64,000 nt of DNA from Candidatus Poribacteria bacterium (GTDB taxonomy: Bacteria; Poribacteria; WGA-4E; WGA-3G), in contig JAPPNJ010000187.1 of assembly GCA_028818705.1 (NCBI GenBank), forward strand, positions 59,180 to 123,179, written 5' to 3'. The notes beneath the pieces are model-generated. The model saw only the letters and a program-made list of their open reading frames with translations, did no database searches and had not been told where the DNA came from. This document shows positions 1 to 64,000 of this stretch, piece by piece. Numbering within the stretch: the stretch's first letter is position 1; each line of letters opens with the position of its first letter. Made by a program: the position numbers and the translations under genes.

Positions 1-86
1 ATCGCGAGTAGAACTCGCTCCTACAATGCTATCGCGAGTAGAACTCGCTCCTACAGTGCTATCGCGAGTAGAACTCGCTCCTACAG
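1..86. repeat. Three tandem 30-bp hairpin repeats (TCCTACA family)
   Basis: Three head-to-tail copies of a 30-bp unit, the last one shortened. Each contains the hairpin GCGAGT-AGA-ACTCGC followed by TCCTACA. Related hairpins with other arm sequences but the same TCCTACA end lie at 5312-5369 and 11936-11990. Period 30 keeps the reading frame of the overlapping minus-strand gene open. The array may continue outside the window. Confidence 0.9.
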
Positions 87-1041
87 CCCCGTCATAATAG
101 TAGGCAGGCTCTTCCACAGCGATTTGGCTTTTCACGGTAAGGTTCAAGGGCATTGCCACCTGTCTAATGATCCCCTTCCATGTTAGCCATTGACACACTA
201 AATCGAGTGATTCTTCATCGAATTCTGGTTCCTCTTCACTTTTACCATGTGGACTATGTCCTAAGTCGGTGTTTAGTTCGGTTCCTGTGCGTGGTGTCTT
301 CTGCTCAATCAGGTAATCAAGGATTGGTTGAAAGATAAACTGTCGTTCATCGAGGTAGGCATTAATTGCATCAAGCGCGTTCTGAATAACAGTCTCATTC
401 TTTTTGCAGTTGATTAGATCGGTATAGACGCGGTTGAAGAAATCAGGGTTGTACTGGAGTGCAGGTTGGATGACCTCACGCGCAGGGATTTGCTTATTTA
501 AAAGGACTTCTATCCGTGCTAATCCTTGTACAGCATCAAGGATAGATAGGAAAGCGGTGAGGCAATCCTTGTTAACATAAAATTGTTTTTCGGCGTATAA
601 AAGGCTCGGCAAAGTGCTGGCGACGACGTTGAGGACTTGGAACTGCTTATCGCGCTCGCCGATATTGTTGCGATCGGCGTTTTTATCATACCACTCTTGG
701 ATGGAGGCATCGCGTGAAAAGAGGAGGGTGCTGTGCGAGAAATAGGAGTGCATGAAAGACCCCTGTTGCGCGCCCTCTATTCGCTGCTTAAAAGCGTTGC
801 GCGGTGATATACTGGCGTGAATGTTCACCCCGTTTTCGACGAGCGAGAAAAAGGATTGCGTTGGACGAATTGCGTCTCTACCGATGAGTTCGACATCGAG
901 ATCGGACTTTTCCCATACCTGTGCATAGGAAAAACTACCGGCGACAATCGCAGCGAGGATATAGGGGTCCTTCTGGACTTTCTCGACGAGGGCATTCGCA
1001 GCTTCGCGGTACTGTTCTTCAATGGCATCTTGAGATCGCAT
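1..1041 (-). CDS. Nucleotidyltransferase-domain protein, partial (runs off window)
   Basis: An open frame of 347 codons reads from an ATG at 1041 to the window edge without a stop. The start has AGGAG eight bases upstream. Residues about 29-50 read AAIVAGSFSYAQ followed by SDLDVELI, a nucleotidyltransferase signature (GS, then SDxD) as in the MNT/polymerase-beta superfamily. The rest (predicted helical, about 250 residues) I do not recognise. The gene begins 9 bases after the stop of the MNT-HEPN gene, so the two are probably co-transcribed. Its visible C-terminus is odd: three tandem 30-bp hairpin repeats are read in frame as GASSTRD units, so the natural end may have been overrun by repeat DNA. 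Substrate unknown; a role in nucleotidylation (antitoxin or resistance type) is inference. Confidence 0.75.
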   Translation of the reverse strand, partial: MRSQDAIEEQYREAANALVEKVQKDPYILAAIVAGSFSYAQVWEKSDLDVELIGRDAIRPTQSFFSLVENGVNIHASISPRNAFKQRIEGAQQGSFMHSYFSHSTLLFSRDASIQEWYDKNADRNNIGERDKQFQVLNVVASTLPSLLYAEKQFYVNKDCLTAFLSILDAVQGLARIEVLLNKQIPAREVIQPALQYNPDFFNRVYTDLINCKKNETVIQNALDAINAYLDERQFIFQPILDYLIEQKTPRTGTELNTDLGHSPHGKSEEEPEFDEESLDLVCQWLTWKGIIRQVAMPLNLTVKSQIAVEEPAYYYDGAVGASSTRDSTVGASSTRDSIVGASSTRD

Positions 1042-1050
1042 TCGATGCTC

Positions 1051-1827
1051 CTATTTAACGTCAGGTGACAGTTTCAATTGCGCACGAACAGCTTGACGCA
1101 CTGCATTGCAAATGTGCATAGCATGGGATGCAGTGTCTGTCGTTGCTGAATTGCCGGGGTAGCGAATCGCCACGGCGTGTCTGGAAAGTACTGAAAAGTC
1201 AGGCTCCCACGTTCGCCACATAGGGACGGTCGGAACAATCAGTTCTAACAATTCCTTTAGATCGTGTGTTCTGGGAATGGGGATGTCCGCTTCTTGGAGC
1301 CATGCCTTTAAGTACTTCTCAATGCACTGTTGGGCATGGAAACAGATACCATCATATATTGGGTTCTGCTCATCCTGAATCAATAGAACTTCCTTCTGAA
1401 TCAATAAAGCTATAGTATAATCACTTTCAGCCTTCTCTATCCACTCCAGTGTTAACGGATTCATATCACCTTTTTCCTTTTTAGGTGTCTCCAAGAGAAA
1501 ATTATTGGCTTCATAAAGCACTTCGCCCTTTTCAGTGATTTCTCGGAGGAACCAGTCGTTATGCGAGAGGCGATATGCGACTTCCTCAGGTGAGCGCACC
1601 AGCAGATCTATGTTGAAACGGCGCGGTATCCGTTGTGAGACCTCTACAACCCGATGGTGTCTTTCCGATTTTGGGGTCGGCATTACGACCAACAGATCGA
1701 CATCTGAGGACTCTGTGGGGGTACCATAAGCGTAAGAGCCAAAGAGAATGACTTGTAGCGGTGCGAACTCCCGGACGATATCATCGCAAGCCGCTTGAAT
1801 GTCTTGTCGAGTAATCATGCGCTTCAT
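1051..1827 (-). CDS. MNT-HEPN fusion protein (nucleotidyltransferase plus HEPN domain)
   Basis: A 258-residue protein. Residues 28-46 carry GSYAYG and SDVDLL, the nucleotidyltransferase metal-binding signature, with a third acidic residue in NIDLLV (about 72-77). From about residue 123 a second domain begins with features of HEPN proteins: FHAQQCIEKYLKAW (163-176), RTHDL (186-190) and IRYPG (221-225). In many genomes MNT and HEPN are separate adjacent genes forming a type VII-like toxin-antitoxin pair in which MNT AMPylates the HEPN RNase; here they are one chain, which is also known. A second start at 1818 (MITRQD) is possible. No clear RxxxxH RNase motif is visible, so RNase activity is uncertain. 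The downstream gene is another nucleotidyltransferase. Confidence 0.85.
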   Translation of the reverse strand: MKRMITRQDIQAACDDIVREFAPLQVILFGSYAYGTPTESSDVDLLVVMPTPKSERHHRVVEVSQRIPRRFNIDLLVRSPEEVAYRLSHNDWFLREITEKGEVLYEANNFLLETPKKEKGDMNPLTLEWIEKAESDYTIALLIQKEVLLIQDEQNPIYDGICFHAQQCIEKYLKAWLQEADIPIPRTHDLKELLELIVPTVPMWRTWEPDFSVLSRHAVAIRYPGNSATTDTASHAMHICNAVRQAVRAQLKLSPDVK

Positions 1828-1947
1828 CCGCAGTTTTTGAGTCAGCTAAGGTAAAAGGGAATACCGGAATATGGTACAAAAAATAGGGGTTTCTTATGTT
1901 AATTATACCACAGATATGTTAAGAATGCAAACATTTTTCTTGGTTAT

Positions 1948-1985
1948 GGGTTGTGAGTTGTGAGTTGTGAGTTGTGGGTTGTGGG
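1948..1985. repeat. Degenerate heptamer tandem repeat
   Basis: Five consecutive copies of GTTGTGA or GTTGTGG in the gap between the MNT-HEPN gene and the lamin-tail gene. Related degenerate runs made of GTTAT/GTTAG/GTTAA words occur at about 5190-5215, 47665-47705 and 54085-54215. They resemble short tandemly repeated sequences seen between genes in other repeat-rich bacteria; no function is evident. Confidence 0.7.
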
Positions 1986-2000
1986 CAGGTTGGATGGTTA

Positions 2001-2030
2001 AATAAGAAAGGTGCGGTTACAAACCGCACC
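2001..2030 (-). terminator. Possible rho-independent terminator
   Basis: A perfect 9-bp stem (GGTGCGGTT / AACCGCACC, 2010-2018 and 2022-2030) with a 3-base loop, followed in the minus direction by a T-rich stretch (TTTCTTATTT). It lies 60 bases past the stop of the minus-strand gene ending at 2090. The same stem theme (AACCGCACC) also occurs as an interspersed repeat near 12660, so it may be a repeat that happens to act as a terminator. Confidence 0.45.
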
Positions 2031-2089
2031 CAGTATTAGTTTGAATTAACGACTGGACGGGTGGAGGAATTCCGCCCGGTATCCCCTTA

Positions 2090-2449
2090 TTAGTCTCTTG
2101 CCTTTAAACGACTCCATGTCGTGGTGAGTTTACCAGCGGGAGAGACATCACCCTTCAGACGCACGGTTGCGAGCGTCTGACGTGTCCCGTTAAAAGAGAC
2201 ATCCTCAATACGATAGTAGTAGATAACGTTCGGCTTCGCAGTGGTATCCACATAAGAATACAGATGTTGTTCACTGCTTGTGCCGTGTCCGGGAATGATC
2301 CCCTTGACGTTGATAACTTTGAAATCACCCGTCCGGTTTTCACTCCGTAAGATATTGAAACCGGCATTGTTTAATTCAGATTCGGTTCTCCACTTGATAA
2401 GGACTGCACCGTTCTCCGTCCTTACGGGTCGGAAACTTGCTAATTCCAC
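2090..2449 (-). CDS. C-terminal fragment of exported lamin-tail protein, with KLTTTW tail
   Basis: Open frame of 119 codons starting with a GTG. It reads PVELASFRPVR, then a fibronectin-III-like stretch with LIKWRTESELNNAGF and YYYRIEDVS, then the tail GKLTTTWSRLKARD. PVELxxF followed by this domain is the usual C-terminal part of large exported proteins, not an independent start. The upstream 907-residue gene ends 10 bases inside this frame in another phase, and the residues before the GTG in this frame (RGPLPVEL) continue the expected sequence. I therefore read it as the displaced tail of that gene after a single-base loss in the GGGG-T-CCCC stretch near 2455-2465. Whether it is translated on its own is doubtful. 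Confidence 0.7.
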   Translation of the reverse strand: MELASFRPVRTENGAVLIKWRTESELNNAGFNILRSENRTGDFKVINVKGIIPGHGTSSEQHLYSYVDTTAKPNVIYYYRIEDVSFNGTRQTLATVRLKGDVSPAGKLTTTWSRLKARD

Positions 2450-5163
2450 AGGTAGGGGACCCCTCTACGATATCCGGGATTCGCTAAGTCGTCAAGGAAT
2501 CCATAGTAGTTGAAGCTGAGGCTGTCATTTGGAAAGAGACGCCACGCTTCCGCAGTGAGTCCATTTTCAGGGGAATCGGGTTCTCCGTCAAAACCGTTTT
2601 TCTCCGGTGTGAAGAGCGTCCCGTATACCCGGACGATGGAGCGACGGCGTTCGGCATTCGTTGGGGGTAAAGCCCACTCTACGGCGCGTGCGTCCGGAGG
2701 TGTGAGACTTCCAAACACAGGTGTGAGGTTGCCGACTTCATCCATCACGACATTATCGCCTACGAGCTCGGGGTCGCCTTCGTATGTCAACTTCAGATAG
2801 AAACCCTTTGGATTCAGGAGAATATCGGTGCGGTGCATCCGCAGCTCTGAACGGTGTCGGACATAGAGATCATAGATGCGATTGTCGGCGATATTCGTGG
2901 CAGCCTTTTTCGGGACGATAAGAAGCGTCTGATTCGGCAGGATCGCCACCTCCTCAAAGATGATTTTACCCCCAATATATCGACCTTCATCGTCGACGAG
3001 ATTGCGGATATCGAGTTCCCATCCTTTGAGATTCACGGCTTCGGTTAGGGAACTGTTATAGAGTTCAATCCACTGTGAGGCACTGCCGTTGGGTCCTCGA
3101 TCATACATAATCTCACTGATGCTAACTTCGCCATTAACGAGTGGCTTATTCCCAGATTTTAGTGCGGTGTTCTCATAGCCGGGCGTGCCGGGAGAAGATA
3201 AAAGATCGGTATGCGGGTCGTAGCCGAGACCGCCTCTCTCGCCGACGGCTTCCCAAGCATCTGTGTGGTGTCCATCGTTCGCCTGATAGCGTTTGCGCTG
3301 CCAGGCTGTGTTGCGTGAGGCAAAGGTGTTGTCTCCGAAAGGTGCGATATCGCTTGCCCTCGGCTGATACTGCCCGATACGGGGCCAGAACTGTGTGCTC
3401 ACATTGTTAGAGAAATCTGCAAAGAACCCGTTTCCGGCATAATCCTGAATGTTTGCATCCTTGCCGTTCTTATCAGATTTATTCCGCAGGAGGAGCATGA
3501 ACTTTCCAGTATCCGGCAAGTCGAGTCGTGAATCAATAACATAAGCCACTGCTCCCTCTCTCTCCCGTTTACTCACACGCCCAGCATTCGCACCCGCAAG
3601 GATCGGTGTAAACCACGGGTCTTCGTTAACCAACAGCAGGACCTCACCAGGAGCCATTTCATATTCCGGCAGGTCTACGAGATCCCGATCTACGAGATAA
3701 TCGTCTCTACCCACTGGACGTACAACAGCACTTTCATATTTCGGTAGGTCTACGAGATCCGATTCTACGAGATAAGTGCCCCTACCCGTTGGGTGTACAA
3801 TATCGATTTTACCTCCCGGGTGTTCTACGAGATTCCCCTCTACGAGATCCGTCTCTACGAGCGCACCGATCTCATCGATTGCGTATACAAGAGCGATTCT
3901 ATCTTGCCACAAGACCTCATCCACTGCGCGTACAATGCTGAGTTCCCAATCTTTCAGCTGCTGCATGCCGGAACTTACGTTTTTCAACTCCACCCAGTCG
4001 ACGTTGGCAGTTGAAGTATCGTTGCGGACTTCGTTGATAACGATGATGTTAGAAGGAACAGCAGACTGCTGAAACCGTCCGGCGTGGATACCCGTGACAT
4101 GTTTCGCGCCAGGTGTACTGATAGAGAGGAGTTCAAGGACAGCAGTGCCAGAGACGATTTTTAGGTCAGTGTTCCTCCGTCCGTTCGCCGTGGTCGCTTG
4201 CCAACTGTTCGGGTTGGCACCAAATGGAATTCCCGTCAATTGTGATGCTCGGTTCAATCCGTAATCCTCGACGGTATCGTAATTGATATCCCGATACGCA
4301 GAGACGAACGCCGTGTTCGGTCTATCACCGCTCTTCCCGGGCAGTTTCCAGAGTCCTGCAAAGAGCGTATCCACGGAGTCGAGGACCTTGTACGTGGTTC
4401 CGCTAAAGGTTACCAGCTCTCGGGTGGGATGGCTCACAAATGGCGTAAAAAGGAAATAGAGCGTCTCTGTAATGGCTGTATTCGTGGTGTTGTAGAGTTC
4501 AATCCACTGTATTTCTTGGTTGAGGAGCTGCGGAACGTTTATTAGTATATACATTGGATTAGCCCCTTCTCCGCGATTAGCAGGGGGCGTATCCGTTGGA
4601 GGCTGGCTTCGATCGAAATTCGGATTTGAGACTGCTATACCATTGGTTCCGGGTACATTATCAATCCCCCTATCCACTGCCCACATAATCTCACTGATGA
4701 CGATATCCTGCCTGGCGAGGAGGCTGTTTTCTGTCGTGACGAGTTCGAGGGTGCCGCCGAAATCGAAAAACGTCTCCAAGTCGGGCATCCGCGTTGAACT
4801 CGGCTCTCGTAACAGTGAGTTCGGGATATGTCCATAGGGGACGTGGACTAAGATACCCGCCTCGGAAGAACCTGCGCCTATATAAGTATCGCGTCCGTTT
4901 CCTGCCCCCGGCGGATATCCTTTCGGTGCCCGCCCGTAAACGACAAAATTATGTGCGGGGAATGTTTGTTCGATCGCGTTTGTAATGGGGTTTGCAATCG
5001 GTGGATCGTCGTCGTTCTCGGATGTAGTCCCATCAGCTTTTGTCGCAGCGAGGGGTATGAGCCTCTGTTCCCCAAATTGTGCCATTGCTGACCAGGGGGA
5101 GCAGAGGCATAAGGCAAATATTGTTAAGATGTTTAGAACGAATATAGGTTTGCGTGAAAACAT
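2440..5163 (-). CDS. Exported multi-domain lamin-tail-domain (LTD) protein, frameshifted near its end
   Basis: 907 residues. A signal peptide is clear (residues 1-29, MFSRKP..., hydrophobic core, AMAQ). Three stretches have the lamin-tail pattern: DIVISEIMW with QWIELYN (about 155-225), INEVRND with VDWVELKN (about 375-395) and EVSISEIMYD with QWIELYNSS (about 675-705). LTD domains occur in surface or extracellular proteins; a direct activity is not predicted. Between the second and third LTD lies a 25-residue unit in nearly three tandem copies (LVDLPxY motifs), encoded by a 75-bp DNA repeat. The frame ends in PGYRRGVPYLWN instead of continuing into the PVELASF domain found in the overlapping frame, so the gene is probably broken by a one-base deletion. 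Confidence 0.8.
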   Translation of the reverse strand: MFSRKPIFVLNILTIFALCLCSPWSAMAQFGEQRLIPLAATKADGTTSENDDDPPIANPITNAIEQTFPAHNFVVYGRAPKGYPPGAGNGRDTYIGAGSSEAGILVHVPYGHIPNSLLREPSSTRMPDLETFFDFGGTLELVTTENSLLARQDIVISEIMWAVDRGIDNVPGTNGIAVSNPNFDRSQPPTDTPPANRGEGANPMYILINVPQLLNQEIQWIELYNTTNTAITETLYFLFTPFVSHPTRELVTFSGTTYKVLDSVDTLFAGLWKLPGKSGDRPNTAFVSAYRDINYDTVEDYGLNRASQLTGIPFGANPNSWQATTANGRRNTDLKIVSGTAVLELLSISTPGAKHVTGIHAGRFQQSAVPSNIIVINEVRNDTSTANVDWVELKNVSSGMQQLKDWELSIVRAVDEVLWQDRIALVYAIDEIGALVETDLVEGNLVEHPGGKIDIVHPTGRGTYLVESDLVDLPKYESAVVRPVGRDDYLVDRDLVDLPEYEMAPGEVLLLVNEDPWFTPILAGANAGRVSKREREGAVAYVIDSRLDLPDTGKFMLLLRNKSDKNGKDANIQDYAGNGFFADFSNNVSTQFWPRIGQYQPRASDIAPFGDNTFASRNTAWQRKRYQANDGHHTDAWEAVGERGGLGYDPHTDLLSSPGTPGYENTALKSGNKPLVNGEVSISEIMYDRGPNGSASQWIELYNSSLTEAVNLKGWELDIRNLVDDEGRYIGGKIIFEEVAILPNQTLLIVPKKAATNIADNRIYDLYVRHRSELRMHRTDILLNPKGFYLKLTYEGDPELVGDNVVMDEVGNLTPVFGSLTPPDARAVEWALPPTNAERRRSIVRVYGTLFTPEKNGFDGEPDSPENGLTAEAWRLFPNDSLSFNYYGFLDDLANPGYRRGVPYLWN
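3667..3891. repeat. Three degenerate 75-bp tandem repeats inside the LTD gene
   Basis: The word TCTACGA recurs at 3674, 3749 and 3824, a 75-bp period (25 codons), with a second TACGAGAT word in each unit. The units have drifted (for example PKY versus PEY in the protein) but stay in frame. The insertion sits inside an LTD domain, between its beta strands. Confidence 0.8.
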
Positions 5164-5311
5164 ATAGATGTTTACTCCTTTTTGTTTGGTTATGGGTTAT
5201 AGGTTATAAGTTAAAGAGGTATATTGTGTCTGTGAGCAAATACCTCAATCAAAACACCGCACCTTTCTTCTGTAGGAGGGATTTTCAATCCCGACTTGAT
5301 TGGGAAGAGGG

Positions 5312-5369
5312 TCGCGATTCGGAGATCGCTCCTACAGAAGAGAATCGCGATTCGGAGATCGCTCCTACA
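5312..5369. repeat. Two hairpin repeats of the TCCTACA family in a 386-bp gap
   Basis: Two copies (5312-5336, 5345-5369) of TCGCGAT-TCGGAG-ATCGCTCCTACA, each a short hairpin followed by TCCTACA. The gap 5164-5549 between two large minus-strand genes also holds a GTAGGAGGGATT variant at about 5271 and degenerate GTTAT words at 5190-5215. I see no gene in it. Confidence 0.85.
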
Positions 5370-5549
5370 GCATCGTAGGTTGGGTTGAACGCAGCCCCCC
5401 AAAATCCTGAAAAGCAACAGAAAACTCTGAGACCTCCATATAGGCGCATCAAGCACAAACCGAGTGAAACCTAACACTTTTGCTTTTTTCAAAATCTGAC
5501 AACCGACAACTGAAAATGGAGTGAAGCGGAACGTCCTGACAACTATTCG

Positions 5550-8500
5550 CTACTTCAAAATCACCATTTTCCGTAAGCGCGAGATGTCTCCTGCACGGAG
5601 TTGATAGAAATAGATACCACTTGCGACGCGTTCGCCGTGTTTATTTCTGCCGTCCCAATACGCAGCACGCGACTTTGCAACGTAATAACCGGCGGACTGA
5701 TGCCCGAGTTTTAGATGCCTGACAAGCCCGCCGCGTGCATCGTAGATGAATATCTCAACACTGCTGTCGGCGGCTAACTCGTAGGGAAGCCATGTCTCCG
5801 GGTTGAAGGGGTTCGGGTAGTTGGCAAGCAGGCGCGTCTCCGTCGGGCGGAGTGCTGCCAACAAACTTTCCAGCAGCACAATCGCCTTCTGGTACTTCAG
5901 TGAACCGTCGCTCTCAAGTCGGAGTTGATTGAGGTGCGTTTCCAACGTCTCGCGATCCAATGTGCGGAGGGTTTTGGCATCGAGGCGTGATAAGAGATTC
6001 TCTGGAGCTGGGGCGCCTGCGACGCCATCAAAGTTGGAGGTAACCAATAACACATCGGCGTTATTGACCGTTCCGTCGGCGTTGACATCCGTGCGCGGGT
6101 TGACGATCGCATCACCCGCCTGGCCTAATGCCGCTGTTACGAGTGTGGAATCGGCGGCATCCACCGTCCCGTCTTCGTTGACATCCCAAGGCGGATATTG
6201 AGAGACTTCAATATCAATATCAACCCGTCGAGCCCGCCGTGTCAATGGATAGAGTGGCGACGTGTTGAGAATCGGATTCCCCATGAGCCGCAGCGTCTCA
6301 AGATTTGCCAAGTCAAGGATCGGACCGACATCAGTAATACTGTTATTCGTCAGGTCCAAGCGAGCGAGCGACGTCAACGCCGTGAGCGGCGTTAGTGTGG
6401 TAATCGCATTATCGGCGAGTTCTAAGATTGTCAAAGACGTCAAACTTGACAACGGCGTGGTGTCAACAACAGCACTGTCATTGAGGCTTAGCATCGTTAG
6501 TCCTGTCAACCCGGCGAGTCCCGCCAGGTCGCCAACGGTATTCCCACTGAGATTCAGCTCCGTCAGTGCCGTCAGATTTGCCAGAAGCGCAATATCGGTG
6601 CTGCTCAATCCCGTCCTACCGAGTTCGAGTGTGGTGAGTGCGGTTAAGCCTGCGAGCGGTGTGAAATCAGCAATCGGGTTATCGTTGAGACTGAGCGTCG
6701 TGAGACGCGTTAGGGCTGCCAATGGAGAGATATCGGTAATGCGGTTCCCCGATAGATTCAACGCTGTCAGTTTGGTGAAATTCTCAAGGAGTGATATATC
6801 CATGAGTGCGTTGTTGCTGAGGTCCAACGTCGTCAGGCTCGTCAAATCTTCAAGTGCAGCGATACCCGTCAGCCCGTTCCCACCGAGATTCAAGGATGTC
6901 AGTCTCGTCAACCCTGCCAAGGGTGTGATGTCTGTGATTGCGTTGCCAGCGAGGTTGAGGGCCGTGAGTTTCGTCAGCCGTCGCAACGGTGTGAGATCCA
7001 TAATCTCATTTGCTGGAATCACCAAAGTCGTGAGCCTCGTCGCCTGTTCGACGCCTGTGATGTCAGAAATGCCAGTCATCTCAAACTCGAGCGTGGTAAT
7101 AGTTCTGAGCTGCTGTTGCGTGAAGTCTTCACCGCTACCGAGATTAAGTTGTTCTCGGAAAATATCTCTGAAGCTTGCATCCGGTATCCATTTCGGTGCG
7201 ACGGCGACCGTCTGTGGCATCGAGGCGGCGTTTGACTTCCCAGAGGCATCTTGTGCGACATTCGCAGGCACGGTAATAATCACATCACCGTCGGTATTTT
7301 TATCCGGGGTGATTGTCAACACATAGGTGCTACCGCTGCCGAGTAATGTCGAATTTCGCACAACTGCATCACCTGTAATCTCAATATCCCCGAGCACAAA
7401 GCCTTCCACGTCCTTTGAGAAGACAATCATCACAGAAAAGGCGTCAAGTTGAACGGTCTGTGGGACATCTTGAAGTTCAACCGTCAGTGCGTTAGTGTCA
7501 ATCGGAATCGGATCGGTCAGGTCAGAAGCGATATTGACATTCTCCGCCAGGTCCTCGACGACGGCTGCAGGTATCTGTAGGGTTATATTTCCGCTGGCGT
7601 TCGGATTCGGCGTGACGCGCGCCGTATAAGTTGCGTCGCCATCCGTCCCGGCGGTGAGTCGTACGGTTGCGGGGCCGACGAGTGCGATGTCCTCGGTTGT
7701 AAACCCGTTGACGACTTCGGAGAAGGTGATAGTGACATCAAAGGCATCACTCTTAGCACCCGTCGGCAGGTCGGCAAACTCGACTGTGGGTGCGATGGTG
7801 TCTATACGCACCTGTTGCTGCGTTTCCACCGAATCGGCATTCAGATTCAGGGCAAGATCCTGAACGGTTTCCGCATTGACTTCAATGAAGAGGTTTCCCT
7901 GAACATCCTCGTTGGGTGTCATCCGGACGATGTATTCACTTGCACCGTCGGCACCGGCTCGTAAACTCGGTGTTACGAGGTCCGAGGGTGTGAGGTCTCC
8001 GGGCACCCGAAAATCGTTGACCTCTTCTGAGAAGACGATTCGGATGTCAAAGAAATCGTTGCGTCTCTGTAGCACCGGGGTATCCTCGATGGTGAAGGTT
8101 GGAGGGATAGTGTCAATATGCACCTCAACGGGAGCCGATCCTGCCGGATTCGGATTTGTCGCGAAGTCTTGGATGGCATTTGCATTGACCGTAACCGTCA
8201 CATCGCCTTCAGAGGTTGCGTTCGGCGTGATGGTCACCGTATAAACCGTATCCCCATCTGAACCCGCTGTCAAGGCAGCCGTTCCAGGACCTGTGACTGT
8301 CAGATCCGCAGGCACCGCAAAACCGTTGACTTCCTCCGAGAACGTCACCGTTAAGTCATAAGGGGCGTTGCGTTCTTCAGTCGGATACCCGGTCTCCGCA
8401 CCTATCGTGACAGGTGGTGTAACAACCATCGAGACCGTCGGTGGAATCGTGTCCACATGCACCGAAGTCGTCTCTGGTGAAGCGGTATTGTCGTTGAGTG

Positions 8501-9482
8501 CGAAGTCTTGGACGGTACTCGCATTAACAGTAACTGTCACATCGCCTTCAGAGGCTGCGTTCGGCGTGATGGTCACCGTATAGACAATAGCACCATCCGT
8601 ACCTGATGCCAAGGCAGCCGTTGCGGGTCCCGTTAGGGTCAGATCCGCAGGCACCGCAAAACCCTTGACTTCTTCCGAGAACGTCACCGTCAATGTAAAC
8701 GGCCCGTTCTGTTCCGGGGGCGCAGGTGGGAATCCACTCACAGAAACCGTCGGAATAATCGTGTCTACATGGACGACATCCGTCTCTGTTGAAGCGGTGT
8801 TGTTGTTGAGTGCGAAGTCTTGGACACTGTTGGCATTGACAGTGACCGTCACATCGCCTTCAGAACCCGCCGCATTCGGCGTGATCGTCACTGTATACGC
8901 AGCATCGCCATCGGAACCCGACTTTAAGGTTGCCGCTGCAATTGGGGTCGCGCCGGCTTCATGAGTCAATCCGAGCGTCAGATCCGCAGGCACCGCAAAA
9001 CCCTTGACTGCCTCCGAGAACGTTACCGTCAAGTCGTAGGCGACGTTTTTCTCGATCGTTGGCGCCCCGCTAATTGCAACTGTCGGCGGAATCGTGTCTA
9101 TGTGCACAGAGGCAGTATTGGAACCCGTAGAATTGGCATTCGTCGCCATGTCTTGGACGGTATTCGCATCGACAGTGACCGCTACATCACCTTCAGAACC
9201 CGCCGCATTCGGCGTGATCGTCACTGTATACGCAGCATCGCCATCGGAACCCGACTTTAAGGTTGCCGCTGCAATTGGGGTCGCGCCGGCTTCATGAGTC
9301 AATCCGAGCGTCAGATCCGCAGGCACCGCAAAACCCTTGACTGCCTCCGAGAACGTTACCGTCAAGTCGTAGGCGACGTTTTTCTCGATCGTTGGCGCCC
9401 CGCTAATTGCAACTGTCGGCGGAATCGTGTCTATGTGCACAGAGGCAGTATTGGAACCCGTAGAATTGGCATTCGTCGCCAT
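5550..9482 (-). CDS. Distal part of a giant exported Ig-like/LRR/dockerin/FlgD-tail protein
   Basis: 1310 codons. In order: about seven repeats of a bacterial Ig-like domain (xTIPPTVxIxG..., YDLTVTFSE, GDVTVTVNANxVQD; Big_12-like) to about residue 760; leucine-rich repeats with LTxLxxLDLSxNxIxDISPL (about 790-1130); two EF-hand/dockerin-like loops DVNEDGTVDAAD and DVNADGTVNNAD (about 1155-1205); then NYPNPFNPETWLPYELA leading to an FlgD-type domain ending GIYFYQLRAG...RKMVILK. The last part is the usual end of Poribacteria and T9SS-like surface proteins. The first Met is inside an Ig repeat and no signal peptide is present, so this is not a natural N-terminus: it continues the open frame at 9515-11854 after a 94-nt deletion. 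Likely role is adhesion or matrix binding (inference). Confidence 0.85.
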   Translation of the reverse strand: MATNANSTGSNTASVHIDTIPPTVAISGAPTIEKNVAYDLTVTFSEAVKGFAVPADLTLGLTHEAGATPIAAATLKSGSDGDAAYTVTITPNAAGSEGDVAVTVDANTVQDMATNANSTGSNTASVHIDTIPPTVAISGAPTIEKNVAYDLTVTFSEAVKGFAVPADLTLGLTHEAGATPIAAATLKSGSDGDAAYTVTITPNAAGSEGDVTVTVNANSVQDFALNNNTASTETDVVHVDTIIPTVSVSGFPPAPPEQNGPFTLTVTFSEEVKGFAVPADLTLTGPATAALASGTDGAIVYTVTITPNAASEGDVTVTVNASTVQDFALNDNTASPETTSVHVDTIPPTVSMVVTPPVTIGAETGYPTEERNAPYDLTVTFSEEVNGFAVPADLTVTGPGTAALTAGSDGDTVYTVTITPNATSEGDVTVTVNANAIQDFATNPNPAGSAPVEVHIDTIPPTFTIEDTPVLQRRNDFFDIRIVFSEEVNDFRVPGDLTPSDLVTPSLRAGADGASEYIVRMTPNEDVQGNLFIEVNAETVQDLALNLNADSVETQQQVRIDTIAPTVEFADLPTGAKSDAFDVTITFSEVVNGFTTEDIALVGPATVRLTAGTDGDATYTARVTPNPNASGNITLQIPAAVVEDLAENVNIASDLTDPIPIDTNALTVELQDVPQTVQLDAFSVMIVFSKDVEGFVLGDIEITGDAVVRNSTLLGSGSTYVLTITPDKNTDGDVIITVPANVAQDASGKSNAASMPQTVAVAPKWIPDASFRDIFREQLNLGSGEDFTQQQLRTITTLEFEMTGISDITGVEQATRLTTLVIPANEIMDLTPLRRLTKLTALNLAGNAITDITPLAGLTRLTSLNLGGNGLTGIAALEDLTSLTTLDLSNNALMDISLLENFTKLTALNLSGNRITDISPLAALTRLTTLSLNDNPIADFTPLAGLTALTTLELGRTGLSSTDIALLANLTALTELNLSGNTVGDLAGLAGLTGLTMLSLNDSAVVDTTPLSSLTSLTILELADNAITTLTPLTALTSLARLDLTNNSITDVGPILDLANLETLRLMGNPILNTSPLYPLTRRARRVDIDIEVSQYPPWDVNEDGTVDAADSTLVTAALGQAGDAIVNPRTDVNADGTVNNADVLLVTSNFDGVAGAPAPENLLSRLDAKTLRTLDRETLETHLNQLRLESDGSLKYQKAIVLLESLLAALRPTETRLLANYPNPFNPETWLPYELAADSSVEIFIYDARGGLVRHLKLGHQSAGYYVAKSRAAYWDGRNKHGERVASGIYFYQLRAGDISRLRKMVILK

Positions 9483-9522
9483 GTCTTGGACGGTATTCGC
9501 ATCGACAGTGACCGCTACATCG
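8857..9522. repeat. Two essentially identical 333-bp tandem copies of one Ig-like repeat
   Basis: 8857-9189 and 9190-9522 match base for base as far as I compared, except one A/G change at the unit edge (around 9189 versus 9522). Other Ig repeats in the same gene have diverged, so this duplication is recent or homogenised. A third, shortened copy follows from 9523 and lacks the stretch matching 9211-9304 of the second copy. Confidence 0.9.
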
Positions 9523-11854
9523 CCTTCAGAACCCGCCGCATTCCGAGCGTCAGATCCGCAGGCACCGCAAAACCCTTGACTGCCTCCGAGAACGTTACCG
9601 TCAAGTCGTAGGCGACGTTTTTCTCGATCGTTGGCGCCCCGCTAATTGCAACTGTCGGCGGAATCGTGTCTATATGAATGTTGCCTGTTGCTGCGGAAGC
9701 AGTATTGCCATTCTGTGCCGCATCCTTCACAGCATTCGCTTTCACTTGGACGGTGACATCGCCCTCTTTCGCAGCATTCGGTGTAATCGTGGCTGTATAG
9801 TTTTTCTTACTTGTTTCTACCGCTGCCCCTGTTGTCACTGTCGCAAAGCCTGTGACCGTTAGGTCATCCGTCGCAAAGCCTGTGACATCTTCTGAGAACG
9901 TGATCGTCAGATCAAACGCAGCGTTCTGCTCGGTCAATGGCACATCCGTAATCCTCACCGTAGGGGGTTTCTTATCCACAGATACACTCACTTGTGTCGC
10001 CGCGGTATTGTTATTGGTAGCGGCATCCGTTGCGACATCCGCTGCGACATCAATCGTCACTGTGCCTTCCGCACCAGCTGCAGCCGTGGGTGTGAGGGTG
10101 ATTGTGTAGGTCTGTGAACCGTCCGCACCGGTTTTCCAACTACTCGCCTTCGTCGCACCCGCAACAGTGAGGTCACCAACCACAAAATTGTTCACATTCT
10201 CGCCGAAGTCAATGGACACATCAAAGTCACCGTTCTGCGGGGTCGTCGGTGCGGTAATTGTTGGCGCGGGCGGGTCTACATCAACTGTCACCGAGGCTTG
10301 TGTTGCTACGTTGTTGCCATTGTTACCATTATCCGTAGCAACATTGGCAGCTACATCAATGGTTATCGTCCCGGAAGTAGACGGGGTTATACGCAATGTA
10401 TAGGAGCCATTAGTACCGCCGGATAGGCTTCCGACTATGTGAGTCGCTGTGCCGCCGACTGTAACATCGCCCTTTACAAAACCCGTCACAGTTTCACCGA
10501 AGTCAATCGTCGCATCAAAGGCCCCGTTCTGTGGGGTCATTGGCACAGTAATCGTTGGCGTTGGCGATTCCGCATCCACAGCGACATCTATATGCGCCGA
10601 TGCGTTACTTGTATTGCCGGCACCATCGTCGGCAGCATCCGCAGATACCGTTATCCGCAAGGTGCCTGTGCCAGAGGGTGTGATCGTCGCCGAATAAGTC
10701 GTACCACTACCGCTTGTACTTTTAGCAGTCCCCCCTGCAGTCCCGCTCTGCTTTGAGAAACTAAGATCGGCTTTTCCAAAATTACTCACACTTTCATCAA
10801 AGGTAATGCTTATCGCAAAGTCAGCGTTTTTCGTGCCGGTTACTGAGGTAATTGTTGGTGTCGGTTTCTGATTATCGACCGTTACCGTTAGATCAGTGCC
10901 TGAAGCAGAAGCCGAGTTGCCGTTTCCAGCATCATCTTCAGCGACGTTGCTTCCGACAGAAATTGTCACGTCGTTGCTGTTTCCAGTGCTAACGCCACTG
11001 ACATCTATGGTTCCCGTAAAGGATGTGCTCCCATCGGCACCTGTTGTCCAACTTGAAGGCGCGCTCGCTCCCCCTGAAACAGTGAGGTCCCCCGTGTCAA
11101 AATCGTCCACAGCTTCATCGAAAGTAATCGTTACAGCGAAGTCGCCGTTCTGCGTCGTAGAGGGTCCCGTAATCGAGGAGACTTGCGGACGCACCGTGTC
11201 CACATCCACCGTCACTGTATTTGAGGCTGTTCCATAGTTCACGTCATTACTGTCTTGTACGGCATTTGCTTCTATTTGGATGCTCAGATTCCCATCCTGA
11301 TTAGCAGCAGGTGTGATTGTGACTGTATACGTCGGCGCACTTCCCGTGACATTCGTCACCGTTGCGATGGTGCTTGGGGTTAATGTTATATCACCTGCTA
11401 CAAAAGCCTTCACACTTTCAGTGAACATAACCTTAACCATAAAAGCGGCATTATGCGGTCCAGTTGTAGTGGGGTCCATAACCATTATGCTATGCGGCAG
11501 GTCGACTGTTACCGTCTGATCGGTTGCAGCTGTGTTGCCCTGTCCACCAGTATTTGTCGCTACGTTCGCTCCCACACTGATTGTTGTGTCTCCTGTAACC
11601 TTGGGTTTTATTGTTGCTGTATAGGAGGCACCCGTCCCTGTGAGGCTCATCACACTTGCACCATTCGTTAGCCCAATATCGCTGCTGTCAAAACCTGTCA
11701 CACTCTCACTGAAAGTGATCGTTACATCAAATGCTGCAGTCTGCGTACTCGTTGGCGGTGTGATTGTCACTGTCGGTCTCTGCGCTTCGGCGACCGTGGG
11801 CATCCAAGTGATTAGGAGCCCTAAAAGCATAAGAGAGAGAAGCAATTTTTTCAT
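9515..11854 (-). CDS. Proximal part of the giant exported Ig-like protein (signal peptide plus Ig repeats)
   Basis: 779 codons. The N-terminus is a clear signal peptide (MKKLLLSLMLLG..., cleavage near AEAQ at about residue 25). Then about eight Ig-like repeats of 85-100 residues, each with a core such as FDVTITFSESVTGF and a closing VxVDxxxPTxTIT strand. The last repeat breaks off after VPADLTLG and reads MRRVLKAM before a stop, because 94 bases present in the neighbouring copies are missing. Joined to the frame at 5550-9482 the gene would give about 2,100 residues. A short upstream region holds RBS-like bases but I could not fix a promoter. The truncated product would be exported without its LRR and FlgD-type tail. 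Confidence 0.85.
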   Translation of the reverse strand: MKKLLLSLMLLGLLITWMPTVAEAQRPTVTITPPTSTQTAAFDVTITFSESVTGFDSSDIGLTNGASVMSLTGTGASYTATIKPKVTGDTTISVGANVATNTGGQGNTAATDQTVTVDLPHSIMVMDPTTTGPHNAAFMVKVMFTESVKAFVAGDITLTPSTIATVTNVTGSAPTYTVTITPAANQDGNLSIQIEANAVQDSNDVNYGTASNTVTVDVDTVRPQVSSITGPSTTQNGDFAVTITFDEAVDDFDTGDLTVSGGASAPSSWTTGADGSTSFTGTIDVSGVSTGNSNDVTISVGSNVAEDDAGNGNSASASGTDLTVTVDNQKPTPTITSVTGTKNADFAISITFDESVSNFGKADLSFSKQSGTAGGTAKSTSGSGTTYSATITPSGTGTLRITVSADAADDGAGNTSNASAHIDVAVDAESPTPTITVPMTPQNGAFDATIDFGETVTGFVKGDVTVGGTATHIVGSLSGGTNGSYTLRITPSTSGTITIDVAANVATDNGNNGNNVATQASVTVDVDPPAPTITAPTTPQNGDFDVSIDFGENVNNFVVGDLTVAGATKASSWKTGADGSQTYTITLTPTAAAGAEGTVTIDVAADVATDAATNNNTAATQVSVSVDKKPPTVRITDVPLTEQNAAFDLTITFSEDVTGFATDDLTVTGFATVTTGAAVETSKKNYTATITPNAAKEGDVTVQVKANAVKDAAQNGNTASAATGNIHIDTIPPTVAISGAPTIEKNVAYDLTVTFSEAVKGFAVPADLTLGMRRVLKAM

Positions 11855-11935
11855 GATGTTTACCCTGTTTTAAAATAGATATCGCTTAAATGCGGATTAA
11901 GAATTTAATAGAGATATTGCGATAATCGCGACTAA

Positions 11936-11990
11936 AAGTCGCTCCTACAAAAAGATTGTGTACCGGTCGCGACCAAAAGTCGCTCCTACA
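11936..11990. repeat. Two hairpin repeats of the TCCTACA family
   Basis: GCGACT-AAA-AGTCGC and GCGACC-AAA-AGTCGC, each followed by TCCTACA, about 80 bases upstream of the giant gene. They open a 1.28-kb stretch (11855-13153) in which I see no convincing gene: it is AT-rich in 12040-12310 and repeat-rich after 12500. Confidence 0.85.
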
Positions 11991-12555
11991 GAAAGATAGG
12001 CTGCAGTGCAGAACTGGAACGCGCTCTAAATAATTTTTTCTTTTTAACTTTAACCCAAGCTTCTACTGACAAATTTTGGACATTTCAACAAGTTTTTTTA
12101 GGTATTTCTTCACTTCATAGGGGTAACATGTCTATAAAAAAACCTGCCTCATAAATTATAAGATAATTTACTATTGGTTAAGGTAAAATTATAGAAAGTC
12201 TATACACAAGCATCAACTGATTATATGATATTTTCTCGAAAAATGCAAATTATGTCAATAAAAATCAGCAATTTTGATTAAAAATCAGTAATTTTGATTA
12301 AAAAAATTGTCGAATACAGTGATTTTTTTAGTTTCCTGTGAGAAAGGTTCTCTTTTCAAACGCCGCGGGGAACTCAGGGGTTGTGATATAGGTGTGAGTT
12401 TGTTAGAGGCTTGCCACGACAAATTGCCACCTTTCCTACTGATGGAAAAAGAAGAAAACACAAATTCGGAGTATCACATTCTTGTTAAGGAAAAGGGAGC
12501 GCACCCGAACAAGTTCGGGCATCCAGACAATAACAATAGGAAACCTAAGTGGCTC

Positions 12556-12725
12556 GCAAACTAAATGAAGTTTCAGAAAATAAATCGATAATTTTCTAAC
12601 AACGTCCGGTGCGGAATGTAAAGCTAAGACAAATTATGCTCTATAGCATAATTTCAAACCGCACCTACCGAGTATAGAGGGAATCGGGATTACCGAATTA
12701 ATATTTTAATCTTCATACAGTTTGC
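12556..12725. mobile_element. MITE-like element, copy 1 (imperfect terminal inverted repeats of about 38 bp)
   Basis: The left end GCAAACTAAATGAAG and the reverse complement of the right end (GCAAACTGTATGAAG) match closely, and the similarity continues to about 38 bases (TAATTCGGTAAT-like inner ends). No coding capacity. The interior carries a smaller hairpin ending in AACCGCACC. A second copy with the same ends but a different interior lies at 16364-16507, and a right end alone at about 62508-62535. Confidence 0.65.
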
Positions 12726-12867
12726 GCTACAAAAAAGAGGCTTTCTTGAAATAATTTTTTCTGTGTGCTAATATAGCAAATATTAGAGATGGGTCAGGAA
12801 ATGTAAAGCAAAGATAAATTGTGCTTTAATAGCACAAAATGTAGGGCTAAGACAAATTTACCCGTAA

Positions 12868-13090
12868 ATCAGAATCAGAATCAACGGTATTCATGCCTTA
12901 TAGGCATGAACCGGGTATGAAGTCCATATGGACTTCCCCGGGGTAAATTTGGAGTTCCCTCCTACAGAGGAGGTGGGATGCGGAAACCTCTACCACAGGA
13001 AGAAGTCGGGAAACGAAGTTCCGAATCAGAATCAACGGTATGAAGTCCGTATGGACTTCACCGGGTATGAATGCCTTAATGGCATTCACC
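12868..13090. repeat. Palindromic modules of the ATCAACGGTA family
   Basis: Runs of AGAATCAACGGTA followed by small palindromes whose arms are translated-looking words: ATTCATGCC/GGCATGAA, GAAGTCC/GGACTTC, GAATGCC/GGCATTC. Other copies: 31189-31238 (inside a MITE-like element), 38341-38407, 45333-45366, 62219-62400. The modules are recombined in different order in each place. Confidence 0.85.
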
Positions 13091-13153
13091 GCCTACAGAG
13101 GAGGCGGGATTTGGAAATCACACCTACAGAAGATAAATTGGAGGAATAATGCA

Positions 13154-13870
13154 ATGCGATGGATAAAATATTGGTGGATTGTGATAGTGGTGATGCTCAT
13201 AAGCATACCTGTTGTCTTTGCAATCCATGAGGAAGCGAAGGGACCTGAAAAATTTGGGCGCTACGAATTCAAGGAGCAGGATATTAAAGCGGCGACGGAT
13301 GAGTGCGATGCGGGTGGTAAGCCGGGCCCGGAGTTCGTGCCGACGGTTCGGGATAAAAAAGAACCGAACTTGGCACTGCTCAAAGATGCGATACCAGAAG
13401 CTTCCTCACAGTTGGAGGGGTGGTGTCCGCGTAGACACTGTGTCGAATACCTCAATGACGGTTTTTATAATAACTGTCGGAGCTGGATTATCGGTGCGCT
13501 TCCGGGTTGGGCGCAGATTGATATGGGCGATGTCGCGAATGTGAATCGCATCTATTTCGGTAGTGATCATTCACAAGGATTTGTCGATCGTACAACGGCT
13601 GACTTTGATATACTCGTTGCAACCAAGAAGGCGGATCCAAATTCCGATGCCGCAACATGGGAAAAGGTTTACACCCATAAGGGCGATCCAATTAGTGAAA
13701 CGACCGAGTTTACTTTCAAAGACGTGGAGGCACGTTGGTTGCGCATTCATATACGGGCGAACGGTGGTGCTCGTATTGATGAAATTGAAATTTATGGTGG
13801 CAAAGACCCGATGTCTGTTGAAGCTGACGAGAAGTTGACAACAACATGGGGAGAAATTAAAACAGAGTAA
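13154..13870 (+). CDS. Exported discoidin-like (F5/8 type C) protein with KLTTTWG tail
   Basis: 238 residues from ATG 13154, preceded by GGAGGA about ten bases upstream; an upstream in-frame start at 13040 lies in repeat DNA and is unlikely. Residues 1-24 are a signal peptide (WWIVIVVMLISIPVVFA). The body has the discoidin pattern: NLALLKDAIPEASSQ, then NDGFYNNCRSWI, GWAQIDMGDVANVNRI, and a closing EARWLRIHIRANGG with IDEIEIYGG. Such domains bind sugars or lipids outside the cell. The C-terminus is EKLTTTWGEIKTE, shared with three other exported proteins in the window. The following gene (14014) is in the same direction after a 140-base repeat-containing gap. Confidence 0.85.
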   Translation: MRWIKYWWIVIVVMLISIPVVFAIHEEAKGPEKFGRYEFKEQDIKAATDECDAGGKPGPEFVPTVRDKKEPNLALLKDAIPEASSQLEGWCPRRHCVEYLNDGFYNNCRSWIIGALPGWAQIDMGDVANVNRIYFGSDHSQGFVDRTTADFDILVATKKADPNSDAATWEKVYTHKGDPISETTEFTFKDVEARWLRIHIRANGGARIDEIEIYGGKDPMSVEADEKLTTTWGEIKTE

Positions 13871-14013
13871 TCCTGTTGGTCGGATATCCGATTTGAAAAC
13901 GATGGGGCAATATGAACGGGCGAAGAATGTAAAGCTAAGGCAAATTATGCTTCAGTAGCATAATTTGGAAACCTCGCCTACCGAGTAGATAATAAGGAAT
14001 AAAGAGGCACAAA

Positions 14014-14853
14014 ATGCAATACACGTCCACGAAAATCTGCACTTGGCAGATGAGAAGCGTTGCTCCATTGATACTTGCTATCTTGGTCGGGATAACGCTG
14101 CCGTGCAACGCTGTCCCTAAGATTTTGTTTCAGGATAATTTTGAGGGAAAAAGTGCGCTTCGCCAACGGGTCATTGATGAAGCCAAATGGATGGTTATAC
14201 CGAGTTGGAAACTCAGCAATAATGAAGACAAGCATAAAACTTTGGGCAAAAAGGTGCTTGATATCTGGGGACACGGTGTTGGCGTAAGTGTTGATGATTT
14301 TCCAGAGGAATATGATTACTACGCCGATTTCAAGGCGATGGATGGGAGTGAGGCGCGTTTCGCTTTTCACGTCCAAGAAGACGAACACGGCGGACATCCC
14401 GTTCTCTTTGCGTTTAATGGTATTTATAACTACTACTCGGTATCAATCGCCATGAAAGGGGCAAGGTATTGGTCCCAAAAAATTGGATGGGCATGCAAAT
14501 TGGCGCGCAACAATGGTTGGAGGGTTTTCACCACACCGTTTGCGGACAGACGGGATCGGCAGCCAGACATTTGGTACCGAGTAAAGATTGAAGTACGGGC
14601 GGGGTACAAGTTTTACGCCTACTTAGGCGAAGTCGGTGCCGCCCCGGAGGAGATGGTTTTCGTGGGGACATGGACAGATGCAAAAAAACGGTTTGCTCAT
14701 GGAAAAATTGGTTTCAGTATGACAGGAGATGTCGAATGGGGTAAAGGCACACGGTCCCAATTCGATAACATCATGGTGACTACGCCCAATTTCTACGCTG
14801 TTGCGCCGAGAGATAAACTTACGACGACGTGGGGAGAATTGAAGCAGAAATGA
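14014..14853 (+). CDS. Exported concanavalin-like beta-sandwich protein with KLTTTWG tail
   Basis: 279 residues. An N-terminal export signal with a hydrophobic run at about 15-32 (APLILAILVGITLPC), possibly a lipoprotein-type Cys at 32. The body (FQDNFEG, DYYADFKAMDG, IWYRVKIEVRAG, GKIGFSMTGD, FDNIMVTTP) reads like the LamG/DUF1080 type of jelly-roll domain found in sugar-binding or glycan hydrolase-related proteins; I cannot name catalytic residues. It ends DKLTTTWGELKQK, the second tail of this type in a row. Its TGA stop overlaps the ATG of the next gene (ATGA), so the two are translationally coupled. Confidence 0.75.
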   Translation: MQYTSTKICTWQMRSVAPLILAILVGITLPCNAVPKILFQDNFEGKSALRQRVIDEAKWMVIPSWKLSNNEDKHKTLGKKVLDIWGHGVGVSVDDFPEEYDYYADFKAMDGSEARFAFHVQEDEHGGHPVLFAFNGIYNYYSVSIAMKGARYWSQKIGWACKLARNNGWRVFTTPFADRRDRQPDIWYRVKIEVRAGYKFYAYLGEVGAAPEEMVFVGTWTDAKKRFAHGKIGFSMTGDVEWGKGTRSQFDNIMVTTPNFYAVAPRDKLTTTWGELKQK

Positions 14854-15848
14854 CGCATCAGAAACCGTTAGTAATAGGCATCATCGGTGCAGGCAATATG
14901 GGACGATATCATCATGCAGCGGCAACCGACTACGGTGCGGAAGTTGTCGCAGTACATGACACGCGGCTTGCGGCGGCGCGTGAACTCGCCTCACATGCGG
15001 ATGCTGAATTTGCGACTACGGCATTGGACGCTTTTTTCGAGGTAGATATGGATGGGGTGGTGATTACAACACCGCCCCCTATCCGTTTTGAACCTATTGA
15101 GATGGCGTGTAATCGCGGTATTCCGATGATGGTCGAGAAACCTCCGGCTTTGAACATGGTTGAAGGTAGAAAATGTCTTGCATGTATTGAGAAAGCAGAT
15201 GTTATCGCTGCTGTCGGATTTCAACTCCGTTACCATCCGCTTTATGAACGATTGAAGACGTTAATTGCCTCGGAAACCGTGCATTTGGTGCGGACGGTAT
15301 GTACTGTTAATTACTACCTCAGTTTTCGGATGTCTCCGTGGTTTTTACAGTACGAGATAAGCGGTGGGCCGCTGCCTGAACAGGCGGTGCACGTGTTAGA
15401 CTGCGCGCGGTTTGTTATGGGAAATCCAAAACCAGTGCAAGCACATGCGTTGGCGATAAAGAATATGGCTTTGGAACGCACGGAATTCGATGCTGAAAAT
15501 GCGATCCAGATGACCTATCAATTGGACAACGGGGTTTTTGGAACGCACATGAATCACTGTGGGACCGAAGGGTTTAGTTTCGAGGTTGAAGTTGTTGGAC
15601 CTCACCTACGCTTACAAGCGAATATGACAGAAAATGCCATTCGTGGTTACCTGAATGGTGAAACCGTCAATGAATCAGTAGCCTCTGAAAACAGTTTAGG
15701 TTTGGACAAAACGGGTGCGTGGTTGCGCGCAATCGAAACAGGTGATAGGACATTGATCCGTTCGCCATTCGCTGATGGGCTTCAGACGCTTGCGCTTATT
15801 GACGCGGCGGTTCGGAGTCGTGGAACGGGTAGATTTGTTCATGTATAG
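14850..15848 (+). CDS. Gfo/Idh/MocA-family NAD(P)-dependent oxidoreductase
   Basis: 332 residues from ATG 14850, which overlaps the previous stop by four bases; an in-frame GTG at 14829 inside the neighbour is less likely. The Rossmann motif is GIIGAGNMGRYHH (about 9-21), followed by the family's DxR at strand 2 (VHDTRLAAARELA) and by VEKPPALNM, the EKP motif. The C-terminal alpha/beta half is present (about 130-330). The family oxidises or reduces sugars, inositols and related alcohols; substrate is not evident. Coupling to an exported sugar-binding-like protein suggests carbohydrate use (inference). Confidence 0.9.
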   Translation: MTHQKPLVIGIIGAGNMGRYHHAAATDYGAEVVAVHDTRLAAARELASHADAEFATTALDAFFEVDMDGVVITTPPPIRFEPIEMACNRGIPMMVEKPPALNMVEGRKCLACIEKADVIAAVGFQLRYHPLYERLKTLIASETVHLVRTVCTVNYYLSFRMSPWFLQYEISGGPLPEQAVHVLDCARFVMGNPKPVQAHALAIKNMALERTEFDAENAIQMTYQLDNGVFGTHMNHCGTEGFSFEVEVVGPHLRLQANMTENAIRGYLNGETVNESVASENSLGLDKTGAWLRAIETGDRTLIRSPFADGLQTLALIDAAVRSRGTGRFVHV

Positions 15849-15880
15849 TAAGACCGCAACGTATGTGGACACTTGTCGTA

Positions 15881-15934
15881 CAAACTGTTAGTTTGTGCAA
15901 AGTGGGCACGCAAACTAACAGTTTGCGGTACAAA
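15881..15934. repeat. Two copies of the CAAACTAACAGTTTG palindrome (REP-like family)
   Basis: CAAACTGTTAGTTTG at 15881-15895 and CAAACTAACAGTTTGCGGTA at 15911-15930, facing each other. The family is concentrated around the RAYT transposase gene at 17639-18325 and occurs again at the window end. Confidence 0.9.
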
Positions 15935-15968
15935 AGAAGGGTCCAAGGAAGCTAAAATCTACTATAGT

Positions 15969-15975
15969 AAGGAGG
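15969..15975 (+). promoter_or_regulatory. Strong Shine-Dalgarno that fixes the start of the TGA-containing gene
   Basis: AAGGAGG seven bases before ATG 15983, a perfect anti-16S match. The alternative start after the TGA (GTG 16031) has no such site. This places the in-frame TGA at codon 11 of a translated message. Confidence 0.85.
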
Positions 15976-15982
15976 AATTGTG

Positions 15983-16324
15983 ATGGTAGATTGGATTTAT
16001 TTTCGGAATGGCTGAACATCGTGTAAAAAAGTGCAAGAGTTTCTTGACACACATAACTTGCAAGCAGAAAGCCGTACGGATGCCCGCAAAGAAAAAATGG
16101 AGGCAGCGGCGGTATGGGAATTAATAGGCAGTGCGGAGCAAATTGTTGTTGCAAAAGGCAGACGCGTCGAAACCTTTGTGCCAACTGAAGACACTCAAGC
16201 ATCGATTCTAAAAGTGGTACTGGGGCGGAGTGGTAGCCTGCGGGCACCGACTGTGCGGACGGGTGATGTTTTTCTTGTGGGTTATAACGCTGCGCTCTAT
16301 GAGTCGGGGGCACTTTTTGTTTAA
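15983..16324 (+). CDS. Probable selenoprotein: ArsC/Spx-like thioredoxin-fold protein with UxxC motif
   Basis: 114 codons including an in-frame TGA at 16013-16015 (codon 11) and the final stop. Read through the TGA, the N-terminus is MVDWIYFRNG-U-TSCKKVQEFL, exactly where ArsC-like and glutaredoxin-like proteins have their first active-site Cys (xNxCxxCKK). The downstream part matches the ArsC/YffB pattern: a short helical middle and LRAPTVRTGDVFLVGYN near the end (about 88-104), like the RP...lvGf motif. A perfect Shine-Dalgarno precedes ATG 15983, and a hairpin of bacterial SECIS type lies 16 bases after the TGA. Selenocysteine is the most economical reading; a fresh Cys (TGT) to stop (TGA) mutation is the alternative. 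No sel genes are in the window. Partner and substrate are unknown; thiol redox or arsenate-type chemistry is inference. Confidence 0.7.
16031..16050 (+). promoter_or_regulatory. Candidate bacterial SECIS hairpin
   Basis: GTGCAAG pairs with CTTG-A-CAC (one bulged A), with apical loop AGTTT. The loop begins 22 bases after the TGA and has a G in its first two positions, both within the loose rules used for bacterial SECIS elements. The hairpin is inside the coding sequence as expected in bacteria. A short stem like this can arise by chance. Confidence 0.45.
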
Positions 16325-16363
16325 CATCAATCTATAGATATAGCACGCCTCTGGAGCGACTGC

Positions 16364-16507
16364 GCAAACTGAATAAAGTTTCAGAAAATAAATCGGTAAT
16401 TGACGGGCAATGAATTGCCCTACTACAAACGGATCGATTCGTAATAGCGCGATTTATCGCACGTTCAAAAATTACCGAATTAATAAATTAATCTTCATAA
16501 AGTTTAC
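16364..16507. mobile_element. MITE-like element, copy 2
   Basis: Same terminal inverted repeats as 12556-12725 (GCAAACTGAATAAAG at the left; right end reads CTTCATAAAGTTTAC). The interior differs and holds a GGGCAAT/ATTGCCC hairpin with CTACTACA. The sequence just left (CTATAGATATAGCACGCC with GGAGCGACTGCGCAAACTG) is repeated to the right at about 16526-16568, so the element lies inside a local duplication. Confidence 0.6.
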
Positions 16508-16637
16508 GCTACAAGTTGCCACCTATCTATAAACATAGCACGCCGCTGGAGCGACTGCGCAAACTGAAAGTTTACGCTACACACAGAAATCCCTTTATAG
16601 AATTCATGTTTTGTTTAAACCCGCAAGGACAAATACG

Positions 16638-17402
16638 ATGCCTATTGAAAAGATTCTAATTACAGGAGCAAACGGATATTTAGCACAATTTATTATTGAC
16701 CGATTGCGCAGCACATATCAGCTGACGCTAACAGACATTACCGAACCGGATCACGCTGTTCCAGATACAACTTTTATCAAAGCAGATGTTACAAATCCTG
16801 CTGCAATCGAGGCAGCATGTGCGGGACAGGATGCTGTTGTGCATCTTGTTGCTTTGGTCCGGGGACGGTCTGGCAAACCCGCCTCGTTATTTGCGGATGT
16901 TATGGTGAAAGGGACGTGGAACGTTGCGGAAGCTTGTGTACAGCAAGGTGTGCAAAAATTGGTGAATATTTCGAGTATTTCGGCGTGCCATCCGGCTCCT
17001 GGTGCAAAATTACCGTACGAGGTGGGCGACGATTTTGTGTTTGGGCCTGGAGATCTCTACTATTCGTTGGCAAAGTATCTCGGTGAGCAGATAGGTGCGG
17101 CGTATCATCAGGCACATGGATTGGATGTGATCCATGTTCGTCCGGGTGTTATTGCTGGAGATGGGCAGAACCCGGGTCCGGCGGCTCCTGATGTTGTGAC
17201 AGATCCTTGGTTTGTTTATGTAGATCCGAGAGATGTTGCGCAGTGTGTTGCTCTCGCAATTGAGACGGAGACAGTAAAGTACGGCGCCTATAACGCTGTG
17301 GCGGGACGTGCGGACTCGCGTTTTGCGTGGAAGCCTGGAAAAGTGGAGTTGGGGTATTCACCGGAGCACAATTGGCCAGAGATTCCTGGTGGGAAAACAT
17401 GA
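16638..17402 (+). CDS. NAD-dependent epimerase/dehydratase (extended SDR)
   Basis: 254 residues from ATG 16638 with AAGGA nine bases upstream (an earlier TTG at 16611 has no support). The N-terminus shows the extended-SDR nucleotide motif ITGANGYLAQF (about 7-17) and a DVTNP strand (about 55). The catalytic YxxxK is YSLAKYLGEQ (about 142-151), preceded by the conserved NISSISACH stretch. The HVRPGVIAGDG block follows. This fold acts on nucleotide sugars or related alcohols; the protein is somewhat short at its C-terminus, which in this family binds the sugar. Substrate unknown. It stands alone between repeat regions. Confidence 0.88.
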   Translation: MPIEKILITGANGYLAQFIIDRLRSTYQLTLTDITEPDHAVPDTTFIKADVTNPAAIEAACAGQDAVVHLVALVRGRSGKPASLFADVMVKGTWNVAEACVQQGVQKLVNISSISACHPAPGAKLPYEVGDDFVFGPGDLYYSLAKYLGEQIGAAYHQAHGLDVIHVRPGVIAGDGQNPGPAAPDVVTDPWFVYVDPRDVAQCVALAIETETVKYGAYNAVAGRADSRFAWKPGKVELGYSPEHNWPEIPGGKT

Positions 17403-17474
17403 AGTCTGAATCTTTGACAACTCGTTTTGGAACCTCCAAGCTGCACCAACAGATGAAATCCAGACAGTTAGACA

Positions 17475-17627
17475 CAAACTAACAGTTTGTGCTACATGGC
17501 GCAAACGCCAATCAAGGCTTCCTTGTAGAAACAGTTTGTGCTACATGTTCTTGAAAAATCGTTAAGTAGAAACGGGATAAGAATGGGAAAAAATTAGGCA
17601 CTAACATACACAAACTAACAGTTTGCG
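17475..17627. repeat. REP-like palindromes in the RAYT leader
   Basis: Complete copies of CAAACTAACAGTTTG at 17475-17489 and 17611-17625, and a half copy (ACAGTTTGTGCTACA) at about 17529. The last complete one is ten bases before the transposase start and directly adjoins its ribosome binding site (GAGGAG), so an RNA hairpin there could hinder or aid translation. Confidence 0.85.
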
Positions 17628-17638
17628 AGGAGAAAACG

Positions 17639-18325
17639 ATGAGTCAGTTTGAGTATAAACCATCCTATCGCCGTAACTTACCACATATACAACTACCAGG
17701 AGCAACTTTCTTCGTTACATTTCACTTAGCAGATTCTCTGTCGCGGACTATTTTACAGCAACGAAGAATCGAGGAAAACCAACTTACAACAGACAAACAT
17801 ATAACATCTGCACAAAAACGGCAACACCATGAATGGCAGCGTCAGTGGTTCCGAAAATTTAAAAAAATGTTAGATAATGCAGAAAGTGGACCTATATGGC
17901 TCAAGGATGACCGGATTGCTAAAATGGTAGTGGAAAGCCTGCTTTATCGAGATGGAAAGGTATATTGCTTGGATGCCTACTGCGTCATGGCGAACCATGT
18001 ACATGTTGTGTTTACCCCACTTGCCATACAACCACCGCAACCAAACACTGCGAATGCCCAAGATGACAAGACACAAACTAACAGTTTGCGCTACAATACG
18101 CTATCTTCTATCATGCAATCGCTCAAAGGTTATACAGCGAGAAAAGCTAATCAAATCTTAGGGCGACGCGGTGCGTTCTGGCATCACGAAAGTTACGACC
18201 ACGCCATTCGGCACTCAAATGAATGGCAACGGATTATAACCTATGTTCTCAATAATCCTGTAAAGGCAGATTTAGTGGACGAGTGGAAAAAGTGGAAATG
18301 GAGTTACTGTCGATTAGAGGTTTGA
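17639..18325 (+). CDS. REP-associated tyrosine transposase (RAYT, Y1/IS200-like HUH nuclease)
   Basis: 228 residues. The pattern is that of RAYT/TnpA-REP proteins: N-terminal YRRNLPHIQ with FFVTFHLADS (about 10-35), the HUH motif in MANHVHVVF (about 118-126), and the tyrosine-bearing segment FWHHESYDHAIRHS (about 183-196), then WQRIITYVLNNPVKA. RAYTs are single-copy genes thought to cut and mobilise REP palindromes in single-stranded form. The gene is surrounded by one palindrome family (CAAACTAACAGTTTG-type) on both sides, and a copy sits inside it at 18074-18095, read in frame as TNSLRYN between the HUH and Tyr motifs without breaking the frame. GAGGAG lies just upstream of the start. Probably functional, since both motifs are intact. 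Confidence 0.92.
   Translation: MSQFEYKPSYRRNLPHIQLPGATFFVTFHLADSLSRTILQQRRIEENQLTTDKHITSAQKRQHHEWQRQWFRKFKKMLDNAESGPIWLKDDRIAKMVVESLLYRDGKVYCLDAYCVMANHVHVVFTPLAIQPPQPNTANAQDDKTQTNSLRYNTLSSIMQSLKGYTARKANQILGRRGAFWHHESYDHAIRHSNEWQRIITYVLNNPVKADLVDEWKKWKWSYCRLEV
18074..18095 (+). repeat. REP-like palindrome inside the RAYT coding sequence
   Basis: CAAACTAACAGTTTGCG followed by CTACA, identical in form to the intergenic copies. Its position falls in the surface loop expected between the HUH-containing part and the C-terminal helices, and the reading frame is kept. Confidence 0.9.
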
Positions 18326-18420
18326 TCATGATACCAATTTTAACCCAAGTTGCTACGGACAAGAATTTAGACATGCAAACCTCGTTTTTTACGCAAAAGC
18401 GTTGGTGCCCCGCACGGTTT

Positions 18421-18755
18421 TGTAGCGCAAACTGTTAGTTTGCGGCATTTGTGGGGACAGAATCTAACAAATTATGCTACATAGTGGCAACTTGGATAAT
18501 TTTAGGATATTCTCACGTAAAATTCCACAAACTTTCAACTTGGGGAAAGTGGGCACGCAAACTAACAGTTTGTGGTACAGGTCCTATCAGTTTACCTCCT
18601 GTTCTTTACAATTCCATGTCCCTCTTTAACAAAGCGGGCACGCAAACTAACAGTTTGCGGTACGAAAGAGCGGATCGAGAGAGCAAACTAACAGTTTGTG
18701 GTACAGGTCCTATCAGTTTACCTCCTGTTCTTTATAATTCCGTGTCCCTCTTTAA
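18421..18755. repeat. REP-like copies and a 73-bp direct duplication
   Basis: The palindrome occurs at 18427-18441, 18558-18572, 18642-18656 and 18684-18698. Beyond the palindromes, 18557-18629 and 18683-18755 are a 73-bp direct repeat with two mismatches. The right copy covers the last dozen codons of the minus-strand gene ending at 18718; the left copy is an isolated duplicate of that gene's tail. The rest of 18326-18717 holds no gene. Confidence 0.88.
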
Positions 18756-20412
18756 TGCGGAGAATTTGGTTTGACTTTAGATTAGAAAATTGCTCTTTGT
18801 GTCCGCTTTGCCAGTGGATTTCTAAGGTATCAATCTCTGAGTTTTTCCCAAGCCCAAAGTGAACGCGAAGATCGCTTTGGGAAAGGTAACTCGCCCCGCT
18901 ACGTACCTCCCTGAAAAGTGACAGATTCCCCGTTTTCAGAATTATCTTAGTGCCTATACCTGATACATTGCTTTGTGTGCCGATGAGTCGGACCGTGAGC
19001 CAGTGATTGCTGTTACCGCCCTCGTTTCGAAGAAGTGTTGCGGGTTGGTTGGAGTTATTGAGGAAGATATCGATATCTCCATCATTGTCGTAGTCCCCGA
19101 AGGCGGCACCGCGACTTACTTTCTTGGGAAGTTGGGTCAACCCGACTGCAGTGGAGGTATCGGTGAAGTGATATGTGCCGTCTTGCTGGGGCGCATTGCG
19201 GAAAAGTAGGTCGCCCTGCGGATAAGTGCTATCTGTGAAAAGCGAGATGTTTTCCTGAAGATGCCCATTTGCAACGAAGAGGTCAAGGAGACCATCATTG
19301 TTGTAATCAAGGAATTCGACTGCCCATTTAAAATAGGGAAGTGTCACGGCGCCGATCCCTGATACAAAAGAGACATCTGTAAAAAATGCGCCGCTCTCGT
19401 TCTGATAGAGAATTACTGGCAGTGCTGAGGCGTTACTAACGACGAGATCGAGATAGCCGTTGTTATCGTAATCACCGAATGCGTTTCCCATACCGCTTCC
19501 CGGGAAACCGTTTCCATCGTAGCCTGTCCCGGTCAAGTCAGCGGTTTCGGTGAACGTTCCATCGCCGTTGTTATGGTAAAAGAGATCTGCCTCCATATCG
19601 TTGGCGATGTGTAGATCGGGGTAGCTGTCATTGTTATAGTCCCCGACGGCGACGGCGAGACCGAGGGCGCGGTGTGAAATGCCTGTACTCTCGGTGACAT
19701 CCGTGAAGGTGTTGTCGCCATTATTGCGATAGAGGATATCGGGTTCGCTGACAAAATGACTGCCAGCAATCTGATCTGTTGGACTACAATAGGTTCTGAT
19801 CCCGCGGGTTTCCCACCATCGGTTCTCGGCGATAGAAAATTTCATGTAGTTGACGACGTATAGATCGACATCACCATCTAAATCGTAATCCAGAAAGGCG
19901 CAACTTGTTCCCCAACGTTTGTCGCCAACACCCGCCTCTTGTGTTATATCTGTAAAGGTGCCATCGCCGTTGTTGTAATAGAGTCGATTAGGTCCATAGT
20001 TCGTTACATAAATTTCGGGATAGCCGTCGCTGTTGATATCGGCAGCAGCACACCCAACTCCATAGCCAGTATCTCCAACACCTGCTTTGCGTGTAACGTC
20101 GGTAAAAGTGCCGTTACTGTTGTTCTGATAGAGTCTATTTTGCGGGGATCCTTCTGTGTGCGTGGCTTTTCCGCCAAGCAGTGGTGGGATATGCGTAGCG
20201 TTCACTATGTAAAGGTCGAGGTGGCCATCAATATCATAGTCAAAAAAGAGTGCCCCGGAGCCGAGGGTTTCAATGAGATATTTCTCTCCGGTTCTGCCGT
20301 CAACATGCTGAAAGGTGATCCCTGCAGCGGTGGTTGTATCAACGAATTGGACTTCGGCAGAAATGTGGAAACTAAGGGTAAGAGAGAGGAGGATATGGCA
20401 GAGGTGTCTCAT
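18718..20412 (-). CDS. Exported FG-GAP/VCBS-repeat protein with ASPIC/UnbV C-terminal domain
   Basis: 564 residues. Signal peptide at 1-20 (CHILLSLTLSFHISA). From about 45 to 460 there are repeated blade motifs of the FG-GAP type: FFDYDIDGHLDLYIVN, CAAADINSDGYPEIYVTNYG, FLDYDLDGDVDLYVVNY, each with a Ca-binding DxDxDGxxD loop and followed by RLYYNNGDGTFTDVT. The end (about 480-555) has the UnbV/ASPIC form, VSGIGTKIILKTG... with HFGLG...IHWQSGHKEQF. The family forms beta-propellers in the periplasm or outside. The TPR gene upstream overlaps it by four bases, a pairing often seen for this family. Its last residues, after LRIKEG, come from repeat DNA (see the 73-bp duplication). Confidence 0.9.
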   Translation of the reverse strand: MRHLCHILLSLTLSFHISAEVQFVDTTTAAGITFQHVDGRTGEKYLIETLGSGALFFDYDIDGHLDLYIVNATHIPPLLGGKATHTEGSPQNRLYQNNSNGTFTDVTRKAGVGDTGYGVGCAAADINSDGYPEIYVTNYGPNRLYYNNGDGTFTDITQEAGVGDKRWGTSCAFLDYDLDGDVDLYVVNYMKFSIAENRWWETRGIRTYCSPTDQIAGSHFVSEPDILYRNNGDNTFTDVTESTGISHRALGLAVAVGDYNNDSYPDLHIANDMEADLFYHNNGDGTFTETADLTGTGYDGNGFPGSGMGNAFGDYDNNGYLDLVVSNASALPVILYQNESGAFFTDVSFVSGIGAVTLPYFKWAVEFLDYNNDGLLDLFVANGHLQENISLFTDSTYPQGDLLFRNAPQQDGTYHFTDTSTAVGLTQLPKKVSRGAAFGDYDNDGDIDIFLNNSNQPATLLRNEGGNSNHWLTVRLIGTQSNVSGIGTKIILKTGNLSLFREVRSGASYLSQSDLRVHFGLGKNSEIDTLEIHWQSGHKEQFSNLKSNQILRIKEGHGIIKNRR

Positions 20413-21554
20413 TTTTCGCGGGAATAGGCTTCCTGCTTCTTATGGGCGTATTGTGCTTCATCTTCTAATCCAAGGACGGTGCAGATCTGGAAGAGCGTAT
20501 CCCAATAATTCGCTTCAGTTGGCGCAAGACGCACAGCAGTCCGTGCGTGGAATAGTGCTTTATCCAACTCCGAGCCCGATTCGATATAACAGACGGCGAT
20601 GTTATTATGTGCGATAGCGAGTGTGGTGTCGGCGGCGAGTGCCTTTTGATAGGCTGCTATGGCAAGATTAATTTTTTTCTGTTTATGGTAAGCGTGCCCC
20701 AAATTATAATGCGCAGTGGCTAAGGTTGGATCGAGAGAGATAGCACGTTTATAGTTGGCAATTGCATCCGAAAAGCGATGACGGGCGAGGTAGACAATGC
20801 CGAGGTTGTTATAGCCTCTTGCGTCATCGGGATGCCTTTTCACCCACATTTCGGCTTCCTGAAGGAGCGGGTCTGTCTGGCGAAGAACTTTGAAGAACGC
20901 CATGGTTGCAGCAGCCTTTTCCTTCTTACCTTGTTTGATGTAGGCTTGCGCGAGTTGGTAATGTGCCTCTGTATTATCGACCTGAATTTTAATTACTTTT
21001 TCAATGGTGGTAATAGCGTCATCTAAGCGTCCTTGTTTAGCATAGACTTTGCCCAACCCCAAAATTGTGCCAGCACTCTTTGGATTGAGAAGGGCGGCTT
21101 TTTCATAGGCGTGCACTGCCTTCTGAAAATTCCCCTGTTTCAAACGGACTTCCCCCAGTCCGGCATAGGCATCTTCCCAATTCGGATCAAGCGCAATTGC
21201 CTGCTCAAATGCTTCAGTAGCATTGGAAAATATCCCTTTTTTGAGGTAGACAAGCCCCATATTATAGTGAGGCTCAGCAGTCGTAGGAGACAATACCAAT
21301 GCTGCCTGATAAGCATCAAGCGCAGCATCATATTGTTTAAGTTCGGAATATGCAATACCGAGTCTGTTATAGAAGATAGGGGATTTTGGATCAAGCGCGA
21401 TGGCTTTCTTGTATTCGGAGATGGCTTGTTCAAACTCTCCAATAGTATGATAGGTAGAGGCGTTTTTGTAATGTTTCTCTGCAGATGAGGCATCGGATAA
21501 GGCAGGGATTCCAAAAGCACTGAAGAGAATAAATATGGTGGCATATTTTAGCAT
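20409..21554 (-). CDS. Exported TPR-repeat protein
   Basis: 381 residues. Signal peptide at 1-22 (FILFSAFGIPALSDA). Roughly nine TPR units from residue 27 to 360 with the standard 34-residue spacing: AEKHYKNASTYHTIGEFEQA, YNRLGIAYSELKQYDAALDAY, YNMGLVYLKKGIFSNATEAF, AYAGLGEVRLKQGNFQKAV and so on. TPRs hold protein partners; the gene overlaps the FG-GAP/UnbV gene by four bases, so its partner is probably that protein. The region 21555-21620 after the start contains only a hairpin repeat (GGCGAGGTT / AACCTCGCC, 21579-21600). Confidence 0.92.
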   Translation of the reverse strand: MLKYATIFILFSAFGIPALSDASSAEKHYKNASTYHTIGEFEQAISEYKKAIALDPKSPIFYNRLGIAYSELKQYDAALDAYQAALVLSPTTAEPHYNMGLVYLKKGIFSNATEAFEQAIALDPNWEDAYAGLGEVRLKQGNFQKAVHAYEKAALLNPKSAGTILGLGKVYAKQGRLDDAITTIEKVIKIQVDNTEAHYQLAQAYIKQGKKEKAAATMAFFKVLRQTDPLLQEAEMWVKRHPDDARGYNNLGIVYLARHRFSDAIANYKRAISLDPTLATAHYNLGHAYHKQKKINLAIAAYQKALAADTTLAIAHNNIAVCYIESGSELDKALFHARTAVRLAPTEANYWDTLFQICTVLGLEDEAQYAHKKQEAYSREK

Positions 21555-21620
21555 ACGCTTTTGTTTTTAAGGGAGACCGGCGAGGTTAGGAAACCTCGCC
21601 TACCTATTTTAGGTCCGACG

Positions 21621-22397
21621 CTAATCGCGATCTGCTTTAATACTACCCCATGTTGTTGTGAGTTTCTCTGCAGGTTCAACGGGTAGGAAATCACCACTCA
21701 TGATTTCGTCGATTTCTGCTTCGGTGATAATCCGATCAAAGAGAAACACCTCATCAATGATACCAGTGAAGAATTCTTGACCGGGATGGCGGGCACCCAC
21801 CATAATAGAACCGTCAATCTCATCAACAGGTGGGGGTTTAGCACCGCCACCGGCTTCTTTTCCGTCATTGTAGATGACCACTTTTGACTTGGTGTCGTGT
21901 GTAACTGTCATGTGCACCCAGTCATCGGGTTGAACATCGTTGCTGACGGCTTTCTGTGCCCATGTGCCGCCAGATGTTGACCAGAAAAAGGTTTTACTGC
22001 TGGCATTTTGAAAGATTGTTGCCCATTTTAAGGTGCCAGCTGCTACCATGTAATTCCAGTCCCGAATTTGGGCTTTGCCACGCTTCACCCAAAAAGCGAC
22101 AGAGAATTGTTCTTTTAATTGTAGAGTATCGTTGATGGGTACCACTACATGTTGCCCCTTGGTCCCATCAAATTCCAACGCCTTGCCGAACTGTCCATCC
22201 ACCCATGATGGATTTTGGATAAGTTCACCCTCATGACCGTGGACGGAACCATCTGCGGCATTCCCTCCCTTTCCTTCATCAAAAGAGAGATATAAAACAA
22301 GGGATTTATCATCCAGTCCTGCATATAAAGGGGTCGTAAGGGTCAACACCACAAGTATTGTGACAAATACTCCTATAAATTGTCGGAATTTGCACAC
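21621..22397 (-). CDS. Exported LamG/concanavalin-like protein with KLTTTWG tail
   Basis: 258 residues. Signal peptide at about 1-26 (FIGVFVTILVVLTLTTPLYA). The domain is a LamG-3 type jelly roll: LVLYLSFDEGKGG, HGEL, LEFDGTKGQHVVVP, FSVAFWVKRG, DWVHMTVTHD, KVVIYNDGKEAGG, VGARHPGQEFFTGIIDEVFLFDR, followed by LTEAEIDEIMSGD-like DRIITEAEIDEIMSGDF. The C-terminus is EKLTTTWGSIKADRD. LamG domains bind sugars or proteins outside the cell. The start is the ATG or GTG near 22397, next to GGAGGAAT. This is the only one of the four tail proteins on the minus strand with its own intact frame. Confidence 0.88.
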   Translation of the reverse strand: MCKFRQFIGVFVTILVVLTLTTPLYAGLDDKSLVLYLSFDEGKGGNAADGSVHGHEGELIQNPSWVDGQFGKALEFDGTKGQHVVVPINDTLQLKEQFSVAFWVKRGKAQIRDWNYMVAAGTLKWATIFQNASSKTFFWSTSGGTWAQKAVSNDVQPDDWVHMTVTHDTKSKVVIYNDGKEAGGGAKPPPVDEIDGSIMVGARHPGQEFFTGIIDEVFLFDRIITEAEIDEIMSGDFLPVEPAEKLTTTWGSIKADRD

Positions 22398-22490
22398 GAT
22401 GAATTCCTCCTTCTAAGCATACGAAAGTGCAGTAAGATTTGCTAAAATGGTAAATGGGATTTGGTTAAGGTTAATCGACGGTAACCCGCG

Positions 22491-24221
22491 CTAACAAGCA
22501 CCACACTTTTTACAAACGGTTGTATCACAAGCACTGGTCATAAACTTGTTTTCCTGCTTGTGGAACTCAAGTTGTAAAAACTGAGGTTTGACGTTGAGGT
22601 CGAGATGATCCCACGGGTTGACCTCATGAAGCGGACGCTCGCGTGCGGCGTAAAAATGTGGCAATAACCCGTATTTACGGAAGGCATGGTTCCATGATGC
22701 CCCGCGTGCGAGTTCTAATATGACCTTTCCAAGTCGTCGGTCTCCACGTGCGAAGACAGCTTCTTGGTGTGCGAGTCTCGCGCTTGCGGAGCCGACCTTT
22801 ATGCTACCGAGTTGGTTGATTTCGCGTTTTAGAAAATCAAGTTTTCGGGAAATAGTTTTGGGTGGTTCCATCGCCACCCATTGGAAAGGCGTATGCGGCT
22901 TCGGCACCATAGGCGAGATTGTAAAACTGATACGTGCCATCCTACCGGTCCGTTTTGCGTGGGGAAGGAGTATTGTACGCATCTCTTTCGCCATATCAAC
23001 AATAGCCTCCACATCCGCTGGGGTTTCCTGTGGGACCCCGATAAGAAAGTATAGACGGAGATTAAGAATATCGCGTTTTAGCGCTTCCTCAAAGACGTAA
23101 TAAAGACGTTCACGTGGAATCGCTTTATTGACGACCTTTTGGAGTTCTTCAGTTGCAACTTCTGGGGCAATGGTAATTGTGCCTTGTTCGCTGTCGGCGA
23201 GGGCATCGAGCAAAGGTGCGCGGACAGTTTCAGCACGAAGTGAGGCACAGGAGATACGGAACCCACGTTCGACGAGTCCTGTAGCGATTTCGTCGATTTG
23301 CGGATGGTCAGAAATAGAGGCCCCGACGAGTCCAATTCTGTCAGTAATGCCTCTGGCACGTTCAGCAAGTGCAAGCGTATTCTCTACAGAACGTTGCCGT
23401 GGCCATCGCCGGGCGTAGTCAGCGACACAGAAACGGCATTGTCTCCCGCATCCTCGGACAATTTCAATAAGATGGGCGTTTGAGAATTCAGTGTTCGGGG
23501 TATGGATATGCGTGCAAGTCTCGACATCATCGAGTTTGGGAACGGCACCGGCGCGAATCTGAGGTGATATTCCGGGTTTTGGAGAGACAGCGTCAATCGT
23601 GCCATCGTCTTGATAAGTTACATCATAGAAACTGGGCACATAGAGGCCTGGGACAGTTGCGAGTGTTTCGAGCAACTCGCTTTTAGGGGCCCCGCTCTGT
23701 TTCCACTCGTCAAAATGTGCCATGAGTTGATGGATGACAAGTTCAGCTTCTCCGACAACAAAGACATCAACGAAATCAGCAATGGGTTCAGGATTATAGG
23801 AAATATTGATACCGCCGGCGATGACGAGTGGATCCCATTCTGTGCGCTCTTCAACAAGTGGTGGGATGTTTGCGAGTTCCAACGTCCGCGGAATATTCAC
23901 ATAATCCGATTCAAACGAGACAGAAAATCCGACGATATCAAATCGGTTCAGCGGTGTTTGCGTTTCAAACGAGAAAAGTGGAGTTTTCTGGGTAACAAGC
24001 TGGCGAAGATAATTAGATTCAGGCACGAAAACGCGCTCGCAAGCGGTATCCGTTCGATTGTTGAGGATAGCATAGATAACCTGAACACCAAGACTCGACA
24101 TTCCGAGTTCATACGTACAGGGATAGACGAGGGCGAATTTGTTCGGTTTCCTGAAGTTATTATATCCGCCGTGTTCTTGATCGCGCAGATATTGGTAGTG
24201 TTGACGTAAGTTCACTGTCAT
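22491..24221 (-). CDS. Radical SAM protein of the B12-binding-like type (TIGR03960-like)
   Basis: 576 residues. The N-terminal half has the B12-binding-like Rossmann part (KFALVYPCTYELGMSSLG, about 26-45; VIAGGINISYNPEPIADFVD, about 130-150). The radical SAM cluster motif CxxxCxxC is GCGRQCRFCVADY (about 256-268), followed by DHPQIDEIATGL and IAPEVATEELQ. The end contains NPWDHLDLNVKPQFL and a terminal cysteine motif CDTTVCKKCGAC that could bind a second cluster or metal. Members of this family often sit near ribosomal or cell-wall genes; substrate unknown. It follows ftsZ after 144 bases that include an 11-bp perfect hairpin (24294-24321). Confidence 0.85.
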   Translation of the reverse strand: MTVNLRQHYQYLRDQEHGGYNNFRKPNKFALVYPCTYELGMSSLGVQVIYAILNNRTDTACERVFVPESNYLRQLVTQKTPLFSFETQTPLNRFDIVGFSVSFESDYVNIPRTLELANIPPLVEERTEWDPLVIAGGINISYNPEPIADFVDVFVVGEAELVIHQLMAHFDEWKQSGAPKSELLETLATVPGLYVPSFYDVTYQDDGTIDAVSPKPGISPQIRAGAVPKLDDVETCTHIHTPNTEFSNAHLIEIVRGCGRQCRFCVADYARRWPRQRSVENTLALAERARGITDRIGLVGASISDHPQIDEIATGLVERGFRISCASLRAETVRAPLLDALADSEQGTITIAPEVATEELQKVVNKAIPRERLYYVFEEALKRDILNLRLYFLIGVPQETPADVEAIVDMAKEMRTILLPHAKRTGRMARISFTISPMVPKPHTPFQWVAMEPPKTISRKLDFLKREINQLGSIKVGSASARLAHQEAVFARGDRRLGKVILELARGASWNHAFRKYGLLPHFYAARERPLHEVNPWDHLDLNVKPQFLQLEFHKQENKFMTSACDTTVCKKCGAC

Positions 24222-24293
24222 CCTCGGGTATAGTAGGGTACGCTCGGGAAGCGCGCCGATAAAGGGAAAAACGAAACGTCCTTAGTTTATTAA

Positions 24294-24321
24294 GTAGCCT
24301 CGATAACAAGATCGAGGCTAC
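24294..24321. repeat. Hairpin between ftsZ and the radical SAM gene
   Basis: GTAGCCTCGAT and ATCGAGGCTAC pair perfectly (11 bp) around a 6-base loop, in the gap between two minus-strand genes. No T-run follows in the minus direction, so it is better seen as an interspersed palindrome than a terminator; it could still affect read-through. Confidence 0.7.
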
Positions 24322-24365
24322 ACGAAAAAAGCGGCACTGATAGGAGGACAATATAGCGTTAATTT

Positions 24366-25664
24366 CTACTTGTTATTCTGCCCTCTTTTTTGGACGCGGA
24401 GAAATGCCGGGATTTCCCAATCTGTACTACCACGCTGCTGTGAATCCTTTCCGCGTGCTGGTCTGGATTGCCGCGTTTGAGGGGATTGTTCCTCTTGTTC
24501 TATAGGTGGTTCGGCGGGTCTCCGTCCACGCCCTGGAGCAACAGACCTGCTTGGCAGTGATCTGCCAGTGCTGGATCTGGTTCTGCTGGGAACTGGCGTA
24601 CGTTGTTCTTGTGTAGGAACAGGTTGTCTTTGATAAGCATCAACGTCGTCATACCGTGGGGCGTATTCTCTTTCCTGACCGGGGAAGATATCGGATATAT
24701 CAGAATCGAAACCTGTTGCGATGACAGTTACAAGGACTTCATCTCCAAGTTCTAATTCATCCTTGTAAACAAGACCGAAGATAATTTGTGCATCGGTGGC
24801 GGTGTCTTTAATGACTTGCATCGCTTCATCAAGTTCGTGCATCATGAAATCAGGGGGTGCGGTAATGTTGACAATCATCCCGATAGCTCCAGCGATGTTG
24901 GTCTGCTCAAGGAGCGGTGAGCTAATGGCTTGCTCTGCAGCGATTTGTGCGCGACTATCACCTGTTGCCCGTCCCATTCCCATCAACGCACTGCCTGCGT
25001 CTCGCATGATGGACTCAACATCAGCGAAGTCAACATTAATTTCGCCAGCTTCGGTGATGATATCAGAGATACTCTGAACACCATGGAGGAGGATTTGGTC
25101 TCCGATACGGAAAGCATCTCGAATTGGAAGTTTCCTGTCCATTGTGTCAATGAGGCGTTGGTTTGGTACAACAATTACAGAATCTGCTGCTGCGCGGAGT
25201 TCATCTAGTCCTGCTTCGGCTTGGTCTGCGCGACGTTGTCCTTCAAAGTTAAAGGGTCTGGTTACAACGCCAATAGTAAGGGCTCCACGCTCTCGTGCAA
25301 GCGAAGCGATGAGCGGTGCTGCCCCGGTGCCTGTACCGCCTCCCATACCTGCGGTGATGAAGACCATGTTGGCGTTTTCGACGATAGTTTGCAGCTGTTC
25401 TCTGTCTTCCTCAGCAGCCTTTCTACCAACATCGGGATTGGCACCAGACCCTAAGCCTTCGGTCGTGTTAACACCAATCTGGATTTGGGTAGCCCCGCGG
25501 CAAGTGAGTAGCGCCTGTTGATCTGTGTTAACGGCATAAAATTCTATACCGGTCAGACCTGCTTCAATCATTCGTTTGACGGCATTTCCACCTGCTCCGC
25601 CGACACCAACGACTTTAATTTTGGCGCGTAAGTTTTCAAATTCTTCTTGTTCAAATTCTATCAT
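24366..25664 (-). CDS. ftsZ: Cell division protein FtsZ
   Basis: 432 residues, normal for FtsZ. N-terminal GTP-binding domain with KVVGVGGAGGNAV (17-29) and the tubulin signature GGGTGTG (108-114); the T7 loop NVDFADV (210-216) supplies the catalytic acidic residue to the subunit below. A disordered basic linker (about 320-410) leads to a conserved C-terminal peptide with IPAFLRVQ, which binds FtsA. FtsZ polymerises with GTP into the division ring. It is the last division gene of the cluster, 198 bases after ftsA. A truncated FtsZ-like domain occurs fused to a sigma factor at 63243-63872. Confidence 0.98.
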   Translation of the reverse strand: MIEFEQEEFENLRAKIKVVGVGGAGGNAVKRMIEAGLTGIEFYAVNTDQQALLTCRGATQIQIGVNTTEGLGSGANPDVGRKAAEEDREQLQTIVENANMVFITAGMGGGTGTGAAPLIASLARERGALTIGVVTRPFNFEGQRRADQAEAGLDELRAAADSVIVVPNQRLIDTMDRKLPIRDAFRIGDQILLHGVQSISDIITEAGEINVDFADVESIMRDAGSALMGMGRATGDSRAQIAAEQAISSPLLEQTNIAGAIGMIVNITAPPDFMMHELDEAMQVIKDTATDAQIIFGLVYKDELELGDEVLVTVIATGFDSDISDIFPGQEREYAPRYDDVDAYQRQPVPTQEQRTPVPSRTRSSTGRSLPSRSVAPGRGRRPAEPPIEQEEQSPQTRQSRPARGKDSQQRGSTDWEIPAFLRVQKRGQNNK

Positions 25665-25862
25665 CTTGGATTTCAGTTACTATTATAAGCTACAGCAACC
25701 TAATTCCTCCTATCATTGTAGCCCCAATCTCCAGACTGAGGGTCCGTAGTAACTTTCATGGATCCGCTTTTTTCATATTAAATTATACGTTATTAGACGA
25801 CTTAAGTCAAGTATTCCTGTAAGTTCAGCGTGTATAAGCATCTCGATACTAAGGCGGTGAAT

Positions 25863-27086
25863 TTAATACCCGAACCACTCTTTGATTCGTTGCAGGAATG
25901 CTCCAAAACTATTACCGCGTTGGCGCAAATGGTTTTCATGTTCTTGCTGTCGCAAATTCTCACCGTAAAGACCGAGCCCTATACCAGCAGCATACATTGG
26001 ATGATTTACGCGGTCTGTTAATCCTTGTATTCCCTTGGGATATCCGATTTGAACGCGGAGTTGTAGCATGGCTTCAGCAAGTTCCTGGAGCCCATCAATG
26101 AGTGCGGTGCCCCCGGTAAAGACGAGTCCACCAGGCAGCGATGTATCCCCTAATTCATAACCAATGATCTCAAGAATTTCTGCCACACGGTACTCAATAA
26201 TCTGGGAAAGTTCATAGCGATCAATGAAACGGGGTTTGGCATCCGTAGCCACTGGAATTGAATTTACATCATCCATTGTCACCAATTCCGTCCATGCACA
26301 TCCACGATGAATTTTCAGTTCCTCTGCTTCAGGGAGGGTAACTTTTAGGTATTGAGCGATGTCGTTAGTGATATGCTGCCCACCGACGGGAATGACGGCT
26401 GTATGTTGGATAGAATCCTCTTTATACACGATGATTTCAGTGGTTCCATCTCCGATGTCAACGAGCGCAATTCCGACCTCACGTTCATCTCTTGAGAGAA
26501 CTGCTTGAGATGCAGCGAGGGGTGCTGCGACGAGTGTTTCGACAATAGGCACGCCTGCTTTTTCAATACTATTGAGCAAATTCTGAATGGCTGTCGTACC
26601 GCCTGTAATAATATAGGCATAAGCTTCAAGACGTGCGCCGGACATACCAATGGGTTCTCTGATACGACTCTGAGCATCAACGACGAAACTCTGTTGAATA
26701 ACGTGGAGATTTTCGCAGTCGGAGGGAATGGAGATTGCCTTTGCGGCAACCATCGCTCGCTCAACATCTTCTTGTGTAATTTCAGTATTGGCGACAGAAA
26801 CAACGCCATGTGACGTTTGACCTATAATATGTTCACCAGAAATTCCGACACAGACAGAATCAATTTTAACGCCTGCCATCAATTCTGCGCTGGAAATAGC
26901 ACTGCGAATAGCTTCGGCTGTTTGATTAATGTCAACGACGACCCCGCCGCGAAGCCCTTTGGAAGGGGCGTGTCCAACGCCGACGATTCCTATTCTTTCA
27001 GAGCTTCCTGCCAGTGTATTTCCAACAATTACCGAAATTTTGCTCGATCCAATATCAAGCCCTGCGATAACATTCTGCTTAGGCAT
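25863..27086 (-). CDS. ftsA: Cell division protein FtsA
   Basis: 407 residues. Actin-like ATPase with phosphate-1 motif AGLDIGSSKISVIVG (about 8-22), phosphate-2 ALVDIGDGTTEIIVY (about 202-217) and adenosine motif GLVFTGGTALIDGL (about 327-340). The C-terminus FGAFLQRIKEWFGY forms an amphipathic helix that anchors FtsA to the membrane, where it tethers FtsZ. Starts at the ATG 27086 with GGAGGT just upstream (AGGAGGTGG). Between ftsQ and ftsZ, the classical order. Confidence 0.97.
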   Translation of the reverse strand: MPKQNVIAGLDIGSSKISVIVGNTLAGSSERIGIVGVGHAPSKGLRGGVVVDINQTAEAIRSAISSAELMAGVKIDSVCVGISGEHIIGQTSHGVVSVANTEITQEDVERAMVAAKAISIPSDCENLHVIQQSFVVDAQSRIREPIGMSGARLEAYAYIITGGTTAIQNLLNSIEKAGVPIVETLVAAPLAASQAVLSRDEREVGIALVDIGDGTTEIIVYKEDSIQHTAVIPVGGQHITNDIAQYLKVTLPEAEELKIHRGCAWTELVTMDDVNSIPVATDAKPRFIDRYELSQIIEYRVAEILEIIGYELGDTSLPGGLVFTGGTALIDGLQELAEAMLQLRVQIGYPKGIQGLTDRVNHPMYAAGIGLGLYGENLRQQEHENHLRQRGNSFGAFLQRIKEWFGY

Positions 27087-27256
27087 TTAGGTTTTCCACC
27101 TCCTTTTTCTTTGCTCTGAAGAAGATCAGTGCAAGTATTGTCAGTTCCGGGCAATCCGAGATGAGATGCTCTATCGTGAGTCATCTCCTAAAGCTTTATA
27201 TATTCAAAAGATAGTGTCTGTGTATTTTCCACGCCTTGATCTTTATGAAATAGACA

Positions 27257-28282
27257 CTACTTGGTTTCAGTATAACCACCTAAATAGAGTGAATCTTCAA
27301 ATCTTGCGTCTAAGTACGGCTGTGTAGCATTGGGATGCGCTTTAAGAAGTTCAAGTACACGGATTTTGTGCTGCTTCAAAAGTAGCGTGATATGATGGAG
27401 TCCGGACCCAATCGCATCCCCAGCAATCCACACTGGCAGAGGCAATGTCTTAATTTGTATTTTAATTTGCTGCGGACGGCTCGCGTCAATGCTTTCTATC
27501 TGGGTTGCCAGCCCTGCCTGCTGAAGTAAAGCGGTCTCGAAAACCTCCACTCCCAAGGAGATTCCAGAGGTTTGGGCAACAGTGCCGATCTTAGGCAGTT
27601 TATCACCCGCTGCAACAAGTGTCCCCATCTTTTGGAACCGTTCATCTATCGGTGCCCCTGACTTTCCAACATCTATACTTTCCAAGACATGTGCGTCAAC
27701 ATCCACCAAGAAAAACGCGCTCTCGCGATCAGCAGTTGTGCCGGGAACAGGTGGCGTTTTAAAACCTTCATAAAACTTGAGCAAGGCAAAAGGTTCACGC
27801 TCGGTAATTTCAATAGTGAGTAAACGTTTCATCACATGCTTAGAAACGTGTGCCTCTTTGATATAACTTAAGTTCTCTTTTAGATATGTCGCTGTGCGCG
27901 CCTCAGAATCTGTAACGATATTGTCTAACTGTTCAGCTAATATATCATAGATTTCTGCTTCTGTATAGTGCGCATTTCCAGAGAGTTCAAAGGAAATATA
28001 TTCAACACCGAAAAAACCAAGTCCTACCTTCGCGATAAAAGCCAAAGTAAGCACGATAGCGACAACGAAGATCACACGCCGCAATATATATACCTTGGTA
28101 TTAGGATGCTTACCAAGCCGCCTTGCGGGCATCGAAGTTTCCCGCACATACGCGTTACGCTTTTTGCGTCGGGAGAGGGCAAACATTCGTGTGCTGTTGG
28201 TTGCAGCGGTGTATTCTCGGCTCAATACCAGTGGAATGTACATTTGCGTACTTTTTTCTTCTCCAGCGCGCGATTCAAGCAA
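27257..28282 (-). CDS. ftsQ: Cell division protein FtsQ/DivIB
   Basis: 341 residues. A basic cytoplasmic segment of about 70 residues, one membrane helix (RRVIFVVAIVLTLAFIAKVGLG, about 68-89), then the POTRA domain (YISFELSGNAHYTEAEIYDIL, about 95-115) and the beta domain (YLKENLSYIKEAHVSKHVMKRLLTI). FtsQ connects FtsL/FtsB to the ring at the outside of the inner membrane. Identification rests on this topology, the POTRA pattern and the position between murC and ftsA. The cytoplasmic stretch is long, and a later start is possible. Confidence 0.9.
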   Translation of the reverse strand: MLESRAGEEKSTQMYIPLVLSREYTAATNSTRMFALSRRKKRNAYVRETSMPARRLGKHPNTKVYILRRVIFVVAIVLTLAFIAKVGLGFFGVEYISFELSGNAHYTEAEIYDILAEQLDNIVTDSEARTATYLKENLSYIKEAHVSKHVMKRLLTIEITEREPFALLKFYEGFKTPPVPGTTADRESAFFLVDVDAHVLESIDVGKSGAPIDERFQKMGTLVAAGDKLPKIGTVAQTSGISLGVEVFETALLQQAGLATQIESIDASRPQQIKIQIKTLPLPVWIAGDAIGSGLHHITLLLKQHKIRVLELLKAHPNATQPYLDARFEDSLYLGGYTETK

Positions 28283-28341
28283 AACTTATAGATAAAAAAC
28301 GAGACTATTACGAAAGAAGATACAAGAAGATAAAGGAACGA

Positions 28342-29709
28342 TCAATTTTCGGCTTGAAGCCGTGTTAAAAATTCTCGTCCCACCCTACTGATGTCCCCAG
28401 CCCCCAAGGTAATGACAATATCGTCTGGACGGGTTATCTTCATAAGGACATCGGTAATTTCATCTGTATCGGGTACATAGAGTACCTGTCGATGCCCGTG
28501 TGCCTGTATTGCGTCTGCTAATTTTTCAGCAGTGACATTTTCAATAGGTGCTTCGCCCGCACTATAGATTGAAGTAACAATGAGTACATCTGCTTGATAA
28601 AAAGAGCGGGAGAATTCATCTGCCAAATCTCTAACGCGCTGATAGCGATGTGGTTGAAAGACTGCGACGATACGACGCTTGTAACCGTCACGAGCACCAC
28701 TGAGTGCTGCTTTTAATTTCGCTGGATTATGGGCGTAATCATCAACGACGATAATATCATTGACCTCGCCAAGTATTTCAAAACGACGGTGTACACCGGA
28801 AAATGATTCAAGACTTTCCCGAATCTGCTCAAACGGGATGTCGAGTTCAAGCCCAACAGCTATAGCTGCCAAGGAGTTAGAAATATTATGGCGTCCGGGC
28901 ATTTTAAGATGAATTTCACCGTAGAGATGCCCATTTTTACGGATCCGGTAGCGGGACGTTGGACCTTCAACAACAATTCCCTCAGCCACCAGGTCTGCCT
29001 GGGTCTCAAGCCCGTAGGTAACATATCGCTTCTCAATTCGCGGGATGAACTTCTGAATATTCTCAGCATCCAAGCACAGAACAGCAGTGCCGTAAAAAGG
29101 GACCTTGTTAATGAACTTGAGAAAGGTTTCACCAATTTCGGTAACACTACTATAATAATCCAGATGGTCAGCATCGACTGAAGTGACAACAGCAACAGTG
29201 GGATAGAACATCTCAATAGAACCGTATGCCTCGTCTGCCTCAATGACCATAACATCGCCTTCGCCACTTCGGGCATGGCTGCCATTCATGAGTTTCCCGC
29301 CAACGACGACTGTTGGATCAAGACTGCTAAGCACTGTAGCAGTCATAGCAGTGGTCGTTGTTTTTCCATGTGTTCCGCTGACTGCAACGCTATAGCGCAT
29401 CCGAGTGATTTCATTGAGCATCTCGGCACCCCTAACGATAGGGATTTTCTGTGTTTGTGCAGCGAGGAGTTCCGAATTGTCAGGAGGAATAGCTGGAGAA
29501 ACAACCACGACATCTGCACCGTGCATCTGTGCTGCGGCATGTCCATAGAAGACGGTCACGCCGACATCTCGCAGATGTTTTGTCGTATCAGACTTTTTGA
29601 TGTCTGAGCCTGTCACATGGAACCCAAGGTCCAACAAGATTTCAGCAATGCCGCTTAAACCGGCACCACCAATACCGATAATATGAATATGTTGTGTTTT
29701 TCCAAACAT
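28342..29709 (-). CDS. murC: UDP-N-acetylmuramate-L-alanine ligase MurC
   Basis: 455 residues. Rossmann start HIHIIGIGGAGLSGIAEILL (about 7-26) binds UDP-MurNAc; the ATP site is SGTHGKTTTTAMTA (about 110-123); EADEAYGS and the DYAHNPAKLKAAL block (about 322-334) complete the Mur ligase pattern. It adds L-Ala to UDP-MurNAc in the cytoplasm, the first amino acid of the peptide stem. Follows murG after 157 bases and precedes ftsQ. The next step normally made by MurB precedes MurC, but murB is not in the window. Confidence 0.97.
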   Translation of the reverse strand: MFGKTQHIHIIGIGGAGLSGIAEILLDLGFHVTGSDIKKSDTTKHLRDVGVTVFYGHAAAQMHGADVVVVSPAIPPDNSELLAAQTQKIPIVRGAEMLNEITRMRYSVAVSGTHGKTTTTAMTATVLSSLDPTVVVGGKLMNGSHARSGEGDVMVIEADEAYGSIEMFYPTVAVVTSVDADHLDYYSSVTEIGETFLKFINKVPFYGTAVLCLDAENIQKFIPRIEKRYVTYGLETQADLVAEGIVVEGPTSRYRIRKNGHLYGEIHLKMPGRHNISNSLAAIAVGLELDIPFEQIRESLESFSGVHRRFEILGEVNDIIVVDDYAHNPAKLKAALSGARDGYKRRIVAVFQPHRYQRVRDLADEFSRSFYQADVLIVTSIYSAGEAPIENVTAEKLADAIQAHGHRQVLYVPDTDEITDVLMKITRPDDIVITLGAGDISRVGREFLTRLQAEN

Positions 29710-29866
29710 GTCGTTATTTTCGTTTTTACCCGAAACGCGCCAGAATAGTTCTTTTTTAATTTGACAATCTGTGTAGAAGTCAGTTTCCGAGTTTAATCTA
29801 TAGTACCTCTTAATTTTTTAACCTATCGCGAGGCTGAAAATCAACCTTAATTAGATAAAAAAACAT

Positions 29867-31066
29867 CTAAGCATACGAAAGAATAGATTTGGCAATGTGA
29901 TCACTGGCATGTGGTTTACCGAGCGCTTGACTCGCAGCCACCATTCGTTCGTATGTATTTTCGTCAAGTGCGATGTCCACAAGGCTTTGGACGAGGGATT
30001 CTACCGTGAACGTGCCTTGTTCCAGCACAACGGCCCCTCCCTTCTTTGCAACAGCACGTGCATTCAATACCTGATCATTTCCTGTTTGTGAAGGTAAAGG
30101 TACAAAGATTGCGGGGATACCACAAGCAGTGACTTCAGCAACAGTCATCCCTCCTGCCCTACAAATCATAATGTTCGCTATGCTATAGATCTCCTCAACA
30201 GCATCAAAGAAGGGTTGGACACAATACCGGAATTCCTGCTGCGATCCAAGTTTGTTGTGATACGCTTCCTGAACTATCTGTGCCTCAGCTGCCCCTGTCT
30301 GATGTACAATTTGGAGTCGATCAGCATATTCCAACAAATGCGGAAGTGTCTCTACAATTGCGCTATTGATAGCCCGTGCTCCCTGACTGCCGCCCATTAC
30401 AAAGATCGTTTTCCGATTTGGACACAACCCAAATTTCTGGTAAGTCGCCTCAGCCTTCGAGCATGCGGTGATTGCAGGGCGGATAGGATTACCTGTCACC
30501 TCTACCCTCGCAGTGTGTTGAAACGAACGACTATTGTGAACGGATTCCATGGCAAGATACGCCATTTTTGCCCAGCGCGCTAAGACTCCATTTGTTAAAC
30601 CGACAGAGGCATTCTGTTCTTGGATAGCTATTGGGGTCCTGCGCAGCAGACCTGCGAAAAGCACCGGACCTGAGACATACCCACCTGTTCCTATAACAAT
30701 ATCCGGCTGTAGTTCCTTCATATAGCGCAATGACTGGATGAGCCCGCGAAAAGCTTTCCAGAGAACCGGAATCCACTGCAAAGTTAAGGTGCGCGGAAAA
30801 CCGGCAACAGAAATGGGCATGAAGCGGAAACCGTGTTGTGGAACCAGTTTTGATTCTAAGCGATCTCTACCACCGATGAATACAATATCAACTGTAGCAT
30901 CCAATCGCTGCAGTGCCTGGGCAATACCGATGGCAGGGTAGATATGTCCGCCTGTCCCACCGCCCGCGATAACTACTTTTTTGTGTGTTTTCCACTCTCC
31001 GGCAGTCACTTGATAGAAACTATCTGCCCCAGATAAATCTGTATCACTCAATTTAGAATCAATCAT
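29867..31066 (-). CDS. murG: Lipid II synthase MurG
   Basis: 399 residues. GT-B glycosyltransferase with the glycine-rich VVIAGGGTGGHIYPAIGIA (about 31-49), the membrane-facing basic N-domain, and the C-domain UDP-GlcNAc site (FVMGGSQGARAIN at about 222-234, ICRAGGMTVAEVTACG at about 303-318, FVPLPSQTGNDQVLNA). Transfers GlcNAc to lipid I on the inner face of the membrane, giving lipid II. The N-terminal 28 residues before the core are longer than usual, so a later start is possible. A small MITE-like element separates it from ftsW. Confidence 0.97.
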   Translation of the reverse strand: MIDSKLSDTDLSGADSFYQVTAGEWKTHKKVVIAGGGTGGHIYPAIGIAQALQRLDATVDIVFIGGRDRLESKLVPQHGFRFMPISVAGFPRTLTLQWIPVLWKAFRGLIQSLRYMKELQPDIVIGTGGYVSGPVLFAGLLRRTPIAIQEQNASVGLTNGVLARWAKMAYLAMESVHNSRSFQHTARVEVTGNPIRPAITACSKAEATYQKFGLCPNRKTIFVMGGSQGARAINSAIVETLPHLLEYADRLQIVHQTGAAEAQIVQEAYHNKLGSQQEFRYCVQPFFDAVEEIYSIANIMICRAGGMTVAEVTACGIPAIFVPLPSQTGNDQVLNARAVAKKGGAVVLEQGTFTVESLVQSLVDIALDENTYERMVAASQALGKPHASDHIAKSILSYA

Positions 31067-31088
31067 AAGTTAACTCATCAGAATTTAT

Positions 31089-31250
31089 TAGGACTTACGC
31101 AAATTGAATAAACAAAGGACGTTTTTTGCTGAAAAAGTCGTTATCTCGGTGTTTTTAACCCTCTCAATCCCCCAACCCCCCATATAAATCAGAATCAACG
31201 GTATTCAGGTTTCCTTATAGGCATGAATACCGTTGATTGCGTAAGTCCTA
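31089..31250. mobile_element. MITE-like insertion between ftsW and murG
   Basis: A 162-bp non-coding element bounded by TAGGACTTACGCAA and its exact inverse TTGCGTAAGTCCTA, flanked on both sides by TTTAT (31084-31088 and 31251-31255), a plausible 5-bp target duplication. The interior contains ATCAACGGTA and ATTCATGCC/GGCATGAA palindromes. A matching right end is at 62390-62412. GGACTTACGCA ends are known from several insertion sequence families; no transposase for it is in the window. Confidence 0.75.
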
Positions 31251-31308
31251 TTTATAATTCACCATAATCGTGTGGTACAGAAACGGCTAAGGGAGCCACA
31301 GAACTCTA

Positions 31309-32580
31309 TTACTCCTTAGCCGAGTTGGTATGCCGCGATATATTTAAAAGAATACCAACACTTACCAAGCTAAGGACAATCGACGAACCGCCATAACTGA
31401 TAAACGGCAATGTAATGCCTTTGGTCGGTAACAAACCTGTCACAACACCAATATTGATGAACGCTTGTAAACCGATGAGGATAGTAATGCCAGTAGCGAG
31501 TAATGATGCGAAGAGGTCTGGTACACTCCGAGCAATGTGTAATCCGCGCCATATAAACAACATGAAAAGAATTGTTACAGCTACTGCGCCAATGAACCCG
31601 AATTCTTCCCCCAACACTGCGAAGATAAAATCTGTGTGTGGATAGGGGAGGCGCGATATTTTCTGAAGGCTACTGTCAATCCCTGCGCCGAGAAGTCCAC
31701 CGCCTTCAAGGGCATCCAGCGATCGAGTTAGTTGATAGTTTGTTGCGCTCGGCGATTTCAACATAGCGAAATAGTCTAAGAATCTCTTCAGTCTATATGG
31801 ATCTCGAATTATGAGTACACTGAGGAGTCCACCACCTACGCCAACGAGTGCCAATGTATGTAGGATCCGAATGCCTCCAATAAATAGGACGATACAAACA
31901 GTCACTGCCAACAAGAATGCGGAACCGAAATCAGGCTGGCTTGCGACCAGTCCGAAGGCGGCCCCAACAATTAGCATATTCGGCAGCACACCGTTAAAAA
32001 GGCTTTTAACGCGCTGTGGATCTCGACTTATGAAGTGTGCTACATGGATGACTAACGCTATTTTCGCGAATTCAACGGGTTGAAAATTGACGGGTAAGTT
32101 TCCTATACGGATCCAACGGTTAAACCTACTACCCTCTGCGCCTTGTACGCTTACGCTTAAACTTGGCACGAAAACCAACAGCAACCCTACAAAGGAGAGT
32201 ATTAAAAAAAGGTTTGCAAATCTTGCGTAAAACCTATAGGGCAAATAGGAAGCCACAAACATTCCCGTCAAGCCGATTGCACAAGCAATAATGTGTATTT
32301 GCAAATACCGATAACTGTAACCATCATAGTGCCTTGAAGAGATCAGGTGGCTTGAACTATAGACCATCAAGATACCTATAGCAATGAGGGTGAAGGTGAG
32401 CGCAATCACCCCTCGATCCATTCGTCCAGGTCTTGAGACAGGTGTTGCCTCCGCCACCCGTTTTTGATTTTCTTCCACAACGCTATAGGCGCGCGTGTTT
32501 GTCCAATAACTACGTCCGGTTTTTACATTAGATGTGGCGTTTCGATTGTTACGGTCGTGTTTTTGGAAGTCGCGTAGCAT
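31309..32580 (-). CDS. ftsW: Lipid II glycan polymerase FtsW (SEDS family)
   Basis: 423 residues with about ten membrane helices from residue 57 on. Family marks: DFGSAFLLAVTVCIVLF (about 215-231), FIFAVLGEEFGFIGAV (about 315-330), and the conserved C-terminal GLLPTKGITLPFISYGGSS (about 382-400). FtsW polymerises lipid II into glycan at the septum together with its partner transpeptidase FtsI, encoded upstream in the same cluster. A soluble N-terminal stretch of about 55 residues is long for FtsW; a later start is possible. Positioned between murD and murG as usual. Confidence 0.96.
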   Translation of the reverse strand: MLRDFQKHDRNNRNATSNVKTGRSYWTNTRAYSVVEENQKRVAEATPVSRPGRMDRGVIALTFTLIAIGILMVYSSSHLISSRHYDGYSYRYLQIHIIACAIGLTGMFVASYLPYRFYARFANLFLILSFVGLLLVFVPSLSVSVQGAEGSRFNRWIRIGNLPVNFQPVEFAKIALVIHVAHFISRDPQRVKSLFNGVLPNMLIVGAAFGLVASQPDFGSAFLLAVTVCIVLFIGGIRILHTLALVGVGGGLLSVLIIRDPYRLKRFLDYFAMLKSPSATNYQLTRSLDALEGGGLLGAGIDSSLQKISRLPYPHTDFIFAVLGEEFGFIGAVAVTILFMLFIWRGLHIARSVPDLFASLLATGITILIGLQAFINIGVVTGLLPTKGITLPFISYGGSSIVLSLVSVGILLNISRHTNSAKE

Positions 32581-32597
32581 TGTATCGTTTTAGTCCT

Positions 32598-34034
32598 CTA
32601 ATTAATCGATTGAAGGGCGTGAACTGCGTCCTTAAACGCTACTCCCCGTGCTCTATAGTCGGTGTACATATCAAAGCTCGCATTGGCAGGTGACAAGAGC
32701 ACCACATCGCCTGCTGACGCATATCTGTAGGCAATCTGCACCGCTTCTGTCATTGTTCTTGCTTTCACTATGTGTGTTGTATCGGCAAGAGTCTTCTCAA
32801 TCTGCTGCGTGCACTCTCCAAGCATTACAGCGGCTTTAACGCGGTTGCGAACGATTTCACACAACGGTGTATAGTCATTTCCCTTGTCATAGCCTCCCAT
32901 TATCAGGACGACTCGACGCTCCTTTATCGATTCAAGAGCGGCTTTGACTGCTGCCACGTTCGTCGCCTTTGAATCGTTGATGAACTCAATACCACCGATC
33001 ATTCTCACCGTCTCGAAAGCGTGAACTAAAGCGGGGTGCGATGTATCAAAATTCCGGAGCGCTGTCCGAATTTGTGCTCCTCTGATGCCCAAAATTTGTC
33101 CTACAGTCGCTGCGGCGAGGACATTTTGGACGTTATGTGCTCCAGGAAGAGGAATGTCTCTTATATCACAAATTCTCTCTCGGACCCCGTCGCGCTGTGC
33201 GAGAAGTTGCGTCCTGTCTCTAAACGTGCCTGAAAACGACGGTACTTCACGAACGCCTTCGTCCGTAAAATAGACCACTTCTGCCGCTGTAGACGCAGCG
33301 AAATCTTTGACGGAAGGATCTGAACCGTTGAGAACCATCCAGTCGTCCCCAGTCTGGTTCGCAGAAATCTTCTGCTTCGCCTCGCGATAATTGGACATCG
33401 TCCCATGTCTATCTAAGTGATCTCGCGAAAGGTTGAGTACAACACTCACCAGCGGATGAAAAGTAACTGTGCTTTCTAACTGAAAACTGCTCGCCTCAAG
33501 GACGACAATGTCTTGGTTTGTAAGATTTTGGACCTCCGCTGCCAATGGTACCCCAATGTTCCCTGCGATGCAGACATTGTGAAACTTAGGGCATTCTTTT
33601 AGTATTGCCGCCGTGAGTAGTGTCGTAGTGGATTTACCCTTCGTTCCAGTAATAGCGACAATGGGTGCTGGACACATCCTTGCAGCAATTTCCAATTCTG
33701 CGAGAATGGGAATGTTCTGCGCCTGTGCCTCACACAAGATTGGAATATCCAGAGGTACGCCTGGCGAAACAACTATGAAATCAATATCATCGATGCATTG
33801 GGCTGGATGCCCTCCAAGATATTTTTCGATTTCGCCGGGTTCAGAAAATTCATTGAGTATCGCAATTTCCGCTGATAATGCTTCGGATGTGCGTTTATCT
33901 GTAAGGACGACAGATGCCCCTTGTGCGTGCAACAGTTTCGCAACGGCGACCCCACTCCGATTTAATCCAAAAACTGTAACACGTTTTCCTTGTAATTGCA
34001 TTTTTTGTTCCAAACTCCAGCGAAAAACAGCCAT
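32598..34034 (-). CDS. murD: UDP-N-acetylmuramoyl-L-alanine-D-glutamate ligase MurD
   Basis: 478 residues (467 if it starts at MQLQGKRV, 34001, which fits the family's usual N-terminus better). Sugar-nucleotide binding domain RVTVFGLNRSGVAVAKLL, ATP site ITGTKGKSTTTLLTAA (about 128-143), LNLSRDHLDRHGTM (about 215-228) and the FINDSKATNVAAVKAAL block (about 340-356). Adds D-Glu to UDP-MurNAc-L-Ala. 58 bases after mraY, and 17 bases before ftsW. Confidence 0.97.
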   Translation of the reverse strand: MAVFRWSLEQKMQLQGKRVTVFGLNRSGVAVAKLLHAQGASVVLTDKRTSEALSAEIAILNEFSEPGEIEKYLGGHPAQCIDDIDFIVVSPGVPLDIPILCEAQAQNIPILAELEIAARMCPAPIVAITGTKGKSTTTLLTAAILKECPKFHNVCIAGNIGVPLAAEVQNLTNQDIVVLEASSFQLESTVTFHPLVSVVLNLSRDHLDRHGTMSNYREAKQKISANQTGDDWMVLNGSDPSVKDFAASTAAEVVYFTDEGVREVPSFSGTFRDRTQLLAQRDGVRERICDIRDIPLPGAHNVQNVLAAATVGQILGIRGAQIRTALRNFDTSHPALVHAFETVRMIGGIEFINDSKATNVAAVKAALESIKERRVVLIMGGYDKGNDYTPLCEIVRNRVKAAVMLGECTQQIEKTLADTTHIVKARTMTEAVQIAYRYASAGDVVLLSPANASFDMYTDYRARGVAFKDAVHALQSIN

Positions 34035-34092
34035 ATTTCTTTAACGAAAACCCTGATGTTTACGAAGCACCGCTAATATAAGGTTGTTTACT

Positions 34093-35211
34093 TTATCTAA
34101 GCTTCAGTGTACTTAAAGCTATCAAGACTAAGATAAACCCGACAATCCAGAATCGGATAACGACTTTGGATTCTTTCCACCCTGATAGCAGGAAATGGTA
34201 GTGGATCGGGGACATCTTAAACACTCGCTTGCCAAACGTTCGGAACGACCAGACCTGAATTATAACCGATAAAGTTTCAACGACGAAAATAGCACCGACG
34301 ATTAGAAGCAGAAACTCCTGTTTTATAAGGATTGCCACGGTTCCGAGCGTTGCTCCGAGGGAGAGTGACCCGGTATCTCCCATAATAACTTGTGCAGGAT
34401 GACTGTTATACCATAAAAACCCTATACCTGCACCAACTAACGCTGCACAGAAAATTGCTGTCCCTTCTCCACTTACTGGTAAGTGGAAGATGTTTAGATA
34501 CGCTGCGATTTCGTTGTGGCTTGTCATATATCCGACTACCCCTAACGTACCTGCGACGAAGAGCGTACACCCGATCGCTAATCCATCCATACCATCCGTC
34601 AGATTGACAGCGTTTGATGCACCAACGATCACTAATGTTGCGAAAGGGATAAACAAAACACCTAAATCCGGCTGTATCTCCTTGAAAAATGGCAAACTCA
34701 GAGAGGAACGTGTTACGACATCCCCGCCGTGAGTGGCTCCCCATTGGTAAAGATAGACTGCGATTCCCAATGCTCCTATGGTTTGAAGTCCAATTTTATG
34801 CCATCCACGAAGCCCTAATGACTGTTGTTTTACCAGTTTGCTATAATCATCTAAGAAGCCGAGTCCACCGAACCAAAGCGTTGTTAGCATCATCAAGTAG
34901 ATATAAGGCTGGTCTAAACGGGACCAGAAGACTACTGATATCAGAACAGATACAATGATGAGAACGCCTCCCATTGTTGGTATACCCGCTTTGTTCTGAT
35001 TTTCGGTATTTTGTTGGGCTTGTGCCACCTCCTCCTGAATATGTTCGCCGATGCGGAGCTGCTTCAACTTCTCTATCATAAAAGGGCCCAAAGCGAGGGA
35101 AATAAGCAGGGCGGTAGCTGTTGCATAAATTGCTCGAAAACTAATATAACGAAAGACATTGAACAGCGAAAAGACTTCAACGAGGTTTTCGTATAGGAGA
35201 TGGTAGAACAT
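34093..35211 (-). CDS. mraY: Phospho-N-acetylmuramoyl-pentapeptide transferase MraY
   Basis: 372 residues with about ten membrane helices. MraY marks: FNVFRYISFRAIYA at the start, GIPTMGGVLII (about 75-85), LDDYSKL with the catalytic Asp pair (about 120-126), NLTDGMDGLAIG (about 208-219), MGDTGSLSLGA (about 284-294) and the cytoplasmic SPIHYHFLLSGW (about 334-345). It moves phospho-MurNAc-pentapeptide onto undecaprenyl phosphate, giving lipid I. Lies between ddl and murD, 41 bases after ddl. Confidence 0.98.
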   Translation of the reverse strand: MFYHLLYENLVEVFSLFNVFRYISFRAIYATATALLISLALGPFMIEKLKQLRIGEHIQEEVAQAQQNTENQNKAGIPTMGGVLIIVSVLISVVFWSRLDQPYIYLMMLTTLWFGGLGFLDDYSKLVKQQSLGLRGWHKIGLQTIGALGIAVYLYQWGATHGGDVVTRSSLSLPFFKEIQPDLGVLFIPFATLVIVGASNAVNLTDGMDGLAIGCTLFVAGTLGVVGYMTSHNEIAAYLNIFHLPVSGEGTAIFCAALVGAGIGFLWYNSHPAQVIMGDTGSLSLGATLGTVAILIKQEFLLLIVGAIFVVETLSVIIQVWSFRTFGKRVFKMSPIHYHFLLSGWKESKVVIRFWIVGFILVLIALSTLKLR

Positions 35212-35252
35212 TTTTCCCTACAAAAAAGCGATGGCGACTTTACAACAGCGTA

Positions 35253-36458
35253 TTACGCCGTCCCTCCAATTTTTTCACCTTTCTTCAATTTAGCGAGACT
35301 TGCGCCTGCCTGGCTTAGGAGGTTCGTCGTATAAGTATAGGTTAACGCATTCTTCTGTGCATGTGCCTTAAATGCCAAATCAATAAGTTCCGATACAAGT
35401 TTCGGAAATTCAATATCTTGATGTGTCCAGAGATAGTAGCTGTACGATCCCGGAATGGTGTTGATTTCATTCACATAAACGTTATGTTCCGCGTCTACGA
35501 GAAAATCGATGCGTGCCACACCAGCACAATCTAAAACCTGAAAAGTACGGACAGCAAGATCCTGTATGTGTAACGTCAATTCTTCGGAAATAGGTGCAGG
35601 AATTTTGCGGTCAGCACCTGCCATACCGGAATTTTCTCCCTCTTGATGGATGTATTTATCATCAAAACTGAGGAAATTGGTTTGCGTTACAGGTTGCTCG
35701 CAAACAGAAGTAGTCGATTCATCAAGTCCCATAACAGCGCAATTGATCTCAAGGGGCTTCTTAACGGCTTCTTCGACAAGGATTCTCCGTGAGTATTGCC
35801 CAGCGACTTCAGCAGCAGTGTAAAGTTCGTCTTGATTGCTGACATGACTAACACCGATGCTTGACCCACTCATTGCTGGTTTGACAAAGAGAGGATAGGA
35901 TAGCGTCGCGTCCACCTTTTCGAGTATCTCGTCGCGTTGCGTATTCCAATCGTGGTGGGTCCAATACAAATACGGAAGTATAGGAAGGGCATTCGCATGA
36001 AGAATCGCCTTCATCATAATTTTATCCATACCGACAGCAGAGCCGACGACCCCTGCACCGACATAAGGTAGGTTCATAAGTTCCAATAATCCTTGGAGCG
36101 TTCCATCCTCACCATGCATGCCGTGTATCGCGGGAAAAATGACATCTATAGGGAGGGCTGTTCTTTTCTGAACGTTCCGGCTAATCCAGTGCCTGCTGGT
36201 AATAACGAACTTTGGCTCAGGATAAAATTCAATGGTAATTTTGTCAAAATCGGAAGGATGTGGCAGCGTTCCGTCAGTAAAAGCGGATAAGTCGCCGAGC
36301 GCATCACCTGTTAACCATTCACCGTTCTTTGTGACATAAATAGGGATAACTTGATGATTTTCTTGTAAAGCAAGGTACACTTGGTGTGCGGTTACGATTG
36401 AGACTTCGTGTTCGGGTGTACATCCACCGAATATGAGGGCTACATTGTGTTTTGACAT
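35253..36458 (-). CDS. ddl: D-alanine-D-alanine ligase Ddl
   Basis: 401 residues. ATP-grasp ligase with the N-terminal ALIFGGCTPEHEVSIVTA (about 7-24), HGMHGEDGTLQGLLE (about 113-127), LFVKPAMSGSSIGVSHV (about 190-206), EINTIPG with metal and D-Ala ligands (about 338-344) and RIDFLVD. It is longer than the usual 310-360 residues, as in the VanA/DdlA-like long type. Makes the D-Ala-D-Ala dipeptide used by MurF. Its place between murF and mraY differs from the common murC-ddl-ftsQ order. Confidence 0.95.
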   Translation of the reverse strand: MSKHNVALIFGGCTPEHEVSIVTAHQVYLALQENHQVIPIYVTKNGEWLTGDALGDLSAFTDGTLPHPSDFDKITIEFYPEPKFVITSRHWISRNVQKRTALPIDVIFPAIHGMHGEDGTLQGLLELMNLPYVGAGVVGSAVGMDKIMMKAILHANALPILPYLYWTHHDWNTQRDEILEKVDATLSYPLFVKPAMSGSSIGVSHVSNQDELYTAAEVAGQYSRRILVEEAVKKPLEINCAVMGLDESTTSVCEQPVTQTNFLSFDDKYIHQEGENSGMAGADRKIPAPISEELTLHIQDLAVRTFQVLDCAGVARIDFLVDAEHNVYVNEINTIPGSYSYYLWTHQDIEFPKLVSELIDLAFKAHAQKNALTYTYTTNLLSQAGASLAKLKKGEKIGGTA

Positions 36459-36563
36459 TCTTTTAACTACTGCCTCTGGACTGCTGCGTTCGTTGTCCTT
36501 GCAGATATCCTTTGAAATTCCGTGTTATGGACTGTTTGGACAGACAAACAAAAAACACCTATA

Positions 36564-38243
36564 TTAGGAGGCGACTCTTTCTTCACTATAATTGTCCGGT
36601 AGGTCGTTCTCAAAGAGGACAACATCCCCGGACTGTACCCGCGTTGCCAAATGTTGTTTAACTTCGTCTAAGTTGAGGGCAACAATGATCTGTTGGTTGG
36701 GATACGCGGCGGCCTTCAAACCGTCCAAGATTGGGATAGTTCTTGTAGGTCCGACTAAAATGACCAGATCGCAGACATTGGCGGCTTGTTCTCCAAGTTT
36801 CTTATTTTCCTCGTACTCCTTTTCGCCGAGTTCCACCATGCCGGGTGTTACTAATACCTTTTTTCCGTCTCCAATCTCGGTGAGTACTTCGAGCGCTGCT
36901 TTGGCTCCGACAGGGTTGGAGTTGAAACTATCATCAATGATGGTTACGCCACCAGCACTGGGTGTTAACTGCAAACGATGTGGGACAGGTTCAACATTCG
37001 CAATTGCTGCTCGAATTTCTTCAAACGTCATTCCACACTCTATCGCAACTGCCATAGCGGCAAGGATATTGGATACATTATGCCTGCCTAAAAGCTGCGT
37101 ACGAATTTCTACTTCGGCAGTATCCTGCCTATTGACGAATGCCTGCACTGTGAAAGCGAGTCCCGCGTCAGTGTGTCGAATGTTTGTGGCGGTTAATTGT
37201 GCCCGTTTAGAAACCGATCCTATAGGAGATGACTCTGTGGCGTAGCGGCGGACAGGGTTTCCGCCTTGCTCCCGTTTATCGGCAAGTTCAGCGCAAATCT
37301 CGTTATCGCAATTGAAGACTGCGAGTCCACCGGGTGGGAGCGACTCAATTAGTTCATATTTTGTCTTGGCTATGTTCTCTATACTTTTAAATCGCTCTAA
37401 GTGTTGGGGACCGACAGCTGTGAGAATGCCAATTTGGGGTGAGGCTAAATTGCACAATTCGCGGATGTCGCCACGTTTGTAGGCACCCATTTCGACGATA
37501 AATATTTCATGCTCGGCGGTAAGTTGACCTCGAATGACCTTGCAAATACCCATCGGCGTGTTGTAACTATCGGGAGTCATTAAGGTATTAAATTTTTGGG
37601 ATAAAATCCGATGCAAAATATACTTTGTACTCGTCTTACCGTAACTCCCTGTAATTCCGACGACCTTAGAACTGAATGCTTTGATCCGTTTTCTCGCGGA
37701 AAGGAGATATGCTTCATTTATTGTGCGTTCCAGAGGATAGATAAGCAGGTTAGCAATAGTCAAATTGACCACGCTCACCTCACTAAACAGGAAGGCTGCG
37801 ACGCGCCATGAGGTCTCCTCTGCCGTGAACACAATTCCTACTGCCAAACCGACAAGCAGACCGATTGAAAGCCCGAACACCCGTTTTGCGCGTGCTGTGT
37901 AAACGAGAGGTTTCTTCGCTTCTACCTTTTTCCGCCGGGTCAGCATATAAACCTGGAAACCACCCCACACAATATACAGGACTGGAAAAAGCCAAGTGCC
38001 GTGATACTGTGGATATAACATAGATATGAAAATGGTGAAAACCAGCAAGAGACCAACAATCAGAATCTCTCCGACCTCAAAGCAGTTGTTCAGATGTTGA
38101 CGCATCCACTTCAGGTAGCGACCTGTCTTATAACCATCGAGTTGGAGTATATGAAGCCCACCAGCTGTTCTGACGACCGCTCTCGCTACACAAGTTAACA
38201 TTGCGAAGTAGAAAAGCAGGGTGCTTACTGTTTCCAAAATCAT
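36564..38243 (-). CDS. murF: MurF-like Mur ligase with an N-terminal membrane domain
   Basis: 559 residues. The first 175 residues hold several hydrophobic helices (for example EILIVGLLLVFTIFISMLY, FGLSIGLLVGLAVGIVF, VVNLTIANLLIYPL), replacing the soluble MurF N-domain. The ligase core follows: GITGSYGKTSTKYIL (ATP site, about 195-209), NTPMGICKVI, FIVEMGAYKRGDI (about 245-257), LERFKSIENIAKTKYEL, and DDSFNSNPVGAKAAL (about 435-449) with VTPGMVELGEKE. MurF joins D-Ala-D-Ala to the tripeptide. Membrane attachment of this step is unusual but membrane-bound MurF-like proteins are known in some phyla. Since no other murF is here and ddl is next, this is most likely the cell's MurF. Confidence 0.88.
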   Translation of the reverse strand: MILETVSTLLFYFAMLTCVARAVVRTAGGLHILQLDGYKTGRYLKWMRQHLNNCFEVGEILIVGLLLVFTIFISMLYPQYHGTWLFPVLYIVWGGFQVYMLTRRKKVEAKKPLVYTARAKRVFGLSIGLLVGLAVGIVFTAEETSWRVAAFLFSEVSVVNLTIANLLIYPLERTINEAYLLSARKRIKAFSSKVVGITGSYGKTSTKYILHRILSQKFNTLMTPDSYNTPMGICKVIRGQLTAEHEIFIVEMGAYKRGDIRELCNLASPQIGILTAVGPQHLERFKSIENIAKTKYELIESLPPGGLAVFNCDNEICAELADKREQGGNPVRRYATESSPIGSVSKRAQLTATNIRHTDAGLAFTVQAFVNRQDTAEVEIRTQLLGRHNVSNILAAMAVAIECGMTFEEIRAAIANVEPVPHRLQLTPSAGGVTIIDDSFNSNPVGAKAALEVLTEIGDGKKVLVTPGMVELGEKEYEENKKLGEQAANVCDLVILVGPTRTIPILDGLKAAAYPNQQIIVALNLDEVKQHLATRVQSGDVVLFENDLPDNYSEERVAS

Positions 38244-38340
38244 TTTCCCTTTCCTTCTATCGGCGGCGAGTCTTGTTTATTATTATAACCCAAGTTGCCA
38301 GTTTCTTATAGACATAGCACTCCGAAATCAAAATCAAAAT

Positions 38341-38407
38341 CAGAATCAACGGTATTCATGCCTTATAGGCATGAACCGGGTATGAATGCCGTATGGCATT
38401 CACCGGG
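38341..38407. repeat. ATCAACGGTA-family palindromes in the murF/hydrolase gap
   Basis: The 278-base gap 38244-38521 holds CAGAATCAACGGTATTCATGCC with its inverse arms and the GAATGCC/GGCATTC module. On both sides lie copies of a TAGACATAGCAC word (38309 and 38436), also seen at 16333 and 16532. No gene. Confidence 0.85.
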
Positions 38408-38521
38408 AGTGCAGGGAACTAAAAACCACTTTTCTATAGACATAGCACCCCTCTGGGGTGGGGAAAGCGACTGCAATGGCTTTCTGAAATGTCCAAAACC
38501 TGTTAGTAGCAACTTGGGTTA

Positions 38522-39283
38522 TTATACATTCGGAATCTGCAAGAAACTCGCCACAATTCGACAAAATTGCGGAAATTGGTCGAGATATGAAAAGTGTCCC
38601 GCCTCCTTTAGCACGACCAACCCGGCATCAGGTATTTCTTTCTCCATAATATGTCCAAAGGACACAGGGGTATCCTTATCGTTTTCACCCCAGATTAACA
38701 GTGTAGATGCAGCTATCCGAGGCAAGAGTGCGCGTAGGTCTTGGTTTACGACCTTCACAAGCGTGGCACGCATTTCGCCAGCATTTTGATAATCCTTAGA
38801 GCCAGTGTGTTGAGAAACAGCGTTTGCGAAACTATTGCCATACCTTCCGAATCGACGCATCAATTTGCCAATCTTTGCTACACCTACGCGAAGAGAGTAT
38901 TTTAGAGTTCGGCGCGGCTTAATTCCGGCACTATCAACAAGGATAAGCTTATCCACTTTTTCAGGGTGCTCCGCTGAGAGGATAATTGAAATTCTACCAC
39001 CAAAGGAATGTCCAATGAGGTGCGCCTTTGGAATGGAAAATTTCTCCAAAAAAGCTGTGACAAACCGTGCATAATCGGACGTATCCCACGCTGTGGGAGG
39101 TATTTGACTTTTGCCGAACCCGGGTAAATCAAGTGCATAGACTTTGTGAGACTGGACAAGCCATTCAAAAACCGGTTGGAAACTTGCGGCTTCTCCACCC
39201 CAACCGTGCAAGAGGAGGACTATATCACCTTCCCCAGCAACTTGATATGAGATGTTGAGACTGTTAATCTCTGTGCTTTGCAT
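38522..39283 (-). CDS. Alpha/beta hydrolase
   Basis: 253 residues. Classic fold: VLLLHGWGGEAASF with the oxyanion-hole HG (about 22-35), nucleophile elbow LIGHSFGGRIS with Ser (about 92-102), acid in LIWGENDKDTP (about 196-206) and His in EAGHFSYLDQFP (about 229-240). Catalytic triad complete. No signal peptide, so cytoplasmic; substrate unknown. It interrupts the wall-synthesis cluster between murE and murF and is bounded by repeat DNA on the murF side, which suggests later insertion, though its direction fits the operon. Confidence 0.9.
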   Translation of the reverse strand: MQSTEINSLNISYQVAGEGDIVLLLHGWGGEAASFQPVFEWLVQSHKVYALDLPGFGKSQIPPTAWDTSDYARFVTAFLEKFSIPKAHLIGHSFGGRISIILSAEHPEKVDKLILVDSAGIKPRRTLKYSLRVGVAKIGKLMRRFGRYGNSFANAVSQHTGSKDYQNAGEMRATLVKVVNQDLRALLPRIAASTLLIWGENDKDTPVSFGHIMEKEIPDAGLVVLKEAGHFSYLDQFPQFCRIVASFLQIPNV

Positions 39284-39379
39284 CTTCCGTCTACGCTCAA
39301 TTTCCCATGAACCTGCTGTATTGTTAAAATTCGAGCGGTATAAATTTACCGAAAACTGGGCAATCCGTCAACAAGGTGA

Positions 39380-40855
39380 TCACAAAGACTCCAAAACATC
39401 CGAAGCCACAATTCTGTCATCAAAAGGAAATCTTTTGCCGTGAATTTCTTGATAATCTTCATGTCCCTTGCCTGCAATCACGACAACATCGCCTGATTTC
39501 GCTGCTGTGATAGCGTGCCGAATGGCTTCACGTCTTTCCGAAATACACACATATTTTGCATCATGTGGCAAATTTGACACAATTTGCGTGATGATTTTGT
39601 CGGGGTTCTCAGTGCGCGGATTGTCGGAAGTAATCACGCTATAATCTGCGATCCGTGCTGAAATATTCCCCATTTTTGGGCGTTTTCCGTTATCACGATC
39701 ACCTCCGCATCCAAAAACAGAAATCAATTTACGCTCTGTGATGCGCTTCGCGGCAGTCAGGATATTTTCTAAACCGTCAGGTGTATGTGCGTAATCAACG
39801 ATAACGGCAAAGTCTTTTCCGTGGTCTACGCGCTCAAACCGTCCAGGGACGACAGTGGCGGCGAGTCCCTCCTGAATTGCGGAGATAGGACAATTGTAAC
39901 GGATTCCAACAGCAATAGCAGCGAGGGCGTTGTAAAGATTATACTCTCCGAGCAATCGGAGTTCTGCGGGGATAGGTCCATTCGGGGTAAGCGCTGTAAA
40001 CACCAGTTGGGTACGAGAAAGTTCAATGTCTTCGGCGTGCAAATCGGGACTGTTTCCGTGTCCATACATCAGACGCTTTGAATCTGCACAGGCTTGAGTG
40101 ATGCGATCTGTCACAGTCAAATCGCTGTTCAAAACGGCGACCCCTTTTTCTCCAAGCTGCTCAAAGAGCATTAACTTCGCTTTCAAGTACTCTTCCATCG
40201 TCTGATGGTAATCAAGGTGGTCCTGCGTAAAATTGGTAAAGACAGCGGTATCAAAGGTAAGCCCTGCCAGCCTCTGTAGGGCCAACCCTTGTGAGGAGGT
40301 CTCCATCGTGACGTATTCCACCCCTTCCTCGGCGAACTGCTTAAAGAGGGCATGGAGGGCGAAGGCATCAGGGGTTGTGAGGAATGCTGGTAGCTTCTTC
40401 TCTACGCCTTGGGCGTTCGTGTACCGGTGTCCAACAGTCCCGATGAGTGCCACTTTTCGCCCGCTCGCTTTGAGTATTGCATATATGAGATGCGCCGTTG
40501 AGGTCTTACCGTTGGTGCCCGTAATGCCGATGAGTTTGAGTTGCTTAGCGGGATTATCGTGCCAATTGGCTGAAACCAAGGACATGGCACGCCGTCCGTT
40601 AGGAACTTGGATGTAGGTAAATCGTCTCGTCGGTGCTGTTTCTACAATTGGTTTTTCGCCAATAACAACTGCTGCTCCTTTTTGAACTGCATCTGGAATG
40701 AAGATGTGGCTGTCAATGCTGATGCCTTGGTAGCAGACGAAAACATTACCAAGTTTAACTTCCCGATTATCACTGACAACACCCGTGACATCCATATCAA
40801 ACAAGCCGGCACTGGCAGTAATATTCAAGCCTCGGAGCAGCTGGCGAAGATTCAC
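39380..40855 (-). CDS. murE: UDP-MurNAc-L-Ala-D-Glu:meso-diaminopimelate ligase MurE
   Basis: 491 residues. N-terminal VTGVVSDNREVKLGNVFVCYQG, ATP site ITGTNGKTSTAHLIYAIL (about 109-126), NFTQDHLDYHQTMEEY (about 210-225), DYAHTPDGLENIL (about 340-352), and TSDNPRTENPDKII (about 410-423). The DNPR motif is the established mark for meso-diaminopimelate, so the peptidoglycan stem here is predicted to carry meso-DAP at position 3. The start overlaps the stop of ftsI by four bases. Confidence 0.97.
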   Translation of the reverse strand: MNLRQLLRGLNITASAGLFDMDVTGVVSDNREVKLGNVFVCYQGISIDSHIFIPDAVQKGAAVVIGEKPIVETAPTRRFTYIQVPNGRRAMSLVSANWHDNPAKQLKLIGITGTNGKTSTAHLIYAILKASGRKVALIGTVGHRYTNAQGVEKKLPAFLTTPDAFALHALFKQFAEEGVEYVTMETSSQGLALQRLAGLTFDTAVFTNFTQDHLDYHQTMEEYLKAKLMLFEQLGEKGVAVLNSDLTVTDRITQACADSKRLMYGHGNSPDLHAEDIELSRTQLVFTALTPNGPIPAELRLLGEYNLYNALAAIAVGIRYNCPISAIQEGLAATVVPGRFERVDHGKDFAVIVDYAHTPDGLENILTAAKRITERKLISVFGCGGDRDNGKRPKMGNISARIADYSVITSDNPRTENPDKIITQIVSNLPHDAKYVCISERREAIRHAITAAKSGDVVVIAGKGHEDYQEIHGKRFPFDDRIVASDVLESL

Positions 40856-42648
40856 AGTCCGCCTCCTTCCACAGCAAGCCGTTGCGTGGCGTCTTTTTTT
40901 GTCGCGACGGGTGTGTATTTGATAGTTTTTTGAATCTGAGGATTGAAGAACTCAGTCTGTTTCAAGTATTGCACCGATTGCGTGGCAACCGCCTGAAAAA
41001 GCGGTCCAGCGATTTGTCCACTGAAGCGTGCGCCTTTTGGCTCATCAAGCATGACAATTATTGAAATCACGGGGTTCTCTGCTGGTAGGAATCCCATAAA
41101 GGACATAACCTCTTTTCCAGCGTATCCTTTTCCATTTGGTTCAGCTTTTTGCGCGGTCCCTGTTTTGCCTGCTACACGACACCCTTCGACGCGTGCGCGC
41201 CGCCCGCTCCCGTCTTCAACGACACCAACAAGTATCTCTGCCATTTTGCTTGCGACCGCTGGACGCAGGACCTGCCGAACTTCAATTGGATATACTTTCT
41301 TAATGACTTTCCCCTTATTGTCCCGAATTTCTCGTGTGATATATGGACGGAGAAGTTTACCACCATTTGCGATGACATTTAGTGCACTCACCATTTGAAG
41401 CGGTGTAACCATAATCCCTTGTCCAAAAGGTACGGCACCGAGAGAGTGAGTATCCCAATGCTTGACTGCATACAGACTGCCACTATGCTCGTAAGGCAGA
41501 TCGACACCTGTTGTTTTTCCAAATCCGTACTTTTCAATGTAAGTCCCAAAGCCTTCATGCCCCAACTTACTTACAACTTTAATCATCCCGATATTGCTGG
41601 ATTTTTGGATTACCTGCTCCAAGGTCAGCCACCCTTTTGCCGAGACATCTTTTATAATTCTACCGTTCGAGAGCCGATACCGCCCATGTTCACAAAACAC
41701 CGTCGATTCAGAGGTCATGACACCTTCGTTAAGTACAGCGGAAGATGCGACAATTTTAAAAATTGATCCGGGTTCATAGGCATACCAAACACCGATATTC
41801 CGTTTGGCTTCTTCATTTGCCTGTGCATAGGTATTCAAATCGTAGGATGGGTAACTTGCCAGTGCGAGTATTTCTGCCGTTCTTGATGCCAAGACGATGA
41901 CTGTTCCACGTGGAGCGTTCCACTTCCGACAAGCTGCGGCTAATTCTTTTTCAGCGACATATTGAATGTACTCGTCAAGCGTCAAAACGATACTATATCC
42001 ATAATCACTGGTGGAGTCTCCATCAGTAAGCAAGTTGATCGGTTCATTGCGAGCCAATGCTGCGCGGTGAGCGGCTTGTCGGGCTTGTGCGTTTAACAGA
42101 TAATTGTTGTATTGGTATTCGATTCCCTCCCCCATATTCTGATCGTTAATATGACCAATGACTTGGGCGGCAAGGGCACCTTTGGGATAGGCACGCTTCT
42201 GTTCGACTTCATGTTTTATACCGCGAATTTCTTTTTCAATTGCGCGAATTTCATCAAGTAGTTCATAATCCAAGCCCTTCTTTAGCCAGACAAACCGCTT
42301 ATCCTTGCGGCGGAGTTGGGAAATCAGTTCTGATTCGGAGACTCCTAAGACGGGTGCCAGTCTTTGTGCAGCTGCGAGCGGGTCAGTCTTCATATACTTC
42401 GGATCGGCATAGACGGATAGACTATGGCGACTCAGTGCCAAGACATTTCCGTGCCTGTCCAGAATTTTCCCACGTTTTATCTCTGCTGTGCGCGGGGAAA
42501 GCCAGTCGTGCTCACCTGCTTCTCGATGTGAATCATTATCAGCAATCTGGATCCTGAAGAGTTTGCCAACTAACAACAAAAACCCAATCTGCATCAGAAT
42601 AAGTGCAAAAACAAGACGACGTATAGATAAATGCGAATTATTTTTCAT
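40852..42648 (-). CDS. ftsI: Septal peptidoglycan transpeptidase FtsI (PBP3)
   Basis: 598 residues. One N-terminal membrane anchor (RRLVFALILMQIGFLLLVG, about 10-28), the dimerisation/pedestal part with RGKILDRHGNVLALS (about 58-72), and the transpeptidase with SxxK in EPGSIFKIVASSA (Ser about 296), SxN in SSNIGMIKV (about 347) and KTG in VAGKTGTAQKAEP (about 492-504). Crosslinks septal peptidoglycan with FtsW. No PASTA domain. Follows the FtsL-like gene by 51 bases and overlaps murE by four. Confidence 0.96.
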   Translation of the reverse strand: MKNNSHLSIRRLVFALILMQIGFLLLVGKLFRIQIADNDSHREAGEHDWLSPRTAEIKRGKILDRHGNVLALSRHSLSVYADPKYMKTDPLAAAQRLAPVLGVSESELISQLRRKDKRFVWLKKGLDYELLDEIRAIEKEIRGIKHEVEQKRAYPKGALAAQVIGHINDQNMGEGIEYQYNNYLLNAQARQAAHRAALARNEPINLLTDGDSTSDYGYSIVLTLDEYIQYVAEKELAAACRKWNAPRGTVIVLASRTAEILALASYPSYDLNTYAQANEEAKRNIGVWYAYEPGSIFKIVASSAVLNEGVMTSESTVFCEHGRYRLSNGRIIKDVSAKGWLTLEQVIQKSSNIGMIKVVSKLGHEGFGTYIEKYGFGKTTGVDLPYEHSGSLYAVKHWDTHSLGAVPFGQGIMVTPLQMVSALNVIANGGKLLRPYITREIRDNKGKVIKKVYPIEVRQVLRPAVASKMAEILVGVVEDGSGRRARVEGCRVAGKTGTAQKAEPNGKGYAGKEVMSFMGFLPAENPVISIIVMLDEPKGARFSGQIAGPLFQAVATQSVQYLKQTEFFNPQIQKTIKYTPVATKKDATQRLAVEGGGL

Positions 42649-42699
42649 ATATTAAACCGAGATACTTTCGAGCATTTTTACCAAAGGGAAAAATCAAAA

Positions 42700-43023
42700 T
42701 CACTTGTCCCAAATGATTTGTGAGGTTTCAGTAGGTTCCACCATTCCGAGTTCAGTAGCGATTTTCCTGATTCTCTGAACAGAAGTCAACGTTGATTCTT
42801 CTAATTCAAGTCGATAAATTTCATCCTGAATTCGATGCTTCTGCCTTTCATAGACAGGTTGACGTTGTAAAGCGACTTTCTTGGCGTAAGATGAAAACCA
42901 GATGCTGCCAGCGAAGGTGCAGAAGGATAATACCAAGAGTGTATAGACTAACGGAAATCCTTTTTTCGCTTTGATTTCTTCTGGTTTCGTAATGCGCACC
43001 GAATGTTGATCTGATACCTGCAT
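42700..43023 (-). CDS. ftsL: FtsL-like division protein
   Basis: 107 residues: basic cytoplasmic N-terminus, a single membrane helix (FPLVYTLLVLSFCTFAGSIWF, about 23-43), and an external heptad-containing helix (RQKHRIQDEIYRLELEESTLTSVQRI) ending with IATELGMVEP, the typical FtsL ending. Sequence is poorly conserved in this family, so the call relies on topology, the ending and the position between rsmH and ftsI. FtsL works with FtsB and FtsQ to activate FtsWI. Confidence 0.85.
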   Translation of the reverse strand: MQVSDQHSVRITKPEEIKAKKGFPLVYTLLVLSFCTFAGSIWFSSYAKKVALQRQPVYERQKHRIQDEIYRLELEESTLTSVQRIRKIATELGMVEPTETSQIIWDK

Positions 43024-43228
43024 TTATTTCACTTCTCAATCGGTATTACAGACGAGACGGGGTGTTTTATCTCTTATCCCAGACTACAATCTTTTGCTCA
43101 TACGTCTCATAGGTATCTTTGCACAGTTATAAGGCATAAGTCCCTATTCTTTTAACGTTGATTTTCATATTTAAGGTACATCTTTTTGTATTTACACCAA
43201 TTTGTCGCACTTTTTTTACAATTTTAAG

Positions 43229-44185
43229 TCATAATTTGCGTGCTACACGCAGTTTGGCACTTCTCGCTCGCGGATTGTGCTGTACTACAGACGCGTCCGG
43301 AACGATAGGACGCTTTGTTAGAATCTGTAGAGATGGCTTATGCTCACAAATACAGACTGGGATTTTGGGAGGACAGATACACGTTTTCGCACACATCTGA
43401 AACCGGCGTTTGACTATTCTATCCTCAAGCGAATGAAAGGCAATAACACAGAGTCTCCCACCTGGCTTCAAAAGTGAGATTACGGCATCCAAACCGATCT
43501 CAAGATTTTCCAATTCCCTATTAACATGAATCCGCAGTGCTTGAAATACACGGGTAGCTGGATGAATTTTGGATGTCTTCTGAGGAACAGCACTCTTGAC
43601 GATTTCTGCGAAATGCGTTGTTGTGGTTATTGGTATTTGCTGCCTTGTCTCAAGAATCCGAGCAGCAATCCGTCTTGCGAATCGTTCCTCACCATACCGT
43701 TTGAAAATATCAACCAAGGTGTCCATCGAACTATGATTGACTACCTGCATAGCTGTAGGCGAGATTTCTTGATTAGTATTTAACTCGTGTCCGCTCCGCA
43801 TACGCATATCCAGTGGCCCGGGATGGTTAAAACTAAACCCCCTATGTGGTGTATCAAGCTGCAGCGATGATACCCCCAAGTCAAGCAGGACCCCATCCAC
43901 GGCATAAATTGAGCACTCTTTAAGCAAAACAGGCATCGCTGCGAAATTGCCGTTAATGAGACAGCACCGATCCCCGAAAGTGTGTAACCTTTCTTTTGCA
44001 ATAGCAAGCGCGTCAGGGTCCAAATCGATTCCGATGACATATCCATCCGGTGCAGAGGCTTTTAGGATAGCGTAACTGTGTCCGCCTAATCCGACAGTAC
44101 CATCAACATAAACGCCATCGGGTTGCGGTTTGAGAAAATCAAGCACTTCGTCGCATAAAACAGGTATATGCTGTTGTCTATCCAT
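43229..44185 (-). CDS. rsmH: 16S rRNA m4C1402 methyltransferase RsmH
   Basis: 318 residues from ATG 44185 (MDRQQHIPVL), which matches the usual N-terminus; the frame is open to an earlier ATG at 44236. Marks: HIPVLCDEVLDFL, DGTVGLGGHSYAIL (SAM site), IGIDLDPDALAIA, LLDLGVSSLQLD, RGFSFNHPGPLDMRM, and C-terminal VIAFHSLEDRIVKRRF. Methylates C1402 of 16S rRNA. In most genomes it follows mraZ at the head of the dcw cluster; here an oxidoreductase gene precedes it and no mraZ is seen. Confidence 0.96.
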   Translation of the reverse strand: MDRQQHIPVLCDEVLDFLKPQPDGVYVDGTVGLGGHSYAILKASAPDGYVIGIDLDPDALAIAKERLHTFGDRCCLINGNFAAMPVLLKECSIYAVDGVLLDLGVSSLQLDTPHRGFSFNHPGPLDMRMRSGHELNTNQEISPTAMQVVNHSSMDTLVDIFKRYGEERFARRIAARILETRQQIPITTTTHFAEIVKSAVPQKTSKIHPATRVFQALRIHVNRELENLEIGLDAVISLLKPGGRLCVIAFHSLEDRIVKRRFQMCAKTCICPPKIPVCICEHKPSLQILTKRPIVPDASVVQHNPRARSAKLRVARKL

Positions 44186-44262
44186 AAAGCGTCTCAATAT
44201 GACATTAGTCGTATTTATAATGTTAGCAAGAAACATGCCAATTCATTTTAAGTGCTGCGACG

Positions 44263-45228
44263 TTAGGGATCTATCCTATTTCGATAGATAGCCGACACAA
44301 GTTCCATTGTCTTGATTGCTTCTGCGAAACAGGTGATCGGCTGCGTGTCCTCCTGAATAGCATCCACAAAATGCCGAGTTTCCCCATAAAATCCGTATCT
44401 CCTATGCGACGTGTCAGACCCGGCGGCTTCCTCGGGTGTGATTTCGGTTATGCCTTCAGGCGTGTGAATAACTGCGCGTCCCCCCGGATCGGGATTAACA
44501 TAGGCGGAAATCTCTCGTGCGTGCATCTCAAATGTATGAATGCGTGTCCCAACTGCCCAATTGGTGCAGAGATATCCAGAGGCACCACTTGCAAATTTAA
44601 CGATTGCGTTGAAACTGTTCTCGCGCTCGGAATAAAAACTATTGATGTCACTGGCAACAGCTTTCACCTCACCGCCACCGAGCCATCGGAGCGCATCTAC
44701 GGCATGAATCGCATCGCATGTCAAAACATCTATTATGCCATCGTAATAGAGGGCCCCGGGCGTGTTTTTATGAAAAGTCGACATACATTGGATAATGGGA
44801 CCGCGTTCTTCAACGATTGTCTTGACTTGTTGCAAGAGTGGAATAAAACGGCGATTGAAGCCTACCATTGTCTTGCATCCGTTTTTCTCGGCAGCGCGTG
44901 CCATCTCCTTGGTTTGATGGAGCGTAACACCAGGTGGTTTCTCTATAAAGACGTGGTGCTGCTGCGAGAGACAGTGAATAACAAGCGGGAACAGGTGTTG
45001 GGGTGGCATGAGGACATAAACGGCATCCGGGCTCGTCTTTTCAAGCATCTGTTTATAGTCCGTGAATGCCTGCTCAATCTCAAAGCGTTCCGCTGTTGCC
45101 TGAAGTTTTGATGGCACCAAATCACACAATCCAACGAGATTCACATCCCCACACTCGCTGAGGGATGGATAGTGCACACCGTTAGCCATCCCACCAGCAC
45201 CGATTAAGGCAATATTAACTTTGCTCAT
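44263..45228 (-). CDS. Gfo/Idh/MocA-family oxidoreductase
   Basis: 321 residues with GGAGGATCC before ATG 45228. Rossmann motif NIALIGAGGMANGVHYP (about 5-21), LCDLVPSK at strand 2, and the EKP motif in VFIEKPPGVTLHQT (about 92-105). C-terminal domain from about 120. NAD(P)-dependent oxidation or reduction of sugars or polyols; substrate unknown. It sits 27-77 bases upstream of rsmH in the same direction and could supply the cluster's promoter region, but no shared function is apparent. Confidence 0.9.
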   Translation of the reverse strand: MSKVNIALIGAGGMANGVHYPSLSECGDVNLVGLCDLVPSKLQATAERFEIEQAFTDYKQMLEKTSPDAVYVLMPPQHLFPLVIHCLSQQHHVFIEKPPGVTLHQTKEMARAAEKNGCKTMVGFNRRFIPLLQQVKTIVEERGPIIQCMSTFHKNTPGALYYDGIIDVLTCDAIHAVDALRWLGGGEVKAVASDINSFYSERENSFNAIVKFASGASGYLCTNWAVGTRIHTFEMHAREISAYVNPDPGGRAVIHTPEGITEITPEEAAGSDTSHRRYGFYGETRHFVDAIQEDTQPITCFAEAIKTMELVSAIYRNRIDP

Positions 45229-45332
45229 CTGGATCCTCCTAAATTATCGCAGAACCATTCAATTTTTAATTTCTTGCCATTCCTATGGGAGCAGTCGGGA
45301 AATGTAAAGCAAAGACAAATTTTACCCGTAAA

Positions 45333-45366
45333 TCAACGGTATGAAGTCCATACGGACTTCCCCGGG
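45333..45366. repeat. ATCAACGGTA-family palindrome
   Basis: ATCAACGGTATGAAGTCC with the inverse GGACTTC and CCCCGGGG. It lies in the 291-base divergent gap 45229-45519, which also has a CCCTCCTACA word at 45383; no other feature seen. Confidence 0.8.
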
Positions 45367-45537
45367 GTAAAATTTAGAGATCCCTCCTACAAAAGAACGA
45401 AATGACGCACCAAATTATCGATTCTTGGTTGTATCCTATAGGAAAAAATGTTAAAATGCAACTAACTTCACAATAAGCGTACTCAGTTATCAACTGTCAG
45501 TCAAGAAAGCACACCTACAATGCGGGGACTTGCGGAT

Positions 45538-47115
45538 ATGAATATGGATCCTATCAAATTAGAACTCTACAAAAACATGCTAACCTCGGTTGCAGAGGAG
45601 ATGGGTGTAACGCTGCAACGCACAGCATTTTCACCGAATATCAAAGAACGCCTCGATTTTTCGTGTGCTGTGTTTGACGACACAGGTAAGATGGTTGCAC
45701 AAGCTGCGCATATTCCGGTGCATCTCGGCTCAATGCCCCTCTCGGTCCTCGCTGCGATTGCCCACACCGAAATGGCACCGGGTGACATGATAGCTCTCAA
45801 TGATCCATACCGTGGTGGCACCCACCTACCAGATATTACACTTGTCGCGCCCGTCCTTTCAAATCACAGAGAGAAAGACACAAAAAGTCAACCTATCTTT
45901 TTTGTTGCGAACCGCGCACATCACGCAGATGTGGGAGGCATGAGTCCCGGCTCAATGCCGATCGCAACGAGCGTAATCCAAGAGGGCATTCGTATTCCCC
46001 CTGTCAAACTCATTCGAGGTGGTGAACTGAACACTGATCTCTGGGAGTTAATTCTCGCGAATGTACGTACCCCCGAAGAACGCCGAGGCGATATAGAGGC
46101 TCAACTGGCTGCCAATCGCGTTGGTGAACGTCGTTTGCAAGAAATGGTAACCAAATATGGAGACGCAGAAATTACTGCCTACATGGCGGAATTACGTGCT
46201 TACGCAAGCCGAATGGTGCGGGCGCGCTTACGGGGCATTCCAGATGGGCGCTACGTATACAGCGATGTGCTTGATAACGATGGTATTATCGATGAATCGA
46301 TTGAAATCCGCGTCGCAATTGAGATCAAAGGGGACACGGCAGTAGTCGACTTTACTGGAACAGCCCCGCAGGCACGCGGATCCGTCAATACGATCTACGC
46401 TATTACCCTTTCAGCAGTCTTTTACACGTTCCGATGCATCGCAGGTGCGGATGTGCCTGCTAACGCCGGGTGTTTAGAGCCGATTCAGGTCATTGCGCCA
46501 GAGGGGAGCGTTGTGAATGCCAAGTTTCCAGCAGCGGTTGCGGGTGGGAACGTAGAAACATCACAGCGTATTGTTGATGTCTTACTTGGTGCCTTGGCAC
46601 AAGCGTGTCCGGATCAGATTCCTGCCGCAAGTTCTGGCACTATGAACAACCTAACAATAGGCGGTTATGATGTTTCGCGAGGTAAGGAATTTACCTACTA
46701 TGAAACCATTGCGGGTGGGATGGGGGCACGCCCGAATAAAGATGGGATTGATGCCATCCATACACACATGACCAATACAATGAACACTCCTATAGAGGCA
46801 ATCGAGACGAACTATCCGATGCAGGTCGTAGAATATGGGGTTCGACGTGGAACAGGCGGTGTGGGTAAATTTCGCGGCGGGGCAGGCGTTGTCAGAGCAC
46901 TACAGATGCTGACAGATGTGGAGGTCACTATTCTTTCAGAACGCCGAACGCGAGGTCCCTACGGTTTGCAAGGGGGGGCGCAAGGTCAACCGGGACGTAA
47001 CGTGCTTATCTCTGAGGGAGAAGAACATCCGTTAGCGGGGAAGGTGTCAATTTCTACGCGTGAAGGCGATATTATTCGGATAGAGACTCCGGGTGGGGGT
47101 GGCTTTTCGTCTTAG
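45538..47115 (+). CDS. Hydantoinase B/oxoprolinase family protein (HyuB-like)
   Basis: About 525 residues. Starts possible at 45520, 45538 or 45544; 45538 has GGGGA nine bases upstream. Family marks: LELYKNMLTSVAEEMG, RTAFSPNIKERLDFSCAVFD, HIPVHLGSMP (about 65-75), DMIALNDPYRGGTHLPDITLV, FVANRAHHADVGGMSPGSMP, NVETSQRIVDVLLGAL, and RRGTGGVGKFRGGAGVVR near the end. HyuB is usually the beta subunit of an ATP-dependent hydantoinase/oxoprolinase and needs the HyuA subunit, which is not adjacent here. Substrate unknown. Confidence 0.92.
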   Translation: MNMDPIKLELYKNMLTSVAEEMGVTLQRTAFSPNIKERLDFSCAVFDDTGKMVAQAAHIPVHLGSMPLSVLAAIAHTEMAPGDMIALNDPYRGGTHLPDITLVAPVLSNHREKDTKSQPIFFVANRAHHADVGGMSPGSMPIATSVIQEGIRIPPVKLIRGGELNTDLWELILANVRTPEERRGDIEAQLAANRVGERRLQEMVTKYGDAEITAYMAELRAYASRMVRARLRGIPDGRYVYSDVLDNDGIIDESIEIRVAIEIKGDTAVVDFTGTAPQARGSVNTIYAITLSAVFYTFRCIAGADVPANAGCLEPIQVIAPEGSVVNAKFPAAVAGGNVETSQRIVDVLLGALAQACPDQIPAASSGTMNNLTIGGYDVSRGKEFTYYETIAGGMGARPNKDGIDAIHTHMTNTMNTPIEAIETNYPMQVVEYGVRRGTGGVGKFRGGAGVVRALQMLTDVEVTILSERRTRGPYGLQGGAQGQPGRNVLISEGEEHPLAGKVSISTREGDIIRIETPGGGGFSS

Positions 47116-47262
47116 TAATCCATGCGCAAGGAAAAAGAACAGCATTAGGATTAATTGAATTTATGTAATTCATCGGTTATTGCACTCAAACCGCCTGCAT
47201 AAAGCGTCGGGGTTACAAACCCCTCCTACAAGCAGTAAGCAGACCGATTCATGCTAAGATAA

Positions 47263-47619
47263 GACTTGAGTTGAGAATAAGCCGGATTCTGTATGTGATG
47301 ATCATTCATCTGGGATGGATGTTACCATCCACCTCAAGCGGTTACCTGGGGACAAGACGGGCAATCTTTACGTGTCCCCCATTTACCTTGCTCCAGATGG
47401 GGTTTACCAAGCTCCATAAGTCACCTTATGGACTGGTGCGCTTTTACCGCACCGTTTCACCTGTACAACGCTTTGGGCGTTGTAGTCTACTCTCTGTTGC
47501 ACTTTCCATAGCGTCGCCGCTCCTGGGGGTTACCCAGCATCCTGCCCTGCGGAGTCCGGACTTTCCTCATCCCGATTGTAAAACTACACTGGGACGCGAC
47601 CATCTACTCAACTCAAGCC
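47263..47619 (-). ncRNA. rnpB: RNase P RNA (bacterial class A)
   Basis: Read on the minus strand the segment has the class A core: GAGGAAAGTCCGGACTCC with GCAGGGCAGGATGCTGGGTAA just after it (P4 5' strand and CR-I), GGAAAGTGCAACAGAGAG, GGTGAAACGGTGCGGTAA, GGTAAACCCC and, at the end, ACAGAATCCGGCTTA (P4 3' strand). Terminal sequences CTTGAGTTGAG and CTCAACTCAAG pair as P1, giving ends near 47619 and 47263, length about 357. RNase P removes the 5' leader of pre-tRNAs. A consensus promoter lies just upstream. An open reading frame on the opposite strand is a by-product. Confidence 0.96.
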
Positions 47620-47624
47620 TTTCT

Positions 47625-47654
47625 ATTATATCCGATTTGGTAGCTCAAAGGCAA
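47625..47654 (-). promoter_or_regulatory. Sigma-70-type promoter of rnpB
   Basis: On the minus strand: TTGCCT (47649-47654), 18 bases, TATAAT (47625-47630), then the RNA start about six bases on. The -10 is perfect and the -35 matches at four of six positions. Location directly before the RNA end makes it convincing. Confidence 0.8.
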
Positions 47655-47764
47655 TGAAATCGGATGGTTGTGGGTTAATAGTTGTTAGTTAACAGTTAAC
47701 AGCCGATGTGTTGGGTTTCGCTACGCTCTACCGAACCTACGAAGGATTGGCCGGTCGGATGCGC

Positions 47765-47796
47765 AAAAAAAGAGGCGCGGTTTTCAACCGCGCCTC
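47765..47796 (-). terminator. Rho-independent terminator of nrdJ
   Basis: An 11-bp perfect stem (GAGGCGCGGTT / AACCGCGCCTC, 47772-47796) with a 3-base loop followed on the minus strand by seven T. It lies about 20 bases after the stop of the minus-strand nrdJ gene. Confidence 0.9.
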
Positions 47797-47816
47797 CAAT
47801 CTGTTGAAATAAGAAA

Positions 47817-50800
47817 TTAGGAACATCCACTGGTTGCGCCACAATTCGCACAGCGATAGCAAATACCACTCCTCACCATAAGCGCACCGCACTCAAGACA
47901 CGGCGGGGCATCTGCATGTTGGAGAACAACCTGTTTCTCACGGGCTATCAAAGAATCCGTTTCGCCGTTGCTCCCATGTCCAAACGGGTGAAGTTCCTCA
48001 GGTGGCACCATCTGCTCGTCAAATTCCACGACAGCATCAGTCTCTTGCGACTCCTCAGCAAGAAACTCCGTGCCAAGCCAACGGAAAATATAGTCCATAA
48101 TCGACTTCGCCATCGGGATGTCGGGATTGTTAGTGAAACCGGACGGTTCAAATCGGACATGACTGAATTTATTAACGAGGGACTCCAATGGCACGCCGTA
48201 CTGTAAAGCGACAGAGGTAAGGATTGCCACAGCGTCCATTAGACCAGAGATGACAGACCCTTCCTTATTCATGCGGAGGAAGACTTCCCCAGGACTCCCA
48301 TCTTCAAAAAGCCCGACGTGGATATAACCTTCATGACCGCCGATGCTGAATTTGTGTGCAACAGCGGGCCGCTTGTCTGGCAAACGCCGCCTAACAGGAC
48401 GTTCAAGAGATGCATCTCCTGAATCCTGTAATGCGACATCGGCAGTCTCGTTTTCTGCATCCTGTTGGCTACGGGTTGAGAGGGGTTGGCTGCCTTTGCT
48501 ACCGTCGCGATAGACGGCAAGACATTTGACACCGCGCCTCCACGCTTCAACATATAAGGTTTTGATGTCATCTATCGTCGCATCGTGCGGGACGTTAACC
48601 GTCTTGGAAATGGCACCAGAGATAAAGGGTTGCACAGCCGCCATCAATTTCAGGGGTCCCATGTGATTTATATAGCGAGTTCCGTGCTTGCCACATTGGA
48701 CAGCACAATCGAAAACTGGGTAGTGCGTTGGCGAGAGATGCGGAGCACCTTCAACCGTGCCAGTTCCACAGATGACCTCTTCAGCGGTATTGATCTCGTC
48801 TTCATCAAATCCGAGTGTAGTGAGGAGATCGAAATTTGGGTCTGCGGACTCTTCTTCAGTTATGCCCAACCGCTCAAGGCACTCTTCACCGAGAAAACCG
48901 GGGGCAAAGGCAAGATTTAGGTCGAATGCGCTCGGTAATGTCTCAGCGACCCGAGTAACATCTTCCTGCGTGAAACCTTTCCGCTTTAGTGTGTCAGGAT
49001 TGATGTAGGGTGTTCCGTCAAAGGTCCCTGTTCCCACGAGATATGTAATAATCGCCTCTGTCTGTTGGAGGGTGTAACCGAGGTTATGTAAGGCATCGCG
49101 GACACTCTGGTTGACGATCTTCATGTATCCGCCGCCTGCTAATTTCTTGAACTTGACGAGCGCAAACTCTGGTTCAACTCCAGTTGTATCACAGTCCATC
49201 AGGAAAGAGATCGTTCCTGTCGGTGCAATGACACTAATTTGTGAATTCCGATAGCCCGACTGCTCTCCTTTTTCGAGACAGACATCCCAGTCTGCTTTCG
49301 CTGCTTCCAAAAGATCCGGTGGACAGTCAGAAGCATCAATGTCGTAGGCGGCATCGCGGTGGAGCCCTATAACACCCAGCATGGAATCTCGATTGTTGGC
49401 ATAGCCATCAAAAGTGCCTACGCTTTTAGCAATCTCTGCGCTGGTTCGGTACCCGTGTCCACTGAGAATAGCAGTAATAGCACCTGCATAAGCGCAAGCT
49501 TGCGCGCTGTCATAAGGGATACCTAAACGCATTAAGAGGGCACCCAAGTTAGCGTAGCCAAGCCCGAGCGGACGGTATTCATGAGAACGTTGCGCTATAC
49601 GCTTCGTTGGATACGAAGAGAGACCGACTATAATCTCCATTGCAGTGATAAACACACGAACTGTAGCGCGGAAACCGTCAATGTCAAAACTATCGTCGTC
49701 TTTCAAGAATTTAGCGAGATTAATGCTGGCGAGGTTGCAAGCGGAATCATCTAAAAAGAGATATTCACTACAGGGATTGCTTGCATTAATTCTACCCGTG
49801 TTTTTACAGGTATGCCACTTCTGAATTGTGCTGTCAAATTGAACGCCTGGATCTGCGCATGCCCATGCAGCATAGGCGATCTTCTCCATTAAGGTTCTGG
49901 CACCATACTCATCGGCAACTTCACCGCTTGTGCGATAGGTAGTTTTCCAAGAATCACCCTGTAAGTAAGCGTTCATGAAATCATCTGGGATTCGTACAGA
50001 GTTATTGCTATTCTGTCCACTTACCGTACCATACGCCTCACCGTTGAAGTCAGCGGCGTATCCTGCGGCGATGAGTGCTTTTGCTTTATCTTCCTCTTTT
50101 AACTTCCAGTCAATATAGTCAGCAATTTCGGGGTGATCCATGTCGAGGATGACCATTTTGGCTGCGCGTCTTGTGGTGCCACCGGATTTAATACTCCCCG
50201 CCCATCGATCGAAGCCTTCAAGGAAAGAGAGGACCCCTGAACTCTCACCACCGCCGGAGAGGAGTTCACCTTTGGCGCGCACCTGACTAAAATTAGAACC
50301 TGTGCCACTGCCGTACTTAAAGAGGCGCACCTCGGATCTCTGGAGCTCCAACATAGAGTCCAGAGAATCATCAACGCTTTGAATGAAGCAGGCGGAATTT
50401 TGTGGATGTTGATACGCGTTGGTAGTGGCTTTGACCTCTTTGGAGTCTTCGTCCCAATAGTAGTTTCCACCGCCGCCCTCGATACCGTACTCATGCCACA
50501 GACCACAGTTAAACCAGACGGGTGAATTAAAAGCCCCGCGTTGTGTAATGAGGATGTGCGTCAACTCCATCTCAAACGTCCGAGCGTCTTCTGGGTTGGC
50601 AAAATAACCGCCGAATACCTCTCCTGCTCGGCGCAGTGTACGCGCTACACGGGTAACCAACTGGCGAGCGCTATCCTCTGCTTCTTCGTCTGTGCCAGTG
50701 ACCCCAGCTTTGCGGAAATACTTTGATGCTGCAATATCGGTTGCGAGTTGTGTCCAGTTCGCTGGAACTTCGACCTGCTCTTGTTTAAAGATGGTGTCGC

Positions 50801-50972
50801 CTTTCTCATTATAGATGACTGCGTCTCGACGTTCCCACTGCAACAGGTCATAAGGATGAACATTAGGGGTTGTAAAATGGGGTGTGAAAGTGAGTCCCGT
50901 CCGATCACCTTTGCCAGAACGCTTCGGAGCTACTGCTTCTTCCTCAACTTCTTTAGGATTATTGACTGCCAT
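47817..50972 (-). CDS. nrdJ: Adenosylcobalamin-dependent ribonucleotide reductase (class II), NrdJ
   Basis: 1051 residues from ATG 50972, with AGAGAGG just upstream; the frame is open 17 codons further. Class II marks: TQRGAFNSPVWFNCG (about 135-150), NSACFIQSVDDSLD, KYGSGTGSNFSQVRAKGE (about 220-237), RRAAKMVILDMDHPEI, and the active-site NPCSEYLFLDDSACNLASIN (about 400-419). The end has a zinc-ribbon-like Cys cluster (CLECGALMV, CYRCANCG). Makes deoxyribonucleotides from ribonucleotides using B12, without oxygen. No class I or III subunit is in the window. Ends at a strong terminator. Confidence 0.96.
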   Translation of the reverse strand: MAVNNPKEVEEEAVAPKRSGKGDRTGLTFTPHFTTPNVHPYDLLQWERRDAVIYNEKGDTIFKQEQVEVPANWTQLATDIAASKYFRKAGVTGTDEEAEDSARQLVTRVARTLRRAGEVFGGYFANPEDARTFEMELTHILITQRGAFNSPVWFNCGLWHEYGIEGGGGNYYWDEDSKEVKATTNAYQHPQNSACFIQSVDDSLDSMLELQRSEVRLFKYGSGTGSNFSQVRAKGELLSGGGESSGVLSFLEGFDRWAGSIKSGGTTRRAAKMVILDMDHPEIADYIDWKLKEEDKAKALIAAGYAADFNGEAYGTVSGQNSNNSVRIPDDFMNAYLQGDSWKTTYRTSGEVADEYGARTLMEKIAYAAWACADPGVQFDSTIQKWHTCKNTGRINASNPCSEYLFLDDSACNLASINLAKFLKDDDSFDIDGFRATVRVFITAMEIIVGLSSYPTKRIAQRSHEYRPLGLGYANLGALLMRLGIPYDSAQACAYAGAITAILSGHGYRTSAEIAKSVGTFDGYANNRDSMLGVIGLHRDAAYDIDASDCPPDLLEAAKADWDVCLEKGEQSGYRNSQISVIAPTGTISFLMDCDTTGVEPEFALVKFKKLAGGGYMKIVNQSVRDALHNLGYTLQQTEAIITYLVGTGTFDGTPYINPDTLKRKGFTQEDVTRVAETLPSAFDLNLAFAPGFLGEECLERLGITEEESADPNFDLLTTLGFDEDEINTAEEVICGTGTVEGAPHLSPTHYPVFDCAVQCGKHGTRYINHMGPLKLMAAVQPFISGAISKTVNVPHDATIDDIKTLYVEAWRRGVKCLAVYRDGSKGSQPLSTRSQQDAENETADVALQDSGDASLERPVRRRLPDKRPAVAHKFSIGGHEGYIHVGLFEDGSPGEVFLRMNKEGSVISGLMDAVAILTSVALQYGVPLESLVNKFSHVRFEPSGFTNNPDIPMAKSIMDYIFRWLGTEFLAEESQETDAVVEFDEQMVPPEELHPFGHGSNGETDSLIAREKQVVLQHADAPPCLECGALMVRSGICYRCANCGATSGCS

Positions 50973-51074
50973 ATTTACCTCTCTTTGGTGCCTAATGTGT
51001 TTGGAAGACACACTAACAACCATTTATGATAATGCGCGCTTGGAAGTGCGCCGATAAGATATTTCCAACTATAA

Positions 51075-52352
51075 TTAATTTTCTTTGATAACAATTCGAT
51101 GATAGCGTTTTTTGCCAGCGCGGAGTAGGAGGGCCTCCGCTTCAAGCAGATCCGTATTGACCACCATATCTATTGCACGGTACTGTTTCTCATTGATGTA
51201 GGCACCTCCCTGCTGAACGAGCCGTCGCGCTTCGCTGCGTGAATTCGCTAACCCGACTTCATGGAATAATTCCATGATTGGGATACCACTTTCAAGTCGC
51301 TGAGAAGTGATGGTTGAAGTGGGCATTTCGACCGCATCAAGGTTGCCACCACCAAATGCGGCATGTGACGCTGCCTGTGCTTTGTCCGCCTCCGTTTTTC
51401 CGTGCGCAAGTTGCGTGACTTCATAGGCGAGGACCTCTTTTGCCTCTCGAATCGCTTCATCTTTTAGACTTCCGAGTCGCCGGATCTCATCCATTGGAAG
51501 AAAGGTGAAATATGCTAAGAATCGAGAGACATCGCGGTCGTCGGTGTTAATCCAGTATTGATAAAATTCATAAGGTGACGTCCGCTCAGCATCAAGCCAA
51601 ACCGCACCACCTGCGGTTTTTCCCATCTTCGCACCACTCGCCGTAGTGAGTAGCGGGAAAGTGACTGCGTGTACGCGTTCGCCCTTGACCCGACGAACGA
51701 GATCCACTCCAGCAAGGATATTACCCCACTGGTCGTCCCCACCGAGTTGGAGACGGCATCTGTATTCTTGAAAAAGGCACAAATAATCGTAGGCTTGGAG
51801 TAGTTGATAGTTAAACTCAAGAAATGAGAGTCCGAGTTCGCGGTCAAGTCGTTGCCGATATCCCTCGGCGCGTATCATTTCATTAACCCGGAAATGCTTA
51901 CCGATATCACGCAGAAATTCGATGTAATTTATAGAAAGCAGCCAATCAGCGTTATTGAGGAACTTGCCTGCTTGGGAAGTTATTTGGGAATTATCAGCAT
52001 TCGCCATCTCGTTATCCAGATTTAAGTAGCGTTGCATCTGCGCGAGGATGCTTTTACCGTTTGCTGCAATTTGTTCCTGCGACAACATAGGACGCATCTC
52101 GGTCTTGTCGGTCGGATCGCCTATCATTGTCGTGCCGCCACCAACAATTGCGATAGGCTTATGTCCTGCCCGCTGTAAGTGTGCCATCGCCATTATAGGA
52201 ACAAGACTTCCGACATGCAGGCTCGATGCTGTCGGGTCAAAACCGACATAGTAGGTAACCTCTCCTTCAGATAGAAGATGTGCGACCTGCTCTGCATTCG
52301 TAGTCTGTTTGATAAAACCCCGCTCGTTCAGGGCTTCAAAGACGTTGCGCAT
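51075..52352 (-). CDS. tyrS: Tyrosyl-tRNA synthetase
   Basis: 425 residues. Class I marks: YYVGFDPTASSLHVGSLVPIM (HIGH variant HVGS, about 47-50), GGTTMIGDPTDKTEMR, YQLLQAYDYLCLF (tyrosine site), QLGGDDQWGNILAGVDL and the KMSKS variant GAKMGKTAGGAVWLD (about 231-235). A C-terminal S4-like RNA-binding domain follows (about 355-420, RSEARRLVQQGGAYIN). TyrS of the long HVGS type. Separate from nrdJ by about 100 bases, same strand. Confidence 0.97.
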   Translation of the reverse strand: MRNVFEALNERGFIKQTTNAEQVAHLLSEGEVTYYVGFDPTASSLHVGSLVPIMAMAHLQRAGHKPIAIVGGGTTMIGDPTDKTEMRPMLSQEQIAANGKSILAQMQRYLNLDNEMANADNSQITSQAGKFLNNADWLLSINYIEFLRDIGKHFRVNEMIRAEGYRQRLDRELGLSFLEFNYQLLQAYDYLCLFQEYRCRLQLGGDDQWGNILAGVDLVRRVKGERVHAVTFPLLTTASGAKMGKTAGGAVWLDAERTSPYEFYQYWINTDDRDVSRFLAYFTFLPMDEIRRLGSLKDEAIREAKEVLAYEVTQLAHGKTEADKAQAASHAAFGGGNLDAVEMPTSTITSQRLESGIPIMELFHEVGLANSRSEARRLVQQGGAYINEKQYRAIDMVVNTDLLEAEALLLRAGKKRYHRIVIKEN

Positions 52353-52650
52353 TTCTTATCCTATTTTAGTTTTTATTTTTTATTTTATAAAGAGTTAGGT
52401 AGGTGCGATTCACATTGCAATAATCGCAATATTGGACATCTACAAACTTTACCCTACAACGCGCCGTTCGCAAACCCAATACACAAAGGACACAATCGGG
52501 AATTTGATAGCAAATCTATGCTTACAATCTAATGCAGAAATTAAGGATATGATTTCTTGACGAAATATTCTCGATTAAATATTATAGAGAATTTTCGTAT
52601 CTCTGACAAGTATTTTTTTAGATTTTTTGATCTTTTTCACATTTTTGAGA

Positions 52651-53226
52651 TTAACCCAAAGCGATTTCAACGCGTCTGTAGATATCCTGCAAACGGAGTT
52701 CACAGCCTATAGAGAGAAGCAATAGAACATCCTCAAGCCCCCGAAACTCCGTCTGGAGCCACTCGGACTCTTGACGACAATAATGTTCAACGCGAACCTC
52801 ATTTTGGGAAATGAGAACGTAATCTTTTAAAGAAGCAATTTGCTGATAGTGCTCAAATTTCTCACCTCTATCGTAAGCTTCGGTTGAGGATGATAGTACT
52901 TCTACTATGACAGTGGGATTCAGGAGAGTGTCAAAAGTATCATCTTCAGCGCGCGGTTCCCCGCAAACAACCACAACATCAGGGTAAAAGTAGGAGTCTA
53001 TTTGGGCAACTTTCACCCGCATATCGCTGGCAGCGACTTGACACTCCCCTCCGGTTAATTGGTTGTAGAGTTGATTCGCCACATTCATTGTGAGAAAATT
53101 ATGCGCGAAACTGGCACCGGACATGGCAACTATCTGGCCGTTGAGGTATTCGTGTTTAGTAGCCGCCTTGCGTTCAAAAGCGAGGTATTCTCTAGGAGTC
53201 AGATAGGTTTGGACTGCAACGGATGC
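52651..53226 (-). CDS. Uma2-family (DUF820) putative restriction endonuclease-fold protein
   Basis: 191 residues from ATG 53226, preceded by GGAGG at a spacing of five. Family marks: YLTPREYLAFERKAATKHEYLNGQI-like start (YLNGQIVAMSGAS), VKVAQIDSYFYPDVVVVCG with the catalytic Asp, and PTVIVEVLSSSTEAYDRGEKF with the ExL of the PD-(D/E)xK fold. The family is expanded in cyanobacteria and Poribacteria-like genomes, without known substrate; nuclease activity is assumed from fold. Stands alone, 52360-52650 downstream of it is AT-rich with no gene. Confidence 0.9.
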   Translation of the reverse strand, partial: ASVAVQTYLTPREYLAFERKAATKHEYLNGQIVAMSGASFAHNFLTMNVANQLYNQLTGGECQVAASDMRVKVAQIDSYFYPDVVVVCGEPRAEDDTFDTLLNPTVIVEVLSSSTEAYDRGEKFEHYQQIASLKDYVLISQNEVRVEHYCRQESEWLQTEFRGLEDVLLLLSIGCELRLQDIYRRVEIALG

Positions 53227-53307
53227 CATGAGTGCCTCCATAAATCTTACTTCAGATGGGTGTCGGTTCCAGGATTGAAACCGACCTCCCAAGGTAGAAA
53301 TACGTTT

Positions 53308-54042
53308 CTACGCCTCATCATCCTCTGCATAAGAATGTCCACCGAAGATTGCCCGGACCTGCTTCGCTGTTTTGGGACCTGAGAGGAGTTGCCCAATCCG
53401 ATCGCCTTCTTCTGCAATCAATGCTTTGACGTTCGCCAGCACTGCTTCGAGTTTGTCACCGGGAAACTTGCAGGCACCGTTTTCATCCATGTGGATAATC
53501 TCACCAGGTGCGACATCCATACCTGCTATTGAGACTGGCACGTTGACAGCCTGAACTGCCATGGCACCGTGCCCAGGCGTGATACCGCTTAGCAGATACT
53601 GAAACTCCATAGGTCGGATTTCGTCAATATCACGCGAGGGACCGTTTGAGATGGCGCCGAGACAACCGACTGCTTTCATTGCCGCTGTCATATTGCCGCC
53701 TGCTAAGCCGACCTTGTTCTCGAATTCAGGAGGAAACTTCTGCTCAAATGCCAGAATTGTAGGTTGCTCGGAAGCCTCTAACGCATCAATGACATCCATA
53801 AAAGAGATCCCAGGATAGTTGGGATCAGGGACACCGTAGACACATGTCACTGCATATCCAGCAATGGCACCGAGTTCAGGGTACATACACCTGATAGTTG
53901 TATCGGTATACCAATTCTCAGTCCATGGATTGTAAAGTCCAAGGCAGAGGGGACTCGTCGGATACGTAGCGACCACATTTGTGATCGAGGGTGTATCATA
54001 TTTGCGGAGTTCTGCCAACATTTCCTGTTCTGTTAACGCCAT
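53308..54042 (-). CDS. RraA-like family protein
   Basis: 244 residues. RraA/HMG-aldolase fold marks: AELRKYDTPSITNVVATY near the start, GNMTAAMKAVGCLGAISNGPSRDIDEI (the GxxDGxxRD region, here NGPSRD), and VPVSIAGMDVAPGEIIHMDENGACKFP near 165-195. The group includes class II pyruvate aldolases such as 4-hydroxy-4-methyl-2-oxoglutarate aldolase and the RNase E inhibitor RraA. The conserved Arg-Asp pair is retained, so aldolase or decarboxylase action is possible. It is 178 bases from a HpcH/HpaI-type aldolase gene on the same strand. Confidence 0.85.
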   Translation of the reverse strand: MALTEQEMLAELRKYDTPSITNVVATYPTSPLCLGLYNPWTENWYTDTTIRCMYPELGAIAGYAVTCVYGVPDPNYPGISFMDVIDALEASEQPTILAFEQKFPPEFENKVGLAGGNMTAAMKAVGCLGAISNGPSRDIDEIRPMEFQYLLSGITPGHGAMAVQAVNVPVSIAGMDVAPGEIIHMDENGACKFPGDKLEAVLANVKALIAEEGDRIGQLLSGPKTAKQVRAIFGGHSYAEDDEA

Positions 54043-54084
54043 AATAAGTTATCCCTTTTTCGGACCTGCAGTTCAACAAAAAAT

Positions 54085-54215
54085 GTGAAGTTAGTGCATA
54101 GCGGTTAGTAGTTAGCAGTCAGTCATCAGGTCGCTCACTTCGTTCGCTTTCAGGTGCAGGTTCTGACTGATGCGAGTGCCACGCTCTGATTGCTGACAAC
54201 TGATCGCTGATAACC
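54085..54215. repeat. Degenerate GTTAG/GTCAG heptamer-type repeat region
   Basis: Intergenic stretch made of related words (AGCGGTTAGTAGTTAGCAGTC, CAGTCATCAGG, CTGACAACTGATCGCTGATAACC). Similar DNA lies near 5496-5545 and 47660-47705. No gene. Confidence 0.6.
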
Positions 54216-54219
54216 GATA

Positions 54220-55098
54220 TTAAACAGGCATTGTCCTACCGGCGTATTCTCTCCCAATACGTGCGGCTTCTTCGCCGCCACCGGTGATTCGGACGCCAGC
54301 GTCAATGCTCTCCTTAATTGTATCAGGTGACGTGCTTTCCAAAAACTTAATACCAGCAGCTTGGCATGCGGCAAAGACGCGATTTCGGGCATCTTCTAAT
54401 TCTTGTGGACGTGGGTTCGGTGAATTTTTGTAGCCGAAGGACATGCTCATGTCACCCGGTCCCCATTCAGCAAAGGCGATTCCGGGTACTTGCGCCGTAA
54501 TTTCAACATTCGCCAATGCCCGCTTATTTTCAAATTTGAGTCCGAGGAAGAGTTCACCGTTCGGGTTCAGGGGCCACGGATCAGCGATATCCAAATATTC
54601 GTCAGCAGAGATTCCCCAGATGGGTGCAGCGGAGCCTTGTCCTGCGGACCCACGGCGTCCGACATCCAGTTGCGTACCCACTCCGATTGTCTGGAACGGA
54701 TACCGGCATGCCTCAACAAATGCTTTGACTGCCTCTGGGGATTCAGCATGGCAAAGCAGAAGGCCGTGCACGCCGCGCGCCAGGAGTTGCCGCATCTGCC
54801 AACCGTTGGCGCGAATCACGTCTGCGCTGATACCATCTACAGGTAACTCAACAATAATAGCCGGTGTTGCATGTCCACTATTTGTGGGGCCTCCATCAAG
54901 GAGTCCGCGCATGAAACTGTCCAATCCCGCAAGATCGAAACTCCCGTGCTCCATGCCGACGTTGATATAGTCTGCCCAGGTTTTTGCCATTGCGCGCCCT
55001 GCGTCATAGTTCAGGTCTGCGCCTGTGTGACTGCCAGTGTAAAAGACAGGCAGATCGTCTTCCAGTAATTCGATCGCTTTATTAATGCGTTTCGGCAT
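54220..55098 (-). CDS. HpcH/HpaI aldolase-like protein
   Basis: 292 residues from ATG 55098 with AAGGAG upstream (the frame extends to 55143). TIM-barrel aldolase of the HpcH/HpaI type: VGMEHGSFDLAGLDSFM, AIIVELPVD, GVHGLLLCHAESPEAVKAFV and AFAEWGPGDMSMSFGY, which has the metal-binding Glu and Asp. These enzymes cleave 2-keto-3-deoxy or 4-hydroxy-2-oxo acids with Mg or Mn. Together with the RraA-like gene it may handle 2-oxo acids from sugar or aromatic breakdown (inference). Confidence 0.88.
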   Translation of the reverse strand: MPKRINKAIELLEDDLPVFYTGSHTGADLNYDAGRAMAKTWADYINVGMEHGSFDLAGLDSFMRGLLDGGPTNSGHATPAIIVELPVDGISADVIRANGWQMRQLLARGVHGLLLCHAESPEAVKAFVEACRYPFQTIGVGTQLDVGRRGSAGQGSAAPIWGISADEYLDIADPWPLNPNGELFLGLKFENKRALANVEITAQVPGIAFAEWGPGDMSMSFGYKNSPNPRPQELEDARNRVFAACQAAGIKFLESTSPDTIKESIDAGVRITGGGEEAARIGREYAGRTMPV

Positions 55099-55278
55099 TC
55101 CCGTTCTCCTTCCAACGTGCAATATATAAAAAGGGTCGATCACTTCTGAGCCAATTTTTTTGAACTATAAAAATTGTATAGGAAATTTGACAATGTGTCA
55201 ACGGATTTTTTTTAGGAACCGGAGAATTTAAAAAATAGAGAACTTTGAAATTTCTTGACAAACCTACCTGGTTCCAAT

Positions 55279-55332
55279 AAACTATGATAGATTTTAGAAC
55301 TATTTGGACAGTTTCCAAGAGGGCGAGGCACA
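55279..55332. repeat. Interspersed repeat, copy 1 (AAACTATGATAGATTTTAGA ... GGGCGAGGCAC)
   Basis: Shares beginning and end words, with the same spacing, with 62168-62217. Each copy lies well upstream of a plus-strand gene (55673 and 62661). Confidence 0.75.
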
Positions 55333-55432
55333 AAGCCGAAGCCATCCTCGCTCAATAGAAGTTATGAGGGTTCCCTAATATGTCTACATATTTTTATAAT
55401 TCACTATAAAAGATAATTTTAAGCGATTCACA

Positions 55433-55501
55433 TTTCGCCCCGCTGGGGCTTAGTCGTTAGGGGGTATGGGGTTTCTATAGACATTTCGCCCCGCTGGGGC
55501 T
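55433..55501. repeat. Two copies of the TTTCGCCCCGCTGGGGCT palindrome
   Basis: Copies at 55433-55450 and 55484-55501; a third at 56860-56877. GCCCC/GGGGC arms. Found only in the gaps before plus-strand genes in this part of the window. Confidence 0.9.
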
Positions 55502-55579
55502 GCTGGTTAGTATAAACGAGAATGTTTTTCTGTAAGTTCGGTAGATGTCTGAAACTTGTAGAAAAATACACTGACCCTT

Positions 55580-55627
55580 GGAAACTCAACTTGAATGGAA
55601 TCCGAATTGTCCAAACTTTAGTATAAA
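55580..55627 (+). promoter_or_regulatory. Promoter-like region upstream of the dehydrogenase, shared with the sigma operon
   Basis: A 47-base block from GGAAACTCAA to CAAACTTTAGTATAAA with a TATAAA -10-like hexamer. It matches 56932-56979 in spacing and at the CAAACTTTAGTATAA end. No clear -35 of the TTGACA type. Could be a promoter or part of a repeat. Confidence 0.45.
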
Positions 55628-55672
55628 AGTTGGATTGGATACTAAAAATTTCTACAAGGAGTTATCAATATT

Positions 55673-56623
55673 GTGAGAGCACTTGTTGTCAAGTCATTGC
55701 CAGATAAACGCCGCGAAAAGATTGTTGTCGACGATTGGAAAGAACCGGTATCACCTGTCGGGAACGAGGTACTGTGTCAAGCTGTCTTTACCGGTCTCAC
55801 CAATGGTACAGAGCGGAATCAGCTCATCGGTGGTAACTATTCAGCCTCGGATAACCGGCTGCCGACTACTGATGGATACCAAAACGTTGGCAGAGTTGTT
55901 GAAACGGGACCGGACGTAACGCAACTTCAAGTTGGTGACCTCATCTATGCCAGTGTGAATCATGTCGAACGGTTTACCATCCCAGAAGATGGACTCCTGC
56001 TAAAACTGCCAGAAGATGTTGATCCAAGCGAGGCTGCTCTGTTCGGTATCTCCGGTGTCGCGATGCACTGCTGCCGTCGGGTAGATCCGCGTATCGGCGA
56101 AAAAGTGCTTATCGTCGGACAGGGATGCATCGGTATGTTCGCTGCACAGATTATTCACGCCATGGGTGCTCGCGTCACGGTCTGCGATATCGAAGAATCG
56201 CGTTTGGAACAGATGCGTCAACTCGGTGTAGCAGAACAGGTATTCAATACAAGTGGTGACAGTTGGGAGACGCAAATCCAAAATGATCACTTTGACGCTG
56301 TTATGGATTTTGCCGGTGTTCCTGACATGGTTACACCAATGATTCACGCCTGTAAAGTTCGGGGACGCCTCCTCTTAGTCGCCGGACGGTTCGATGTTAA
56401 CTACACCTTTAACGTCGGACAACATAAGGAAATTAGCATCCTTCAGTGTAGTCACTTCACTTGTGACGATTTGGAAAATCTCTGCCGGTTGCTCCGCCAA
56501 GGTTCTGTCAAGATTGCACCGCTGATTCGACACCGTGTGAACGTTGATGAAGCACCTCAGCTATATCAATTGCTTCGCGACGAACCGATGCGTTTGTTAG
56601 GTACGGTGTTTCAATGGGAATAG
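55673..56623 (+). CDS. Medium-chain dehydrogenase/reductase (zinc-less alcohol dehydrogenase-like)
   Basis: 316 residues starting with GTG, RBS AAGGAG nearby. The N-terminal catalytic part has VLCQAVFTGLTNGTERN in place of the zinc-binding Cys-His segment; no structural Cys4 lobe is visible. The Rossmann part is KVLIVGQGCIGMFAAQIIHAMGA (about 143-165) with a following Asp (VCDIEESRL). Resembles BchC-like and threonine-dehydrogenase-like proteins that use NAD(P). Substrate unknown; it probably lacks catalytic zinc, so a reduction or C-C oxidation other than simple alcohol oxidation is possible. Confidence 0.85.
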   Translation: MRALVVKSLPDKRREKIVVDDWKEPVSPVGNEVLCQAVFTGLTNGTERNQLIGGNYSASDNRLPTTDGYQNVGRVVETGPDVTQLQVGDLIYASVNHVERFTIPEDGLLLKLPEDVDPSEAALFGISGVAMHCCRRVDPRIGEKVLIVGQGCIGMFAAQIIHAMGARVTVCDIEESRLEQMRQLGVAEQVFNTSGDSWETQIQNDHFDAVMDFAGVPDMVTPMIHACKVRGRLLLVAGRFDVNYTFNVGQHKEISILQCSHFTCDDLENLCRLLRQGSVKIAPLIRHRVNVDEAPQLYQLLRDEPMRLLGTVFQWE

Positions 56624-56859
56624 GATTAGATTATCCTGTCCAGCACTCACCAAAGTAGGGAAGGGATCTTCATAAACAGATTTCTATCCCTACAGGTCCC
56701 AACACCGCCACACAAAAACTACTACTCTATCAGCGTCATCCACACTATCCATCCAAGGCTACCTGCAATTCAGAAAAACGCGGACGAAACATCAACAATC
56801 GCGCCTAAATTTTGACCTTTTTCATCCTAACTTAAGCTTTGGACAGTTTTAAGCACACC

Positions 56860-56877
56860 TTTCGCCCCGCTGGGGCT
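56860..56877. repeat. Third copy of the TTTCGCCCCGCTGGGGCT palindrome
   Basis: Same 18-bp sequence as at 55433 and 55484. The gap 56624-57105 otherwise holds the promoter-like block below and no gene. Confidence 0.9.
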
Positions 56878-56931
56878 TATTTTTCCGATCAGGTGCTCGT
56901 GCGCAACTTGGAGGGAAATAGAAATGTCCTT

Positions 56932-56979
56932 GAAAACCCAATCTGAAACAAATACAAACTGTTCAAACTTTAGTATAAT
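56932..56979 (+). promoter_or_regulatory. Candidate promoter of the sigma-factor operon
   Basis: Ends in TAGTATAAT with a perfect TATAAT hexamer at 56974-56979, 127 bases before the sigma gene. The 47-base block matches 55580-55626 at the ends and spacing. No TTGACA at the expected distance, so an activator or alternative sigma may be needed. Confidence 0.5.
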
Positions 56980-57105
56980 ACGATTTCGGTTGACAAAGGT
57001 TACATCGCCCGTCACACCTGTATTTCTGAGATAATTTAAGAAAAGTGCAACCTTTTTGCAACTCGTTTGTAGTTACGTTAACCCTCAAGTGCGCGGAGTT
57101 GAAAC

Positions 57106-57639
57106 ATGACAGAAGATAAATTCCTTGAGCTTGTCCAAGAACACCAGGCTCAGATTTATCAGTATACGCTTTATCTACTCGGGAATCGGGAAGATGCGGA
57201 GGATATAACACAGGAGACGTTCATAAAGGCATGGGAACACCGTGCGAAATTACGTCTGAATACCGTCCGTTCATGGTTGCTAAAATGCGCGCAAAATCTC
57301 TGTTTCAACCTGTTAAAACGGCGCAAGTTTCAGGAACCTTTGGCAGAAGGAGATGAAGCAGAACTTGAAATGCTACTGCACAGGCATACACACCGGTCAA
57401 ATCCCTTGCCTGATGAACTTGTCATCAAGCAGGAACTTAAAGCGTCAGTGCATGATGCAATCAATAAGTTGTCGCCAGAGATGCGATCGGTTGTAATTAT
57501 GCGGGAATTGGAAGGTATGAGTTTCAAGGAAATCGCAGAGGTATTAGACCAACCCGAAGGTTCTGTGAAATCAACTGTATTCCGTGCCCGCAAGAGGTTA
57601 CGGGAACTACTGAGTTCCTACTGGAGAAACAACGAATGA
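57106..57639 (+). CDS. ECF RNA polymerase sigma factor (RpoE-like)
   Basis: 177 residues. Sigma region 2 (about 7-75: FLELVQEHQAQIYQYTLYLL, then NREDAEDITQETFIKAWEH, which binds the -10 and core polymerase) and region 4 (about 112-165: AINKLSPEMRSVVIMRELEGMS-FKEIAEVLDQPEGSVKSTVFRARKRL, the -35-binding helix-turn-helix). No region 3, as in ECF factors. Overlaps the anti-sigma gene by four bases (ATGA), so the two are coupled. Starts after GGAG and the ATG at 57106. Confidence 0.95.
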   Translation: MTEDKFLELVQEHQAQIYQYTLYLLGNREDAEDITQETFIKAWEHRAKLRLNTVRSWLLKCAQNLCFNLLKRRKFQEPLAEGDEAELEMLLHRHTHRSNPLPDELVIKQELKASVHDAINKLSPEMRSVVIMRELEGMSFKEIAEVLDQPEGSVKSTVFRARKRLRELLSSYWRNNE

Positions 57640-58316
57640 ACCACTTTCCTCTTCGTCAAGATTCATCTTGCATGGAAGTTCAGGATACCTTAGAGGCATA
57701 TCTCGCTGATGAATTGGATGCAGACACACACGCGATAGTGGAAGCGCACATTGCATCCTGTCCAAGGTGTCAAGATGAGATCCACTTTATCGAGGCAATT
57801 GATGAAGCATTACACGAACTTCCGAAACCGGAGCCGCCGCCAGAAATCTTTAATGCGGTTGCGGCTTATGTTCGCGCGCATCCGGACAAGCGTGAGCGGT
57901 GGTGGCATCGGCTATTTCAATTATTTACATTCTGGGATAATTTAACTTTGTCACTCGTTCGCGCAGGGGCACTGGTATGTCTCGTTGGGATTGTCCTGTT
58001 CGGCACCTATCAGTATCAACAACATAAAAAAATTATGCAAGTCTCCCGTGATTTGAATTATGCACTTAGCAAGTTGAATTTCGCAGTAGAAAGAACAAAT
58101 ATTGTAGTTAGCGAAAAACTTCCGGATGTGCGGATTAATGAGACTTCACATCGTCCGTTTGTTCAGATTGAAGAAGCTTCACGCCGGGCATTGAAACAGA
58201 AACAAAATATTTCATCAGCAATTCATAGGAGTTTAGATAGCCTTAACCAGTCACCTAAAAATGCTCTGGATCCGGAACGCGATCAAGACTCACAACAAGG
58301 AGGAAAAACACCATGA
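57636..58316 (+). CDS. Membrane anti-sigma factor with zinc-finger (ZAS) domain
   Basis: 226 residues. The ZAS motif HxxxCxxC is HIASCPRC (His 38, Cys 42, Cys 45), which holds the sigma factor inactive. One membrane helix (about 105-126, LSLVRAGALVCLVGIVLFGTYQ). An external region of about 100 residues follows, with coiled-coil character and little recognisable sequence. Overlaps both neighbours by four bases (ATGA each), a typical sigma/anti-sigma arrangement. Signal for release is unknown. Confidence 0.93.
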   Translation: MNHFPLRQDSSCMEVQDTLEAYLADELDADTHAIVEAHIASCPRCQDEIHFIEAIDEALHELPKPEPPPEIFNAVAAYVRAHPDKRERWWHRLFQLFTFWDNLTLSLVRAGALVCLVGIVLFGTYQYQQHKKIMQVSRDLNYALSKLNFAVERTNIVVSEKLPDVRINETSHRPFVQIEEASRRALKQKQNISSAIHRSLDSLNQSPKNALDPERDQDSQQGGKTP

Positions 58317-58984
58317 ACAGATCCACCCTTACAGCTTTTTTAGTAGTCTGCTGCCTCCTCACGGTGGGGTACGCCTTGACTAACGGTGTGGCAAAAGCAG
58401 AGACCATCCGCGGCAAAATAGAGATGGATTTGCCGGATGCCTCTATCCCTAAAGTTGTAATTAACTTAGATAAAACATTCTTCAACCTACTTATCAATTT
58501 TGGTATTACAAGTATTCCAAAATCCGCTGGTGATGAACCGATAGCGGTAACGGAATATGCCGAAATGCTAAAAGGTGCTGCTATCCGGGCTTACGATAAA
58601 GGGACTCAAGACCTCGACGAAATAATAGACCACTATCAAAGTGTACTTGAAGACGAGAAGTGGGAACATATTGTTAAAGTCAAAGACGAATTCGATCTGA
58701 GTCTGCTCTATGGAGAGGAACCGGATATAGTGCAGGGTATTTTCATCAGGATTACTGATGAGGAAGGATCGGGTTTCGTGAACATTTATGGAGAAATCGA
58801 CTTTCAGAAACTTGGTGTTCTGTTCAAACATCTCCTTGAATCCAATTCGGAAGAAGGGATGCCCAAAACAATTCGTGATTGGGTAAACACTCCCAAGTCC
58901 GAATGGTGGAAAGCACGGTTTACCTCGGAAGAATCGGACGCAACAGAGAAATCAGACACTGAAACAGACGATTACTCAAAGTAA
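58313..58984 (+). CDS. Exported DUF4252-like protein
   Basis: 223 residues. Signal peptide at about 1-27 (LTAFLVVCCLLTVGYAL). The body has LPDASIPKVVINLDKTFFNLLI, IAVTEYAEMLKGAAIRAYD, HYQSVLEDEKWEHIVKVKD and VQGIFIRITDEEGSGFVNI (residues about 35-165), the DUF4252 pattern. In Bacteroidetes this family often follows ECF sigma/anti-sigma pairs, as here. It is the closest homologue, within the window, of the N-terminal part of the next gene. Function unknown; envelope location. RBS AAGGAGG overlaps the end of the anti-sigma gene. Confidence 0.8.
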   Translation: MNRSTLTAFLVVCCLLTVGYALTNGVAKAETIRGKIEMDLPDASIPKVVINLDKTFFNLLINFGITSIPKSAGDEPIAVTEYAEMLKGAAIRAYDKGTQDLDEIIDHYQSVLEDEKWEHIVKVKDEFDLSLLYGEEPDIVQGIFIRITDEEGSGFVNIYGEIDFQKLGVLFKHLLESNSEEGMPKTIRDWVNTPKSEWWKARFTSEESDATEKSDTETDDYSK

Positions 58985-58996
58985 GGAGGCGAACAA

Positions 58997-61102
58997 ATGA
59001 AACTGCGGAGGCACTTTATACTGTTGTTCATGCTGGTGTTTTTAACTTCAGGGTTAATACCGATGCAATCGACAGTTGCACAACAGGAAAAATCTGACCA
59101 AATCGGGAGGAAAGGACTTATTATTTTCGATTTTCCAACCCCGCTTGAAGCAAAAGTTGAGGTTAACCTAACGGCAAAACTTATCAACTTGGTTACCAAA
59201 TCGGTGAGCAATACACCAGAAGTTGCCGAACTAATTCAGATGTTGGACGGCATTTATGTACGCACCTATGATAGGATCACTATTGACGAACGGGAATTGG
59301 TTGACTACTTCCAGCATAGACTCAAGAAAGATAAATGGGAGGTTCTCGTCAAAATCAAGGACGAGAGCGAAGTTGTAGAAATCGGCCTACTCTTTGACGA
59401 AGACATAGTCTACGGGATCTTCATCATTGTGATTCCCGAAACGTCTGGAGAAGCCACTTTCGTTAACATCGTCGGGGAGATCGATCCAGAACGCATTGAG
59501 GACTTGCTTGGAAATCTGAGCAGTTTTGGTGCGATGGATATTAATGTCGGTGAGGCGTTGAAGGCACAAGTAGAGCCGATCCGAGATATAATTCAGAGAG
59601 AATTGCTCGCTGTAAAAATTGAGAATCCTCCGACGATTGATGGCATCCTGGATGACGCGTGTTGGAAAATCGCGCCTGAAGCGAATAACTTTACCGAGGT
59701 CAGCAATGGAAACCCTGTTGAGGATGATTCAGCAGTTAAACTGATTTATACCAACGAAGCCATCTATGTAGCATGGTACCTCAAGGACAGCGATCCGAAT
59801 AAAATCGTCGCTCGCCAAACCTTAGACCATGTCCGGTTTGGAAGGACAACAGAGGATTGGGTCTCCTTCAGTATAGATCCGTTCCACACACATCGCTTTT
59901 CCAATCGCACTTTTTTTCAGGCAAACCCACTTGGAAAAAAATATGTCCGCTCCCCTAAGCGGGAGGCAAAGAGTATGAAATGGATGGATCAGTGGAACGT
60001 CGCCGCCAGCATTAATGCGTACGGCTGGACCGTGGAGATGGAAATCCCGTGGGAAATGTTGGATTACCCAGATACAACCGAACCGATTCGGATGGGAATT
60101 AACTTTGATCGCGGACAGGTCCGGACAGGTATCCGGTCTTGGTGGTCAAATATAGGCGTTGAGGAATCTTATGAAAAAGACGGACACTGGCTACATGTGT
60201 TACCGCCAAAACTGTCAGACTCGCAAGGTTCGTTAGACACCTTAGAATCCATTGAACCCAGTGAACCAATAGAACTCGGTGAACGGAGTGAACCAATAGA
60301 ACCAACGGAACCCGTTTTAGGAAAAACCAACACTGCCTCCCTGACTCCGACTCCAATGCGTCCTACAGTGGTAAATTCATCAAACAGGGACATCTTTCGC
60401 TCGGTGAATGCCAGCATTCTCAACCCTGTGGACGGGCTGCGCCTTGGCATTGGATTTGAAGTTGGAAGACGCTGGTATGCGGATCCACTCTTTTTTTCAG
60501 GATCGGGTTCAACGATTCGACCAAACGGGTACGAAACGACTGCCTCAATTGACGTTCACGAAGCCGGTTCTCAGATGCAGAACGGTATGTCGGTAGATCC
60601 ATTCCTGTTCGGCACAATGAGTTACGGCATTTCAAGCCGAAGCACGAATTATCGCGCGGGTGGTGGTGTAACAATAGAGGGAGATTCACATCTGATATAC
60701 AGCGCGCAAATCCACCGACTAACACCCGTGAGGGATAGAGATATCATGTTAAGCGATAGCGAGCAGTTTTTGCGAGCATTGTGGGGTACTGATTTCCAAG
60801 ATTACTATCTCCGAGAGGGTGCGGTGACGGCAGTCCAATGGCAATCTGCTAATATCATGCATTCACTCGGACTGTCATTATTGTGGGAAGAACACAACAG
60901 TCTGCAGCGGACGATGGATTTCCATCTCAGAAACTGGTCAGCAGCACCTGAATTAGGGAGACGGCAAAATTCGCCAATACACGCTGGCAGTATGCGGAGT
61001 ATCTCCTTAAAATACGATTTTGATAATCGCGGATGGACTGACCTAAAAAACGATTTTGAGGACCGCGAGAATAGAGCAGCGGAATGGTCTCGTATGTTTT
61101 AG
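58997..61102 (+). CDS. Exported protein: DUF4252-like domain plus CBM9-like domain plus C-terminal extension
   Basis: 701 residues, RBS AAGGAGG. Signal peptide at 1-28. Residues about 35-190 repeat the DUF4252 pattern of the preceding protein (LINLVTKSVSN, IYVRTYDRITIDERELVDYFQ, WEVLVKIKDE, EATFVNIVGEI). Residues about 205-415 form a CBM9-like/DOMON sugar-binding domain (IENPPTIDGILDDACWK, YVAWYLKDSDPNKI, DWVSFSIDPF, AYGWTVEMEIPWEML). An E/P-rich linker follows (about 415-460), then about 230 residues resembling the barrel part of DUF5916 proteins (FRSVNASILNPVDGL, GFEVGRRWYADPL). The combination suggests an outer-surface sugar-binding role controlled by the sigma pair; not proven. Confidence 0.8.
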   Translation: MKLRRHFILLFMLVFLTSGLIPMQSTVAQQEKSDQIGRKGLIIFDFPTPLEAKVEVNLTAKLINLVTKSVSNTPEVAELIQMLDGIYVRTYDRITIDERELVDYFQHRLKKDKWEVLVKIKDESEVVEIGLLFDEDIVYGIFIIVIPETSGEATFVNIVGEIDPERIEDLLGNLSSFGAMDINVGEALKAQVEPIRDIIQRELLAVKIENPPTIDGILDDACWKIAPEANNFTEVSNGNPVEDDSAVKLIYTNEAIYVAWYLKDSDPNKIVARQTLDHVRFGRTTEDWVSFSIDPFHTHRFSNRTFFQANPLGKKYVRSPKREAKSMKWMDQWNVAASINAYGWTVEMEIPWEMLDYPDTTEPIRMGINFDRGQVRTGIRSWWSNIGVEESYEKDGHWLHVLPPKLSDSQGSLDTLESIEPSEPIELGERSEPIEPTEPVLGKTNTASLTPTPMRPTVVNSSNRDIFRSVNASILNPVDGLRLGIGFEVGRRWYADPLFFSGSGSTIRPNGYETTASIDVHEAGSQMQNGMSVDPFLFGTMSYGISSRSTNYRAGGGVTIEGDSHLIYSAQIHRLTPVRDRDIMLSDSEQFLRALWGTDFQDYYLREGAVTAVQWQSANIMHSLGLSLLWEEHNSLQRTMDFHLRNWSAAPELGRRQNSPIHAGSMRSISLKYDFDNRGWTDLKNDFEDRENRAAEWSRMF

Positions 61103-61168
61103 CTTGAGAGAAATGGGCGGTGCCGTTGTGCTCGCCCGTTTCCGACTCTTTTGAAAGGAGAAAATTTT

Positions 61169-62116
61169 ATGAAAGCCGTAGTGAAATGTAAATTTTATGC
61201 GATAATATTACTCGTTGCTGCATCATTAATGGTCGGTACTGCGATAAGCACTGATCAGACAGATGTGGTATCTACAGGAGATACTAAGCAGATGGCACAA
61301 AAACCGACACTCATGATTCTTGGCAGTGGACACTTGGCAAACTGGGGAGCAGACAGAATCAATTACAGAATGGATGACGTTCTCGCCCCCAAACGTCAAT
61401 CCGAACTTCAGCAACTTGCTGAGCAACTTGCCCAATTTAAACCAACTAAGATAACTGTTGAAGTTGACGAACGCTGAGATGCTGAACTGCAAGAGGAATA
61501 TAACGGTTACCTGAAGGGTAACTTTCAACTTGAACGCCATGAAATCCACCAGATTGGGTTCCGATTAGCGAAAATGATGGGACATCCAAAGGTCTATTGC
61601 GTGGATTATTTTCGCGATGATCCAATTGTTCGGGAGGATCGAGATGATCATTTGACAGATTGGGGCACGTTTGCGGAGGCGAACAATCAAAAGCACCTAT
61701 TGTCTGACGATGAGAAGATCGAAGGGAAAATTGTACAAGATGAAGAGGGTAGAACTTGGATTGTACCTGAAAAATACGAACCCTTGATTGACATGTATAT
61801 AAGAATGAACCAAGATGAAAAGATCCAAAAAAATCTCCGTGGCTACTTACGGATTGCCAGAATTGGTTCACAAGACCAGTATCCGGGTGCGAATTGGGTT
61901 GCACATTTTTGGTATCCAAGGAACCTCAAAACTTTCGTCAATCTCACCCGAATTACGGAATCAGAAGATGAGCGTATTTTGCTAATCATCGGTGCTGGGC
62001 ACTTGGGATTCCTTAGACAGATTGTGGAGGACTCTGAATTCTATCACTTAGAGAGTCCATTAGAATACTTGGAAGCAGGCGAGAAAGAAAGACCCTCAAC
62101 CGAGAGGGCCGATTGA
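61169..62116 (+). pseudogene. DUF5694-like exported protein interrupted by one in-frame TGA
   Basis: The frame from ATG 61169 (AAGGAG upstream; signal peptide with IILLVAASLMVGTA) runs to a TGA at 61475-61477 and continues, same frame, to 62116: 315 residues if read through. Before the TGA: LMILGSGHLANWGADR, DDVLAPKRQSELQQLAEQL, FKPTKITVEVDER. After it: DAELQEEYNGYLKG, HEIHQIGFRLAKMMG, and YCVDYF. These are the successive conserved blocks of DUF5694-type (TraB/GumN-related) proteins. The TGA lies at a variable, not a Cys, position, so a CGA-to-TGA nonsense change is the simplest explanation. A 6-bp hairpin (GTTACC/GGTAAC, 61506-61522) begins 28 bases after the TGA, so recoding cannot be excluded. 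Confidence 0.75.
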
Positions 62117-62167
62117 GGATATAGTTTGTATAATGCACTTCGATGCTTGCGTTGGGTATTGGTCTAC

Positions 62168-62217
62168 AAACTATGGTAGATTTTAGAATTACCTATACAT
62201 TTTGAGGGGCGAGGCAC
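62168..62217. repeat. Interspersed repeat, copy 2
   Basis: Counterpart of 55279-55332 (AAACTATGGTAGATTTTAGAA at the left, GGGCGAGGCAC at the right). Confidence 0.75.
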
Positions 62218-62218
62218 G

Positions 62219-62412
62219 CAATCAGAATCAACGGTATCTATGCCTGTGGGCATGTAATCAGAATCAACGGTATGAAGCCCTTATGGGCTTCCCCGGGCAT
62301 TCACCGGGGGTATGAAGCCCGTGTGGCTTCCCCGTCCCCGCCTCTTATCAGGGGCTTTAAGAGGCGGTGAATGCCACACGGCATTCATACCGTTGATTGC
62401 GTAAGTCCTATT
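62219..62412. repeat. ATCAACGGTA-family palindrome cluster
   Basis: At least three AATCAACGGTA words with CTATGCC/GGGCATG-, GAAGCCC/GGGCTTC- and GAATGCC/GGCATTC-like arms and a large GAGGCGG/CCGCCTC fold. Ends with CGTTGATTGCGTAAGTCCTA, the right end of the 31089-31250 element. Together with a MITE-like right end at 62508-62535 and CCGAACAAG/CTTGTTCGG words (62441-62490) it fills the gap 62117-62660; no gene. Confidence 0.85.
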
Positions 62413-62660
62413 GAGTAATATCCCAACCTCTGGATGCCTGAACTTGTTCGGGAGTGTTTCACTGAGACGTGTCCCCAACAAGTTGGGGCATCCGAAAAGA
62501 GTCCCCGATTAAATTCTTAATCTTCATACAGTTTGTGGTACAATATGCTTGTCAGATTATTTCTCTCCCCACTATAAAAATTCTCAAGTGATTTATATTT
62601 TTTTAAACCCCCTTCCGAGAAATCTCACTCTTTAGGTTAAAACCCAATTGGGAATCGTTT

Positions 62661-63872
62661 ATGCAATACGATCTATTAACGCACAGTAATTCAACAGATG
62701 AAGAACTCATTCGGCTGGTTCAGACCGGTAATGAGTTAGCATTTATAGAGTTGATGTCGCGTTATGGTCCACGCATATCGAAAGTAGTTATTGCCAATTC
62801 GAGACAACACCGCGACGCTGAAGAAATCCTCATGGACATCTGGAGGGCTGTCTGGGAAAACATCGGTGGGCTGCGGCGTATCGAAAGTTTTGGTGGATGG
62901 TTGCAGCGTATTGCTTACAACGCTTGCAAGAGGTACTACACCTCTACCCGCCACTCAAGGAGTGGAATCCCGCACAGTTATGCTAACTTATCGGATCAGA
63001 TAGATCAAAATGCAGTTGCTCACTTCCGAGAAACGAAACTCCGCGAGAAAGCAAGAGAAGCAGTGCATCATCTGCCGGATAAAGTGCGCAGCGTAGCCGT
63101 GCTATACTACCTGAAATCGTGGAGTATCAAAGAGATCCACGCTGAACTCGGATTAGCGATAGGTACAATCAAAACAAGATTGAAACAGACGCGTGAACTC
63201 CTGCGCAAGGAGTTTGGTGTCGAACCTGAAAGAGGGAGAACTATGTCATCTAAACGTGAAGAATCGAAGCATCTCCATCCCAAAATCAAGGTGATCGGCG
63301 TTGGTGGAGCAGGCGGTAACGCTATCAAACGGATGATTGAAATCGGTATGACTGATACTGAATTTTACACCGTGGACGTAGTCAAGAAAGCACTTGACAA
63401 ACATACTGACACAATACCTGTACTGATTGGTGTCAACACCACGCCAGGATATTGTGGCGCGAATCCAGAGATGGGCAAACGGGCTGCCGAGGAAGATCGT
63501 GAGAAACTCCATTCCATTGTTGCGGATGCAGACATCGTTTTTATTGTAGCCGGTATGGGTGGTGGAACGGGAGCAGGTGCTGCACCTCTGATTGCCTCTC
63601 TTGCTCAAGAGCAGGGAGCTTTAGCGGTAGGTGTTGTAACGTGTCCGTTCAATTTTGAAGGTCAACGTCGCGCTGAACAAGCAGAACAGGGATTACAGGA
63701 ACTTCGAGAAAACGCTAATTCCGTTCATGTCGTGCCAAATCAGCGGTTGCTTGATTCGATAGAACAGAAGCAGAAACTGAAAATACGCGAGGCGTTCCGT
63801 CTCAGCGATGAAATGCTGCTCCGCGGTGTTGAAAGCATCTCGGAATTTTATTCCAGCACCATGCGAAATTAA
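62661..63872 (+). CDS. ECF sigma factor fused in frame to a truncated FtsZ GTP-binding domain
   Basis: 403 codons in one frame. Residues 1-186 are an ECF sigma factor: region 2 (about 14-82, DEELIRLVQTGNELAFIELM, DAEEILMDIWRAVWENIG) and region 4 (about 130-183, VHHLPDKVRSVAVLYYLKSW, SIKEIHAELGLAIGTIKTRL). Residues 208-395 are FtsZ: KIKVIGVGGAGGNAIKRMIE, AAEEDRE, the tubulin signature GGGTGAG (300-306), PFNFEGQRRA, VPNQRLLDS and GVESIS. It stops just before the T7 loop and lacks the C-terminal half. An ATG at 63243 (residue 195) with GAGGGAG five bases upstream could start a separate FtsZ-like protein where an anti-sigma gene normally lies. After the stop a +1 frame resumes EINRDIGADR, matching EINVDFADV of the T7 loop, so the end may have been cut by a one-base insertion. 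Confidence 0.85.
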   Translation: MQYDLLTHSNSTDEELIRLVQTGNELAFIELMSRYGPRISKVVIANSRQHRDAEEILMDIWRAVWENIGGLRRIESFGGWLQRIAYNACKRYYTSTRHSRSGIPHSYANLSDQIDQNAVAHFRETKLREKAREAVHHLPDKVRSVAVLYYLKSWSIKEIHAELGLAIGTIKTRLKQTRELLRKEFGVEPERGRTMSSKREESKHLHPKIKVIGVGGAGGNAIKRMIEIGMTDTEFYTVDVVKKALDKHTDTIPVLIGVNTTPGYCGANPEMGKRAAEEDREKLHSIVADADIVFIVAGMGGGTGAGAAPLIASLAQEQGALAVGVVTCPFNFEGQRRAEQAEQGLQELRENANSVHVVPNQRLLDSIEQKQKLKIREAFRLSDEMLLRGVESISEFYSSTMRN

Positions 63873-63899
63873 CAGGGATATCGGTGCAGATAGATAGAG

Positions 63900-63940
63900 C
63901 GAAACCCAACAATCCAGACGCTGTCGGAAGTTGGGTTTCG
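63900..63940 (+). terminator. Possible terminator or repeat hairpin after the sigma-FtsZ gene
   Basis: CGAAACCCAAC and GTTGGGTTTCG pair perfectly (11 bp) around a 19-base loop, 27 bases after the stop. No T-run follows. TTGGGTTTCG is also found at 47711, so it may be a dispersed palindrome. Confidence 0.4.
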
Positions 63941-63976
63941 TTCAGATCATTTATGGTGAATTGTAAAAAGTGGACA

Positions 63977-64000
63977 CGCGAACTAACAGTTTGCGCTACA
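63977..64000 (+). repeat. REP-like palindrome at the window end
   Basis: GCGAACTAACAGTTTGCG followed by CTACA, a member of the CAAACTAACAGTTTG family of the RAYT region, about 45 kb from that gene. Confidence 0.88.

Follow-up and report, generated by a model that had tools for sequence, protein, structure and literature searches.

The control of ECF sigma factors by C-terminal extensions is an established mode of regulation, and a review of such sigma factors leaves FtsZ unmentioned (PMC8999054). In another context, the DnaE homologue NarR/NgnU has been proposed to act as a self-resistance decoy (PMC8922275), and in the CapRel-Gp0.4-FtsZ system FtsZ serves as a co-trigger of phage immunity (PMC13423816). 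Here, we report on a gene of the sponge-dwelling Candidatus Poribacteria in which an ECF sigma factor is joined to the N-terminal GTPase domain of FtsZ (FtsZN). The stretch analysed, called the window in the following, comprises 64,000 nucleotides of the forward strand (GCA_028818705.1, contig JAPPNJ010000187.1, 59,180-123,179), and its coordinates are used throughout. A preliminary description had recognized the fusion, whose conservation is confirmed here, but overlooked its internal ribosome-binding site and dedicated promoter, and also that the gene belongs to a wider family.

Results

The single reading frame reported before, in which sigma regions 2 and 4 are followed by a linker and the FtsZ GTPase domain, is supported by the Pfam matches compiled in Table 1. 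PF04542 and PF08281 score above their gathering scores and TIGR02937 (sigma70-ECF) above its cut-off, and the sigma part is without regions 1 and 3, as expected by the ECF criteria. The match of PF00091 (Tubulin/FtsZ GTPase) covers residues 208-367 (E 1.1e-38). Pfam found no FtsZ_C (PF12327) in the fusion, and the alignment to the window's own FtsZ stops short of T7, hence the missing T7 loop and C-domain were correctly described. With a score of 217.5 the fusion also stays below the cut-off of the FtsZ equivalog TIGR00065 (295.2). Judged from these matches, the fused part is an FtsZ GTPase domain that lacks T7 and the C-domain and is not to be regarded as an FtsZ. In one AlphaFold model of the fusion (pLDDT 72, pTM 0.48, linker pLDDT <50) the FtsZ fold was confirmed, while the packing between the sigma and FtsZ halves was not confident; the nearest folds to the modelled FtsZ domain in Foldseek are FtsZ crystal structures (E 1.8e-16).

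Table 1. Features of the sigma-FtsZ locus in window coordinates
Feature	Position	Strand	Remarks
Predicted ECF-type promoter TTTTAAACC-N18-CTCTTTA	62601..62634	+	From aligned upstream regions; 26 nt before start codon
Promoter boxes	-35 62601-62609; -10 62628-62634	+	-35 AAC-type
Sigma-FtsZ fusion gene	62661..63872	+	Single ORF, 403 aa, without internal stop
Sigma-70 region 2	62751..62951	+	Residues 31-97, PF04542 (Sigma70_r2), E 4.8e-7
Sigma-70 region 4	63045..63200	+	Residues 129-180, PF08281 (Sigma70_r4_2), E 3.4e-8
Internal Shine-Dalgarno-like AGAGGGAG	63231..63238	+	Within linker codons; anti-SD duplex -8.5 kcal/mol
Predicted second product, free FtsZ GTPase domain	63243..63872	+	209 aa; internal ATG at 63243
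FtsZ N-terminal GTPase domain	63282..63854	+	Residues 208-398, stops short of T7; Foldseek support
Housekeeping FtsZ, same genome (comparison)	24366..25664	-	PF00091 + PF12327 (FtsZ_C)

The fused domain shares 62% identity over 202 aa with the window's own FtsZ, in agreement with the close protein likeness noted before. The motifs GGAGGN (T1), T3, GGGTGAG (T4), PFNFEG (T5) and H7 are kept. However, among 24 aligned orthologues the T2 loop reads VDVVKK in the window gene and its closest relatives instead of the VNTD of FtsZ and most orthologues. The earlier claim of intact GGAGGN and GGGTGxG motifs holds, but with the altered T2 loop GTP binding by the window copy is less certain than this claim implied.

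The joined architecture was found in other genomes, as the preliminary description had proposed to check. Full-length orthologues (the ~400 aa form) exist in 36 of the 38 genomes of the genus and in 8 of 18 of the sister genus, several of them on single-contig chromosomes, with 73-93% identity within the genus. No match at E 1e-70 came from the 26 genomes of the phylum that lie outside the family, and among 85,000 species genomes the only matches were from Poribacteria, with queries derived from the window protein that a distant, independent sigma-FtsZ fusion could escape. In trees of the FtsZ part (100/100) and of the ECF part (100/99) the ECF-FtsZN genes form a single clade, which in the FtsZ tree stands apart from housekeeping FtsZ. 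The locus is syntenic, with an ECF/zf-HC2/DUF4252 cluster and DUF5694 genes upstream and, in many genomes, ATP synthase genes downstream. Both halves of the fusion are under purifying selection (dN/dS 0.11-0.31 in the ECF half, 0.08-0.21 in the FtsZ half), which agrees with the earlier view that the protein has been kept as such. The fused domain evolves faster than its housekeeping counterpart; compared with genome G028, for example, identity is 76% for the former and 96% for the latter. Neither of the findings named beforehand as refuting, dN/dS near 1 and absence from any other genome, was obtained, since dN/dS ranges from 0.08 to 0.31 and many genomes carry the gene. Metagenome-assembled genomes can contain chimeras, and in G040 a stop has removed the DnaE part of a related ECF-FtsZ gene; nevertheless, an assembly artefact or a decaying pseudogene is rejected as practically inconceivable in view of the presence in 36 of 38 genus genomes including single-contig chromosomes and of dN/dS well below 1 for both halves.

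No cognate anti-sigma gene adjoins the fusion. Its direct upstream neighbour encodes DUF5694, and the nearest zf-HC2 protein (57636-58313) pairs with another ECF (57106-57636). Therefore, it is plausible that a C-terminal domain occupies the regulatory position, and to this extent the suggestion that the FtsZ part replaces an anti-sigma factor can be maintained. As to the surroundings of the gene, the DUF5694 gene is split into two ORFs (61151-61477 and 61574-62116) in the window, and because intact tandem copies occur in related genomes (L263), the window copy may be broken. Translated stretches resembling INGMNAVWHSP flank the fusion on opposite strands (62281-62481, minus, and from 63884, plus), which suggests an inverted repeat or a small mobile element.

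In the nearest paralogues, an ECF part of the same type stands in front of full FtsZ, FtsZ plus DnaE, DnaE, DnaN, PurC or WD40 repeats. Fusions with full FtsZ and DNA polymerase III alpha (DnaE) reach about 1350-1430 aa, and DnaE alone is found in L174. The ECF-DnaN proteins of this first clade contain three clamp domains, or two in the source genome's own C152:16813, which is without clamp domain I; the first-clade ECF-PurC protein of G023 has 496 aa, and a separate purC was not found in this 84% complete genome. DnaN is also joined to members of a second ECF clade, in many genomes close to the sigma-FtsZN gene; two genomes have PurC fusions whose assignment to this second clade was judged from sequence. 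The DnaE parts are truncated, and two of them have lost a catalytic Asp (PDIFIDF, PDINIDF). At a fixed locus of the order TatD / sugar-permease / X / ABC binding protein / M23 peptidase, the source genome has sigma-DnaN as X, and G023 has sigma-PurC plus sigma-FtsZ; elsewhere X seems to be sigma-FtsZ or sigma-FtsZ-DnaE according to matching upstream sequence. The ECF tree places the sigma fusions with DnaN and PurC inside a well-supported clade that also holds the FtsZ and FtsZ-DnaE fusions (100/100). The different partners at one locus together with this nesting point to partner exchange. Since the same sigma clade is joined to DnaN, DnaE, PurC and WD40, the general rule is a sigma factor with a core-protein copy attached. 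The same diversity, together with the changed T2 loop, weakens the sensing of the GTP level as sole function, and the GTP level as the particular signal, one of two proposed in the preliminary description, is not supported.

Several further arrangements were noticed in these genomes. ECF-PurC (SAICAR synthetase) fusions occur in three genomes in all (L304:5356-6846, minus strand; G021:C60:125531-127030; G026:C41:37179-38732), two apparently of the other ECF clade. Genus g2 is without these sigma fusions and has a DnaN-FtsZ fusion (~690 aa) with a gene for a sigma-54 AAA+ activator directly after it (G038 L258:6926-9007 and 5686-6762, both minus strand; G041 L259/L235). This activator is without an N-terminal sensor domain. 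The same partners stand here alongside a different kind of regulator. The source genome also contains a separate large ECF group (L005, L009, L013, L016 and others) with long C-terminal parts, in which the ORFs comprise 850-1050 aa and apparently include a membrane-spanning stretch. In addition to the housekeeping clamp gene, many of these genomes have two or three extra dnaN genes in tandem (for example G005:C1:6354766-6357177 and G054:C118:485504-488925).

The promoter pattern listed in Table 1 precedes, with few changes, nearly all paralogues and is located about 26 nt before the ATG in orthologues and paralogues. Counting perfect matches, the 6 Mb source genome contains two, before the sigma-FtsZN gene and the sigma-DnaN gene. 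The 38 genus genomes contain 84 exact matches when a spacing of 16-20 is allowed, 80 of them with spacing 18, and the reversed pattern gave none in the same genomes. The matches that were followed up lie mostly before fusion genes, and a further part is found repeatedly upstream of genes for MacB-type and ABC-2 permeases and for WD40 proteins. The assumption that the promoter controls fusion genes only thus holds for the perfect matches of the source genome but fails in its relatives. Self-regulation is the natural reading of a family-wide promoter before the fusion genes, and we infer with considerable confidence from these patterns that the sigma factor drives transcription of both its own and the sister genes, i.e. 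amplifies itself.

The internal start at 63243, mentioned in the preliminary description, proved to be a genuine and conserved signal. Its ATG (M195) is invariant in the 24 aligned orthologues and in all examined FtsZ and WD40 paralogues, and a purine-rich Shine-Dalgarno sequence with a start codon was present at the partner junction of all fusions examined. Its position is the same for first-clade FtsZ, WD40 and PurC partners (M195/196), and in DnaN fusions it lies directly before the clamp's own first Met. The mean anti-SD energy of the family junctions is -8.9 kcal/mol compared with -1.4 (sd 2.35) for 535 other in-frame ATGs. In the window gene the internal start (-8.5) exceeds the first start of the fusion gene (-4.2), and the genome's own DnaN, PurC and DnaE genes have starts of equal strength. 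Synonymous change amounts to 7% at codons 187-194 versus 36-38% elsewhere in the gene, and the 8-codon window from codon 186 shows the lowest value of 394 windows (1.7%), with only the gene's first codons being comparable. Moreover, the junction amino acids differ among paralogues (ERGRTM, IREGIM, PIRRGTM, KRETTM) and the Shine-Dalgarno is constant. By these patterns, the internal Shine-Dalgarno is conserved at the RNA level. The conserved Shine-Dalgarno and start codon suggest that each mRNA probably gives rise to two products, the sigma-partner protein and the free partner, here sigma-FtsZN and free FtsZN.

Such an arrangement might be taken as a disguised operon, in which the sigma gene and the downstream gene came in frame by chance and the separate products matter while the fused protein is incidental. 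The presence of a start codon and an own ribosome-binding site for every partner would fit. However, the full-length fusions examined, which represent two ECF clades and several partners, are all free of a stop between the halves, whereas a useless fusion should lose its frame randomly, which makes this explanation unlikely. It might also be that the partner is the output, with a self-amplifying sigma factor driving a modified division or replication protein that is merely tied to its activator by the fusion; here, a filament-capping FtsZN would arrest or reshape division. The sole perfect promoter matches of the source genome, before the sigma-FtsZN and sigma-DnaN genes, would then mark the partner as main product, and the stronger internal start would favour its free form. 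On the other hand, the open frame through the sigma part in all genomes would be left unexplained, and an inhibitory role is not obvious for full FtsZ, intact PurC or truncated DnaE, hence we regard this possibility as rather improbable.

Discussion

Taken as a working model, which we prefer tentatively and which may well fall short of the truth, a self-amplifying ECF sigma factor would be gated through its on-board copy of a core protein by the machine to which that protein belongs. The captured FtsZ GTPase domain would be the C-terminal regulatory module of the sigma factor. FtsZN keeps the GTP-side face but is without T7, and it is conceivable, with less certainty, that genuine FtsZ offers it a docking site on the T7 face. 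Such docking might set the amount of sigma factor that is free for RNA polymerase, the sigma activity might in this way report the state or amount of FtsZ, and free FtsZN might compete for the same sites and thereby set a threshold. Sister sigma factors would report likewise on clamp, polymerase or PurC, and the output would consist of further copies of these proteins together with, in related genomes, the ABC-type permeases whose genes carry this promoter. In this regard, FtsZN without T7, sigma-DnaN without domain I and DnaE truncated and, in two fusions, deprived of a catalytic Asp indicate that the partner probably binds rather than catalyses; its catalysis appears dispensable, and a binding or sensing role is favoured. 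Against this model speak the changed T2 loop of the window copy, the AlphaFold model without confident packing between the halves, and PurC, a soluble enzyme that suits an assembly-state signal less well than FtsZ or DnaN.

The fused FtsZ, DnaN, DnaE and PurC copies could instead be integrated baits, i.e. decoys for toxins, antibiotics or phage proteins, and an inhibitor bound to the bait would release or activate the sigma factor and thus induce permeases and more bait. Inhibitors that target FtsZ, DnaN and DnaE are known (griselimycin binds DnaN, nargenicin binds DnaE), a dnaE homologue has been proposed as decoy in the nargenicin producer (PMC8922275), and a complex of a phage protein with FtsZ activates a bacterial immune protein (PMC13423816). 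The partners are often truncated or catalytically altered, they are swapped at one locus, and MacB/ABC-2 permease genes lie behind the same promoter, all of which would be in line with baits. However, the FtsZN fusion is syntenic, chromosomal and present in nearly all genomes of the genus with dN/dS about 0.15, whereas defence genes are patchy and fast-changing; furthermore, the PADLOC defence models gave no match and scans of viral contigs returned no relatives. We therefore consider baits rather unlikely. If extended to a bacterial counterpart of an integrated-decoy receptor, in which vital-target baits on sigma factors respond to a bound inhibitor or phage protein with the expression of their own genes and export pumps and the internal start delivers a free decoy, the idea becomes unlikely.

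Two related candidates were rejected. A phage origin found no support, because scans of IMG/VR with the window protein and an ECF-FtsZ-DnaE protein returned no relative; phage records match the FtsZ part alone, with <60% identity. A known defence gene was dismissed on the basis of the PADLOC and viral contig results given above.

Returning to the gated sigma factor, the machinery of division, replication and nucleotide supply would, if the model is true, be linked with transcription directly, with no anti-sigma factor in between, and the coupling of gene expression to the state of division ring or replisome would become testable with single proteins. The repeated capture in two ECF clades with one consistent two-start layout speaks for a general principle and against an isolated oddity. 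The sigma fusions to FtsZ, sliding clamp, DNA polymerase and a purine enzyme suggest a new way to tie expression to core machinery. As anticipated in the preliminary description, no published sigma-FtsZ fusion was found in the literature searched, and the same applies to sigma-DnaN, sigma-DnaE and sigma-PurC in a search of mainly open literature in which PurC was not queried by name. The extension class and the two-start layout of these ECF sigma factors appear to be undescribed.

Compared with known systems, the fusion shares with FtsZ (TIGR00065, PF00091 + PF12327) the GTPase domain with T1, T3, T4, T5 and H7, but differs by the missing T7 loop, C-domain and tail and by forming its own clade. 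Like NarR/NgnU, it represents a second copy of a replication or division protein that is possibly a decoy; however, NarR and NgnU are free enzymes in antibiotic clusters, whereas the copies described here are fused to sigma factors. CapRel-Gp0.4-FtsZ would share the use of FtsZ to report an attack on division, but there it is the free housekeeping FtsZ and the responder is a toxin-antitoxin fusion instead of a sigma factor. The ECF sigma factors with C-terminal extension (PMC8999054) have the same layout, a single chain in which a C-terminal domain after sigma regions 2 and 4 takes the position of the anti-sigma factor, and the window fusion resembles them in having no adjoining anti-sigma gene and an extension conserved in orthologues. 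Unlike in these proteins, the extension is here a copy of a division, replication or purine-synthesis protein and is equipped with an internal start signal.
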